Assembly: GCA_013822125.1 (NCBI GenBank)
Contig: PNJY01000008.1
Span: 1-48,186, forward strand
DNA from: Erythrobacter sp.
GTDB taxonomy: Bacteria > Pseudomonadota > Alphaproteobacteria > Sphingomonadales > Sphingomonadaceae
Length of the DNA: 48,186 nucleotides
Direction: 5' to 3'
Part shown: positions 1-48,186 of the stretch, one piece after another
Position numbering within the stretch: position 1 is the first letter of the stretch
Layout: each line of letters begins with the position of its first letter
The notes under the pieces: generated by a model
Database searches by the model: none
What the model saw: only the letters and a program-made list of their open reading frames with translations
What the model was told of the DNA's origin: nothing
Made by a program: the position numbers and the translations under genes

Positions 1-714
1 GGCACCCGGCGCAATTCGGTGGTCGAACCGGTCGCGAATGAAGGCGAACTGCGCCAATGGGCCTGGATCGAGGGCAACCGCAAGCGCGTCGAGCAGGCGA
101 GCGGTGGGCGCGTAGCCTATGTCTATATGCCCAACACCGCGGACGAGGGTTTCACCTTCTTCAACCGGATGTATTTCGCCCAGACCGACAAGCAGGCGCT
201 GATCGTCGATGAACGATCGAACGGCGGCGGGCAGGCTGCCAATTATGTCATCGACGTGCTCAGCCGCAAATGGCTGGCGGGCTGGAAGGATCGCGAAGGG
301 CTACCCTGGGCGACGCCGGGCGGCGCTATCCACGGGCCCAAGGCGATGCTGATCGATCAGGACGCGGGTTCAGGCGGTGACTGGATGCCCTATGCCTTCC
401 GCCAATCGGGGCTGGGTCCGCTGATCGGCACGCGCACCTGGGGCGGGCTGATCGGGATCAGCGCCAACCCCAATCTGATCGATGGTGGGTTCCTGACAGT
501 GCCGTTCTTCCGGTTCTTCGATGCCAGCGGGCGTTACAGCGTGGAGAATGAAGGGGTTGCGCCCGATATCAGGGTTGAGCTTGATCCGGTGGCGCTCGAA
601 CGCGGTCAGGACACGCAGCTCGAAACTGCGATCGGCGTGGTGTTGCAGGCGCTTGAGCAGAGCACTTCGCCGGTCTTCCCGCCGCCGCCCGATCCAACCG
701 AATTGGGCAAGTAG
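1..714 (+). CDS. S41 (tricorn-like) peptidase, C-terminal part
   Basis: The frame is open to the left edge, so only the C-terminal ~237 residues of a secreted or periplasmic S41 serine peptidase are present. Visible family marks are the core sheet segment ALIVDERSNGGG, the nucleophile loop DAGSGGDW (Ser before GGD), GTRTWGGLIGI after it, and the closing NEGVAPDIRVELDP motif typical of tricorn-like and CtpA-like proteases. The order core strand, nucleophile loop, TxTWGG, GVAPD matches the tricorn-type catalytic domain, which degrades peptides. The N-terminal propeller and PDZ regions, if present, lie outside the window. It ends 40 nt from the convergent TetR gene. Family call is firm; substrate is unknown. 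Confidence 0.85.
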   Translation, partial: GTRRNSVVEPVANEGELRQWAWIEGNRKRVEQASGGRVAYVYMPNTADEGFTFFNRMYFAQTDKQALIVDERSNGGGQAANYVIDVLSRKWLAGWKDREGLPWATPGGAIHGPKAMLIDQDAGSGGDWMPYAFRQSGLGPLIGTRTWGGLIGISANPNLIDGGFLTVPFFRFFDASGRYSVENEGVAPDIRVELDPVALERGQDTQLETAIGVVLQALEQSTSPVFPPPPDPTELGK

Positions 715-754
715 GCCTGGGCAATCGGGAGGGGAGGAACGACCTCCTGAGTGC

Positions 755-1375
755 TCACTTATCGTCGCGCGCGGCGATCCCGTGTGCGATCAGGTCGTTT
801 ACCTCGTGCGCAATCGTTTCCGGGTCGATAGTGCCGTCGCCCCAGACCACATAGCGCAGGCCGATGAACACGTTCATTCCCATGATCGCCCACGCGTGCA
901 GTTCACCTAGTCCCGGGCGCATATCGCCGTCCGCGCTTCCGCGTTCCAGTCGCCCGGCGATGCGCTGGGCAGTGGTTTCGTAGTGCCTGCGATAGGCTGC
1001 GGGATCGACGAATTCCGCCTCGTCGATAATGCGGTAAATCTCGCGGTGCTCGGCGGCAAAGCGCAGGAAGGCGCCCAGCGCAGCCTGTTCGACATCAAGC
1101 GCTGACATGTCCGGCGCAATCGCGCCGCGCGCCGCGTGCATGACGTTCTCGCTCATGTCCGAAACCAGAGCGGAGAACAGCGCCTCCTTGCTGTCGAAAT
1201 ATGTGTAAAAGCTGCCCAGCGCCATGCCCGCGCGCTGGGTGATCGAACTGATCGAAGCCTCGTAGAAGCCCTTTTCACCAAACTCGGCCGCCGCCGCGTC
1301 AAGCAGCTTGCGCAAGGTACGCCGCCCACGATCGGTACGCGGAGTCTTGGGATTTGCCTTGACCGGTTTGTCCAT
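755..1375 (-). CDS. TetR/AcrR family transcriptional regulator
   Basis: A 206-residue protein with a TetR-type N-terminal helix-turn-helix (ILxAAxxxFxxKGFxxAS...AGMALGSFYTYFDSKEAL) followed by an all-helical ligand domain. Start taken at ATG 1375, preceded by GGGAAGGGCG; an upstream in-frame GTG at 1399 is possible but less well placed. It is divergent from the TonB-dependent receptor starting at 1504. The 128-nt gap holds a promoter overlapped by a perfect 7-bp-arm inverted repeat, so it probably represses the receptor and perhaps itself. TetR family members normally release DNA on binding a small ligand, here unknown. Confidence 0.88.
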   Translation of the reverse strand: MDKPVKANPKTPRTDRGRRTLRKLLDAAAAEFGEKGFYEASISSITQRAGMALGSFYTYFDSKEALFSALVSDMSENVMHAARGAIAPDMSALDVEQAALGAFLRFAAEHREIYRIIDEAEFVDPAAYRRHYETTAQRIAGRLERGSADGDMRPGLGELHAWAIMGMNVFIGLRYVVWGDGTIDPETIAHEVNDLIAHGIAARDDK

Positions 1376-1445
1376 CGCCCTTCCCGCCTCAGACCCCACC
1401 CTGGCCCATTCCTAGGCCCCGAAAAAGGGCGATACAAGTCTAAAC

Positions 1446-1474
1446 TTGAAAGGTGGTTCAACTTTCAATATACA
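1446..1474 (+). promoter_or_regulatory. sigma70-like promoter with embedded inverted repeat (likely TetR operator)
   Basis: TTGAAA (1446-1451) is followed by a 17-nt spacer and TATACA (1469-1474), a good sigma70-type promoter for the receptor. The same DNA contains a perfect inverted repeat, TTGAAAG (1446-1452) and CTTTCAA (1462-1468), separated by 9 nt. A repressor bound there would cover the -35 element and the spacer. The divergent TetR gene is the obvious candidate binder. That link is inference from position; the symmetry and hexamers are seen directly. Confidence 0.6.
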
Positions 1475-1503
1475 GAGTCCGATTCACTCAGGGAGAGATG
1501 AAA

Positions 1504-3864
1504 ATGAGAATCGAAAAATCTGGTCGTTCCGTCGCATGCAACCTCCTGGTCGCCTGCGGCACCCTGGCGATTGCCGCAACGCTCGCCCCCGTTGGCGCCA
1601 TGGCGCAGGACTCTTCGGGCAGCGAGGCCACGAGCAGCGATGATGACGGAAATGTGATTCTCGTCACCGCCCGGCGGCGCGAGGAGCGGGCGCTCGACGT
1701 GCCGATCTCGGTTTCAGCGATTTCCGGCGAAGCACTCGCCCGCAGCGGAACGCTCGAAATCACCGAAATCGCCCAGGAGATCCCCAACGTCACGCTCGAG
1801 GTCAGCCGCGGGACCAACACCACGCTCAGCGCCTTCATCCGCGGCGTGGGCCAGCAGGACCCGGTTGCCGGGTTCGAGGCGGGCGTCGGGCTTTATGTCG
1901 ATGACGTCTATCTCAACCGTCCGCAGGCCGCCGTGCTCGATATTTACGATGTCGAGCGCGTGGAGGTTCTGCGCGGGCCGCAGGGCACGCTCTATGGCCG
2001 CAACACTATTGGCGGCGCGATCAAATATGTCACCGCCCCGCTGCCCGACGAGGCGCAGGTCAAGATTCGCGGAACCTATGGCAAATACGATCAGGCCGAT
2101 CTGGTCGTGACCGCATCGACCCCGCTGACCGACAATCTCAAGATCGGGGCCAGCGGCGCGCGGCTTTCGCGCGGCGGTTTTGGCGACAACCTCAACCTCG
2201 GCACCGAGAATTACAACAAGGACGTGTGGGCTGCGCGCGGAACGCTCGAGTTCGACAACGGCCCGGTCTTCATCCGCCTGTCGGGCGACTATGTGAAGGA
2301 CAACAGCGAGGCCCGTCAGGGGCACCGGCTGATCCCCGGCCTGCTGACCGGTGCGCCCGTGCTCGATGACGTGTTCGATACCCGCGCCGGGCTCAATGTC
2401 GTCGATCAGGAGGTCGAGGCCTATGGCGGCGCGCTCAACATCGCGGTCGAGCTGAGCGATACCATCACTCTCAAGTCGATCACCGGATATCGCGAGGACA
2501 AGTCCACCACGCCGATCGATTTTGACAGTCTGCCGGCAGCCGATCTCGACGTGCCCGCGATCTATGAAAACGATCAATTCAGCCAGGAGCTGCAACTTCT
2601 TTACGAAGGCGACAGGCTCAACGGTGTGCTCGGCTTCTATTACCTCGATGCCAATGCCTTCACCGCTTTCGACGTGGCGCTGTTCAATACCGGGGCGTTG
2701 ATCGGCCTGCCCGGCCTCAATGCGCAAACGCTTGGCGATGTGAATACCAAGACCTGGTCGGTCTTCGGCGATTTCACCTATGACATCACCGAAAAGCTCA
2801 GCGTTTCACTCGGTGGGCGCTTCACCAGCGACAAGCGCACCAGCAGGGTGTTGCGCACGACCTTTATCGGCGGTTTTTCCGACCTCTTCCCGCCGTCCAC
2901 CGCCGTTGCGATTGCGGTGACCAGCGATTTCCTGGGAAGCGAGACCTTCGAGGAGTTCACCCCGCGCGGCTCGATCAGCTTCAAGCCCAACGAGGATCAC
3001 AACATCTATTTCACCTATTCGCGCGGCTTCAAGGGCGGCGGGTTTGACCCGCGCGGCCAGACCAGCGCGGCCCCCGATCTCGACGGTGACGGCGACCGGG
3101 ATTTCGACGACCAGTTCGAGTTTCTTCGCTTCGAACCCGAAACGGTGGACAGCTATGAACTGGGCTGGAAGGCCTCGCTGCTCGACAACCGGCTCAACGT
3201 CAGCCTCGCCGGGTTCCTCGGCAATTACAAGAACGTGCAGATCCCCGGATCGGTCGGCGTCGATTCCAATGGCGACGGGGTCAACGAAACCTTTATCGGG
3301 ATCACTTCCAACGCGGCAAGCGCGGACGTCAACGGCTTCGAGTTCGAAGGCACCGCACTGGTCGGGCGCAATTTCGCCGGTGCCGGCAGCAAGTTCACGG
3401 TCAACTGGTCGCTGGGCGTGATCGATGCCAAGTTCAACACCTTCATCGATGCTTTCGGCAACGACGTGGCCGATCAACGGGCGTTCCAGAACACGCCCGA
3501 TATCACCGCGCACATGGGGTTCGAGCTAGGCCTGCCGGTGGCGAGCGGCATCGTCGATTTCCTCAGTTCGGTCTCGCTGAGGTCGGACGCCAGCCAGTTC
3601 GAAACTCCCAATCCGTTCCTCGATCAGGATGGGTTCGCTCTGGTCGATGCCAGCATCGTCTATACGGACGATTCGGATCGTTTTTCGATCGGGGTCCACG
3701 GCAAGAACCTGTTCGACAAGCGCTATATCGTATCGGGTTATAACTTTGTGACCGGTGACGGCATCAATACGCCGTTCGTATCGACATTGGGCCGGGAGGG
3801 CACGCTGACCGGCTTCTATGGCGATCCGCGGCGTTTCTTTGTCACGGGCGAAGTCAGGTTCTGA
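1504..3864 (+). CDS. TonB-dependent outer-membrane receptor
   Basis: About 786 residues. The N-terminus has a signal peptide ending in GAMA|Q, then an acidic stretch and a sphingomonad-type TonB box (NVILVTARRREERALDVP). The plug domain follows (ISVSAISGEAL ... IRGVGQQDP ... VERVEVLRGPQGTLYGRNTIGGAI), then the 22-strand barrel, ending on the terminal aromatic EVRF needed for outer-membrane insertion. ATG 1504 is preferred over ATG 1498 because AGGGAGAG lies 6 nt upstream; a further in-frame GTG at 1453 would place the signal peptide too far inside. It takes up an unknown substrate energised by TonB-ExbBD. Divergent TetR control is likely. Confidence 0.9.
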   Translation: MRIEKSGRSVACNLLVACGTLAIAATLAPVGAMAQDSSGSEATSSDDDGNVILVTARRREERALDVPISVSAISGEALARSGTLEITEIAQEIPNVTLEVSRGTNTTLSAFIRGVGQQDPVAGFEAGVGLYVDDVYLNRPQAAVLDIYDVERVEVLRGPQGTLYGRNTIGGAIKYVTAPLPDEAQVKIRGTYGKYDQADLVVTASTPLTDNLKIGASGARLSRGGFGDNLNLGTENYNKDVWAARGTLEFDNGPVFIRLSGDYVKDNSEARQGHRLIPGLLTGAPVLDDVFDTRAGLNVVDQEVEAYGGALNIAVELSDTITLKSITGYREDKSTTPIDFDSLPAADLDVPAIYENDQFSQELQLLYEGDRLNGVLGFYYLDANAFTAFDVALFNTGALIGLPGLNAQTLGDVNTKTWSVFGDFTYDITEKLSVSLGGRFTSDKRTSRVLRTTFIGGFSDLFPPSTAVAIAVTSDFLGSETFEEFTPRGSISFKPNEDHNIYFTYSRGFKGGGFDPRGQTSAAPDLDGDGDRDFDDQFEFLRFEPETVDSYELGWKASLLDNRLNVSLAGFLGNYKNVQIPGSVGVDSNGDGVNETFIGITSNAASADVNGFEFEGTALVGRNFAGAGSKFTVNWSLGVIDAKFNTFIDAFGNDVADQRAFQNTPDITAHMGFELGLPVASGIVDFLSSVSLRSDASQFETPNPFLDQDGFALVDASIVYTDDSDRFSIGVHGKNLFDKRYIVSGYNFVTGDGINTPFVSTLGREGTLTGFYGDPRRFFVTGEVRF

Positions 3865-3933
3865 CGCAATCGGGGCGGCGCATCTCTCCTCTCTAGCGCG
3901 CCGCCCCCACCTCCTAACCGGCCAAGACTGCAC

Positions 3934-3963
3934 TTGCCAAAGCGGCTGCGAACTCGCTATGGC
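3934..3963 (+). promoter_or_regulatory. possible promoter of tRNA-Val
   Basis: TTGCCA (3934-3939) is followed after 18 nt by TATGGC (3958-3963), about 45 nt before the tRNA 5' end. The -35 matches the consensus at 5 of 6 positions and the -10 at only 3, so this is a weak prediction. The rest of 3865-4006 shows nothing else recognisable. Confidence 0.28.
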
Positions 3964-4006
3964 GCGCGCCTGCCGGATGGTTTGGCACTGCCGCGCCATC
4001 ATGCGC

Positions 4007-4081
4007 GGGCGCGTAGCTCAGTGGTAGAGCACACCCTTCACACGGGTGGGGTCGCAGGTTCAATCCCTGCCGCGCCCACCA
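4007..4081 (+). tRNA. tRNA-Val (anticodon CAC)
   Basis: A complete 75-nt cloverleaf can be folded by eye. The acceptor arm GGGCGCG pairs perfectly with CGCGCCC. The D arm is GCTC..GAGC, the anticodon stem CACCC/GGGTG with loop TTCACAC (anticodon CAC, reading GTG), and the T arm is GCAGG TTCAATC CCTGC. Discriminator A4078 is followed by an encoded CCA (4079-4081). No integrase or duplicated 3' end is visible nearby, so there is no sign that it serves as an attachment site here. Confidence 0.96.
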
Positions 4082-4153
4082 TCTACGCAAGGGGCTAGGC
4101 TGCACTTGGCCGGACCGCAGCGATCGACAATCTCTTGACGGAGTCACCCCTGC

Positions 4154-4744
4154 ATGTTGCTTGTCACGCCGCTCGAAAAGGGTTCGTCGCCGGCGGTGGC
4201 CGAACTAGCCGCTTTCTTCGACGAGACGCTGGGCTTCACCCCCAACAGCGTGCTGACGATGCAGCGGCGCCCTGAAATTGCCGAGGCATTCATCAACCTC
4301 AACAAGGCTGTGATGATGAATGCCGGCCGCGTTACGTCCGAGCAGAAGCGCTTCATCGGCATGCTCTCCAGCCTCGCCAGCGGCTGCCGCTATTGCCAGG
4401 CGCATACCGCGCTTGCCGCAAAGCGCTATGGCGCATCGCGCGAACGGCTTGATGCGATCTGGGAATACCAGGCCAGTCCGCTGTTTTCCGACGCCGAGCG
4501 TGCTGCGTTCGATTTTGCGGTGGCGGCGGCATGCGTGCCCAATGCTGTGACGCAGGAAATCGGCGATGCCCTCCACGCGCATTGGAGCGACGAGGAGATC
4601 GTCGAAATTCTCGGCGTGGTCTCGCTGTTCGGTTTCCTCAACCGCTGGAACGACAGCATGGGGACCTCGCTCGAATCAGGGGCGGACAGTTTCGCCAGCG
4701 AAGTGCTGTCCGGCCACGGCTGGGACAAGGGCAAGCACGAATAG
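4154..4744 (+). CDS. carboxymuconolactone decarboxylase / AhpD-like family protein
   Basis: A 196-residue soluble alpha-helical protein of the AhpD/CMD superfamily. The redox motif is Cys78-x-x-Cys81-x-x-His84 (SGCRYCQAHT), preceded by Glu63 in the helix VTSEQKRFIGML. In AhpD relatives the paired cysteines and the histidine catalyse peroxide reduction through a disulfide relay, so a peroxidase-related role is likely; a true decarboxylase role is not, given the CxxC. It starts 72 nt after the tRNA, with GGAG about 10 nt before the ATG. It stands alone, with no partner AhpC nearby, so the specific function is unassigned. Confidence 0.82.
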   Translation: MLLVTPLEKGSSPAVAELAAFFDETLGFTPNSVLTMQRRPEIAEAFINLNKAVMMNAGRVTSEQKRFIGMLSSLASGCRYCQAHTALAAKRYGASRERLDAIWEYQASPLFSDAERAAFDFAVAAACVPNAVTQEIGDALHAHWSDEEIVEILGVVSLFGFLNRWNDSMGTSLESGADSFASEVLSGHGWDKGKHE

Positions 4745-4806
4745 CGCCCCGAATAGGCCGCATCTGGTCGCAGCTCGGGCTAGGGCCGTGTGCTGTATCC
4801 CCACAG

Positions 4807-4915
4807 GCTCTAGAGCGGGTTCCGATCTGATTGAATCAGATCGACCGTTCCAGATGTCTGTTTTACCGCGACTTCCGAGCCGCGCGGTAATTCTACCGCG
4901 CTCGAAATCGCTCTA
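4807..4915. repeat. intergenic palindromic repeat cluster
   Basis: Two perfect hairpins sit in the gap between the AhpD-like gene and the Nudix gene. CGATCTGATT (4823-4832) and AATCAGATCG (4834-4843) form a palindrome centred on one G. GCGCGGTA (4882-4889) and TACCGCGC (4894-4901) form an 8-bp stem with loop ATTC. The lead-in CTAGAGCGGGTTC resembles GAGC-led palindromes scattered between genes in many alphaproteobacteria, and a related element follows the DUF4345 gene. It overlaps the Nudix stop codon and could also end transcription from both sides. Confidence 0.5.
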
Positions 4916-5389
4916 TTGCGATCTCTTCCAATCGTGCCAGATCTCCAGCTGATGCCTGGCAGCGGCGCCGAGCGGGTGGGGCAGCGAGTGCAGCGGGAAG
5001 AATCGCGCCTCCACCACCTCGCGCTGGTCGGGCCGGGCGAGTCCATCGCAGACCGCCGAAAACAGGTAACAACGATGCGGCGATCCGGAAATCTCCTCGT
5101 CGATGACCGCCACCAAGGCAAGGTTGGCGGCGACGAGCCCGGTCTCCTCGAACAACTCGCGCCGTACGGCCTGTTCAGGTTGTTCGCGCGCGCCGATACC
5201 GCCGCCCGGCAGGGCCCATACCGCCGGTCCATAGCTGTGCCGCATCATCAGGACCGCACCGGAAAAGTCGTGGACGATAATCGCGCAGCCCGCAATTGGC
5301 GCGCCGCGCAGCCTGCGCCAATGATGGCGTAGCCGATGCGCCATCGGCAGCAGGGCCCGGTGCAGCCGGGCGGGTATCAGGTGAAGCAT
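4913..5389 (-). CDS. Nudix hydrolase
   Basis: A 158-residue protein with a full Nudix box, GGGIGAREQPEQAVRRELFEETGL in pattern terms GX5EX7REUXEEXGU, which binds the divalent metal and cuts a nucleoside diphosphate linked to another group. The box lies near residues 62-85, after a strand pair (AGCAIIVHDFSGAVLMMRH) normal for the fold. The N-terminus is basic and unusual for a short Nudix protein. Its start overlaps the stop of pgl by 13 nt, so the two are co-transcribed and probably coupled. The substrate cannot be read from the sequence; housecleaning of a nucleotide derivative is the usual default. Confidence 0.88.
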   Translation of the reverse strand: MLHLIPARLHRALLPMAHRLRHHWRRLRGAPIAGCAIIVHDFSGAVLMMRHSYGPAVWALPGGGIGAREQPEQAVRRELFEETGLVAANLALVAVIDEEISGSPHRCYLFSAVCDGLARPDQREVVEARFFPLHSLPHPLGAAARHQLEIWHDWKRSQ

Positions 5390-5997
5390 GTCACGCCCTG
5401 ATGCGATGCCGCCAGCAGCCGCGCGACCGGCAGATCGCTGTCCCCGCGTACCGCCTGATCGAAGACGGCGCGCTTGTCGTCCCCGCGAATGACGAACATC
5501 AGCTCGTCGCTTGCCAGCAGCGCCGGGATGGTCAACGTGATCCGCTCGAACGGGGCTTCGGGCGGGAGCGGGTCGGGCGTAAGGCGCCGGATCGACAGCG
5601 GATCGTCGGCGCGGGGATCGGTGTTGGGGAACAGCGACGCGATGTGGCCGTCGCCACCCATGCCCAGCCAGGCGAGCGCAAAATGCGGGACTTCGCGCGC
5701 ATCCTGAAGCCGCATCACATGCGCGCCCAGCGGCTCGAACAGCGAACGGACCCTGCCGGTATTCGAAGCCGGATGATCCTCCGGAACGATCCGGTCATCG
5801 CCCGGCCATACCTGGACGCGCGGCCATTCCTGCGGCTGCTTCGTCAGTTCGGCGAAGATCGGGAACGGTGTCAACCCACCGGGCACGGTGATCGCCACCG
5901 GACCCTGGCCTACGGCCAGATGCCGTGCCAACCGCACCCCGATCCAGTCGGCAATCTCCGCCGGACCTGCGCCTTCGATGAACCTGACTTGCGCCAT
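5377..5997 (-). CDS. pgl: 6-phosphogluconolactonase
   Basis: About 206 residues of the Pgl/NagB-type fold. Recognisable motifs are VPGGLTPFPIFAEL near the N-terminus, WPGDDRIVPEDHPASN (substrate-phosphate region) and the signature LGMGGDGHIASLFP. It hydrolyses 6-phosphogluconolactone to 6-phosphogluconate in the cytosol, feeding the oxidative pentose-phosphate or Entner-Doudoroff route. Start set at MAQVRFIEG (5997); two upstream in-frame ATGs exist (to 6015). The usual partners zwf, edd and glk are not adjacent; it sits instead before a Nudix gene that overlaps it. Confidence 0.88.
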   Translation of the reverse strand: MAQVRFIEGAGPAEIADWIGVRLARHLAVGQGPVAITVPGGLTPFPIFAELTKQPQEWPRVQVWPGDDRIVPEDHPASNTGRVRSLFEPLGAHVMRLQDAREVPHFALAWLGMGGDGHIASLFPNTDPRADDPLSIRRLTPDPLPPEAPFERITLTIPALLASDELMFVIRGDDKRAVFDQAVRGDSDLPVARLLAASHQGVTCFT

Positions 5998-6075
5998 GAC
6001 CATCGCTTTAAGCAAATGCGGAGCCTGCGCCTAGAGTAAACCGCTGTCAGGGCGACAAAATTCGTATGCGTGCGC

Positions 6076-6561
6076 CTATTTCAGCGTCTGCCTCAGAAAC
6101 CATCGCGGCACGGCCCACCCCATGACGAGCGCCAGGCTGCTTCCCAGCGCTCCGCCCATCGCGATTGCCCAAGGCGTTCCAAGCAGGATCGCGAGCGCCA
6201 GGAGGCACAGGCGAGGGGCATCGACCGATTGCCGCATCACGAGTGCCAATGTGATCGCGCCGAGCGAGCGAGTCGGCTCGCGCAGCGGATCAGGGCGCAG
6301 GGGCAGGAGCAGGATTATCCCCGCGGCAATCAGTGCTGCGATTGCAACCGGGTCCCGCACGGCGGAAGGCAGCACCGCGTGCACGAAGGCCCCGGCGTGC
6401 GATGCTGCCATCGAGGCAAGCAACGCCGCACCCAGCGCAGCGAGCAGCATGGCGGGCGAACGTCCGAGCCGGGACGACAGCCCGGCAACGATCGCTTGCG
6501 CATGCCCTCGCTGCGCCGCGACCAGGCCCAGCACCAGCGCCAGCGCAAAGCCGTGATTCAT
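6076..6561 (-). CDS. polytopic membrane protein, degenerate Gdt1/TMEM165 (UPF0016)-like
   Basis: A 161-residue, very hydrophobic protein with two similar halves of about three helices each. The layout resembles the UPF0016/Gdt1 family of Mn2+/Ca2+ exporters: helix, motif, helix with small residues (GRSPAMLLAALGAALLASM), then a repeat (GTPWAIAMGGALGSSLALVMG). The family's cation-binding E-x-G-D-K-T motif is absent in both halves; the aligned positions read AAQRGHAQ and VMRQSVDA. So it may be a non-transporting or diverged relative, or the similarity may only be topological. It follows the PhoX-like gene after 9 nt in a likely operon. Confidence 0.5.
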   Translation of the reverse strand: MNHGFALALVLGLVAAQRGHAQAIVAGLSSRLGRSPAMLLAALGAALLASMAASHAGAFVHAVLPSAVRDPVAIAALIAAGIILLLPLRPDPLREPTRSLGAITLALVMRQSVDAPRLCLLALAILLGTPWAIAMGGALGSSLALVMGWAVPRWFLRQTLK

Positions 6562-6570
6562 CCGTGCCGG

Positions 6571-7908
6571 TCAGGCCGCCCAGGGCCCGGTGATCGCCAG
6601 CGTGGCCGTGGGTGAAAAGGCGTTGACGAACATCCACTTGCCATCGGGTGAGAAGCACGCTCCCGCCAGTTCGGTCTGTAGGCGCAGCCGCCCCAGCGGA
6701 TAGGCGCGCCCATCGGGCGTGATCCCGCGCAGGTGATTGTCGACCACGTCGGTATATTGATCCTCGCACACGATCAGGTGCCCACTTGGGGCAACACACA
6801 GATTATCGCCATAGTTGAACTGATCGGCGCTGTCGGATTCGAAGAACAGCTCGAGCATGTCGGCCCTGCCGCCCGCTGCGGGGACAAGGCGGAAGACCTG
6901 CCCGAGGCCCGCCACGCCGCCGCTGGTGCAGCAGAAATAGAGCTCGCCATCGCCCATGTGCAGCCCTTCGCCGCGCGAGAAAATGGCCGCACCCTGCGCA
7001 GCGCCGCGCAGCCGCAGGTCGTCTTCGGGCGCCTCGACATTGTCGAGATCGACCCAGCGCGCGGTGTAATTGCGCCGCCTCTCCATCGCTGCGCCATCGT
7101 GATTGCGCGTGTCGGCGGGGCCGTTGTCCAGCACCAGCGCCTGCAGCCTGCCGCCCTCGGCCAATCTGCCCGCTGCCTTGGGGATGAAGCGAAAGAGCAG
7201 CCCGTCATCGCGGTCTTCGGTCAAATAGACCATGCCCGTGCGCGGATCGACGCAGGCAGCCTCGTGATTGAAGCGGCCCATCGCCTTCAAAGGCACCGGA
7301 TCGACCAGCGCCGTTGCCGTGGCCGGAACTTCGAACACATAGCCATGGTCGCGCGCCACCAGCATTGCACGCGATCCCGGCTCCTCGCAGGTCAGCCAGC
7401 TTCCCCAGGGGGTCACCCCGCCGGCGCAATTGCGGATCGTCCCGGCAAGCGTGCGCAGCTGGCGCTCCACGGTCAGCGTTGCGGCGTCGAGCACCAGATT
7501 GGTCGTTCCGCCCGGAAACACCGCGCCATCTGGTCCGCGGCCATATCCGCTGGCAAGCGCGGCACCCGCATCCTGACCGGGGTTGAGTTCGTGGTTGCGC
7601 ACCAGCGCCCACTTGCCGTTGCCGATATCGAAACAGCCCATCCCGTCGGCGGCATCGGGCACGGTTCCGCCATCGTTCATCGGATCGCCCAGCTTTGACA
7701 GCACGCGGTAGGAAAAGCCCTTGGGCAAATCGAGGAGCCCATCGGGATCGGGCACGAGATCGCCATAGCCCGGCCAGACGGTGCTGGTCCCCGCTGCAAT
7801 CCGCGCGCGGCATCCGCTGGCCGCAAGCGCGGCAAATGCCACGCCGGTTGCGCTGATGAATTGGCGACGATCAAGGATTGTGGGCATCATGGACTCCGTT
7901 TTCGGCAT
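6571..7908 (-). CDS. PhoX-like (DUF839) Tat-exported protein
   Basis: About 445 residues. A Tat signal (DRRQFISATGVAFAALAASGC) is followed by a beta-propeller-like body with PhoX/DUF839 features: LPKGFSYRVLSKLGDPMNDGGTVPDAADGMG, VRNHELNPG, GGVTPWGSWLTCEE, GRFNHEAACVDPRTGMVYLTED. PhoX relatives are Ca/Fe-dependent periplasmic phosphatases, and the conserved N-H-E and T-C-E-E segments that bind metal in that family are present. ATG 7908 has AGGAAGG 8 nt upstream; ATG 7890 or 7887 is also plausible. The Cys at the cleavage region could be lipidated but the lipobox is poor. Phosphatase activity is inferred from family only. Confidence 0.8.
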   Translation of the reverse strand: MPKTESMMPTILDRRQFISATGVAFAALAASGCRARIAAGTSTVWPGYGDLVPDPDGLLDLPKGFSYRVLSKLGDPMNDGGTVPDAADGMGCFDIGNGKWALVRNHELNPGQDAGAALASGYGRGPDGAVFPGGTTNLVLDAATLTVERQLRTLAGTIRNCAGGVTPWGSWLTCEEPGSRAMLVARDHGYVFEVPATATALVDPVPLKAMGRFNHEAACVDPRTGMVYLTEDRDDGLLFRFIPKAAGRLAEGGRLQALVLDNGPADTRNHDGAAMERRRNYTARWVDLDNVEAPEDDLRLRGAAQGAAIFSRGEGLHMGDGELYFCCTSGGVAGLGQVFRLVPAAGGRADMLELFFESDSADQFNYGDNLCVAPSGHLIVCEDQYTDVVDNHLRGITPDGRAYPLGRLRLQTELAGACFSPDGKWMFVNAFSPTATLAITGPWAA

Positions 7909-8030
7909 TTTGGCCGCCTTCCTGCATTCGGCGCATGAAACCTTGAAGAAACCTTGCAGCAGAAAATGTGCCCGAAATGGCACGGAAGTGCAGTTCTTCG
8001 AATCTATTTTGGCAGGTCATGTGCAAGCCA

Positions 8031-8048
8031 CCTCCTTTTCAAGGGAGG
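8031..8048 (-). terminator. possible hairpin terminator after mccA
   Basis: CCTCCTT (8031-8037) can pair with AGGGAGG (8042-8048) over a 4-nt loop, 13 nt beyond the mccA stop. There is no clear U-run, so this may be another dispersed intergenic hairpin rather than an efficient terminator. Confidence 0.33.
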
Positions 8049-8060
8049 GGGTTGGGGGAG

Positions 8061-10007
8061 TCATTCGCCGTTCTCCACCGGTTCGACCACGCACAGCAGC
8101 GCCTCGACCTGCACCTGGCTGCCGGCCGAGACGGAGAGCCCGCTCACCGTCCCGGCAAAGGGCGCGGTGAGCGCGTGTTCCATCTTCATCGCCTCGAGCA
8201 CCATGAGCCGCTGCCCGGCGGTGACGCTGTCGCCCTCGGCCACATCGACCGCGATGACCTTGCCCGGCATGGGGGCGATAATGTCGCCATCGTGGGCGGA
8301 GTGGGTGCCGGTGCCTTCATTGCGTGTGGACGTGAATACCCAGCTTTGGCCCATATCAGCGACCAAAACACTACGGCCGTCGATAATCGTTGAGAGCATG
8401 GCTGGCTTTGTGACCACCCTGTCCAAAACGTATTCCTTGTTCTCGCTGCTGACAGCGACCCTGATCCGGGGGGATGCTGACATTCGGAAACCCGCGAGCG
8501 AGCGCCAGACCGACCCGGCAAATGGCTGTGGTTCTTCGCGTGATTGGTAGCGCCACAGCTGAACGGCGTCTGCGTCGCCCATTTCCGCATGTAGAACGGC
8601 CATTGCGGCGCATTCCACGACCTGACTTGGGGGTTCAGCGTTGCCAACCAGATCGTTCTCATTGCGCGCGATGAAGCCCGTATCGATCTCGCCTGATCGA
8701 AATTCCTCGTGCCTGAGTGCACGGGCCAAAAAACCCGCGTTGGTCTTGACCGGCGCAACGATGGTGTTCGCGCATGCATTCGAAAGCTTGTAAGCCGCGA
8801 ACTCGCGGGTTTTCGCATGAACGACGATCTTGGCGATCATTGGGTCATAGTATGGTGAAATCTCGCCATGGAGCCTGACGCCAGTTTCGATCCGAACTGC
8901 GTGCGATTCTCCGATGTCGAAAAAGTCTAGCTGGCCGGTGCTAGGCAAAAACCCCTTCGCCGGGTCTTCAGCATAGAGCCGCGCCTCGATCGCCCAGCCT
9001 TTGATCGACAGCTCTTCCTGCTTCAGCGGCAGCGGATCGCCGCTCGCCACGCGCAGTTGCCACTCGACCAGATCGACCCCGGTGATCTCCTCGGTCACCG
9101 GGTGCTCCACCTGGAGCCTTGTGTTCATCTCCATGAAGAAGATGCGGTCGGCGCGCAGGCCCTCGCTGGCGTCGGCGATGAATTCGATCGTGCCTGCGCC
9201 CTCGTAATCGACCGCCTTGGCCGCGCGCACGGCGGCGGCGCAGATCGTCTCGCGCGTGGCCTCGTCCATGCCGGGGGCGGGGGCTTCCTCGATCACCTTC
9301 TGGTGGCGGCGCTGCAATGAACAGTCGCGCTCGAACAGGTGGACGACATTGCCGTGGCTGTCGCCGAACACCTGCACCTCGATATGGCGGGGCGAGGTGA
9401 TCCACTTTTCCAGCAGCACCTCGTCGTTGCCGAAGCTCGCCTTGGCCTCGCGCCGACAGGATTCGAGCGCGGCTTCGAAGTCCTCGGGAGCATCGACCTT
9501 GCGCATCCCCTTGCCGCCGCCGCCCGCGACCGCCTTGATCAGCACGGGATAGCCGATCGCCTCGGCCTCCTGCGTCAACCGTTCGACCGACTGGTCCTCG
9601 CCCTCATAGCCCGGCGTCACCGGCACGCCCGCCGCGCGCATCAGCTTCTTGGCCGCATCCTTCAGCCCCATCGCCTCGATGGAGGACGGCTTGGGCCCGA
9701 CCCAGATCAGCCCCGCGTCGATCACCGCCTGCGCAAAGCCCGCGTTTTCCGACAGGAAGCCGTAACCGGGGTGGATCGCATCCGCCCCGGTCGCCTTCGC
9801 CGCCGCGATGATCTTCTCGCCCACCAGATAGCTTTCGGTAGCGGGCGAGGGGCCGATATGGACCGCTTCGTCGGCGCTGCGCACATGCAGCGCCTTGGCA
9901 TCGGCATCGGAATAGACCGCAACCGTGGCCACGCCCATGGCGCGCGCGGTGCGGATCACGCGGCAGGCGATCTCGCCCCTATTCGCTATAAGAACCTTGG
10001 CGATCAT
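8061..10007 (-). CDS. mccA: methylcrotonyl-CoA carboxylase biotin-containing subunit
   Basis: A 648-residue biotin-dependent acyl-CoA carboxylase alpha subunit. The biotin carboxylase domain starts at the N-terminus (IANRGEIACRVIRTA), with ATP-grasp loop AVAGGGGKGMR, EVQVFGDSHGNVVHLFERDCS, and RLQVEHPVTEE with the catalytic region. The biotinylation site EAMKMEHAL is near the C-terminus. Sequence character (HPGYGFLSENA, VPVTPGYEGEDQS) favours methylcrotonyl-CoA carboxylase of leucine breakdown over propionyl-CoA carboxylase. ATG 10007 overlaps the upstream gene's stop by 4 nt. No carboxyltransferase partner (mccB) or isovaleryl-CoA dehydrogenase is nearby. The part at about 8300-8960 is visibly less GC-rich than the rest of the gene. 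Confidence 0.86.
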   Translation of the reverse strand: MIAKVLIANRGEIACRVIRTARAMGVATVAVYSDADAKALHVRSADEAVHIGPSPATESYLVGEKIIAAAKATGADAIHPGYGFLSENAGFAQAVIDAGLIWVGPKPSSIEAMGLKDAAKKLMRAAGVPVTPGYEGEDQSVERLTQEAEAIGYPVLIKAVAGGGGKGMRKVDAPEDFEAALESCRREAKASFGNDEVLLEKWITSPRHIEVQVFGDSHGNVVHLFERDCSLQRRHQKVIEEAPAPGMDEATRETICAAAVRAAKAVDYEGAGTIEFIADASEGLRADRIFFMEMNTRLQVEHPVTEEITGVDLVEWQLRVASGDPLPLKQEELSIKGWAIEARLYAEDPAKGFLPSTGQLDFFDIGESHAVRIETGVRLHGEISPYYDPMIAKIVVHAKTREFAAYKLSNACANTIVAPVKTNAGFLARALRHEEFRSGEIDTGFIARNENDLVGNAEPPSQVVECAAMAVLHAEMGDADAVQLWRYQSREEPQPFAGSVWRSLAGFRMSASPRIRVAVSSENKEYVLDRVVTKPAMLSTIIDGRSVLVADMGQSWVFTSTRNEGTGTHSAHDGDIIAPMPGKVIAVDVAEGDSVTAGQRLMVLEAMKMEHALTAPFAGTVSGLSVSAGSQVQVEALLCVVEPVENGE

Positions 10008-10471
10008 CGGCCTGCCGGGCATCCGTCGGTGGCGAGCGTGTAATGGACGCCGACGATGATCCAGGACTTTTCGATCCGCGCGAGGTTGAACACGTCGATC
10101 CCGCAATGCGAACGCCTGCCGTCGATGTCAAAGCTGTAAGGCGCCCAGACAACCGCAATGTCGCCGCTTACAAGGACCGTCGGGTCCCAATAGACCTCGT
10201 TCAGGGTCTCGCTACCTTCGCCGATCCTTGCAATATCGTCTGCGAAGGTGCGCGTCCGCCGCAGGTTGCGGTCGGGTTGCAGCCTGATCGCCGTGACGCT
10301 GCCGTCGGGGATCGTGACCGAGGCCATAAGGCTTGCGTCACGCTCGTTGATCGAACGCAGGAAAGTATCGACCGTTTCCAGAATGCGCGCATTGGTATCG
10401 TCCTGCGCCAGCGCCGGTGCAGCCGTGGTGGCCCATGCACCCAGCGCTAGGACGGCTGCCATAATTCTCAT
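10004..10471 (-). CDS. secreted NTF2-like (SnoaL/DUF4440-type) protein
   Basis: About 155 residues with a signal peptide (RIMAAVLALGAWATTAAPALA|Q) and one NTF2-like cone domain: an N-terminal helix ILETVDTFLRSINERDASLMASV, then strands through SGDIAVVWAPYSFDIDGRRSHCGIDVFNLARIEKSWIIVGVHYT. Such domains serve as small-molecule binding pockets or simple enzymes; no catalytic residue can be named. GGGGAGAG precedes tandem ATGs at 10474 and 10471. Its stop overlaps the mccA start (ATGA), so the two are translationally coupled, and a link to MCC is possible although the protein is exported. Confidence 0.75.
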   Translation of the reverse strand: MRIMAAVLALGAWATTAAPALAQDDTNARILETVDTFLRSINERDASLMASVTIPDGSVTAIRLQPDRNLRRTRTFADDIARIGEGSETLNEVYWDPTVLVSGDIAVVWAPYSFDIDGRRSHCGIDVFNLARIEKSWIIVGVHYTLATDGCPAGR

Positions 10472-10556
10472 CATCTCTCTCCCCTGTTCCCTGTAGCAAG
10501 CGCTACGCCGCGCCCGCCATCGCCGCAAGCTGCGCCGTGGCGCCGAGCTGGCGCGC

Positions 10557-11138
10557 TCACAAATCGTCCGCCTTCATCCGGAAAATCGGCGTGTGTGGCT
10601 GATAGGCGGCCATGGCGTCGATCAGTTCGGGTAGTGTGTCGCGCGCGATCAGGATGTTCTGGTGCGCGGGCCGTATGAAACCGACCTCACCCATGTGCCG
10701 GTTGAAGGCGATCAGGTGATCGAAGAAGCCGAAGGCATTGAGCAGGCCGACCGGGTAGGAATGGTAACCAAGCTGGGCCCAACTGACCGCCTCCCACAAT
10801 TCGTCCATCGTGCCGACCCCGCCGGGGATGGTGATGAAGCCGTCCGACAGATCGGTAAAGCGTGCCTTTCTCTCGTGCATGCCGGAAACGGTGATCAGCT
10901 CGGTGCAGGCGTGGTTGGCGACTTCGGAATTCACCAGCGCTTCGGGGATCACGCCGATCACCTCGCCGCCCGCCTCGATCGCGCCGCGTGCCACTGCGCC
11001 CATCAGGCCCAGCCGTCCACCGCCATAGACGAGGCCGATGCCGCGCTGCGCCAGTTCCGCGCCCACCTTGTACGCCAGATCAACATAGCGCGGATCGGCC
11101 GGGGTGGCGGAACCGCAATAGACTGCCAGTCGTTTCAA
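10557..11138 (-). CDS. LOG family (TIGR00730) nucleotide hydrolase
   Basis: A 193-residue Rossmann-fold protein with the LOG marks GGGRLGLMG and PGGVGTMDELWE. Proteins of this type cleave nucleoside 5'-monophosphates to base plus ribose-5-phosphate; the plant and some bacterial members release cytokinins. The E of the PGGxGTxxE motif and the upstream Arg are present, so activity is likely. The start overlaps the crtI stop by 4 nt (ATGA), implying coupled translation with a carotenoid enzyme. Whether it acts on a modified adenosine monophosphate or plain AMP is not readable. Confidence 0.87.
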   Translation of the reverse strand: MKRLAVYCGSATPADPRYVDLAYKVGAELAQRGIGLVYGGGRLGLMGAVARGAIEAGGEVIGVIPEALVNSEVANHACTELITVSGMHERKARFTDLSDGFITIPGGVGTMDELWEAVSWAQLGYHSYPVGLLNAFGFFDHLIAFNRHMGEVGFIRPAHQNILIARDTLPELIDAMAAYQPHTPIFRMKADDL

Positions 11139-12712
11139 ACTCTTCGCTCCACAATCAGATCCTTCAGCATCAACCCGGCGGTTACCTTGGCACCCGCCAC
11201 CACGCCGGGAAAGCCTGCCCCCGGATGCGTACCCGCGCCGACGAAGTAAAGGTTATCGATCACATCGTCACGATTGTGCGTGCGCAGCCAGCCTGATTGC
11301 CAGGGCAGCGGCTCAAGCCCGAACGCGCTGCCGAGATGCGCATTGAGATCGAGCGCGAAATCGCGCGGAGTATAGTGGAACCTGGTCACGATCCGGTCAT
11401 GGATATCAGGGATCAGGCGGCGGCCGATCTCGTCGAGCACCCGCTTTTCCAGCATCGGCCCGATCTGATCCCAATCCACTGCCAGCTTGCCCATGTGCGC
11501 CACCGGAACGACCGCCCGAAACACGCTCTTTCCCGCCGGGGCAAGCGATGGATCGGTCACCGTGGGGTGATCCAGAAAGATCATCATGTCGCGCGGCAGC
11601 ACGCCGAGGTTGAAAATATCATTGAGCAGCCCGCGATAGCGCGGGCCGAACAGGACCATGCGGTGCGGGATGCCGGGCCATTTCCCCTCAAGCGCGAAAT
11701 GGACAACGAACAACGAAGGGCCGAAGCGCTTGCGCATGAGCCTGCGCGCCTGATCCTTGCCGTGCTTGGTCTGGCCGAGCAGATCGCGATAGGTATGCAC
11801 CACATCGGCGTTGGAGGCGACCGCGTCGAAGCGCTGCATCCATCCGCCCTGCGTTACGACCTCGCAGGCATGTGTGCCCATTGTGTGAATGCGGATGACG
11901 GGGTCGCCCAGCCGCACGGCGCCGCCCAGCCGCTCGAAATGGCGGACCATGCCCGCCACCAGCCGGCCCGTTCCGCCGCGCGCCCACCATGCCCCGCCGT
12001 GCCGCGCCGGATCGAGCAGCGGGGCATTGGCCACGCTGGTAGTCATCGGATTGCCGCCAGCCATAAGCGTGTGGAAGCTGAGTGCCTGGCGCAGCCTTTC
12101 GTTCCCGATATATCGGGCGACGGACGCATATACGCTTTGCCAGGCCCGCATTCGGGCAAGCGCGGGCACCGATTTCAGCATGGCCCTGAAATCGGGCAAC
12201 GGTGTCTGGGCCAGCCTGCGGTAACCGTCCCGGTAAATTCCGTCCGAATACTCGACCAGCCGGTCAAACCCTGCAACGTCGGCAGGGTTTATCCTGGCGA
12301 TCTCGGCAGTGAGGGCCTGAGGATCGCCGGAGTATTCGAAATTGGCTCCGTCTGGCCAGTTGAGCCGATAGAGCGGCACGACCGGCACCAATTCGACATC
12401 GCGGGCCATTTCGTGACCCGACAATGCCCACAGCTCCTCTAGCCCGGCAGGTTCGGTAACGATTGCAGGGCCGGCATCGAAGGTGAAGCCGTCGCTTTCG
12501 TGGGAATGGGCAAATCCACCAGGCGTTTGGCGCGCTTCGATAATGGTGGTGGCAATCCCGGCCGATTGCAGCCGGATGGCCAGCGCCAGCCCGCCCAGAC
12601 CCGCGCCGATGACGCAGGCGGAGCGCCCGGCATATCGCGCAGGGTCGAGCACCATGCCGTCCGCTGCCAGGCGCGGCGCGAACAGCGTTGCGGCTTCATT
12701 CGGTTCAGTCAT
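11135..12712 (-). CDS. crtI: phytoene desaturase, CrtI family
   Basis: About 525 residues of the CrtI-type FAD-dependent carotene desaturases. The dinucleotide-binding motif is ACVIGAGLGGLALAIRLQSAG near the N-terminus, followed by EARQTPGGFAHSHESDGFTFDAGPAIV. The C-terminal FAD-contact segment is NLYFVGAGTHPGAGFPGVVAGAK. It introduces double bonds into phytoene to make coloured carotenoids at the membrane. Start at ATG 12712 (MTEPNEAATL); no strong ribosome-binding site is visible. No crtB, crtY or crtZ lies in the window. It is divergent from the amidohydrolase gene, with 135 nt between. Confidence 0.87.
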   Translation of the reverse strand: MTEPNEAATLFAPRLAADGMVLDPARYAGRSACVIGAGLGGLALAIRLQSAGIATTIIEARQTPGGFAHSHESDGFTFDAGPAIVTEPAGLEELWALSGHEMARDVELVPVVPLYRLNWPDGANFEYSGDPQALTAEIARINPADVAGFDRLVEYSDGIYRDGYRRLAQTPLPDFRAMLKSVPALARMRAWQSVYASVARYIGNERLRQALSFHTLMAGGNPMTTSVANAPLLDPARHGGAWWARGGTGRLVAGMVRHFERLGGAVRLGDPVIRIHTMGTHACEVVTQGGWMQRFDAVASNADVVHTYRDLLGQTKHGKDQARRLMRKRFGPSLFVVHFALEGKWPGIPHRMVLFGPRYRGLLNDIFNLGVLPRDMMIFLDHPTVTDPSLAPAGKSVFRAVVPVAHMGKLAVDWDQIGPMLEKRVLDEIGRRLIPDIHDRIVTRFHYTPRDFALDLNAHLGSAFGLEPLPWQSGWLRTHNRDDVIDNLYFVGAGTHPGAGFPGVVAGAKVTAGLMLKDLIVERRV

Positions 12713-12847
12713 GCATGGATGCGCCCGTTCATCTCGCCGCATGCCCTAGGGCAGCTTGCTGGCAGGGGCAATCGCCTTGGCTCGCGCCCGAGCGCCCTTG
12801 TGCGGCAAAAGAAAATGTCGCACCAACCGGCGAGAGGGAGAATATCG

Positions 12848-14119
12848 ATGCGATTCACCGGCATATTGGCTGCGGCATTGGCCTGCGCGGCAACTTCGGC
12901 ACTGGCCGATACCACCGTGATTCACGCGGGATCGGTCATCACCGACTCTGCCGCGCAACCGAGCGGACCCGCCACTATCACCGTTACCGATGGACGGATC
13001 GTCAAGATCGAAGAAGGCTTCCAGCCGACGCCCGATGGCGCGACGATGATCCATCTGCCCGATCACACCGTGCTGCCCGGTCTGATCGACCTGCACACGC
13101 ATCTTTCGGGCGATCCCAGCGGCGAATTCTGGCGCGCGGCGGTCGAACCGGTTGAATGGGGGGCGCTCGTTGCGGCCAAGAATGCCCGGCTGACCGCGCT
13201 GGCGGGATTCACCACTGTTCGCGATCTCGGCTCGCGCAGCGACCAGGTGACGCAGGCCTTGCGCCGCGCCACCGCCGAAGGTCTGGTCCCGGGGCCGCGC
13301 GTCGTCACCTCGGGCCGGACCATCGCGATTGTCGGCGGGCATGGGGACATCAACGGCTTTCGGCGTGAAGTGAACGATGCGCTTGGCGCCAGCTTTGCCT
13401 GCACCGGCGTCACCCAATGTGCCGAAATGGTGCGGCTCGCCTCGAAATACGGGGCGGACCTGATCAAGATCACCGCCACCGGCGGCGTGCTAAGCCAGCA
13501 GGGGCGCGGGCTCGAGGCGCATTTCAGCGATGCGGAGATGCGCAGCATTGTCGAAACCGCCACCTCGCTAGGCCTCAAGGTCGCCGCCCATGCTCACGGT
13601 GCGCGCGGGGTCGAGGCGGCCGCGCGGGCCGGAGTGCAGACGATCGAGCACGGCACCTATATCGACGAGGCAGCGGCCAGGGCAATGCGCGAAAACGGCA
13701 CGGTCCTGGTGCCGACCCTGATGGCATTCCAGGGCATCAGGACCAACCTCGGCACGGGTTTCTACACCCCGGTGGTCGAAGAGAAGGTCCGGGCGGTCGC
13801 GCCCTATGCCGAGAGTATTGTCGAGCGGGCGCGCAAATGGGGCATCCCGATTGCCTTCGGCACCGATGCGGGCGTCTATCCGCACGGGCGCAATGCGGGC
13901 GAACTGGCGCTGATGCGCAAGGGCGGGATGAGCGACCGCGAGGTGCTAGCCAGCGCGACGACTGTCGCCGCGCAGGTGCTCGGCCTCGAGAAGGAAATCG
14001 GCCGCCTCGCGCCGGGCTATTCGGCTGACATCATCGCGGTCGAAGGCAATCCGCTCGCCGACGTCGCAGTGCTCGAGCATGTCGATTGGGTTATGGTGCG
14101 CGGGCGCGTGATCGACTAA
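12848..14119 (+). CDS. secreted metal-dependent amidohydrolase (imidazolonepropionase/prolidase-like)
   Basis: A 423-residue protein with a signal peptide (RFTGILAAALACAATSALA|D). The amidohydrolase (TIM-barrel) motifs are in order: GLIDLHTHL (metal-binding HxH), LIKITATGG (carboxylatable Lys), VAAHAHG, TIEHGTY and FGTDAGVYPHG (catalytic Asp). This pattern matches the exported Xaa-Pro-dipeptidase/imidazolonepropionase-like group, so hydrolysis of dipeptide or amide bonds in the periplasm is likely. ATG 12848 is preceded by GAGAGGGAG at good spacing. It lies just before a second secreted metallo-hydrolase, suggesting joint peptide scavenging. Confidence 0.85.
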   Translation: MRFTGILAAALACAATSALADTTVIHAGSVITDSAAQPSGPATITVTDGRIVKIEEGFQPTPDGATMIHLPDHTVLPGLIDLHTHLSGDPSGEFWRAAVEPVEWGALVAAKNARLTALAGFTTVRDLGSRSDQVTQALRRATAEGLVPGPRVVTSGRTIAIVGGHGDINGFRREVNDALGASFACTGVTQCAEMVRLASKYGADLIKITATGGVLSQQGRGLEAHFSDAEMRSIVETATSLGLKVAAHAHGARGVEAAARAGVQTIEHGTYIDEAAARAMRENGTVLVPTLMAFQGIRTNLGTGFYTPVVEEKVRAVAPYAESIVERARKWGIPIAFGTDAGVYPHGRNAGELALMRKGGMSDREVLASATTVAAQVLGLEKEIGRLAPGYSADIIAVEGNPLADVAVLEHVDWVMVRGRVID

Positions 14120-14220
14120 CGCCGGTCGAGGCGGGTGGCCTGTTCATCGCCGGATCGTTGCCCCTCTGGCGTGGTGGGACTAGCTGCGCCGCAATCTCCT
14201 CATATTGGACGAGACATCGA

Positions 14221-16059
14221 ATGACGATCCTGCGAAACGCCCTGCTTGCAACTGCCGCGCTCACACTCACGGCCTCGCCGGCGCTGGCCGATCATCACGG
14301 CGACACGCCCGCGAACGCCGCCGATCGGCAGTCCAGCGAGCATGACCGACTGTTCGCCCTGTTTGCCGATGCCGATGCCCGCAATCTTGCGCTGAATCCG
14401 CTCAGCCGCCTGTTCCGGGGTGACGACAGCAACGCCTCAAGGCTGGGCGATTATCTCACCGATGCACAGTTTCTGGCCACGCGGACCGACATACAGTTGA
14501 ACCTCGCGCTGTTGGCGCAGATCGATCGCGACAAACTCGATACGACCGATCAGCTGGCCTATGACGTGTTCCGCTATACGCAGGAGCAGGACCTGAAGGG
14601 CAACAGCGACGAGATCCGCGCGCTGACCGAAGTGCGCCCGGTGAACCATTTCAGCGGCTTTCACACATTCTATCCCACCTTTGCCAGCGGGCAGGGCGCG
14701 GCACCTTTCAAGGCGCTCGCCAATTACGAGGACAACCTGTCGCGGCATGACGATTACATCACGATCACCGACCGTTCGATCGCCAAATTTCGCGAAGGCA
14801 TGGCGTCGGGTGTCGTCGAAACCAAGCTGACGATCGACCGGGTTATCAAGCAGCTCGATACCCAGCTCGCCATTCCTGTGGCGGATTCACAGTTCATGGG
14901 GCCTGTCAGGATGTTTCCCGACAGCTTTTCCGAAGCAGACAAGGCTCGCCTGACCGCAGCTTACAAGGCCAAGACCAAGGATATCTACAAGGCGCACGAG
15001 CGGCTGCGCGATTTCCTGCGCGACGAATATCTGCCGGTTGCACGCGAGAGAGTGGGCCTCAGCCAGATGAAAGGCGGCGACAAACTTTACGCGATGATGA
15101 TCGAGCAGACCACCACGCTGCCGCTCACCGCCGATGAGATTCACGATCTGGGCCTGTCTGAAGTCGCGCGGATCAAGGGCGAGCTCGAGTCGCTCAAGGC
15201 CGAAGTCGGTTTCGCCGGAACGCTCAACGAATTCTTCGATTTCGTCCGCACCGATGCGCAGTTCAAACCCGCGAGCCGCGAGGCGTTGACGCAGAGCTAT
15301 TACGATATCGGCAAAGAGGTCGATGCGAAGATCGGCGATTACTTCTCGCTGCTTCCCAAGTCCGAACTGAAGATCGAGCCCTATGATCCGGCGATCGAGC
15401 AGTTCAGCGCGGGCGGTTCATATCAGCAGGGCGCGCCTGATGGCTCGCGCCCGGGCACATTCTATTTCAACGCCTACGATCTGCCCAGCCGGCTGACCAC
15501 GGGCAATGTCACGCTCTATCTGCATGAAGGCGCACCGGGGCACCATTTCCAGATCAGCCTGGCGCAGGAAAACGAGGCGCTGCCGGCGTTCATGCGCTTC
15601 GGCGGGACCACGGCTTTTGTCGAAGGGTGGGGGCTATATTCCGAGACGCTGGGGTACGAGATGGGCTTCTACGCCAATCCATGGAACCGTTACGGCACGC
15701 TGCAGGACGAACAGTTGCGGGCCATGCGGCTGGTGGTTGACACCGGCATCCACGCCAAGGGCTGGAGCCGCGAGCAGGCGATCGACTTCATGCTGGCAAA
15801 TTCCGGTATGACGCGCACCGAAGTGGTGGCTGAGGTGGAGCGATACATCGCCATTCCGAGCCAGGCGCTGGCTTACAAGATCGGTGCGCTGACGATCCAG
15901 AGCCTGCGCCAGCGTGCGCAGACGGCGCTGGGCGACCGTTTCGACATCAAGGGCTTCCACGAGCAGGTGCTGAATACCGGCGGGCTGCCGCTGGCGGTGC
16001 TCGAGCAGAAGATCGACCGCTGGATTGCAAGCCAGAGCGCCGGCCCGTCCGGTACCTGA
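14221..16059 (+). CDS. secreted DUF885 family metallopeptidase-like protein
   Basis: A 612-residue protein with a signal peptide (TILRNALLATAALTLTASPALA|D). The DUF885 zinc-site signature is clear: His435-Glu436-Gly-Ala-Pro-Gly-His441-His442 and, about 30 residues later, FVEGWGLYSE with Glu468 as a further ligand. This resembles an HExxxH-type metallopeptidase, and the family is predicted to act on peptides in the periplasm. ATG 14221 has only a weak GGACGAGAC upstream. It follows the amidohydrolase after 101 nt and may share its transcript. Substrate is unknown. Confidence 0.82.
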   Translation: MTILRNALLATAALTLTASPALADHHGDTPANAADRQSSEHDRLFALFADADARNLALNPLSRLFRGDDSNASRLGDYLTDAQFLATRTDIQLNLALLAQIDRDKLDTTDQLAYDVFRYTQEQDLKGNSDEIRALTEVRPVNHFSGFHTFYPTFASGQGAAPFKALANYEDNLSRHDDYITITDRSIAKFREGMASGVVETKLTIDRVIKQLDTQLAIPVADSQFMGPVRMFPDSFSEADKARLTAAYKAKTKDIYKAHERLRDFLRDEYLPVARERVGLSQMKGGDKLYAMMIEQTTTLPLTADEIHDLGLSEVARIKGELESLKAEVGFAGTLNEFFDFVRTDAQFKPASREALTQSYYDIGKEVDAKIGDYFSLLPKSELKIEPYDPAIEQFSAGGSYQQGAPDGSRPGTFYFNAYDLPSRLTTGNVTLYLHEGAPGHHFQISLAQENEALPAFMRFGGTTAFVEGWGLYSETLGYEMGFYANPWNRYGTLQDEQLRAMRLVVDTGIHAKGWSREQAIDFMLANSGMTRTEVVAEVERYIAIPSQALAYKIGALTIQSLRQRAQTALGDRFDIKGFHEQVLNTGGLPLAVLEQKIDRWIASQSAGPSGT

Positions 16060-16115
16060 AGACGGCGCTTCGGTCCAACTGGAATGTAGCGGAAGCTCTG
16101 TCGGCGAAGTGCGGG

Positions 16116-16658
16116 TCAGCCGAGCGCTGAAATGGCGGCGCGCTGTTCAACGACGAACGATGTCAGCGAGAGAGCAAGTCCGGCGATGAATATGCGATAG
16201 GACCATCCCAGCAAGCGGTATTTCTTCCGGTAGAGCACTTGCCCGTTTTGGTAGATGTCGCGCAGCATCAGGCGGAAGATATCCTCGTCACAGCCCAGCC
16301 TGTCGATCACACTGTCGGCGAAATCCTCCTCCTCCATGCCGGTAAAAACGCCGAAGAACAGGATGTTGGCCTGCTTGTCCGCAACCGGCCTGGGGCTGAC
16401 CGAAGGCAGCACTGCGGCCACAGCCAGACATGCGGCAAGGAAAGCGAACACGCCAAGGACCATCAGTGTCGGTGACACGGTTCCCCGGCTTGCCTGCCCG
16501 ACTGCGAGCGTGAAAACAACGAATGCGGCGCCCATCAGCAGCCCGGCCTTCTGGTCGGCCATCTGGCTCAGCGCCAGGTTGGTCTGCGTCACCGTGCGCA
16601 CGAGGTGGATCGCCTGGGGCGAAAAGTTCCGCTCCTCGAGGGAAGCCTCGGCCTTCAT
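16116..16658 (-). CDS. Pycsar-effector-like (DUF5706/PycTM) three-TM membrane protein
   Basis: A 180-residue protein with the DUF5706 layout. An N-terminal helix carries the diagnostic A-D-x-K-A (AD35-36 region, SQMADQKAGLL). TM1 spans about 38-56 and TM2 about 64-84. A cytosolic segment with NILFFG (98-103) and DIFRLMLRDIYQNGQVLYRKKYRLL follows, then TM3 at about 150-170. In Pycsar anti-phage systems this domain (PycTM) senses cyclic UMP or CMP made by PycC and damages the membrane. No cyclase is present here. The start overlaps the gdhA stop by 4 nt (ATGA), so it is made together with glutamate dehydrogenase. It is either an orphan effector or a housekeeping DUF5706 protein. Confidence 0.75.
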   Translation of the reverse strand: MKAEASLEERNFSPQAIHLVRTVTQTNLALSQMADQKAGLLMGAAFVVFTLAVGQASRGTVSPTLMVLGVFAFLAACLAVAAVLPSVSPRPVADKQANILFFGVFTGMEEEDFADSVIDRLGCDEDIFRLMLRDIYQNGQVLYRKKYRLLGWSYRIFIAGLALSLTSFVVEQRAAISALG

Positions 16659-18010
16659 ACGACCCCGAACGCCAGCATCGCATCGGCCACCTTCTTGAAC
16701 CCGGCGATGTTGGCCCCTTTGACATAGTCGGTATGGCCACCGCCCTGATCGCCGTAGGCTAGGCAGCGCGCATGGATGCCGTCCATGATGTCGCGGAGCA
16801 GCTGCTGCAACTCGCTTTCTGTCCACGACCGGCGAGCTGAGTTCTGGCTCATTTCAAGGCCCGATACGGCAACGCCCCCGGCGTTTGCCGCCTTTCCCGG
16901 GGCATAGAGGATCCGCGCGTCCTTGAAGACGTGGACGCCTTCGAGGTCGGTCGGCATATTGGCCCCCTCCGATACGGCGATGCAGCCATTGGCGACGAGA
17001 GCACGGGCATCGTCGCCCAGCAATTCGTTCTGCGTGGCGCAGGGCAGGGCAACGTCGCACGGCACGCGCCACGGAGTCTTGCCTGCATGGAAAGTGGCGC
17101 CCGGAAAAGCCTCGACGTATTCCTCGATGCGTCCGCGCCGGTGGGTCTTGTGCGTCTTGATCCATTCGATCTTTTCGAAATCGATCCCGTCAGGATCGAG
17201 GATGAAGCCGCCCGAATCCGAGACTGTCAGCACCTTGCCGCCAAGCTGGACAATCTTTTCGGCGGCATGCGTTGCCACGTTGCCCGAGCCTGAAATGACG
17301 GCCGATTTCCCGTTGAGGTCCATGCCTTTCGTCGCCAGCATGTTGGCGAGGAAATAGACCGCGCCATAGCCTGTCGCTTCGGTGCGGATCAGCGAGCCGC
17401 CCCATTCCAGCCCCTTGCCGGTCAATACACCAGTGAATTCATTGGTGATGCGCTTGTACTGGCCGAACATGAACCCGATTTCGCGCCCGCCGACGCCGAT
17501 GTCTCCGGCGGGAACGTCGATATCGGCGCCGATGTGGCGATAGAGTTCGGTCATGAAGCTCTGGCAGAAGCGCATGATCTCGCGCACGCTCTTGCCCTTC
17601 GGATTGAAATTTGACCCTCCCTTGCCGCCCCCCATAGGAAGGCCGGTCAGCGCGTTCTTGAAGGTCTGTTCGAAGGCGAGGAACTTGAGCACGCTTTCGT
17701 TGACGCTGGGGTGGAACCTGATCCCGCCCTTGTATGGCCCGATCGCGTTGTTGTTCTGCACGCGCCAGCCGCGCTGGACGCGGATGTTCCCCTTGTCGTC
17801 CTCCCAGCAGACGCGAAAGCTCACGACCCGATCCGGCTCGGCAATCCGGCGCAGGATCTGCTCGCTGTGATAATCTTCCTTGTCGGCGATGAAGTCGAAG
17901 ATATCCTCCGCAACTTCCTGAACCGCCTGGACGAATTCGGGCTGATGCGGATTTCTGCGCTTCACACCCTCCATGAAGCCGTTGAAATCGACGTGATCGG
18001 AAACAGCCAT
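16655..18010 (-). CDS. gdhA: glutamate dehydrogenase, NADP-type (GdhA)
   Basis: A 451-residue enzyme of the hexameric GdhA class, of typical length. Visible are the substrate region GWRVQNNNAIGPYKGGIRFHPSV, catalytic-Lys segment LTGLPMGGGKGGSNFNPKGKS, DVPAGDIGVGGREIGFM, and nucleotide-binding VISGSGNVATHAAEK. The family interconverts 2-oxoglutarate plus ammonium and glutamate; the ~450-residue type is usually NADPH-linked and assimilatory. AGGAGGGG lies about 7 nt before ATG 18010. It is divergent from the aldo/keto reductase and directly coupled to the downstream DUF5706 membrane gene. Confidence 0.95.
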   Translation of the reverse strand: MAVSDHVDFNGFMEGVKRRNPHQPEFVQAVQEVAEDIFDFIADKEDYHSEQILRRIAEPDRVVSFRVCWEDDKGNIRVQRGWRVQNNNAIGPYKGGIRFHPSVNESVLKFLAFEQTFKNALTGLPMGGGKGGSNFNPKGKSVREIMRFCQSFMTELYRHIGADIDVPAGDIGVGGREIGFMFGQYKRITNEFTGVLTGKGLEWGGSLIRTEATGYGAVYFLANMLATKGMDLNGKSAVISGSGNVATHAAEKIVQLGGKVLTVSDSGGFILDPDGIDFEKIEWIKTHKTHRRGRIEEYVEAFPGATFHAGKTPWRVPCDVALPCATQNELLGDDARALVANGCIAVSEGANMPTDLEGVHVFKDARILYAPGKAANAGGVAVSGLEMSQNSARRSWTESELQQLLRDIMDGIHARCLAYGDQGGGHTDYVKGANIAGFKKVADAMLAFGVV

Positions 18011-18216
18011 GCCTCACCCCTCCTGTGCATGTTGAACAGCCGACCCGATTGTATGATTTGACGCCTTATCCGCCGAATGCGGCGTCTGGGCAAGTCCGGG
18101 CGGCCTCGCTTCGCAATCCGCAACCGCCTTGATGTTCCACCTGCCGTGTCATACGCCCCCGGCGGCCCCTTCGCGTTGAACGGGCACAGACTGGTCCGCA
18201 ATCGAGGATTCCCCCA

Positions 18217-19131
18217 ATGACCGCTCTGCCCCTACCTCCTTCGCACCGCCAGCTGGGCCAATCGGACATAGCCATTTCGCCGCTGGCCTGGGGTATGTGG
18301 CGGTTGGCAGACGCCGGCTGCAATGCAGCCGATGCCGCACGGCTGGTGCACGCGGCGCTCGACGCAGGGATCACCCTGTTCGACACGGCCGACATCTACG
18401 GATTTGGCGGGGCAAGCGGCTTTGGCGACGCCGAAGCTATGCTGGGGACGGTCCTGGCCCGCGAACCGGCATTGCGCGCGCAGATGGTTCTGGCGACCAA
18501 GGGCGGCATTCGTCCGTCCCGGCCCTATGATCAGTCCGCAGCCTACCTAGCCAGCGCGATCGATGCCTCGCTGCGGCGGCTCAATGTCGAAACAATCGAT
18601 CTCTACCAGATTCACAGGCCAGACATTCTCGCGCATCCTCAAGAGGTGGCGCGCACGCTGGAGGATGCCATGGCGGCGGGCAAGGTCCGCACGCTGGGCG
18701 TCTCGAATTTCACGGTTCAACAGATCGAGGCGTTGAACCATTTCCTCGTTTCCCCGCTGGCCGCCACCCAGCCCCAGATCAGCCCGCTGCGCATCGCCTG
18801 CTTCGAAAACGGCGAGCTCGACCAGGCCATGCGCCTCGGTCTCACCCCGCTCGCCTGGTCGCCGCTCGGCGGGGGCAGGCTGCTCGACCCCGAAACCCCG
18901 CGCGAGGCAGAGGTCGCGTCGGTGCTTGACCGGATCGGTGGCGAACAGGGCGTCAGCCGCTCTGTCGCCGCCTATGGCTGGCTGATGGCGCATCCTGCAG
19001 GGATTGTCCCGATTGTCGGTTCGCAGAATCCTGATCGGATTGCCGAAGGTGCGCAGGCGCTCGCCATGCGCTGGACCCGCGAGGATTGGTACGCCGTCCT
19101 GGTCGCCGCTCGCGGAGAAAAATTGCCATGA
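18217..19131 (+). CDS. aldo/keto reductase
   Basis: A 304-residue (beta/alpha)8 oxidoreductase. The catalytic tetrad is visible: Asp56 and Tyr61 (FDTADIYGF), Lys95 (LATKGGIRP) and His133 (YQIHRPD). LGVSNF and the NADPH-contact segment VPIVGSQNPDRIAEGAQA follow in order. It reduces an aldehyde or ketone with NADPH in the cytosol; the substrate is not evident. It lies 79 nt before glpD on the same strand and may share a promoter with it. Confidence 0.88.
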   Translation: MTALPLPPSHRQLGQSDIAISPLAWGMWRLADAGCNAADAARLVHAALDAGITLFDTADIYGFGGASGFGDAEAMLGTVLAREPALRAQMVLATKGGIRPSRPYDQSAAYLASAIDASLRRLNVETIDLYQIHRPDILAHPQEVARTLEDAMAAGKVRTLGVSNFTVQQIEALNHFLVSPLAATQPQISPLRIACFENGELDQAMRLGLTPLAWSPLGGGRLLDPETPREAEVASVLDRIGGEQGVSRSVAAYGWLMAHPAGIVPIVGSQNPDRIAEGAQALAMRWTREDWYAVLVAARGEKLP

Positions 19132-19210
19132 CAATCATTTCCGATCAACAGGGTGACGATGTCGTGGCGCTGGAACGGTGACGGTAGGGATGAAGGGCCA
19201 AACTTCGATC

Positions 19211-20686
19211 ATGTTTGACCTTGCGGTTATCGGCGGCGGTATAAACGGTACCGGGATAGCGCGCGATGCCGCAGGCCGGGGCGCAAAGGTCATCCTGTTC
19301 GAAGCGGGCGACCTTGCGCGCGGCACTTCGTCAGCATCGACCAAGCTGATCCACGGCGGGCTGCGCTATCTGGAGCATTACGAATTCGCTCTGGTGCGCG
19401 AATCGCTACAAGAACGCGAGATTCTTTGGGGGATAGCGCCGCATATCATCCACCCGCTGCGGTTCGTGCTGCCGCATGTCGCCGGGCTGCGGCCGCGCTG
19501 GCTGGTGCGGCTTGGGCTCTTCCTTTACGACCATATCGGTGGGCGAAAGCGCCTTCCTGCTACGCAATCGGTCGCTCTGGCGGGCCATCCCGCCGGTGCA
19601 CCGCTCAAGCCCGAGTTCGATCGCGCCTTCATCTATTCGGACTGCTGGGTCGACGATGCCCGGCTGGTGGTACTCAATGCCCGCGATGCGGCCGACCGCG
19701 GTGCCAAAATACGCACCCACTCGCGCGTCACCTGCATCAAGCGCGTGGAAGATCACTGGCGCGTCGATGCCGGCGGGCAGAGCTTCCTGGCGCGCGCGGT
19801 GGTGAACGCAGGCGGTCCCGGCGTGCTCGACGTTCTTGCCGCGGTGCATATTCCCGCGACGCATGGCCTCAGGCTGGTGCGAGGATCGCATATCGTGGTC
19901 CCCCGTCTGTTCGATCATGCATGGGCCTATTTCTTCCAGCTTCCCGATGGGCGTATCTTCTTTGCCATTCCCTATGAGCATGACTTCACCCTGATCGGTA
20001 CGACCGACGCGGATCACACCGGGGGGCTCGACCATATCGAGGCGAGCGAGGAAGAGATCGCCTATCTGTGCGACGGGGCGGGCCGTTTCTTCCGAAAGGC
20101 CGTGACCCCAGCGGATGTAGTGTGGTCCTATGCTGGCGTGCGGCCGCTGGTCGATGACCATTCGGGCAGGCCTGAGGCCGCGACACGCGGATACCGGCTC
20201 GAGATATCCGACGAGGACGAAGGGGCGCCGCTGCTCAACGTGTTCGGGGGCAAGATCACCACCTATCGCCATCTTGCCGAGGAGGCGATGGAGGTGCTTG
20301 GCGAGCGGATCGAGGAAATGGCGGGGCCCGGCTGGACCGGCACCGCGCCGCTGCCCGGCGGCGATTTTCCGGTCGAAGGAATCGACCGCCTGACCGAACG
20401 CTTCCGCGCCGAATTTCCCTTCTTCGATGGGCGCACAGCTGACCGCCTTTGCCGGGCCTATGGTACAACCGCTTTCACGATTTTCGCCGACGCGGCCTCG
20501 CTGGCTGATTGCGGAATCCATTTCGGCCACGGGCTCACCCAGCGCGAGGTCGAATACCTGATCGGGCGCGAATGGGCGCGCACGGCGGAAGATATCCTTT
20601 GGCGCAGGACCAAGCTGGGATTACGCTTTTCGCAGGAGCAGGCTGCCGCGCTCGAACAATTCCTCAAGCGGATGGAAATGGCATGA
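19211..20686 (+). CDS. glpD: glycerol-3-phosphate dehydrogenase (FAD, aerobic)
   Basis: About 491 residues. The FAD-binding N-terminus is MFDLAVIGGGINGTGIARDAAGRG, followed by GTSSASTKLIHGGLRYLEHYEFALVRE, a GlpD hallmark. Other marks are AVVNAGGPGVLDVL and the late GGKITTYRHLAEEAM. It oxidises glycerol-3-phosphate to dihydroxyacetone phosphate at the inner membrane, passing electrons to ubiquinone. Start chosen at ATG 19211 by family N-terminus; ATG 19190 and GTG 19178 are in frame. The ATGA overlap with the next gene shows coupling. No glpK or glpF is present in the window. Confidence 0.92.
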   Translation: MFDLAVIGGGINGTGIARDAAGRGAKVILFEAGDLARGTSSASTKLIHGGLRYLEHYEFALVRESLQEREILWGIAPHIIHPLRFVLPHVAGLRPRWLVRLGLFLYDHIGGRKRLPATQSVALAGHPAGAPLKPEFDRAFIYSDCWVDDARLVVLNARDAADRGAKIRTHSRVTCIKRVEDHWRVDAGGQSFLARAVVNAGGPGVLDVLAAVHIPATHGLRLVRGSHIVVPRLFDHAWAYFFQLPDGRIFFAIPYEHDFTLIGTTDADHTGGLDHIEASEEEIAYLCDGAGRFFRKAVTPADVVWSYAGVRPLVDDHSGRPEAATRGYRLEISDEDEGAPLLNVFGGKITTYRHLAEEAMEVLGERIEEMAGPGWTGTAPLPGGDFPVEGIDRLTERFRAEFPFFDGRTADRLCRAYGTTAFTIFADAASLADCGIHFGHGLTQREVEYLIGREWARTAEDILWRRTKLGLRFSQEQAAALEQFLKRMEMA

Positions 20687-21261
20687 CAGTAAAGATCGTC
20701 GCCCTCGGAGGAACCGTGACCCCGGGGAGCGCAACCGAAATGGCGCTGCGATATGCGTTGAAGCCTGCCGAGGAATCAGGTGCAGAAGTCCTGGTGTTCG
20801 GAGGCGAGTATCTGTGCACGCTGCCGCATTTCCTGGGGACCGGCCACCGGCCCGAGGACGGGCGCGAACTGGTTGAAGCGGTGCGGCAGGCCGATGGCGT
20901 GCTGATCGCAGCACCGGGCTATCACGGAACGGTATCCGGCCTGGTCAAGAACGCACTCGATTACCTCGAGGACCTGGCGATGGACGAACGCCCCTATCTC
21001 GACGGGCGTGCGGTGGGCCTGATCGCCTGCGCTTCGGGTGATCAGGCGGCGATGGGCACGGTCCAGACCCTGCGTAGCATTGTCCACGCGCTTCGCGGCT
21101 GGCCCACTCCGATGGCGGCCACCTTGCGGACCTATCACGGGCTGTTCTCGCCCGAGGGCGAATGCCTTGACGATCGTGTGCGCGCTCAGCTGCGGCTGGT
21201 GGGTGAGCAGGTAGTGCGGGGCGCACGCAGTTTTGCGTTGAGGGCGGGTGACAGCGACTGA
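20683..21261 (+). CDS. NADPH-dependent FMN reductase family protein
   Basis: A 192-residue flavodoxin-fold protein. The N-terminal strand-loop MTVKIVALGGTVTPGSATEMALRYA replaces the usual G-S-x-R phosphate loop but keeps its position. APGYHGTVSGLVKNALDYLED is the clear family signature for flavin contact and dimerisation. It probably reduces FMN or a quinone/azo-type substrate using NADPH. It overlaps glpD by 4 nt, so stoichiometric expression with the dehydrogenase is expected, though no direct metabolic link is established. Confidence 0.85.
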   Translation: MTVKIVALGGTVTPGSATEMALRYALKPAEESGAEVLVFGGEYLCTLPHFLGTGHRPEDGRELVEAVRQADGVLIAAPGYHGTVSGLVKNALDYLEDLAMDERPYLDGRAVGLIACASGDQAAMGTVQTLRSIVHALRGWPTPMAATLRTYHGLFSPEGECLDDRVRAQLRLVGEQVVRGARSFALRAGDSD

Positions 21262-21348
21262 CCGGGCGATTTCAAACAGGATCGAACGGGGCCTGGCCGA
21301 GCGCGCCAATGCGCCGTACTGCGCCGCATTGGTCGGCACCGTGGATCA

Positions 21349-22203
21349 TCAGGGCTCCCGGTTCAGAAATGTGTCCACCACCGATATCCATGCACCGGGA
21401 TGATCGACCAGTTGGTGGCCGTTGATGCCCTTTGGCAGTGCCGCGCGGAAGAACCGGCCCTGGCCACCCGCATCACGGAAAGTGGCATGGTTCGACCGGC
21501 TGGTCTTTAGCGGATAGAACGGGTCATTGCCTGCGTACAGGAATAGCGATGGTCCGTGCCAATTACCTGCCTGGCGGAACAGGCCACGATTTGTCTCCGC
21601 ATAATCGGGGCAAGCTGTGCCCAGCCATCCGCCGGAGAAATTGATGACTGCGCCGATCCCACGCGGATCGCGTGCAGCATGGAGCAGCGAAAGCAGCCCG
21701 CCGCGCGAGTGGCCGGCCAGCAACGCCGGGCCGGCGCTGACCTCCGGCAATTGCCGCGCAGCAGCCAGCGCGGCGCCTATATCGTCGAGCGCGCGTTCGA
21801 CTGCAGGCCCCGCGCTTTCCGGATCGCAACTGTAGCGCGATCGGTCGAGGGTAAATCCTTCGTCATAGGCCCCGCCTGAGCGCCCGCGCCCGCGCCGCTG
21901 GGGGAATACTACCACATAGCCGCGTGCAGTGAAGAAGGCCGCCGCGGCCTCCGCGACATAACTTCGTCCGAACAGTTCCGGTCGGTCACCTGATCCGGTA
22001 GATCCATGGTTGAAGAGCACCAGGGGGAACGGTCCTGGTCCGTCGGGCGAGTGCACGACCAGCTCCAGCTTTACGGGTTCTCCACCTTCCTGCAGTTGAG
22101 TTTCAACAAGAATTGCGCGCTCGGCAGCCGCCAGTCCGGCGGAAAGCAAGAATGCAAACAGCGCAAGCAGCGGGCACAGGCCCCGAATTCTCCGATCAGG
22201 CAC
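21349..22203 (-). CDS. secreted alpha/beta hydrolase
   Basis: About 284 residues: signal peptide ([24 protein letters not shown]) and an alpha/beta hydrolase domain. The likely catalytic triad is Ser in [12 protein letters not shown], Asp in [10 protein letters not shown] and His in [19 protein letters not shown] gives the oxyanion region. It resembles dienelactone-hydrolase-like esterases. The start is taken at GTG 22203, which overlaps the dut stop by 8 nt and places the signal peptide at the N-terminus; ATG 22266 is also in frame but would overlap dut by 71 nt. Substrate is unknown. Confidence 0.8.
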
Positions 22204-22666
22204 TCCCGGCCAGCCGTGCGTGCCCGCCGGTCGAGCCGAAGCCGCCAGCTCCGCGATCGGTTGCATCGAGTTCGGATACTTCGATCCAGCGCGCCTGCGT
22301 CACCGGTGCGAGCACCAATTGTGCCACGCGGTCGCCGCGCGCGATCACGAACGGCTCGCTGCCGTGGTTGATCAGGATCACCTTCAGCTCGCCGCGATAA
22401 TCAGAATCTATCGTGCCCGGCGTGTTGGGCACTGTGATACCGTGCTTGAGCGCGAGGCCCGATCGCGGCCGGACCTGAATTTCATATCCGGGGGGAATGG
22501 CCACAGCGAGGCCGGTAGCAACCGCATGGCGTGCACCCGGTGCTAGCGTTACGTCTTCGGCGGAAACGACGTCCATGCCCGCCGCGCCGGAGGTGGCGTA
22601 ATGCGGCAGGTCCAGTCCTTCACCGTGAGGCAGGCGGGCAACCGCGACACCCACGGCGTCAGGCAT
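22196..22666 (-). CDS. dut: dUTP diphosphatase
   Basis: A 156-residue trimeric-type dUTPase with all five motifs in order: AAGMDV (1), RPRSGLAL (2), [13 protein letters not shown] (3), [12 protein letters not shown] (4), and the C-terminal arm [10 protein letters not shown] (5) that closes over the active site. It cleaves dUTP to dUMP and pyrophosphate, keeping uracil out of DNA and feeding thymidylate synthesis. It overlaps the coaBC end by 8 nt, the usual dfp-dut neighbourhood in proteobacteria. Confidence 0.96.
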
Positions 22667-24371
22667 CCTTGGCTTCTTTCAGCGCCGCCGCGACCCGTTC
22701 AAGCAGCGCGATAGCCACTTCCAGCTTGGGCATTTCATCAAGGCTTTCGACGCCATTGCCCGTCACAATGTGTACCCGGTTGGTGTCGCCCCCCATCACG
22801 CTCTTGCCCTTGGGGCCGGAGACATCATTGGCCACGATCCAGTCAGCCGCCTTGCGTTTGCGCTTCTGTTTGGCGTGCTCGAGCACGTTTTCGGTTTCGG
22901 CGGCAAAGCCCACCACCAGGGTCGGGCGCTTGTCGCTCGCTGCAACATTTGTGAGGATGTCCGGGTTTTCCTCGAGGATCAGCGCGGGCGGGGCCGAGCC
23001 GCGCTTCTTCAACTTTTCGCCGCGATATTCCTTAGGCCGCCAGTCGGCCACGGCGGCGACCATGATTGCTGCATCGACCGGAAGCGTCTGGCGCACGACT
23101 TCGGCCATGTCATTGGCGGATTCGACATTGACCCGCTCGACCCCCTTGGGCGTCATCAGCGAAACCGGCCCGGCCACCAGCGTGACCTTTGCCCCCAGCG
23201 CGGCGGCGGCGGCGGCAATGGCGAAGCCCTGCTTGCCCGACGAGCGATTGGCGATGTAGCGCACCGGATCGATGGCTTCCCAGGTCGGGCCAGCGGTCAC
23301 AAGGACGTGGCGGCCCTTGAGCGGGCGATGCCCCTTGGCCACGGCAAACTGCTCGCCGCCCAGTGCGTCCTCGATCCGCTCTTCGATCGCTTCCGGCATG
23401 ACGGGATCCCCATCGATCGGCTCGGGAAGGGCAGCGCTGGCGCCGGTCCTGACCAGATGGTTCATCGCGGCGGGATCGGTTGGTGGTGCCGAACTTGCCC
23501 CACCCTTCCTGGCGAGCAATGGCCCACCCAGATCGGGCACGGCATCGGGAGCGACTTCGCCCGCATCCGCAATATCTTGTTCGTCAGTTGCTTCGACAGC
23601 CTCGTCCTGCTCGAGATATTCGGCCTCAAGCTCCTCGGCGCTGCGCTTGGGGGTCGAACGCGGAATGATCGAGGAGAGCAGGCTGCCAAGGCTGCTGAGC
23701 CGCGATTCGTGTTCGGGTTCGGGCTCGGCTTCGATCGCCTCGACCTCGATCGTCCCGGCCACCGGTTCGTCCGTTGCCACGGGCACCGGTGCCGCAGTAG
23801 CAACAGGCACCGGCACTTCGACTACAATGCCCAGGTGAGCGCCAATTGCTGCCCAGATCGCCTCTGGCTCGGGCAGGCGGCCATAGCCGAATTCGCCGCA
23901 GGCCATCGCGCCCTGATCGGGGTCGAGCACTTCGACGCCAGCCTGCCGCAACCAAGCGACATTGCGCTGCGTCGCCTCGTGTTCCCACATACGCACGTTC
24001 ATCGCCGGAACTGCCATAACCGGCTTGTCGGTGGCGAGGATCAGCGTGGTGGCCAGATCGTCGGCAATGCCTGCCGCCATCTTGGCGAGCAGATCAGCCG
24101 TCGCCGGGCAGACCACCACCAGATCGGCCTCACGGCTGAGCTGGATATGGCCAATCTCGGCCTCGTTCTTGAGGTCCCAAAGCGTGGTATAGACCGGATT
24201 CTCGCTGAGCGCGGCAAGCGCCATCGGGGTGACGAACTGTTGCCCGCCGTCGGTCACCACACAGGTCACATCGCCGCCGCCCTTGCGCACAAGGCGCACG
24301 AGCTCGCAGGCCTTGTAGGCCGCGATGCCGCCCCCCACGACGAGAAGTATTCTGGGAACGGTTTCGTTCAC
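22659..24371 (-). CDS. coaBC: CoaBC: phosphopantothenoylcysteine decarboxylase/synthetase with long acidic linker
   Basis: A bifunctional coenzyme A enzyme of 570 residues. CoaC (about 1-180) shows [16 protein letters not shown], the active His in [14 protein letters not shown] and the [10 protein letters not shown] Cys lid. CoaB (about 352-570) shows [26 protein letters not shown] and VGFAAET. Typical family length is about 400-430. The excess is residues ~183-350, a low-complexity stretch rich in Glu, Ala, Pro and Val ([43 protein letters not shown]). It makes 4'-phosphopantetheine from phosphopantothenate and cysteine in the cytosol. The linker is probably disordered; its role is unknown. 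Confidence 0.94.
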
Positions 24372-24568
24372 CAGTTCAGCTTCGCACCAACGGAATGAGA
24401 AATGCGCATCGTCCCTCAGAACCCCAATGATTCACTTGTCCTTGCCAGACACATGCCTAGCCGCAAGCAAGGCCCTAGCCAACCCTGCGACATAGTGGTT
24501 AAATTTTGCCTAGCGCTATGCCCGATTGGGGCGCAAGACTGCATGCAAATTCAAGGGAGGCAAGGCAA

Positions 24569-24967
24569 ATGCTGGTTATCCTGCGCGCGGCGCTGCTGTT
24601 GGGCGGAATATTCTTTATCCTGATGGGCCTCAGCTTCCTAGTCGATCCGGCTGGAGCGGGCAGCAATTTCGGGATGGTCCCGCAGGGAACATTGGGGCTG
24701 GCTTCGATCCGCGCCGACATGACCGCGTTCTTCGTCATTTCAGGAACCTGCCTGGTGTGGGGCGCGTGGTGGCGCCGGGGCGATCCGCTGCTCGTCACCG
24801 CCGGTCTGATGGGGATTGCGCTGCTAGGCCGCATCGTGACTCTGGCGACCGCCGGATCTCATGAGGGGTGGTGGCAGCCGATGCTGATCGAAGCGGTCAC
24901 GTCGATCCTGGCTCTGGCGGGAAGCCGTCTCCTGCCGCACACTGCATTCGAACCCGAAGAGGGTTAG
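24569..24967 (+). CDS. small four-TM membrane protein, DUF4345-like
   Basis: A 132-residue protein with about four hydrophobic helices (LVILRAALLLGGIFFILMGLSFLV, a second around SIRADMTAFFVISGTCLVWGAWW, a third LLVTAGLMGIALLGRIVTLA, and a fourth IEAVTSILALAG). The S-I-R-A-D-M segment before helix two is like DUF4345 proteins, whose function is unknown. ATG 24569 has AAGGGAGG 8 nt upstream, a strong site. It sits alone between coaBC and ubiB, reading opposite to both, and interrupts a pairing common in alphaproteobacteria. A large hairpin follows its end. Confidence 0.7.
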   Translation: MLVILRAALLLGGIFFILMGLSFLVDPAGAGSNFGMVPQGTLGLASIRADMTAFFVISGTCLVWGAWWRRGDPLLVTAGLMGIALLGRIVTLATAGSHEGWWQPMLIEAVTSILALAGSRLLPHTAFEPEEG

Positions 24968-24972
24968 AGCCT

Positions 24973-24991
24973 GTTTCAGTTACACTGAAAC
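24973..24991. repeat. intergenic palindrome
   Basis: GTTTCAGT (24973-24980) and ACTGAAAC (24984-24991) form a perfect 8-bp stem over TAC, 5 nt after the DUF4345 stop. The lead TAGAGCCTGTTTC parallels the CTAGAGCGGGTTC lead at 4810, so both may belong to one dispersed family. Confidence 0.5.
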
Positions 24992-25000
24992 GGTCCGGCA

Positions 25001-25070
25001 CCGGCCCACGCCCCCACCCGGCCACCCAATCCTGGCAAGCTGTGGGTGGCCGGGTGGGGGAGTGGGCTGG
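25001..25070. terminator. very long near-perfect hairpin between convergent genes
   Basis: The 25-nt arms 25004-25028 and 25043-25067 are complementary except for one position (G25010 facing A25061), around a 14-nt loop. Three further pairs, one of them G-U, can be added outside. Both arms are C- or G-runs, so the stem would be extremely stable. It lies between the ends of the DUF4345 gene and ubiB and most simply stops transcription from both sides. There is no U-run, so another role or a repeat origin is possible. Confidence 0.55.
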
Positions 25071-25098
25071 CACCGCAGTCACGCAAGTGGAACAAACT

Positions 25099-26655
25099 CT
25101 AGCCAATCCAGCCCAGCATCAGCGCGCCAACCACCGTTGCCGCGCCCAGCGCCGCGGCGAGCAGATAGCCGGCAAGGTCCGCGCCATGGCGCGCGCGCCT
25201 TTCCCACAGAAGTTCGACTTCGGGCAGCGGCGGCGGTTCGGGTGCGCCGCCCCTGGGCGGAAATTTCTCTTCCAACCGTCGGAGCAGCGCTGGCAGGCCC
25301 AGCAGCGTCCTGGCATCCTCGCGAATCCGGTCGGCCAGCGCCGCTTCGGGGCCAAGCTCGTCGCGTACCCAGGCGCGGACAAACGGCGCCGAAACGTCCC
25401 ACATGTTGATCTGCGGATCGAGCTGGGTGGCGATTCCTTCGACCATGACCATGGTCTTTTGCAGCAGCAGAAGGTGCGGCTGCGTCTGCATGTCGAAATC
25501 GCGGGTGATGGCGAACAGCCCGTCGAGCATCTGCCCGACGCTCAGTTCGGCAACGGGCTTGCCGCGCATCGGTTCTCCCACCGCGCGCAGCGCCGTCGCG
25601 AATTCTTCGACCGAATGATAGGCCGGAACGTACTGCGCCTCGAAATGAATTTCGGCGACGCGCCTGTAGTTGCCGGTGGTAAGGCCATGCAGGATTTCCG
25701 CCAGCCAGGCGCGCGCGCGGCGGTCGATCCGCCCCATGATTCCGAAATCGATCGCGGTTATCGTTCCATCGTCCTGCACGAACAGATTGCCCTGGTGCAT
25801 ATCGGCATGGAAGAAGCCGCCGCTGATCGCCTGGGTCAGAAACGCGATCACCAGCCGCTGCGCGATGCGCGGCAGATCGTGCCCGCGTGCCTTCAATTCT
25901 TCGACATTGCTGATCTTGACCCCGTCGATCCATTCGATGGTCAGCACACGGCCATTGGTGCGGTCCCAATCGACCGCAGGTATGCGATAGCCCTCGATAC
26001 CCGTCATCGCTTCTGCAAGTTCGGAAGCCGATGCCGCCTCGCGCCGCAGATCGAGTTCGCGGCCCGTCCAGCGTTTGAAATTGGCGATGGTCAGGCGCGG
26101 GCGCAGCCGCGCCGCTTCGCCGCCCAGCGACTCAAGATGCGCGGCTGCCCATTCATAAGTCGCGATATCGCGGGCAAAGCGCTCGCGAATGCCAGGGCGC
26201 AGCACCTTGATCGCCACCTGTTTGCCATCAGTGGTGACGCCGCGATGGACCTGCGCGATCGAGGCTGAACCCACCGGTTCGGGATCGATCTGACTGAACA
26301 GGTCTTGCGTCGGCCGGCCAAAGCTGGCCGCGATCGAGGCCTCGATTTCCTCAAAGGGCACCGGCGGCAGGCTGTCCTGTAATGTCAGCAGATTGCGCGC
26401 AGCCACCTCGCCCACCAGATCGGGCCGGGTTGCCAGCGTCTGGCCGAGCTTGATAGCAGCAGGGCCGATAGCCTGAAACGCGCCGGCATAATCGGGCTCT
26501 GGTAGCTCGCGCGCACCAAACCGCGCGACGCGCGCCAGCCGCTTGACCGGCAGCGGAGTATTCGCATCGCGCTCGATCCCGCGCAACGCCCCGTGCCGCG
26601 CAAGCGTGCGCCCCCATTTGAGCAACCTGTAGATATGCGTGGCGGAAGTGGGCAC
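25099..26655 (-). CDS. ubiB: UbiB-type ABC1 atypical kinase (ubiquinone synthesis)
   Basis: A 518-residue membrane-anchored ABC1/ADCK protein. The family-specific KxGQ motif is in AIKLGQTLATRPDLV, followed by VGSASIAQVHRG (A-rich loop), VAIKVLRPG (ATP-binding Lys), FFHADMHQGNLFV (catalytic loop) and TAIDFGIMG (metal Asp). The C-terminus ends in a hydrophobic pair of helices (LAGYLLAAALGAATVVGALMLGWIG) typical of UbiB membrane tails. It is required for ubiquinone production, probably through ATPase-driven handling of lipid intermediates. It starts 2 nt after ubiE ends, so the two form an operon. Confidence 0.95.
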   Translation of the reverse strand: MPTSATHIYRLLKWGRTLARHGALRGIERDANTPLPVKRLARVARFGARELPEPDYAGAFQAIGPAAIKLGQTLATRPDLVGEVAARNLLTLQDSLPPVPFEEIEASIAASFGRPTQDLFSQIDPEPVGSASIAQVHRGVTTDGKQVAIKVLRPGIRERFARDIATYEWAAAHLESLGGEAARLRPRLTIANFKRWTGRELDLRREAASASELAEAMTGIEGYRIPAVDWDRTNGRVLTIEWIDGVKISNVEELKARGHDLPRIAQRLVIAFLTQAISGGFFHADMHQGNLFVQDDGTITAIDFGIMGRIDRRARAWLAEILHGLTTGNYRRVAEIHFEAQYVPAYHSVEEFATALRAVGEPMRGKPVAELSVGQMLDGLFAITRDFDMQTQPHLLLLQKTMVMVEGIATQLDPQINMWDVSAPFVRAWVRDELGPEAALADRIREDARTLLGLPALLRRLEEKFPPRGGAPEPPPLPEVELLWERRARHGADLAGYLLAAALGAATVVGALMLGWIG

Positions 26656-26657
26656 CG

Positions 26658-27389
26658 CTAGACTTTCCAGCCCGAATGGATCGCCACCAGACCGCCCATG
26701 ATCGGTTCGACCCGGGTGTTCACGAAGCCCGCCTGACGGATCATCGCCTCGAAACGGGGCATGTCGGGGAACCGGCGGATCGATTCGATCAGATAGCGAT
26801 AGGAATCCGCATCGCCAGCAATCGCCTTGCCGATGCGCGGCACCAGATGGTGCGAATAGAGGTCATAGGCCTCCTTGAAGCCGGGCCATTGCGTGGTCGA
26901 GAACTCGAGACAGAAGAACCGCCCGCCGATCTTGAGCACGCGGTGCGCCTCCTTCAGTGCGGCGGGAATATCGGTCACGTTCCTGATCCCGAATGCGATG
27001 GTATAGACATCGAAAAAGCGCGAGGGAAATGTCAGCGCCTCGGCGTTCTGGTTCGACCAGACCAAGCCATCAATCCCTCTTTCCATCGCGCGCTCGACCC
27101 CGACATCGAGCATGTCCTGGTTGATATCGGCCACGGTCACTTCGGCCCCGCGTTCGGCCATGCGGAAGGCGATGTCGCCGGTTCCGCCCGCCATGTCGAG
27201 TATGACTTCATGCGGCTGCGGCTTGATCCGGCGCACGAAGCGGTCCTTCCACAGCCGGTGCATTCCCCCCGACATGGCATCGTTCATCACGTCATAGCTT
27301 GACGCGACGCTGGAAAAGACCGCGCCCACGCGGCGGGTCTTTTCCTCTGGCGCTACCTCTTCGTAGCCGAAGGAAACAGTGTCTGTCAT
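26658..27389 (-). CDS. ubiE: ubiquinone/menaquinone C-methyltransferase
   Basis: A 243-residue class I SAM methyltransferase of the UbiE family. Motif I is ILDMAGGTGDIAFR, then TVADINQDMLDVG, TIAFGIRNVTDIPAALKEAHRVLKIGGRFFCLEFS and the closing GGLVAIHSGWK. N-terminal VFSSVASSYDVMNDAMSGGMHRLWKDRF is diagnostic. It methylates the quinone ring at C-2 in ubiquinone synthesis. Start at ATG 27389 by family alignment. It leads the ubiE-ubiB operon and is divergent from mutM with only 55 nt between. Confidence 0.96.
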   Translation of the reverse strand: MTDTVSFGYEEVAPEEKTRRVGAVFSSVASSYDVMNDAMSGGMHRLWKDRFVRRIKPQPHEVILDMAGGTGDIAFRMAERGAEVTVADINQDMLDVGVERAMERGIDGLVWSNQNAEALTFPSRFFDVYTIAFGIRNVTDIPAALKEAHRVLKIGGRFFCLEFSTTQWPGFKEAYDLYSHHLVPRIGKAIAGDADSYRYLIESIRRFPDMPRFEAMIRQAGFVNTRVEPIMGGLVAIHSGWKV

Positions 27390-27444
27390 GGCCGCGGCCT
27401 TAGGATGAATTGCGTGGCTGGCAAAGGGTGTTAAGCACTGCGCC

Positions 27445-28260
27445 ATGCCTGAATTGCCCGAAGTGGAAACGACAGTGCGCGGGCTCGCCCGCTTCCTTGA
27501 GGGAGAGCGGATCGAGCGGGTCACGCTGAACCGCCCGGACCTGCGCCGCCCGTTTCCGCCCGATCTGGTGCAAGCGGTATCGGGCGCGCGCGTTATCGGC
27601 CTTGGCCGCCGGGCCAAATACGGCCTCATCCACCTTGATCGCGGCATGAGCATGATTTTCCACCTGGGAATGAGCGGACGCTGGCGGATCGATCCACTTG
27701 CGCCCGACAAGCATGACCACCTTAATCTTGACACTGCCGCACACAGTTTCGCGCTGTGCGATCCACGCCGCTTCGGCACGGTCGATCTCGCCGAAACCGC
27801 TGCGCTCGAATCCTGGCCGCAATTCGCTGTATTGGGGCCTGAGCCACTGGGCGACCATTTTACCGCTGACCATCTTCGCGGTGCGCTCATGGGGCGAAAG
27901 CAGGCAATCAAGGCCTGCCTGCTCGACCAGCGGATCGTTGCGGGACTGGGCAATATCTATGTGTGCGAGGCGCTTCATCGCGCCCGTATCGACCCGCGTC
28001 GGGCGGGCAGTATGGTCACACGCGCGCAACTGTCGCGGCTGGTGCCCGAGATTCGCGAGGTGTTGCTCAGCGCGATCGACGATGGCGGGTCGAGCCTGCG
28101 CGACTATGTACGGCCCGATGGCGAGCTGGGCTATTTCAGTACCCGCTTTGCCGTCTATGATCGCGAGGGAGAGCCGTGCCCGCGCCAGGATGGCGGAACC
28201 ATCCTCCGCATTGCACAAGGGGGACGCAGCAGCTGGTATTGTCCGAAATGCCAACGCTAA
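27445..28260 (+). CDS. mutM: formamidopyrimidine-DNA glycosylase with altered zinc finger
   Basis: A 271-residue Fpg/MutM. The catalytic N-terminal Pro2 and Glu3 are present (MPELPEVETTVRGL), as are Lys in the early helix region, FHLGMSGRW, and the helix-two-turn-helix LLDQRIVAGLGNIYVCEALHRARI. It excises 8-oxoguanine and formamidopyrimidine and nicks the AP site. The C-terminal zinc finger normally has four Cys; here the first pair reads Cys245-P-R-Gln248, while Cys266 and Cys269 are intact (YCPKC). One ligand is therefore missing. The gene is divergent from ubiE. Confidence 0.94.
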   Translation: MPELPEVETTVRGLARFLEGERIERVTLNRPDLRRPFPPDLVQAVSGARVIGLGRRAKYGLIHLDRGMSMIFHLGMSGRWRIDPLAPDKHDHLNLDTAAHSFALCDPRRFGTVDLAETAALESWPQFAVLGPEPLGDHFTADHLRGALMGRKQAIKACLLDQRIVAGLGNIYVCEALHRARIDPRRAGSMVTRAQLSRLVPEIREVLLSAIDDGGSSLRDYVRPDGELGYFSTRFAVYDREGEPCPRQDGGTILRIAQGGRSSWYCPKCQR

Positions 28261-28268
28261 GCGAATCC

Positions 28269-28297
28269 TTGACCTTTATCCGCCGCCCCACTATGTG
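28269..28297 (+). promoter_or_regulatory. probable rpsT promoter
   Basis: TTGACC (28269-28274), a 17-nt spacer, and TATGTG (28292-28297) lie about 90 nt before the rpsT start, just after the mutM stop. The -35 matches consensus at 5 of 6 positions, the -10 at 3. Confidence 0.45.
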
Positions 28298-28388
28298 GCC
28301 CGCTTTCCGGCGATGAATCGCCGTGTCAGCACACAGGTTTCAGACAAGGATATGGTCGCCTTGAAGGTGACCCGCAGCAAGGACGAAC

Positions 28389-28649
28389 ATGGCCAACACG
28401 CCGCAAGCAAAGAAGCGCATCCGCCGCAACGCCAGCCGGGCCGAAATCAACGGCGCACGCATCAGCCGCATTCGCAGCTTCGTCAGGAAGGTTGAAGCCG
28501 CGATCGAAGGCGGTGACCGCAAGGCCGCCGAGGAAGCTCTGCGCGCAGCCCAGCCCGAGCTGGCTCGCGGAATTGCCCGCGGGGTGATGCACAAGAACAC
28601 TGTGGCGCGCAAAATGTCGCGCCTGACCAGGCGAGTCGCCTCGCTCTGA
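28389..28649 (+). CDS. rpsT: 30S ribosomal protein S20
   Basis: An 86-residue basic helical protein of usual S20 length: [38 protein letters not shown] at the start, and a conserved [18 protein letters not shown] near the end. It binds 16S rRNA early in 30S assembly. AAGGA precedes the ATG by about 5 nt. The order rpsT then dnaA is a common alphaproteobacterial arrangement. Confidence 0.97.
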
Positions 28650-28692
28650 TTCGCTTGCCCTGAACGGGCATTTTGCGTTGGAAAATGAAGAT

Positions 28693-28719
28693 GGGGTCGG
28701 CCCTTGCGGGTGCGGCCCC
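28693..28719 (+). terminator. hairpin after rpsT
   Basis: GGGGTCG at 28693 pairs with CGGCCCC ending at 28719 (one G-U pair), and an inner GCCC can pair with GGGT. It follows the rpsT stop by 43 nt. There is only a short TTC after it, so it is not a strong intrinsic terminator on paper. Confidence 0.42.
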
Positions 28720-28886
28720 TTCGCTTGCCCGGCGAATCCGCCATCGTGGCCTGGCAAACCCTAGGATTTCCCGCGATTCGCGCCATTTCATGGTGAAAAA
28801 CGCATAAAATTCAAATACATCAACGGCAGTCCGCGGGTTTACCCCCTGTCAACCTCTTTATTTCGGTTTTTTTACACTTAACCCCC

Positions 28887-28914
28887 TTGCGAATTGCGCA
28901 AAGGCGTAGATAAA
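28887..28914 (+). promoter_or_regulatory. possible dnaA promoter
   Basis: TTGCGA (28887-28892), 16-nt spacer, GATAAA (28909-28914); each hexamer matches consensus at 4 of 6 positions. It would give a leader of about 265 nt before the preferred dnaA start. Confidence 0.3.
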
Positions 28915-29185
28915 TCGGCCTTGCCTGGCGCGGGACAGCCTGGGTGTTTACAGTCTTGGATGATTGGGGGGTGCGCGAAGTCGGCGGCTTCGCAGCGACG
29001 GCGAAGCTTTGCCTGAAGCTCAATTGCACGGACTGATAAGCACGGCCGGGGGAAGGCCGGTAAAAGGGCTGAAAAACAGGGGTGTTCGGTTCGCGGACCG
29101 AACAGGGGAACAGGGCGAAATTACGGCAATGTTGCACAATCAGGAAAATGCGCAGATTACCAAGCGCAAGCGCGATGAGGACTTG

Positions 29186-30595
29186 ATGGAAGACGCCGAA
29201 GCGGTGAATCTTGCAGCCGATTGGGCGGACATCAGCCAGGGTCTTCGCAAGGACTTGGGGCATCAGCTCCACAGCCAGTGGATCAGGCCGATCCAGCTGG
29301 GCAGTTTCTGCAAGGATTCGGGTACGCTCGACCTTTTCCTGCCGACCGAATTTTCCGCCAACTGGGTCAACGACCGCTTTCATGACCGGCTCCAGCTGGC
29401 CTGGAAGATTGCCCGCAGCGAAGTGCGCAAGGTCCGCATCCAGGTCCATCCCGGCAGGCGCAAGCTACCTGAACTCAGGCTAGAAAACGGTCGCCACCCG
29501 GCCAATGACGGGTTGGACAGCCGTTCATTTGCGGTTGGCGCCGGGGCGATGGGCGATGCGGGATTCAGCTCCTCGGTCGGGCTTGACCCTTCGCTGACGT
29601 TCGCCGCGTTCGTTACCGGCGAAGCCAATGTGCTGGCTTGCAACGCGGCGCAGCGCATGGCGGCGACCGAGCAACCGCAGTTTTCGCCGCTGTATCTCAA
29701 GGCCGCGACCGGCCAGGGCAAGACGCATCTGCTGCATGCGATCGGCCATGCCTACCTCGCTGCGCACCCGCGTGCGCGGATATTCTATTGTTCGGCCGAA
29801 CGCTTCATGGTCGAATTCGTCCAGGCGCTCAAAGCCAACCAGATGATCGAATTCAAGGCGCGGCTGCGCAGCTTCGATCTGCTGCTGGTCGATGACATCC
29901 AGTTCATCATCGGCAAGGCGAGTGCTCAGGAAGAACTGCTTTATACCATCGACGCGCTTCTCGCCGAGGGCAAGCGGCTGGTGTTTGCCGCCGACCGTGC
30001 GCCGCAGGCGCTGGACGGGGTGGAGCCGCGGCTGCTCAGCCGGTTGTCGATGGGCCTGGTCGCAGATATCCAGCCGGCCGATATCGAACTGCGCCGGTCG
30101 ATCCTCGAATCGAAGCTGACGCGCTTCGCCCCGCTCGAAGTGCCCGGCGACGTGCTCGAGTTCCTCGCGCGCACTATCACGCGCAACGTGCGCGAACTGG
30201 TGGGCGGGCTCAACAAGCTGATCGCCTATGCCCAGCTTACCGGGCAGGAAGTCTCGTTGCAGCTCGCCGAAGAGCAGCTTACCGACATTCTTTCCGCCAA
30301 TCGCCGCCGCATCACGATCGACGAAATCCAGCGCACCGTGTGCCAGTTCTACCGCATCGACCGGTCCGAAATGTCGTCAAAGCGGCGGGCCCGCGCCGTG
30401 GTGCGCCCGCGCCAGGTGGCGATGTATCTGGCCAAGGTGCTGACCCCGCGCAGCTACCCGGAAATCGGGCGCAAGTTCGGCGGACGCGACCATTCGACAG
30501 TGATCCACGCCGTGCGGCTGATCGAGGATCTGCGCCAGCGCGACGCCGATATGGATGGCGATGTGCGCAGCCTGCTGCGCCAACTGGAGAGCTGA
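29186..30595 (+). CDS. dnaA: chromosomal replication initiator protein DnaA
   Basis: About 469 residues. Domain I is WADISQGLRKDLGHQLHSQWIRPIQL. The short domain II is variable. The AAA+ domain has Walker A AATGQGKTHLLHA, Walker B LLLVDDIQFI, and the sensor and arginine region GVEPRLLSRLSMGLVADI. Domain IV ends with the DNA-binding signature GGRDHSTVIHAVRLIEDL. It melts the replication origin and regulates its own gene. Start taken at ATG 29186 (TGAGG 5 nt upstream); ATG 29129 is in frame and would add 19 residues. The Walker A is slightly unusual (TGQGKT instead of VGLGKT). Confidence 0.95.
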   Translation: MEDAEAVNLAADWADISQGLRKDLGHQLHSQWIRPIQLGSFCKDSGTLDLFLPTEFSANWVNDRFHDRLQLAWKIARSEVRKVRIQVHPGRRKLPELRLENGRHPANDGLDSRSFAVGAGAMGDAGFSSSVGLDPSLTFAAFVTGEANVLACNAAQRMAATEQPQFSPLYLKAATGQGKTHLLHAIGHAYLAAHPRARIFYCSAERFMVEFVQALKANQMIEFKARLRSFDLLLVDDIQFIIGKASAQEELLYTIDALLAEGKRLVFAADRAPQALDGVEPRLLSRLSMGLVADIQPADIELRRSILESKLTRFAPLEVPGDVLEFLARTITRNVRELVGGLNKLIAYAQLTGQEVSLQLAEEQLTDILSANRRRITIDEIQRTVCQFYRIDRSEMSSKRRARAVVRPRQVAMYLAKVLTPRSYPEIGRKFGGRDHSTVIHAVRLIEDLRQRDADMDGDVRSLLRQLES

Positions 30596-30632
30596 GCGCC
30601 TTTCCACTGTCGCTCCACATCGGCCCAACAGC

Positions 30633-30734
30633 ATTTCCACAAGCCGCCAACAGGGCTTTGCACAGGAATCCGACAGGCTTTTCGACAGGTCCGATGCGGG
30701 CATTTCGGCAGCTTTTGCACAAGTCTGTCGACAG
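30633..30734 (+). promoter_or_regulatory. cluster of DnaA-box-like sequences after dnaA
   Basis: The 168-nt gap between dnaA and the DUF983 gene contains TTTTGCACA (30713-30721), an exact match to the E. coli-type consensus TTWTNCACA. It also contains two single-mismatch copies, ATTTCCACA (30633-30641) and CTTTGCACA (30656-30664), all on the same strand. A perfect palindrome CTGTCGACAG (30725-30734) follows. This could be part of a DnaA-titrating or origin-related site. Confidence 0.4.
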
Positions 30735-30763
30735 GCCGTAGTCCTGAGGCTTAAGGGGCGCGA

Positions 30764-31186
30764 ATGAGCAATTCCCACTTCCCGCCAAGCACCGAGTCAC
30801 TGCCACATAGTTTCCGCAGCGCGGTTGCGCGCGGACTGCGCGGTCGCTGCCCGCGCTGCGGCGATGGCGGGTTGTTCCGCAAGTGGCTCAAGCCGCGCGA
30901 TGCCTGCCCTTCCTGCGCGCTCGACTTGAGGCCGCAACGGGCAGACGATTTCCCCGCCTATATCGCGATCTTCGTGACGGGCCACTTGCTTGCGCCGGTG
31001 ATCATCATGCTGGCGGGCGACTTTGCGCTCACCACCATGCAGATGGCGCTGGTGGTCTTTCCGCTGGCGCTGCTATCGCTTTTTGCGACGCTGCAACCGG
31101 CGAAGGGCGCAGTTATCGCCGCCCAATGGTGGAACGGCATGCACGGCTTCAGGCGTGAACGCGCCGACGAGATCGCCAGCCCGTGA
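30764..31186 (+). CDS. DUF983 family membrane protein
   Basis: A 140-residue protein with the DUF983 layout: an N-terminal zinc-ribbon-like pair of CxxC motifs (GRCPRCGDGGLF and DACPSCALDL), then two hydrophobic helices (YIAIFVTGHLLAPVIIMLAG and MALVVFPLALLSLFATL). Function of the family is unknown. It ends in GTGA, overlapping the moeB start by 4 nt, so it is coupled to moeB. Confidence 0.85.
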   Translation: MSNSHFPPSTESLPHSFRSAVARGLRGRCPRCGDGGLFRKWLKPRDACPSCALDLRPQRADDFPAYIAIFVTGHLLAPVIIMLAGDFALTTMQMALVVFPLALLSLFATLQPAKGAVIAAQWWNGMHGFRRERADEIASP

Positions 31187-31953
31187 ACCTGCCCACCGAA
31201 CGTGTTGCCAGATTCGCGCGGCACATCGTGCTGCCCGAAATCGGCGGTGCAGGTCAGGTCGCGCTGAGCAAGGCGCATGTCGCACTGGTCGGGCTGGGCG
31301 GGATCGGATCGCCTGCACTGCAATATCTGGCGGCGGCAGGGGTGGGGCACCTGACATTGGTCGACGACGACCTGGTCGATGTCAGCAATCTCCAACGCCA
31401 GACGATCTTTACCGCGCGCGATGTCGGGCATGGCAAGGTGGTTGCCGCGCGCCAGTGGCTGGCCGGGTTCGACCCTGCGCTCAAAGTCGGGATCAGCGAC
31501 ACGCGAATCGCGGACGGGAACGCCGCCGAATTGATCGCGGGCGCCGATCTTGTGCTCGACGGGACCGACAATTTCGCCACTCGACTCGCGGTTTCCGATG
31601 CATGCGTTGCCTGCGGTATTCCGCTGCTCAGCGCTGCTGTAGGGCGCTTTCAGGGACAGGTAGGTGCCTTTGCCGGGCATTTGCCCGACCAACCTTGCTA
31701 TCGCTGCTATGTCGGCGATGCATTCGATGCCGAAGATTGCGATTCGTGCGCCGAGGACGGGATGCTCGGCGCGATGGCCGGTTGGGTCGGTACATTCGCG
31801 GCGATGCAGGCGGTGCGATTGTTGCTCGACGGCGCCAGCACGTTCGGCGATCCGCAATGGGGCAGGCTCCACATTCTCGACGGGTTGAAGCCCGCCATGC
31901 GCACCCTCAACGTCTCCAGGGACAACGCTTGCCGGGGGTGCGGTCCGGCTTGA
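31183..31953 (+). CDS. moeB: ThiF/MoeB-type adenylyltransferase
   Basis: A 256-residue E1-like enzyme starting with GTG. It has RFARHIVLPEIGGAGQ, the nucleotide loop VALVGLGGIGSPALQYLAAAG, DDDLVDVSNLQRQ with the catalytic Arg, VLDGTDNFATR, and two Cys pairs for zinc (CYRC and CRGC). It activates the C-terminal glycine of a ubiquitin-like sulfur carrier (MoaD or ThiS) as an acyl-adenylate. MoeB versus ThiF cannot be settled without a partner; no rhodanese domain is fused. Confidence 0.86.
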   Translation: MNLPTERVARFARHIVLPEIGGAGQVALSKAHVALVGLGGIGSPALQYLAAAGVGHLTLVDDDLVDVSNLQRQTIFTARDVGHGKVVAARQWLAGFDPALKVGISDTRIADGNAAELIAGADLVLDGTDNFATRLAVSDACVACGIPLLSAAVGRFQGQVGAFAGHLPDQPCYRCYVGDAFDAEDCDSCAEDGMLGAMAGWVGTFAAMQAVRLLLDGASTFGDPQWGRLHILDGLKPAMRTLNVSRDNACRGCGPA

Positions 31954-31974
31954 TCCTGACCTGGTTCGCGTCGC

Positions 31975-32391
31975 TCAGGTGGCGAACATCTGATCGAGCG
32001 AGTGAAACGCCTTCATTTCGATCGCATTGCCCGCCGGATCGCGGAAGAACATGGTTGCCTGCTCGCCCGCCTGTCCTTTGAACCGTATTGTGGGTTCGAT
32101 TTCGAAGTGCGTGCCCGCGGCCCGCAGCCGCCCGGCCAGCGCCTGCCAATCTTCCATCGTCAGCACCACGCCGAAGTGCGGCACCGGCACCTGGTGCCCG
32201 TCAACCGCATTGGCGGCGCGGTCGCCGCCATCGGGGGCAAGGTGCGCGACGATCTGGTGGCCATGGAAGTCGAAATCGATCCACTCGTCGCTGCTGCGCC
32301 CCTCGCGGCATCCCAGCACCGCGACGTAGAAGTCGCGCGCGGCGGCCAGGTCATCGACGGGGAACGCGAGGTGGAATGGGCGCAGGCTCAT
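31975..32391 (-). CDS. VOC (glyoxalase/bleomycin-resistance fold) family protein
   Basis: A 138-residue protein of two beta-alpha-beta-beta-beta modules. Module one opens with PFHLAFPVDDLAAARDFYVAVLGCREGR, giving His7 as a likely metal ligand. Module two has VPHFGVVLTMEDWQALAGRLRAAG and ends with MFFRDPAGNAIEMKAF, whose Glu is the usual second ligand. Members bind a divalent metal and act on small molecules, but the substrate is not readable. It is convergent with moeB. Confidence 0.85.
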   Translation of the reverse strand: MSLRPFHLAFPVDDLAAARDFYVAVLGCREGRSSDEWIDFDFHGHQIVAHLAPDGGDRAANAVDGHQVPVPHFGVVLTMEDWQALAGRLRAAGTHFEIEPTIRFKGQAGEQATMFFRDPAGNAIEMKAFHSLDQMFAT

Positions 32392-32486
32392 GACCGGCCA
32401 GATACCGCGTGCGTGCGCCTATGCCAAGCGCGGCGGGCACCCTCCAGCCTCGACAGCAACTGTGCGAAGCTTTAGGGCTGGGCATC

Positions 32487-33152
32487 ATGAAACTCATCAT
32501 CGGCAACAAGAATTACTCGAGCTGGTCGCTGCGCGGCTGGCTGGCGGCCAAGCAGTCGGGGCTGATGTTCGAAGAGCTGACGGTCAATATCGGCGGCGAG
32601 GAGTGGGAAGCTGCCAAGCGCGCAATGAGCGAGGTCCAGCCCAGCCACGGCAAGGTCCCGATCCTGTGGGACGGCGAAACTGTGATCTGGGACAGCCTGG
32701 CGATCCTCGAATATCTCGCCGACAGGGTCGGGCGTGAACGGTTCTGGCCCCGGGACGATGCCGCGCGCGGGCTGGCGCGGGCGATGGTGGCGGAAATGCA
32801 CAGCTCATATCAGGCGCTGCGCCGCGAATGCCCGATGAATGTCCGCGGCCGCGTGGCGCTGACTGCGATCAGCGATGAAACCCGCGCCGACGTAGTGCGC
32901 ATCCTGACGCTGTGGGCCGAGGCGCGCGCGCGCTTCGGGCAGGGCGGGCCGTTCCTGTTCGGCACCTTCGGCGCGGCGGACGTGTTCTATGCGCCTGTGG
33001 TGTCGCGATTTGTCACCTATGGTATCAGGCTGCCCGGCTTTGCCCAATCCTACGCCGAGGCGATCTGGGAGCATGAATGGATGCAGGCCTGGGTCAAGGC
33101 GGCCGAAGACGAGCAATGGGTGATCAAGAGTTTCGAGGTTCCCGCCAGGTGA
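32487..33152 (+). CDS. glutathione S-transferase family protein
   Basis: A 221-residue GST. The thioredoxin-like N-terminal domain begins KLIIGNKNYSSWSLRGWLA, where the Ser/Tyr pair sits at the glutathione-activating position, and continues to KVPILWDGETVIWDSLAILEYLA, the glutathione gamma-Glu contact. The all-helical C-terminal domain follows. It probably conjugates or reduces an electrophile. ATG 32487 by family N-terminus. Its last codon overlaps the start of the nuclease gene (GTGA). Confidence 0.88.
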   Translation: MKLIIGNKNYSSWSLRGWLAAKQSGLMFEELTVNIGGEEWEAAKRAMSEVQPSHGKVPILWDGETVIWDSLAILEYLADRVGRERFWPRDDAARGLARAMVAEMHSSYQALRRECPMNVRGRVALTAISDETRADVVRILTLWAEARARFGQGGPFLFGTFGAADVFYAPVVSRFVTYGIRLPGFAQSYAEAIWEHEWMQAWVKAAEDEQWVIKSFEVPAR

Positions 33153-34027
33153 TCGCGCGGGTCGCCTCGCGGTTGGCCGCGCGGCTGGTGCTGCTGGGGG
33201 CTTTGTTTGGCATGGCGGTTCTGCCCGTTCCTGCGCATGCTTGGGGCGGGTACGGTCACCGGGTGACGGCGCAGATCGCACTCGCAAATGTCAGCCCTGA
33301 AACTCGTGCCGAGATCGCCCGGCTGCTGCGCGCCGCGCCGCAACTCGCGACTCCGGGCTGCGACCTTGCCTCGCTCGAAGATGCCGCGGTCTGGCCCGAT
33401 TGCCTGCGCGGCGAGGGTTGGCGCTGGGGCTATACCTTTGCCTGGCATTACCGCACCACGCCGATCTGCGAGCCCTACGATCCGCGCAGCAACTGCGCGG
33501 GCGGCAATTGCGTGATCGCGCAGATCGAGCGCAGCCATCGCCTGCTATCCGATGAAAGCCTGCCAGCGCATATCCGGCTCGAGGCGCTGGCCTTTCTCGT
33601 CCATTTCGCGGGCGACATTCACCAACCGCTCCATTCGGGCGACAGGGACGATCGCGGCGGCAACGACCGGGTGGCCGATTACGGCATCGTCCCAAATCGC
33701 AATTTGCATTCGATCTGGGACAGTGCGCTGGCCGAACGCGCGATCACCAGCGCTCAGCCGCCGCTGGTGCGGCGCTACAGCGCTGCGGAGCGCGCGGAAT
33801 TGGCGGGCGGCACCGCGGCGGATTGGGGGCGGGAAAGCTGGCAGGCGGCGCGCGATTTCGTCTATCCCAATGCCTTCGATTCCGACCCTTGCTCGGGCGA
33901 ACTGCCCGGCGAAACCGCGCTGACGCAGGAGGATATCGTCGCGGCGCTTCCCGTCGCGCAGCGGCGCATCCAGCAGGCGGGCCTCAGGATCGCCGATCTG
34001 CTCGAAAGCGCCTTTGCGCCAAGATGA
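33149..34027 (+). CDS. secreted S1/P1 nuclease
   Basis: A 292-residue zinc-dependent nuclease with a signal peptide cut before Trp32 (PVPAHA|WGGYGH). In this family the mature N-terminal Trp itself binds zinc. All nine expected ligands can be found: Trp32, His37, Asp84 (VWPDC), His100 (AWHY), His152, Asp156 and His162 (VHFAGDIHQPLH), His187 and Asp191 (NLHSIWD). It degrades single-stranded nucleic acids outside the cytoplasm and may supply phosphate or nucleosides. The start is GTG 33149, overlapping the GST stop by 4 nt. Confidence 0.9.
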   Translation: MIARVASRLAARLVLLGALFGMAVLPVPAHAWGGYGHRVTAQIALANVSPETRAEIARLLRAAPQLATPGCDLASLEDAAVWPDCLRGEGWRWGYTFAWHYRTTPICEPYDPRSNCAGGNCVIAQIERSHRLLSDESLPAHIRLEALAFLVHFAGDIHQPLHSGDRDDRGGNDRVADYGIVPNRNLHSIWDSALAERAITSAQPPLVRRYSAAERAELAGGTAADWGRESWQAARDFVYPNAFDSDPCSGELPGETALTQEDIVAALPVAQRRIQQAGLRIADLLESAFAPR

Positions 34028-34229
34028 GCGTGCGGAACACAAGGACGCGCTCAATCAGCGAGTAGCACGGTAGCGCCATCCAGCAATGCGACACATTCGG
34101 CACTGTCCAGAAGCAGGAAAGCCGCACCGTTCGGGCAGGCTAACGCGCGCAATCACCCTTCACTTTCAGGGGAGGGGACGGGGATTGACTGATCGAAAGA
34201 GCCAGCCTGCTAATGATCAAACAGTTTAT

Positions 34230-35015
34230 TCAAACCAGGCCTGCGAGTGCCAATACGCCGTCAATATTCCCGGTCATAATCGCTGGTTGCACGTCGAGCG
34301 TCTCGGGCGCTTGCCTTGTCCTGTTGATCCAGGCCGTGCGATAGCCGAACCAGGTTGCGCCAAGGGCATCCCAGCCGCCAAAAGCCGCAAAGCCGATCTG
34401 CTTCTTGGGCAAACCGAGCACGTCAATCGCCATCTGATACGCTTTTGGCGCAGGCTTGTATTGTTTGACGCGATCGGTGCTGAGCGCTGCCTCGAAGTAT
34501 GAGCGGATACCGGCATTGTCCATATTGGCATTGAGCATCGCTTCACTGAGATTGGAGAGAAAAATCAGGCGAATTCCTGCGCCGCGCAGCCGTACAAGTG
34601 CAGGCCTGACGTCAGGCCAGATGTCGAGCTTGGAATAAGCCCCGACCAGTTCGCCGCGCAACCCGTCGGGCAGGGCAAGTCCGAGGCTGTTTGCTGCAAA
34701 GCGCAATGATGCGTCTGCGAGCGCCTCAAAACCCACATATCGACCGGCACTTGTATTGAGCCAAGTATAGCCGAACAGCTTGTTCGACCATAGGCTAACC
34801 AGCATATCGCCGCGTTCGCCGAAGGACTGGCGAGCGAGTGCTGCCAGCGATCGGGGATCAAAGATCGGGAAACCGTCAAAGGCGATTGCCTTGATCGAAG
34901 GACGTGTGGCGGCAGATGCCCCGAATGACAGCGCGGCAGTGCCCGTGGCGACGCCCGCAGCGACGCCAGCGACGACGTCCCGCCGACTAAGGTGACGAGA
35001 AGTATTTTCACTCAT
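34230..35015 (-). CDS. Tat-exported haloacid dehalogenase (type II)-like HAD protein
   Basis: About 261 residues: Tat signal (SRRDVVAGVAAGVATGTAALSFGASA) and an L-2-haloacid-dehalogenase-type HAD fold. The nucleophile Asp is in AIAFDGFPIFDPRSL (Asp47). The SN motif (FLSNLSEAML), Lys and Tyr of QYKPAPKAYQMA and the last Asp of GGWDALG are kept. Residues that in the L-DEX enzymes bind the substrate carboxylate and halide are changed: the Arg of WRxKQLEY reads WSNKLFGY, and SSNAWD reads AFGGWD. So dehalogenation is uncertain. ATG 35015 is preferred over GTG 35030. Local GC is lower than in the nuclease gene before it. Confidence 0.75.
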   Translation of the reverse strand: MSENTSRHLSRRDVVAGVAAGVATGTAALSFGASAATRPSIKAIAFDGFPIFDPRSLAALARQSFGERGDMLVSLWSNKLFGYTWLNTSAGRYVGFEALADASLRFAANSLGLALPDGLRGELVGAYSKLDIWPDVRPALVRLRGAGIRLIFLSNLSEAMLNANMDNAGIRSYFEAALSTDRVKQYKPAPKAYQMAIDVLGLPKKQIGFAAFGGWDALGATWFGYRTAWINRTRQAPETLDVQPAIMTGNIDGVLALAGLV

Positions 35016-35158
35016 GCGATTCGTGTCCACCTGAAAATATCCTTTGATTTTAGGTACCGTGCGGCGCGAAGTGCACGTTGCATGAGGCAGTTACAAACAC
35101 GGGAGATTCGGTCCGGCGCAGCGACTTTCCCGCCGCCGCGCCTTCCCTTGTTTCGATA

Positions 35159-36166
35159 TCAGTCCGCGTCTCGCGTCAGCAGGAGCTTGCCGCGGGTCTC
35201 GCGTTGTTCGAGCTGGCGATGGGCCTCAGCAGCCGCCTCGAGTCCGAAACGGCCGCCGATCGTCACGCGCAACGCACCCGAGGCCACCAGCCCAAATAGC
35301 TCGCCGAGATCGGCTTTAAGCCCCTCGGGCGTCAGCAGGGGTGCCAGTGCGAAGCCCGTCAGCGACTGGTTCTTGAAGATCATCGCGAGCAGGTCCGGCA
35401 CGCCAAGCGCGAATTCCTGGATGTTGAGCGCCCCGTAAATTACGATCTGTCCCTTGGGAGCGAGCATGGCCAAGCTTGCCGTGCAAATGGCACCACCGAC
35501 CGATTCATAGACGATGTCCGGCCCCACACCATCTGTCGCTTCGGCTACCTGTCCAGCCCAATCGGGATCGGTATAGTTGACCGTAATATCCGCGCCCATC
35601 TCGCGGGCGAAGGCAAGCTTGTCCGCCGTGCTTGCCGCTGCGATTACGCGGGCCGCACCAGCATGCCGTGCGAGTTGAACGAGGAGCGAGCCGACGCCGC
35701 CCGCTGCTGCGTTGACGAGCACGGTCTTGCCCTGGGGCGACGCCTGGCGGGTGAGGTGAAGTGCGCTCAGTCCCTGCACCAGCAGCGCCGCAGCAGTATC
35801 GAACGAGACTTCCGCGGGGATCGGCACCGCATAGTTGGCATCGATCAGCACATATTCGGCATAACCGCCATAGTATTGGCCGGCGGCAAACAAGGGAGCG
35901 GCGATGCGCTGTCCGGGCACGAACCCGGTTACGCTTTCGCCCAGGGTATCGACAACACCCGCAGCTTCCGATCCCAGAATCGAGGGGAGCGGCGGCGTCA
36001 CGGCATAGCGATCCTGTCGCATCAAAGTGTCAGCGAAATTGATCCCGGCGGCATTCACCCTTAGCCGCAACTGCCCCGCTCCCGGCTTGGGCTTTGCTAC
36101 ACTGGTCAATCTCAGGGTGTCGGGGTCGCCGAATCGGTCAAGCACTATCGCATTCATCATCGTCAT
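35159..36166 (-). CDS. zinc-independent medium-chain quinone oxidoreductase
   Basis: A 335-residue MDR-superfamily enzyme. GroES-like N-terminus: LRVNAAGINFADTLMRQDRY ... PSILGSEAAGVVDTLGESVTGFVPGQRI. The NADPH-binding segment is VLVNAAAGGVGSLLVQLARHAGA. The C-terminus has HRQLEQRETRGKLLL. The zinc ligands of alcohol dehydrogenases are absent, as in quinone oxidoreductases. It probably reduces a quinone or enone with NADPH. Divergent from the HxlR regulator across a 102-nt AT-rich gap with a clear inverted repeat, so control by HxlR is likely. Confidence 0.87.
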   Translation of the reverse strand: MTMMNAIVLDRFGDPDTLRLTSVAKPKPGAGQLRLRVNAAGINFADTLMRQDRYAVTPPLPSILGSEAAGVVDTLGESVTGFVPGQRIAAPLFAAGQYYGGYAEYVLIDANYAVPIPAEVSFDTAAALLVQGLSALHLTRQASPQGKTVLVNAAAGGVGSLLVQLARHAGAARVIAAASTADKLAFAREMGADITVNYTDPDWAGQVAEATDGVGPDIVYESVGGAICTASLAMLAPKGQIVIYGALNIQEFALGVPDLLAMIFKNQSLTGFALAPLLTPEGLKADLGELFGLVASGALRVTIGGRFGLEAAAEAHRQLEQRETRGKLLLTRDAD

Positions 36167-36218
36167 GGTTGATCTCGCTATTTGAGCCTTGATGTTAGAC
36201 CTCAATTAGCAATATAGA

Positions 36219-36260
36219 CTTGGTTACAACTACACACAGATTTGTTCCATACTAACCAAG
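36219..36260. promoter_or_regulatory. inverted-repeat operator between HxlR and oxidoreductase genes
   Basis: CTTGGTTA (36219-36226) and TAACCAAG (36253-36260) are perfect inverted copies with 26 nt between. They lie in the divergent gap, the right arm touching the HxlR ribosome-binding site (AGAGG). A dimeric HxlR regulator binding both arms would cover both promoters. Symmetry is seen; the binding partner is inferred. Confidence 0.5.
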
Positions 36261-36268
36261 AGGTAACT

Positions 36269-36691
36269 ATGGCCGATCCGATGAAGCGCTTACCCATGCT
36301 ACCCGTCGAGCGCGCACTGAAGGTGATCTCGGGCCGCTGGAAGGCCATCATCCTTTATCAGCTTTTCGAGGGCCCAAAGAGGTTGTCCGAGCTACGCAGG
36401 ATACTTCCCTCGGTCACCCAGAAGGTGATGATCCAGCAACTCAGGGAAATGGAGGCCCACGGCCTGGTCACTCGCAAGATCTTCGCGCAAGTTCCGCCTC
36501 GCGTCGACTATAGCGCAACTGCCCTGGGTTTGAGCCTTGAGCCGGTCATCCTCGCGCTGTGCGAATGGGGTCGCGCCCATGCTCGCGAGCTCAACGATGA
36601 CGAGACCCTTTCACAGTGCGTAATGGCCCCTTGTTCAACGCCGTTGCCGACAGCCAGGCTCAACGAAAATCGATCTCCACGACATTCTTAG
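36269..36691 (+). CDS. HxlR family transcriptional regulator
   Basis: A 140-residue winged-helix protein of the HxlR type: PVERALKVISGRWKAIILYQLFEGPKRLSELRRILPSVTQKVMIQQLREMEAHGLVTRK, then the wing VPPRVDYSATALGLSLEPVI. Start at ATG 36269 (AGAGG upstream). The last ~25 residues after ELNDDETLS are unlike the family and overlap a remnant on the other strand, so the 3' end may have been re-made by recombination. These regulators often respond to aldehydes or redox and control adjacent oxidoreductases, fitting the divergent quinone oxidoreductase. Confidence 0.86.
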   Translation: MADPMKRLPMLPVERALKVISGRWKAIILYQLFEGPKRLSELRRILPSVTQKVMIQQLREMEAHGLVTRKIFAQVPPRVDYSATALGLSLEPVILALCEWGRAHARELNDDETLSQCVMAPCSTPLPTARLNENRSPRHS

Positions 36692-36835
36692 CGACCGCGG
36701 TGTCAAGCGGCGAGAATTGCGTGACGATCGCCGGGGGCCAGCATACCAAATTCCATCGATTGCGCCCGCCTCTAATTCGGCCACCAACTGCCCCGGTGCA
36801 GTCCTTGCCTCATACCCCAAAGGCACCGCAAACAT
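36660..36835 (-). pseudogene. frameshifted remnant of an unidentified gene
   Basis: On the minus strand, MFAVPLGYEARTAPGQLVAE continues to GIWYAG in one frame. After a five-C run (G5 at 36733-36737 on plus) a coherent ending PPAIVTQFSPLDTAVAKNVV..DFR and a stop appear in another frame. Adding one C to the run restores a single ~58-residue reading frame. The family was not recognised. It overlaps the 3' end of HxlR. It could be a gene tail left by recombination, or chance coding-like sequence. Confidence 0.35.
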
Positions 36836-36898
36836 CTGGTGAACAAGGTTTCTTAACCGTCCCAGGCTATTGCCCCTTTGGCAGGGAAGGGGGACGCA

Positions 36899-38647
36899 TT
36901 GTTCGGGGTCGCAAGATGGATCAGCCTGTGGCTTGTGCTTGCCGTTATCGGCATGGCGCCGGCGCATGCTGCCGATCTGCGCCAGCTTGGCCCGCAGCTG
37001 TGCACGCTCGCCGGTTCCGCCGACGCAAGCCCAGCGCAAGTCCTGTCGCGGCGCGCCGCGTTCGATTGTGGGCCGGACAAGCTGGAAAAGGCCACCTTCA
37101 ATCTATGGATTGTGGCCGATATCGGCGCGGCGGACGAGGGGCTGGGCGATCCGGTTCTGCGGGTGCGCACGTCGCGCCACGGCGCCTTCACGCTGACCCG
37201 GCAATATGCCGACGGGCGGCTCATAACCACCGACCATTCGCTGGCTGACCAGACCGCGCGCTGGCGGGCGCCGTATGCCGTGTCGCTGCCCTATATGGAC
37301 GATGCTGGGGTTCGCCCTGAAACCATCCTGCTCAAGATCGACAACCCGTTCGATCCGACCAACTGGTACGACATCGAGCTGGCCGAGCGCGCGGACGACA
37401 TTGCGCTCCACAACGATGGCCGTACGGTCAGCGCGCTGGTCATGGGCCTGCTGTTCGCTCCGCTGTTGCTCAACGGCGTGTTCTTCCTCGCGCTGCGGCA
37501 GAAGTTCATCCTGTTCCACACGATGATGGTGTGCGGGCTGATCGTCAATCACATAGCCTGGTCGGGAATCATCTTCGACCTGTTCCCGCACGCGACAATG
37601 GCGTACCGTTCGATCACCGTCTATCTCGCGCTCGGCTGGGTCGCGATGTCGGCCTGCCTGCTGATCGGCAGACTGTGCAGCCGCGAGCTTATGGGCACGG
37701 CCTGGCTGCGCGCGCTCCACATTGCAGGTTTGGGCTGCTGCGCGATCACCTTTGCGATCATTCTGGCTTCACCCTGGCTTCCGTTCGTGGGCGCGCAGAT
37801 CATCCATATCGCGTTTGGCGCGATGGTGCTCACCGTCGTTGCCACGTTGGCACGCAATGCCATCAAGGGTGACCGGATGGCGATGTTGCAAATGATGGGG
37901 CTTGCGGGCGTGGGGCTGGTCGCGGTCAGTCGGGTTCTGCGCGCCAACGGTGTGATTGCCGATCTGCCGATCGTCGATCTCGGATTTTATATAGCGGTGC
38001 TGATCGAGGCGTTCACCACCAGCGTTGTGGTGGCGTTGCGCGCACTATCGCTACGCCGCCAGCGTGACATGATCGCGCAGGAACGCGACCGGATATTGCA
38101 GCTGGCACAGACCGACGAGCTGACCGGCATTCCCAATCGCCGCGCATTCATCAACCGCTTCGACGCGATCTTTTCCAGGCCCGATCGCAGGCCGGGGCTG
38201 CACGCGCTGATGATAATTGACATCGACCATTTCAAACTGGTCAACGACCGCTTCGGCCATTCGTTTGGAGACGCAATTCTCCGGCAATTTGCAGCCAGGC
38301 TGCGCGATGCCTGCCGCGCCGAGGATATTGTCGCACGCTTCGGCGGCGAGGAGTTCGTGGCCTTGGCCCGCTTCCATAGCGAGGCGCGTATTCGCGCCTT
38401 TGCCGAACGGCTGTGCCACCAGCACTTGCGCTGGACCGAGGAGGTGCCGGACAGCGAGACGCTGGAAGTGAGTTGCAGTATCGGCGTTGCGATCCTGCCG
38501 CGTCATAACACAGTCGATCTGGGCAGCGCCTTCGCCACCGCCGACGAGGCGCTCTATCAGGCCAAGGACAACGGGCGGCGTCAGGTATGGTTCGCCAGCA
38601 AGATTCCCGCGCCGCCCATGGTCCAGCCACGCTCAGCCGCCGCCTGA
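36899..38647 (+). CDS. membrane diguanylate cyclase (7TM sensor + GGDEF)
   Basis: About 582 residues. A signal peptide (FGVARWISLWLVLAVIGMAPAHA) and a ~150-residue extracytoplasmic domain are followed by seven hydrophobic helices (from SALVMGLLFAPLLLNGVFFLAL to LGFYIAVLIEAFTTSVVVAL). This arrangement resembles 7TMR-DISM receptors. The GGDEF domain has DELTGIPNRRAF, DIDHFKLVNDRFGHSFGD, and active site GGEEF (482-486). An inhibitory RxxD site (Arg473-Asp476) sits 5 residues before it. Both features predict active, product-inhibited synthesis of c-di-GMP. The start is TTG 36899 behind GGGAAGGGGG; no ATG suits. Confidence 0.87.
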   Translation: MFGVARWISLWLVLAVIGMAPAHAADLRQLGPQLCTLAGSADASPAQVLSRRAAFDCGPDKLEKATFNLWIVADIGAADEGLGDPVLRVRTSRHGAFTLTRQYADGRLITTDHSLADQTARWRAPYAVSLPYMDDAGVRPETILLKIDNPFDPTNWYDIELAERADDIALHNDGRTVSALVMGLLFAPLLLNGVFFLALRQKFILFHTMMVCGLIVNHIAWSGIIFDLFPHATMAYRSITVYLALGWVAMSACLLIGRLCSRELMGTAWLRALHIAGLGCCAITFAIILASPWLPFVGAQIIHIAFGAMVLTVVATLARNAIKGDRMAMLQMMGLAGVGLVAVSRVLRANGVIADLPIVDLGFYIAVLIEAFTTSVVVALRALSLRRQRDMIAQERDRILQLAQTDELTGIPNRRAFINRFDAIFSRPDRRPGLHALMIIDIDHFKLVNDRFGHSFGDAILRQFAARLRDACRAEDIVARFGGEEFVALARFHSEARIRAFAERLCHQHLRWTEEVPDSETLEVSCSIGVAILPRHNTVDLGSAFATADEALYQAKDNGRRQVWFASKIPAPPMVQPRSAAA

Positions 38648-38700
38648 GGCCGGGCCCGGCGAGATCCGTTATCCCGACGATGACCGTGTACAGGCGGGTC

Positions 38701-40680
38701 TCAGCCGCAGATGCTTGCCTTCGATAACGCGATTGCGCTCCACAACTGGACCGCGTTCGATTCGGTTTCGTGGCCCGCTTCCTGCCCATAGGGCTGCGGC
38801 ACGATACGCCCATCATCCAGTCGCCATGACCACAGTTCCGAACCCCGAAACGACACGGTCCGCTCGATCGCCGCTGTGATCGCAGTTTCCGCCTGCAACA
38901 GCAGGTCACGCGTGCCTTGCGCAAGGTCGCCGCGCGCCAACTGGCAGCTGATCCCCGCCTTCAGCAATCCCTGCTGCCACGACCAGATCACGGTGCCATG
39001 ATAGCGCGTGTTGTCGAACGTCGCCGCACGCTCGGCACCGGCATAGGCCGGATTGGCGACCAGCATTCCGGCATCGGTCATCAGGCCCGATGGAAACGGC
39101 GCGATGACTTGCCCAAGCGCCGCCTGAATGGTCGCATCGTCGGGTTTGAGAAAGTACAGCAGGAAGCCGACATCCGAATGCATCACCTGCACCGGTCGCC
39201 CTGCAGCATCGAGCGCGAGGGCCATGAAGCGGACCTCTCTGGCAACTGGATGTGGCGCGGCAATGCCGGACGTTTGGGCAAATGCCGCCAGTTGCGCCTC
39301 GGCCTGATCTGCAGGCAACGACACGGCGAACTGCATCGGTGCTTCCTTCGCCCAGACTTTCGCCATCGCGGCCATGTCGCCAAGTTCGGTTCCCTGCGCC
39401 CCGTAATCGCGCAGCAGGCCGCTGCTCAGCAAACGGCTTCCGGCGTCGAGCGCCGCCGGAACCAGCGCCGCATTGATGCTGAACGAGTAACGGCCATCGC
39501 CGCCGAGGCCGTTCTGGCTGTCGCGCCAGTCGCCCACGGTCAGCCCATCGTGGAGGGAAATCAGTCGTTCGGCGCCGGGATTTGCCGCAAAGGGCCGTGC
39601 CCGCGCCGCGACAAATCGGAGATTGCGCAGAACAAGCTCGCCGAACGAAACACCCGACCGATCCTTGCGTGCAAGAAAGGCGGCTGCGCGCGCGCGGCCC
39701 TCGGGCGTTTCGAGCAGATAGCGGGCCAGCACCGGTGCCAGCATGAAATCGTCATCGACCATCTTGTAGTCGAGCACCGGATGCCGCACGTCGTGCCCCG
39801 GCCTGCCGATCAGTGCGAATTCGCCAATGTCTTCCTCGTGCGCGACTTCGCCGCCGGAATCGAGCCGTTCGAGCACCGAACCCAGCCCTGCCTCGATTGG
39901 CTCGGGCCTCAATTCCCCCATCATCAGCGCCAGCGTCATCAGCGTATCGCGCCCGAAATAGGTCTCGTACTGCCACGACCCGGCGAGCAGCTTCTCGCGG
40001 TAGGCAAGGAAGGCCACGGACCGTTGCAGCTGGTTCTCGCGGTCGGGGTGATTGAAGATCTGTTCCACGCTCAGCGGCGTCAACGGTTCCTCCCCTGTCA
40101 ATGCGGCGATCCTGAGCCGCAGCGGGCCCTTGTGCGATGTCAGCACAACCGCGCCATCGCGCATTTCGGCCTGCCCGTTCAGCACCGTCACCACCAGCGA
40201 ATAACCGGGGCCACCGTCAATCCGGCGCCGCTCCCAGGTGACCTTGCCCGCCGCGATGACCGGCATGGCCTCGACTTCGGCAGGAATGGGGTTGCCATAG
40301 CCATAGTCTCTGAGCACCCGGATGCTGCCTACCAGGGCGCGGTTCACGGTGAGCCGGGCTGCATCCGCCTCCAGCTCGGCCACGATCCCGCGGAGCCTAC
40401 CGCCACCGGTCTGTTGCCGCTGTGCCGCGCGCAACGGCGCGGTCAGCCGCCACACCGTAGCTTCTCTCAGCCACAGGCCCGCACCGCTATTGCCTGCAGG
40501 GAACGCGAACACCAGCCGGGCCGCGGGGCCTGAGCGCAGGACGGCGTGCGCCGCAACCGGGCCATCGCGAAAGAAATGGTTCTGGATACGCCCTTCGGTG
40601 ATCGCAAAGCTCAGGTCGGGCGCGGCGTCGGCCCGTGCGCCCAGCAGGAGCAGGCAGAAGATTGCGAGCCACCTCATCAT
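38701..40680 (-). CDS. secreted (alpha/alpha)6-barrel glycosidase-like protein
   Basis: A 659-residue protein with a signal peptide (RWLAIFCLLLLGARADA|A). An N-terminal beta-sandwich-like half is followed by a helical barrel: SWQYETYFGRDTLMTLALMMGELRPEPIEAGLGSVLERL, then VAHEEDIGEFA, YKMVDDDFMLAPVLARYLLE, GDWRDSQNGLGG and YHGTVIWSWQQGLL. The GRDT and D/W motifs resemble amylo-alpha-1,6-glucosidase and other six-hairpin glycosidases. The operon context (disaccharide phosphorylase, TonB receptor) suggests trimming of an alpha-glucan or glucoside in the periplasm. CAZy family not assigned. The start overlaps the MFS stop by 4 nt (ATGA). It is convergent with the GGDEF gene. Confidence 0.65.
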   Translation of the reverse strand: MMRWLAIFCLLLLGARADAAPDLSFAITEGRIQNHFFRDGPVAAHAVLRSGPAARLVFAFPAGNSGAGLWLREATVWRLTAPLRAAQRQQTGGGRLRGIVAELEADAARLTVNRALVGSIRVLRDYGYGNPIPAEVEAMPVIAAGKVTWERRRIDGGPGYSLVVTVLNGQAEMRDGAVVLTSHKGPLRLRIAALTGEEPLTPLSVEQIFNHPDRENQLQRSVAFLAYREKLLAGSWQYETYFGRDTLMTLALMMGELRPEPIEAGLGSVLERLDSGGEVAHEEDIGEFALIGRPGHDVRHPVLDYKMVDDDFMLAPVLARYLLETPEGRARAAAFLARKDRSGVSFGELVLRNLRFVAARARPFAANPGAERLISLHDGLTVGDWRDSQNGLGGDGRYSFSINAALVPAALDAGSRLLSSGLLRDYGAQGTELGDMAAMAKVWAKEAPMQFAVSLPADQAEAQLAAFAQTSGIAAPHPVAREVRFMALALDAAGRPVQVMHSDVGFLLYFLKPDDATIQAALGQVIAPFPSGLMTDAGMLVANPAYAGAERAATFDNTRYHGTVIWSWQQGLLKAGISCQLARGDLAQGTRDLLLQAETAITAAIERTVSFRGSELWSWRLDDGRIVPQPYGQEAGHETESNAVQLWSAIALSKASICG

Positions 40681-41894
40681 GCGCGCATCCGTGCGAAGAA
40701 CCCGAGCGAAACCAGCAGCAGCCCCATCGGCGCGATCGACAGGTAGAACGCGGTCTGCCCGTCGAATGCGGCGAACACCTGGCCCGTGATGAACGAACCG
40801 GTAGTGCCGCCGAGCGCGGAGAATACCACCAGCAGCCCGGTCATCGCGGCATGATCTGGCTTTGGCAGCGATGACAGCATGGCCGAATTGATCGCAGGAT
40901 AGATCGGAGCGAGGAACAGCCCAACGAGTGGCAGGATATAGGCAGCAAGCGGGGCAGAGAGCCACCCTATGTCCGCTGAAGGGGATATTCCGCGGGTCAA
41001 AGGCAGGCTGACCAGCACCAGCAGCGCCATTGCAACGATGCAGATATTGACGAGCGGATACCAGCCGATGCGTGTCAATATCGCTCCGGCACCCAACCGG
41101 CCAATTGCGATGGAAGCTGCGAAGATGCTCGTGGCCTGGATGCTCATCGCCTGGGGCAGATGCAGCACTTCGTTGTTGAACGTCGGCAGCCAGGTGCCGA
41201 TCGCCTGTTCAATCAGCACATAGAGGAATGCAGATAGGACGAAGACCAGCACCAGTGGCCTCGCCGCCAGCTTGAGCATTCCGGCGAAATCCTCGCGCGG
41301 GCGGCGATAGGCGGGGCGGGCCGCGCGCTCGTCAAGCCGGCTGAAGAACAGCAGTGCGCAAACCCCGAACGCGAGCGCGGCAAGCAACCAGTAAACATCG
41401 AGCCAGGCGAGGCTGGCGGGCGCTGCGGGATCGATGAAGGCGCCGAAGATCCAGTAGCCTGACAGCACCCCGACCATGAACAGCCCTTCGATCACGTTGG
41501 TCAGGCTGGCATGTTGCGCCGGCCCTTCGGTCACCAGCCCGATCGAGGAATAGACCGAAACCTTGATCAGGCCGAACGAGGCGCCCGTCACCGCGAACAG
41601 CAGCTTGGCCATGGCAAATGTCGGCACCAGCGGCATGATGAGGCAGGCGATGCCCACCATCGCCGCCCCGGTCATCATCGCCCGGCGATAGCCGAAGCGC
41701 GGCAGCAGCGAAGCCAGAAGGAACGACATCACCGCGATCGGCAGGTCCTTGAACGCCTCGAGGATCGAGGCACTGGCTTTGGTCTGCCCCATCGTCGCGA
41801 TAGATTGCAGAATGACCGTGCCGACACTGTTCAGCAGGATGCCGAACAGCATGTAAACCAGAACCAGCGCGACGATGATGCCGAGATTTCGCAT
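40677..41894 (-). CDS. MFS sugar transporter
   Basis: A 405-residue twelve-helix transporter of the major facilitator superfamily. The first half has the loop LLPRFGYRRAMMTGA between helices 2 and 3; a long basic loop (SRLDERAARPAYRRPRED) separates the halves. The overall look (IEGLFMVGVLSGYWIFGAFID, GLLVVFSALGGTTGSFITGQV) recalls FucP-like sugar symporters. Expected role is inner-membrane uptake of the di- or monosaccharide from the locus. ATG 41894 is chosen because AGGAAGG stands 6 nt before it. It lies after a terminator that follows the TonB receptor, and overlaps the glycosidase-like gene by 4 nt. Confidence 0.84.
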   Translation of the reverse strand: MRNLGIIVALVLVYMLFGILLNSVGTVILQSIATMGQTKASASILEAFKDLPIAVMSFLLASLLPRFGYRRAMMTGAAMVGIACLIMPLVPTFAMAKLLFAVTGASFGLIKVSVYSSIGLVTEGPAQHASLTNVIEGLFMVGVLSGYWIFGAFIDPAAPASLAWLDVYWLLAALAFGVCALLFFSRLDERAARPAYRRPREDFAGMLKLAARPLVLVFVLSAFLYVLIEQAIGTWLPTFNNEVLHLPQAMSIQATSIFAASIAIGRLGAGAILTRIGWYPLVNICIVAMALLVLVSLPLTRGISPSADIGWLSAPLAAYILPLVGLFLAPIYPAINSAMLSSLPKPDHAAMTGLLVVFSALGGTTGSFITGQVFAAFDGQTAFYLSIAPMGLLLVSLGFFARMRA

Positions 41895-41910
41895 GCCCAT
41901 CCTTCCTACA

Positions 41911-41944
41911 GCCTGTGCCCTGAAAAAGCCTGTACTCTGAAAAA
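41911..41944. repeat. 17-bp tandem duplication
   Basis: GCCTGTGCCCTGAAAAA (41911-41927) is directly followed by GCCTGTACTCTGAAAAA (41928-41944), identical at 15 of 17 positions. It lies between the MFS start and the terminator of the TonB receptor gene. Confidence 0.7.
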
Positions 41945-41981
41945 AGAAGGCCGCGCCATCGGTTGACAGCGCGGCCCTTCA
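41941..41981 (-). terminator. rho-independent terminator after the TonB receptor
   Basis: GGCCGCGC (41950-41957) pairs with GCGCGGCC (41970-41977); with a single C bulge the flanking GAAG/CTTC extends the stem. On the minus strand the stem is followed by a run of six U (A-run 41941-41946 on plus). It lies just after the receptor stop at 42000, so transcription from the phosphorylase-receptor unit should mostly end before the MFS gene. Confidence 0.8.
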
Positions 41982-41999
41982 GGGAGGATCGTTGATCCG

Positions 42000-44261
42000 T
42001 TAGAACCGGAAACCGACCGAGAAGCGGAACGAACGGCCCAGGATCGGGCGACCGTTCGGCGCGGTTGCGCTGCGTGGGTCGCCTTCGGTCAGGCCATGCG
42101 AGTCGAACAGATTGTCGGCATGGATCTGGCCATAGAGTCCCGAAGGGGTGTTAACCCGCACACCGAGATCGACCTTCGTGTACGAACCCAGCTCCACCGT
42201 ATTTGCCAGGTTCTCGAACCTGTTTCCTACGATCTGCGCGGCGGCATACAGATTGGCGTTCCAATCGCCCACCTCGAAATCGACGCTCGGTGACACGCGA
42301 ACCTGGATTCTGGGCTGGCGATGGACCCTGTTCCCGACAATCGTCGGATCGGCGGTGTTTTCGGTAATCTTCGCATCCTGGAACGTCGCAATGGCTGCGA
42401 GATTGAACATCCCGAACGTCAGAGTGCTGTCGAGTTCAAGGCCATAGGCCCTGGTATCGAACGCCGTGGCGTCATTTGCCCCCAGGGTGCTCTGGAACCG
42501 CTCGTTGGTGTTGCGGAATCCGGTTGCATAGAGACGGATGTGGTCCGAGGTATATTTCAGTCCGGCTTCAAGCTGCTTGATGTCGAAGGTGCGGTCCACG
42601 CCATCGCGCAAGGTATCGAAGTTGGGGAAGGTTTCACCATCCGAGAAGCGCACAAAGGCACCGAAGGTGTCGCTGAACGCATAGTTCACCGCGGCAGTCC
42701 ACGAGATCTCGTTATTGGTATAATGGATATTCCTGTCCCTGGTCCCGTCCGGGAAACCCGGGCCGGTATCGACGACATAATTGATTTCCACCCATTCGTT
42801 ACGGACACCGGCATCGATCCGCAGCTTGTCGGTAACATCGAACGAATCGGCCAGATATACCGCGTTGACATTGGCATCGCCCACGCCCTGCAACCCGAAG
42901 GCAAAACCGGCGCCGCCACCGGCGGCTTCGATATCCTGCGGGGTTACATTGGCCAGTATGTCGCCGTTCTGCGTCAGCTGCACACCGACCGGGTTGCCGA
43001 GCGACCACCAGTCATCCGACGAGAACGAGGAACGGTAATAGCCGACCGTGACTTCGTTGTCGCCGAGATCGAAGGCAAGGCTGAGGTCGTTGGTCAGCGA
43101 TTCGAGATCCTTCTCGACCACCCAATGGCCATAAGTTTGTACGAAATCGGTGCTGGCAAGCGTGACCCCGCCCAGTGTCTGCACCGGATTTCCCGTCACC
43201 GCACTGACGGCCCCGGCAGTTACCGCTGCGCCCGACGGCACGAGCCCGTATGTATCGGCATCGCCTTTCAGATAGGCCAGGTTGTCACGCAGGGTGATAT
43301 TGTCCGAAACTTCGAATTCGACATTCAGGCCTGACAGATTACCCTTCCAGCCGCGACCGCGCCGGAAGTCGAAAATCTTGCTGTTGCCGTCGGCGTCGAT
43401 CTGAATTTCGCGCAGGCGGGTGGCATTGCCCAGCAACGAGAAGTTGCCAAGATCAAGTCCGGCATTGAGTGCGATCGGCAGGTACCACTGGCCCACATCG
43501 TCGGTCTGGCGCGTCCATGCGCTGATCTTGCCGCGATCGAACTTGTAGGTCAGGTTGCCCGACAACTGGAACCCGCGTTCCGAATTGAACTGCGCATCCC
43601 TGATGCCGGGTGAGGTGCTGGCATAACCTCCGACGGTGTAATAGAGGTCTTCCCCAAGCGCGCCCGACAGATAGAAGTCGACCTGCTGGAGGTCATAATC
43701 GGATGCGGTGTAGCGAATGCCTCCTTCGGTATCGTCCTGGCCTTCGCGCAGACGGAAGTTGAGCGTCACACCCGGCTCGCCCCGGGCAAACACCGAGCTG
43801 GGGCCACCGCGCAGCGCTTCGACCGAAGCGATCGTGTCGTCAACGCGGAAGATCGTGCTTTGCTCAAGGAACGACAGGGTCGGCGTGCCGAAGATCGGGG
43901 CACCGGCCACGGACAAGGTCACGAACGGGGCATCGCCGCCAGCGGGCAGACCGCGTACGTCGATATTGGCACCGCCCTTGCCGCCCGAGCTTTCCGCCCA
44001 GACCCCTGGAACCAGGCTGAAGATTTCAGCCGTGCTCTTGGGTGCGGCGATCGTCAGATCGTCTGCTGAAACCGACGTGATGGCGAAGCTCGCATCCTGC
44101 TTGCGCAGTCCGGCGCCGCCCGCGGTACCGGTAACGATGATTTCGCTGCCTTCGTCTGTCTCCGCTGCCGCGTCCTCGCCCTGCGCCCAGGCGGGCGCGG
44201 AAGCCGATACGGCTAGCGCCATGAACGACGAATACGACAAAATTCTGTGATAATTCCTCAT
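42000..44261 (-). CDS. TonB-dependent receptor of the sugar locus
   Basis: A 753-residue outer-membrane receptor. Signal peptide RNYHRILSYSSFMALAVSASAPAWA|Q, an acidic spacer, TonB box GSEIIVTGT, then the plug (AITSVSADDLTIAAPKSTAEIFSLVPGVWAE ... NIDVRGLPAGGDAPFVTLSVAGAPI ... VEALRGGPSSVFARGEPGVTLNF) and barrel, ending in RFSVGFRF with the terminal Phe. By context it imports an alpha-glucoside or malto-oligosaccharide, as in known proteobacterial maltose receptors. Its ATG overlaps the upstream phosphorylase stop (ATGA), with GGAG 9 nt upstream inside that gene. Regulation is presumably by the LacI protein. Confidence 0.9.
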   Translation of the reverse strand: MRNYHRILSYSSFMALAVSASAPAWAQGEDAAAETDEGSEIIVTGTAGGAGLRKQDASFAITSVSADDLTIAAPKSTAEIFSLVPGVWAESSGGKGGANIDVRGLPAGGDAPFVTLSVAGAPIFGTPTLSFLEQSTIFRVDDTIASVEALRGGPSSVFARGEPGVTLNFRLREGQDDTEGGIRYTASDYDLQQVDFYLSGALGEDLYYTVGGYASTSPGIRDAQFNSERGFQLSGNLTYKFDRGKISAWTRQTDDVGQWYLPIALNAGLDLGNFSLLGNATRLREIQIDADGNSKIFDFRRGRGWKGNLSGLNVEFEVSDNITLRDNLAYLKGDADTYGLVPSGAAVTAGAVSAVTGNPVQTLGGVTLASTDFVQTYGHWVVEKDLESLTNDLSLAFDLGDNEVTVGYYRSSFSSDDWWSLGNPVGVQLTQNGDILANVTPQDIEAAGGGAGFAFGLQGVGDANVNAVYLADSFDVTDKLRIDAGVRNEWVEINYVVDTGPGFPDGTRDRNIHYTNNEISWTAAVNYAFSDTFGAFVRFSDGETFPNFDTLRDGVDRTFDIKQLEAGLKYTSDHIRLYATGFRNTNERFQSTLGANDATAFDTRAYGLELDSTLTFGMFNLAAIATFQDAKITENTADPTIVGNRVHRQPRIQVRVSPSVDFEVGDWNANLYAAAQIVGNRFENLANTVELGSYTKVDLGVRVNTPSGLYGQIHADNLFDSHGLTEGDPRSATAPNGRPILGRSFRFSVGFRF

Positions 44262-47179
44262 GATACTTTCTCCTCGTCTTTGGTCTCTTGCATACTGTTG
44301 GCTGGTTGTGCTGCCACGTCGAACAAATCGGCGAGCCGGATGTCTCCGGTCTCGCGGAAATAGAGGTCGGCTCCGGGCAGCACGCCTGGATTGCCAACCC
44401 CCACCGCAAGCATGCCTGCCGCGCGGATTGCTGTGATACCGGCCGCCGAATCCTCGATGCCGACGCACCGATCCGGTGCCACGCCGAGCGCAAGCGCGTT
44501 TTCAATGAAGATGTCGGGATGCGGCTTTCCGTTGGCGATTTTCGCGGCATCGGCCACGAAATCGAAACAGCTTTCGATGCCCAGCCTGCGGATCAGATCG
44601 CCGGCGTTGCGGCTGGCCGAAGCGAGCCCGATCTTGAGGCGGGCATTGCGACAGTCGGCGAGCAGGCGTTCGACGCCGGGAAACAGGTCGCCGGGGCCGA
44701 AACCCGCCAGCGCCTCACGATAGTACCCGTTCTTGCGGACCAGCATCGCCTCGAACTTCGGGACGGGGACTTCGATCCCGGCGGCCTCGATAATGCGGGC
44801 GAGCGATTGCGACCGATCAACCCCCTTGAGCCCTTCGTTGACCGATCGGTCGAACGCAATCCCCTCCTCGTCGCACAGTCGCTTCCAGGCGAGGTAATGT
44901 GCCTCGGCAGTATCGGTGATGACCCCGTCGAGGTCGAAGATGACCGCATCGAAGGCGGGCGGCTGCATCAGCACCGGTCCGCGCGAAAGATCGACCTCGC
45001 GCCCGCGGTCGAAGAATATCGGCACAGGCCCGTCGATCAGCGAATAGCGAGCGTCGCCGCCCTTGACCGCAACCTCGACCGTGGCGCCCTGCCAGTGGAA
45101 GCGGAATGAAAATGACTTCCACGGATCGGGGCAGGTCGGGGCGAGCGAGAGCACTCCATCCGCTATCGTCAGCCCGCCCCAGCCTTGCGCCAATGCCAGC
45201 CAGCTGCCCGCCATCGCGGCCAGATGGCAGCCATGCCAGGTGTTGGCGTGCAGATCGTGAAGATCGACAAATGCTGTTTGATGCAGATAGTCGAGCGCGT
45301 CGGCGGTTTCCGCGCAGCGGGCCGCGGCGATGGCAAACGCGGTTGCCGACAGCGTCGAATCGTGCGTCGTCAGCGGCTCGTAATAGGCAAGGTCGCGGCG
45401 AATTTGCGCCTGGCTAGCGTGCGTTGCGCCGATCGCATGCGCCTGCACCACATCGCCCTGCTTGCACAGACGGTGACGAAACAGGACCAGCGGATGGTAT
45501 TTGACCAGCAGCGGTGCGCCGGACGCATCACGGGCGCCTTGCGGAAACGGCGGCTTGTCCATGAAGCCGTCATCCTGCGGGTGCACCCCGGTTACCGGAT
45601 CGACCGGCAGCCACATGTGCATCGCTGCGCGTTGCCAGCTGGTGATTTCGTCGGCCGCGACTGCGCCAAAGTCACGCGCGACACTGGCTGCAAACAGCAG
45701 GTGGCGCCGCGCCATCGCGTTGGTGTAGAAATCGTTGTCGACCAGCGCGCTGTATTCGTCAGGGCCGGTTACACCATGAATCAGGAAAGCCCCGCCCCGG
45801 CGCTCGCAGAAATGCCCAGTGTCCATCCACAGTCTGGCCGTTTCAAACAGCATCTCGGCCGCGCCGTGCTCCAGGATCGATCGGTCGCCGGTGGCGGCAA
45901 CGTAGATTTCCACCGCATAGGCGATGGCGGCGTTGACGTGATATTGCGCCGAGCCGGTGGGGTAGTGGGTCGAACATTCGCGCCCGCCGATGGTACGCCA
46001 CGGGTAAAGCGCGCCCGCCGCATGGCCGATCGCCCGTGCGTGTTCGCGCGCATCGGCAAGGCGCGATACGCGGTATTCGATCAGGTGGCGGGCCAGATCT
46101 GGCGCTGTCAGCGCCAATACCGGCAGGACGAAGGCTTCGGTGTCCCAGAAGTAGTGCCCTTCGTACCCTTCGCCGGTCAGGCCCTTGGCAGCGACGCCTT
46201 GACCCCCACTTCTGCTCGCCGACTGGAAAATGTGAAACAGGTTGAAGCGCACGGCCAATTGCAGGGCCGGATCGGATTCGATCCCCATGGCCGCGGTCTT
46301 CCAGAAACCTTCGAGCGCCAGGCGCGATTGTTCCAGCAAGCGATCGAACCCGGCGGCTTCGGCAGCTTCGACCTGGGCGAGCGCGGCGGCTTCGATGGCG
46401 GTTCCGCCGCCCTCGGCAGTCGAAGCAGCGACAAACCGGTCGAACGTCAGCGCTTCACCGGTGGCCAGCCTGGCCGAAACCGATAGATTGTCCTTACTAC
46501 CGGCGATCCACTGTGCGATCGTAACCTTTGGCTTGCCGCCGGTTGCCGGCGCAAAGCACCATTCGTGACCCTGAATGGTCGAGCGGGCCGAAACCTGCGC
46601 CAGATGCGCGCGCGCGCTGATCCGGGGGTCATCGGCATCGAAGGCATCTGCACCCGGATCGCAAAGCGCGACGGGGCAAAGGACCCGTATACTTGCGGCG
46701 AAATTGACCGGCCTGACCGCGTAGCGCGAGGCGCAAACCGCACCTGCGCCGAAGGGCACCATGCGACGCACATCGATCTCCAGCTCGCGGCCATCGGGCA
46801 GCAACCACAGCGTCGAACGCGCCAGGACTCCGGTCGCCAGGTCGAGGGTCCTTCGAAATTCCAGCATTTCGGCGACTTCGAAGTCGATCGCGGTCCCGTC
46901 GATTTCGACCTGGATCATCGTCAGGCCCGGTCCGGTCAGCCGCGAATCGGTGCCATCGGCGAAACCGGGGAAACTCTCGTGGTAACGGACCGGCCGCCGG
47001 AGATAGGCCGATGGAAGGAATGAGGCATGCATATGGAGCAGCTCGTCAATTCCTCCGCGCACCCCGATTGCCCCGTTCGCCAGGGCGAACAGCGCGCCGT
47101 CACGCGCAAGCGTAGCGGGATCGAACGACGACTGCTCGATCGACCATGCGTCAACGCTTTGGGGTGGTGAAATCGTCAA
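44258..47179 (-). CDS. GH65 disaccharide phosphorylase fused to beta-phosphoglucomutase
   Basis: A 973-residue two-domain cytosolic enzyme. Residues ~1-738 are a glycoside hydrolase family 65 phosphorylase: FALANGAIGVRGG, GYEGHYFWDTEAF (338-350), general acid Glu475 in GVTGPDEYS, KQGDVVQAH, and THDSTLSATAFAIAA. Residues ~743-955 are a HAD-type beta-phosphoglucomutase: Asp749 and Asp751 in IFDLDGVITDTAEAHYLAWKRL, LASASRN, NGKPHPDIF, GIEDSAAGITAIRAAGM. Together they turn an alpha-glucosyl disaccharide plus phosphate into glucose and beta-glucose-1-phosphate, then glucose-6-phosphate. The linkage (maltose, trehalose, kojibiose, nigerose) is undetermined. TTG 47179 is preferred because GGAGGAG precedes it; GTG 47200 is in frame. 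Confidence 0.9.
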   Translation of the reverse strand: MTISPPQSVDAWSIEQSSFDPATLARDGALFALANGAIGVRGGIDELLHMHASFLPSAYLRRPVRYHESFPGFADGTDSRLTGPGLTMIQVEIDGTAIDFEVAEMLEFRRTLDLATGVLARSTLWLLPDGRELEIDVRRMVPFGAGAVCASRYAVRPVNFAASIRVLCPVALCDPGADAFDADDPRISARAHLAQVSARSTIQGHEWCFAPATGGKPKVTIAQWIAGSKDNLSVSARLATGEALTFDRFVAASTAEGGGTAIEAAALAQVEAAEAAGFDRLLEQSRLALEGFWKTAAMGIESDPALQLAVRFNLFHIFQSASRSGGQGVAAKGLTGEGYEGHYFWDTEAFVLPVLALTAPDLARHLIEYRVSRLADAREHARAIGHAAGALYPWRTIGGRECSTHYPTGSAQYHVNAAIAYAVEIYVAATGDRSILEHGAAEMLFETARLWMDTGHFCERRGGAFLIHGVTGPDEYSALVDNDFYTNAMARRHLLFAASVARDFGAVAADEITSWQRAAMHMWLPVDPVTGVHPQDDGFMDKPPFPQGARDASGAPLLVKYHPLVLFRHRLCKQGDVVQAHAIGATHASQAQIRRDLAYYEPLTTHDSTLSATAFAIAAARCAETADALDYLHQTAFVDLHDLHANTWHGCHLAAMAGSWLALAQGWGGLTIADGVLSLAPTCPDPWKSFSFRFHWQGATVEVAVKGGDARYSLIDGPVPIFFDRGREVDLSRGPVLMQPPAFDAVIFDLDGVITDTAEAHYLAWKRLCDEEGIAFDRSVNEGLKGVDRSQSLARIIEAAGIEVPVPKFEAMLVRKNGYYREALAGFGPGDLFPGVERLLADCRNARLKIGLASASRNAGDLIRRLGIESCFDFVADAAKIANGKPHPDIFIENALALGVAPDRCVGIEDSAAGITAIRAAGMLAVGVGNPGVLPGADLYFRETGDIRLADLFDVAAQPANSMQETKDEEKVS

Positions 47180-47243
47180 ACCCTCTCCTCCCGCAGGCAC
47201 CTGTGATCCGGTGCCCTTCGGCAGGATAGAAAATCCGGCAAAA

Positions 47244-47271
47244 TGTTATCGATGTCAAGGTATCGATGTCA
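47244..47271. promoter_or_regulatory. two abutting LacI-type operator-like sites over a promoter
   Basis: TGTTATCGATGTCA (47244-47257) fits the symmetrical pattern TG-N2-ATCGAT-N2-CA. It is followed at once by AGGTATCGATGTCA (47258-47271), which differs in one outer position. On the minus strand a perfect TTGACA (47253-47258) and a GATAAC lie inside them, so bound repressor would block transcription of the phosphorylase-receptor genes. LacI binding is inferred from the adjacent regulator gene. Confidence 0.6.
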
Positions 47272-47309
47272 TTTAGTCGCGGTGACAAACATCCTATTGA
47301 ATAACAGCG

Positions 47310-48186
47310 TTAACTTTGACGGATAACGATCTGGACAGGAAGCGTCTCGGACGCGACTCGCTCGCCCTGTGCCAGCGCCAGCGACTTGCTCGCCAGCAAG
47401 CGGCCCGATTCATGCCAGTTCTGGCGAATCGTCGAAAGCGAGGGTACGAAGAGCGTGGCGGCAGCGGCATCATCAAAGCCGATCACGCTGACTTGCGCGG
47501 GAATCTGGAAACCTCGCCGCGCCAGAACGCGCACTGCACCCATGGCGATATTGTCGCTTGCGCCAAACACGGCATCGATCGCGTCGCCGTGCCGGTCGAG
47601 TGCGGCCTCCATTGCCCTGGCACCTTCATCGAGCGTGAAATCGCAAGGGATCGCCACCAGCAATTCGCCGCCACTCGCTGAGAGACGTGCAAGGAAGCCA
47701 TCGAGCCGGTCGGACACTTCGGTATATTCGGGATCGCCCAGAAACACCGCATGTTTGCGGCCCAGATCACTGAACCGCTGCGCCGCCAGCACCCCGCCGG
47801 CAAAATTGTCGCTGCCGACGATGATGTGCCGCACGTCGTTGCGGGCCGACCCCCAGATCACCAACGGCAGGTTGCAGCGCTCCAGGCTGGTAACTGCATC
47901 ATCATGGACACCCTGGCCGAGCAGGATGACCGCATCGACACTGGGCGGTTGGCGAACGAAGTTGTCCGCCGTGGACAGCATCGCGCTGTAGCCCGCGGTC
48001 GACAGTTCCTGGATGATCCCGCCCAACAGCGCCAGCGGATAGGGGTCGCTCATCGGCCTCTGTTCGGTCGGCAGCATTTCGATGACAACCGCGATGGTGC
48101 GCGTCTTCTTCTGACGCAGATTGCGCGCGGCGACGTTGAGCTGGTAACCGCGTGCCGCCGCGATTTCCCGGATGCGGTCGCGGGTC
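47310..48186 (-). CDS. LacI family transcriptional regulator (N-terminus outside window)
   Basis: The frame runs in from the right edge: TRDRIREIAAARGYQLNVAA then RNLRQKKTRTIAVVIE, the end of the LacI DNA-binding domain and its hinge. A periplasmic-binding-protein-like ligand domain follows (DAVILLGQGVHDD, GGVLAAQRFSDLGRKHAVFLGDPEYTEVSDRLDGF, DAVFGASDNIAMGAVRVLARRGFQIPAQVSVIGFDD, LSTIRQNWHESGRLLASK). About 292 residues are visible; the first HTH helices are missing. It sits directly upstream of the phosphorylase gene on the same strand and most likely represses that operon until a sugar binds. Confidence 0.92.
   Translation of the reverse strand, partial: TRDRIREIAAARGYQLNVAARNLRQKKTRTIAVVIEMLPTEQRPMSDPYPLALLGGIIQELSTAGYSAMLSTADNFVRQPPSVDAVILLGQGVHDDAVTSLERCNLPLVIWGSARNDVRHIIVGSDNFAGGVLAAQRFSDLGRKHAVFLGDPEYTEVSDRLDGFLARLSASGGELLVAIPCDFTLDEGARAMEAALDRHGDAIDAVFGASDNIAMGAVRVLARRGFQIPAQVSVIGFDDAAAATLFVPSLSTIRQNWHESGRLLASKSLALAQGERVASETLPVQIVIRQS

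Follow-up and report, generated by a model that had tools for sequence, protein, structure and literature searches.

The closest described counterparts of the gene treated here are the GH65 phosphorylases and the beta-phosphoglucomutase (bPGM) PgmB of L. lactis. According to an excerpt of De Beul et al. (PMC8537180), GH65 specificity is tied to six positions (CsKP 64, 392, 394, 402, 416 and 585), at which the tested Thermobispora trehalose enzyme (TbGP) reads TRIGPP; the same excerpt gives a loop-3 SAY motif for the trehalose phosphorylase (TP) of T. brockii. In an excerpt of PMC8626586, the phosphate site of GH65 phosphorylases consists of a Lys, a His and two Ser residues, whereas the GH65 hydrolase treated in that excerpt does not conserve this site. 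A predicted Shewanella trehalose set, taken from one table of PMC2996990, combines treR, treT, an outer-membrane protein and treP; it is comparable to the operon described below, the match of treP being one of name.

In the window, i.e. the whole 48,186-base stretch of DNA analysed here, a single gene encodes a GH65 phosphorylase followed by a bPGM of the HAD type (Table 1). The protein shares its catalytic Glu, the Lys/His/Ser phosphate site and its fold with the inverting GH65 phosphorylases (trehalose phosphorylase, EC 2.4.1.64; maltose phosphorylase 1H54; kojibiose phosphorylase 3WIQ), and its R-I-(P) residues with the trehalose-type phosphorylases TP and TbGP as far as these are given in the excerpt. 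It differs from the known GH65 phosphorylases by its C-terminal bPGM, by STH in place of SAY, by H569 and by a Thr for the second Ser of the phosphate site. The bPGM half is ∼45% identical to PgmB in the structural match and keeps the catalytic residues, but it is fused behind GH65. Judged from its sequence, the fusion protein is very probably a bifunctional cytoplasmic enzyme with both a phosphorylase and a bPGM activity.

Table 1. Positions of the fusion gene, its domains and its neighbours in the window.
Feature	Position	Strand	Remarks
Predicted secreted putative glycosidase	38701..40680	minus	659 aa; by coordinates, start and MFS stop overlap
MFS permease	40677..41900	minus	Pfam
TonB-dependent receptor	42000..44261	minus	ATG 44261-44259 overlaps the fusion stop (ATGA)
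GH65 phosphorylase/bPGM fusion gene	44258..47179	minus	973 aa from TTG 47179
bPGM (HAD) domain	44393..44950	minus	aa 751-936, TIGR01990; contains D756, D758
GH65 C-terminal domain	45017..45166	minus	aa 679-728, Pfam PF03633, 44.8 bits
GH65 catalytic (alpha/alpha)6 domain	45200..46249	minus	aa 318-667, Pfam PF03632, 350.9 bits
GH65 N-terminal domain	46418..47134	minus	aa 23-261, Pfam PF03636, 94 bits
Fusion-gene ribosome-binding site GGGAGGAG	47185..47192	minus	same in L100
Predicted tandem operator, candidate LacI-type site	47244..47271	minus	two CG-centred sites, 14-bp period
LacI-family regulator	47310..48185	minus	5′ DNA-binding part lost at contig end

Domains and active sites of the fusion protein

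The fusion frame has no internal stop, ends with the stop codon 44260-44258 (minus strand, which the earlier note did not state) and could begin as far upstream as GTG 47200, which would give 980 aa. The start proposed in the earlier note, TTG 47179, is the better supported of the two because a strong ribosome-binding site, GGGAGGAG, lies just upstream, and because both this site and the TTG are kept in L100, an ortholog from a metagenome bin (Sphingomonadales bacterium BRH_c42) that was assembled independently. Residue numbers are counted here from GTG 47200; subtracting 7 gives the numbering of the earlier note.

All three GH65 Pfam domains exceed their gathering scores, and the bPGM part scores 225 bits with TIGR01990, against a cut-off of 189.4, in addition to a Pfam HAD match at aa 751-929. 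With E-values of 1.1e-104 for the GH65 catalytic domain and 7.3e-67 for the bPGM, these matches are far beyond chance and agree with the initial description of a GH65 phosphorylase fused to a bPGM, GH65 first. That description also held the catalytic residues Glu475, Asp749 and Asp751 to be intact. They correspond to E482, D756 and D758, and all three are invariant in an alignment of 28 fused relatives, a hand-chosen subset of the fused loci. The general acid E482 (45757-45755, minus strand) lies within a GPDEY motif. The phosphate site is formed by K580, S615, T616 and H659, of which K580, S615 and H659 are likewise invariant (28/28), while T616 conservatively replaces the second Ser, a position that holds Thr in 21 of the 28 relatives and Ser in the other seven. 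In PgmB, the catalytic residues are D8, D10, T16, H20, R49, K76, S114, K145, E169 and D170; the fusion protein keeps all ten, as D756, D758, T764, H768, R796, K823, S861, K892, E916 and D917, and none of them varies among the 28 relatives.

An AlphaFold2 model of the fusion protein (mean pLDDT 83.5, pTM 0.84) has both domains well folded, with a pLDDT of ∼90 in the linker region. Foldseek matched its GH65 part to maltose phosphorylase 1H54 (TM 0.85 by target) and to kojibiose phosphorylase, and its HAD part to L. lactis PgmB (TM 0.86-0.95 by target), at an rmsd of 1.2-3.6 over the listed chains. By sequence, the nearest solved relative is a maltose phosphorylase, and the name trehalose phosphorylase does not occur among the 59 PDB sequences that the fusion protein matched.

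Operon, predicted operator and candidate substrate

The LacI gene, the fusion gene, the TonB-dependent receptor, the MFS permease and the predicted secreted protein follow one another on the minus strand, the fusion gene being the first of the operon behind the regulator. For comparison, 84,980 species genomes were scanned, which yielded at least 583 relatives among the stretches examined; the best 80 were kept, and a neighbour was scored as present if it occurred anywhere in the fetched stretch on either strand, some loci ending at contig ends. Among these best 80 of at least 583 relatives, a TonB receptor homolog was found in 63 loci, an MFS homolog in 60 and a LacI homolog in 72. The LacI homologs comprise 63 at ≥ 43% identity and nine at 23-32%, which may be other members of the LacI family.

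For the majority of LacI-family motifs, an excerpt of PMC4052901 reports an even palindrome centred on CG. A tandem operator of two CG-centred sites was predicted upstream of the fusion gene. The same tandem recurs, at most 300 bp upstream, in 60 of the 77 loci with enough sequence (from the best 80 of at least 583), a count that is descriptive because the scoring consensus was made after these loci had been seen. The 17 misses include all eight non-proteobacterial loci tested; the others are the Pleomorphomonas-like L158, L164, L166, L170 and L179, Niveispirillum L113, and L137, L152 and L154. In a shuffle control at the same threshold, 40 whole shuffled loci gave 14 chance tandems on one strand, corresponding to ∼0.5 expected in 77 upstream stretches. 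Across the draft genome, the pattern TGNYATCGATANC occurs only at the two operator sites (0 hits for the reversed-pattern control), which fits a local regulator.

The secreted protein, whose signal peptide was judged by eye, gave no match in Pfam, NCBIfam, PDB sequences or PADLOC, and three of its relatives gave none in Pfam or NCBIfam; a homolog is present in four of the best 80 of at least 583 loci. Despite the absent family match, its predicted model resembles an (alpha/alpha)6-barrel glycosidase, and an amylo-alpha-1,6-glucosidase is its nearest match by fold.

At the six specificity positions given in the excerpt of De Beul et al., the window protein reads S-R-I-T-(P)-H. R402 and I404 match the trehalose type, and P414 was assigned by hand to CsKP position 416, where the aligner had left a gap; T411 stands where the tested enzyme has G, H569 where it has P, and the residue at position 64 is S or E depending on the alignment. 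The 100 fused GH65-first proteins collected in this work (see below) read mostly TRIA-H (53) or TRIS-H (27), their P falling in the column next to position 416. Neither the kojibiose fingerprint EEAP nor the trehalose-6-phosphate fingerprint DQGQDE occurs in any of these 100, and both, serving as controls, are present outside this set; some actinobacterial-type PGM-first proteins read TRIG-P. Loop 3 of the window protein is STH and not the SAY of the excerpt, which is found in 44 of the 100; at the third position of the loop, 52 of these proteins have Y, 47 have H and one has F.

From these residues our best guess for the substrate is alpha,alpha-trehalose, at roughly even chances. Only somewhat less probable is the same bifunctional enzyme acting on kojibiose, nigerose or another alpha-glucoside, in which case the S-x-H loop would mark a separate GH65 specificity. 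The STH loop and the frequency of H at its third position point this way, as do H569 in place of the P of the tested trehalose enzyme and the fold of the secreted partner. So do the neighbours: a kojibiose-hydrolase-related GH65 gene occurs in 31 of the best 80 of at least 583 loci, a hint that the sugar may be an alpha-1,2-glucoside and not trehalose, and three of these partners, when aligned, have W-E at kojibiose-type positions, although the three scanned fell below the NCBIfam cut-off of 800 bits and so are not proven kojibiose hydrolases. R402, I404 and P414, on the other hand, are residues of trehalose phosphorylases as far as the excerpt reports them, and the missing kojibiose and trehalose-6-phosphate fingerprints also argue for trehalose. 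Moreover, proteins of the SAY type (Paenibacillus L156) and of the S-x-H type belong to one clade. That the S-x-H proteins of sphingomonads and their allies represent an undescribed GH65 specificity, served by an undescribed family of secreted glycosidases, is unlikely.

Distribution and history of the GH65-first order

Matches to the whole protein were found in 13 of 199 family genomes (E ≤ 1e-20), 41 of 396 order genomes, 24 of 337 class genomes and 55 of 349 phylum genomes (E ≤ 1e-15), tallies from overlapping samples that include the genome itself and bPGM-only matches. Single-frame GH65-first fusions, again with the genome's own, number 6/199, 12/396, 2/337 and 3/349 in these samples, and 3/251 in a further sample drawn around a Chloroflexi bin. 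The GH65-first fusion is thus a minority trait, yet widely spread. Among the members of the window's genus listed in the order-level sample, G349 was the sole match and is not a GH65-first fusion; the fusion gene was gained in this genome or lost in its genus kin.

Of the best 80 of at least 583 relatives, 79 loci could be classified and 77 of these are single-frame GH65-first fusions, in a set that favours fusions because the ranking rewards one long match. Two loci are split, L152 (Oxalobacteraceae) and L154 (Janthinobacterium), and L175, unclassified by the motif script, is fused by HMM. These best 80 include Sphingopyxis, Novosphingobium, Pseudoxanthomonas, Dyella, Rhodanobacter, Lysobacter, Niveispirillum and Pleomorphomonas, together with Paenibacillus, Vulcanibacillus, bins of Chloroflexi and one of Spirochaetales. 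Identity to the window protein is 86% for the nearest relative and 37-57% for the others. The fused and adjacent GH65→bPGM relatives, some of which come from metagenome bins (Sphingopyxis, Pseudoxanthomonas, Dyella, Rhodanobacter, Niveispirillum, Paenibacillus and Chloroflexota in all), have the order and clade of the window protein without essential difference, and most proteobacterial loci share its neighbours and operator.

A wider set of 172 classified loci, biased to fusions and with several genomes apparently present twice (e.g. L021/L104), contains 100 fused and 27 adjacent GH65-first loci, 23 adjacent PGM-first loci with a divergent HAD, one fused PGM-first locus, 20 GH65 genes without a recognized partner and one other. 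Stop-codon readthrough was considered for L028-L031 and L075, in which two genes lie in frame with one stop between them (two in L029), and was rejected; these loci were taken as adjacent genes because each downstream part has its own Met after the stop. L007 was counted as fused, since its reported stop sits at the end of the protein.

The earlier note had described actinobacterial fusions as having the HAD domain first and regarded the order seen here as a possible independent event. The contrast in order is real, and the HAD domain of the window protein is C-terminal. Four plasmid-borne actinobacterial regions contained no fused HAD-first protein in the PLSDB gene table, which is incomplete; in three of them (Streptomyces, Rhodococcus and Pseudarthrobacter) a separate HAD gene of divergent type precedes GH65, and the fourth shows GH65 alone. 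A fused PGM-first protein with a kojibiose fingerprint, L217, was found in a Chloroflexota-sampled genome. In the Chloroflexi-bin sample, G1319 resembles a second one by its shared 981-aa frame, and five of seven such loci have a different N-terminal HAD (FDWDGTA) before GH65. The same two reactions as for the window fusion are expected of L217 and the PGM-first actinobacterial pairs, but their order is reversed, they belong to other GH65 clades, and the actinobacterial HAD is divergent. The idea of an unusual order was not borne out, as the genome scans found GH65-first fusions across several phyla. The fusion is ordinary in kind and not new; no description of a GH65-first GH65-bPGM fusion was found in the literature searched.

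Two trees were built, both from the GH65 domain alone. In a tree of 103 domains, a single clade (SH-aLRT 99) unites all 42 fused GH65-first rows used with 20 adjacent ones, and the PGM-first pairs of actinobacteria and Chloroflexota are separate from it; seven of the 27 adjacent GH65-first rows also fall outside, and GH65-first adjacency is hence not unique to the clade. A more careful tree of 48 chosen rows recovered the clade (99/99), here made up of 27 fused and 14 adjacent GH65-first proteins, with seven rows as the outgroup. Within it, the window protein, L100 and L019 belong to an all-fused sphingomonad clade of eight (100/100), so the window's fusion is inherited and is not an event of this genome's own. 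The fused state needs four changes among clade members and five against all rows, and the starred branches force three. Gain and loss are indistinguishable in the careful tree; either both fusion and fission or repeated fusion probably occurred, though not in the recent past of this genome. The fusion most probably arose when two adjacent genes, an old GH65→bPGM pair, became joined, and we infer fusion rather than fission at the base of the clade.

The earlier note had also suggested that the fusion channels beta-glucose-1-phosphate between its active sites. Retention of the fusion across several phyla and the high pLDDT of the linker region would suit such channelling, but separate-gene relatives occur in the same clade (27 adjacent against 100 fused loci in the fusion-biased set). 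In addition, bPGM acts via a bisphosphate intermediate that must re-orient. We therefore consider channelling improbable; a fixed enzyme ratio and the drain of beta-glucose-1-phosphate could favour the fusion on their own.

The source genome is a 2.97 Mb draft of 311 contigs with 4.77% contamination, and the window is one whole contig; even so, an artefact (a frameshift, two genes joined in assembly, or a gene in decay) has a negligible chance of explaining the fusion, given L100, the many fused relatives, the ATGA overlap with the next gene and the selection on both domains. L100 is fused in one frame and is 86% identical over the whole length. The dN/dS between the window and L100 (Nei-Gojobori script) is 0.16 for GH65 and 0.11 for the bPGM; the linker gave 0.54 over 22 codons, and the C-terminal tail, loosely constrained with dN above dS, 1.4 over 30, few codons in both cases. 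Frameshift and assembly join, the objections that the earlier note had foreseen, were looked for and are excluded because the independently assembled L100 is fused in the same way and both domains are under purifying selection. Collectively, the fusion gene is real and intact and, in all likelihood, functional.

Proposed pathway and its meaning

The neighbours suggest a route in which an alpha-glucoside would be taken up via the TonB receptor and the MFS permease. The GH65 half is predicted to phosphorolyse the imported sugar to glucose and beta-glucose-1-phosphate, which the bPGM half would convert to glucose-6-phosphate. The LacI protein probably represses at the tandem operator as long as the sugar is absent, and the sugar itself would relieve this repression.

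The GH65-first architecture is common, and its presence alone is no reason to flag a gene as unusual. What the locus offers is a candidate one-chain catalyst from an alpha-glucoside to glucose-6-phosphate, and a clean case for comparing the same enzyme pair in its fused and its split form inside a single clade. The regulation, too, can be tested, thanks to the conserved tandem operator. If the S-x-H proteins do have a specificity of their own, the whole operon would serve an alpha-glucoside that nobody has assigned to an operon of this kind, and the fused bPGM may pull an unfavourable phosphorolysis forward.

Predicted operator and neighbouring genes

Upstream (5') of the fusion gene lies a 14-bp-period tandem of predicted LacI-type operators, which is kept in 60 of the 77 loci with enough upstream sequence among the best 80 of at least 583 relatives. 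An extra, kojibiose-hydrolase-like GH65 gene is found close to the fusion operon in Xanthomonadales-type clusters (31/80 loci, again the best 80 of at least 583 relatives); its product is probably exported. Apart from one tRNA, ARAGORN and Rfam searches (gathering scores) found no RNA gene in the window.

Coordinates of features in the window and in related loci (L)
Feature	Position	Strand	Basis or detail
tRNA-Val (CAC)	window 4007-4081		ARAGORN, Rfam
Predicted secreted protein	window 38701-40680	minus	659 aa
Predicted tandem LacI-type operators	window 47244-47271		14-bp period
Kojibiose-hydrolase-like GH65 genes	L119:15013-17256; L125:13688-15970; L146:8255-10513		three examples

Other GH65 and HAD arrangements

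In genomes sampled around a Chloroflexi bin (L219, L220, L222, L224 and L227), a HAD domain of another type, with an FDWDGTA motif, is fused N-terminal of GH65; this is a third architecture. Where a separate, divergent HAD gene precedes the GH65 gene (adjacent_PGMfirst_divHAD), the GH65 protein at 9 of 23 loci, L012 among them, carries DQGQDE, the fingerprint of trehalose-6-phosphate phosphorylases. The GH65-bPGM gene of genome G007 (L009, L015, L018; a single contig, 86% completeness) is split across several frames, reflecting either decay or sequencing errors.

A candidate glycosidase family

The predicted secreted protein had no match in Pfam, NCBIfam, PADLOC or PDB sequence searches. Across the order, 12 of 196 genomes encode it, counting its own. 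Its structure model (pLDDT 76.7, pTM 0.81) was matched best by VIA-align to the amylo-alpha-1,6-glucosidase 7vma (Z 25.4, rmsd 4.9, 483 aligned positions, 15% identity), followed by further (alpha/alpha)6 enzymes. The protein is a candidate for an undescribed glycosidase family.
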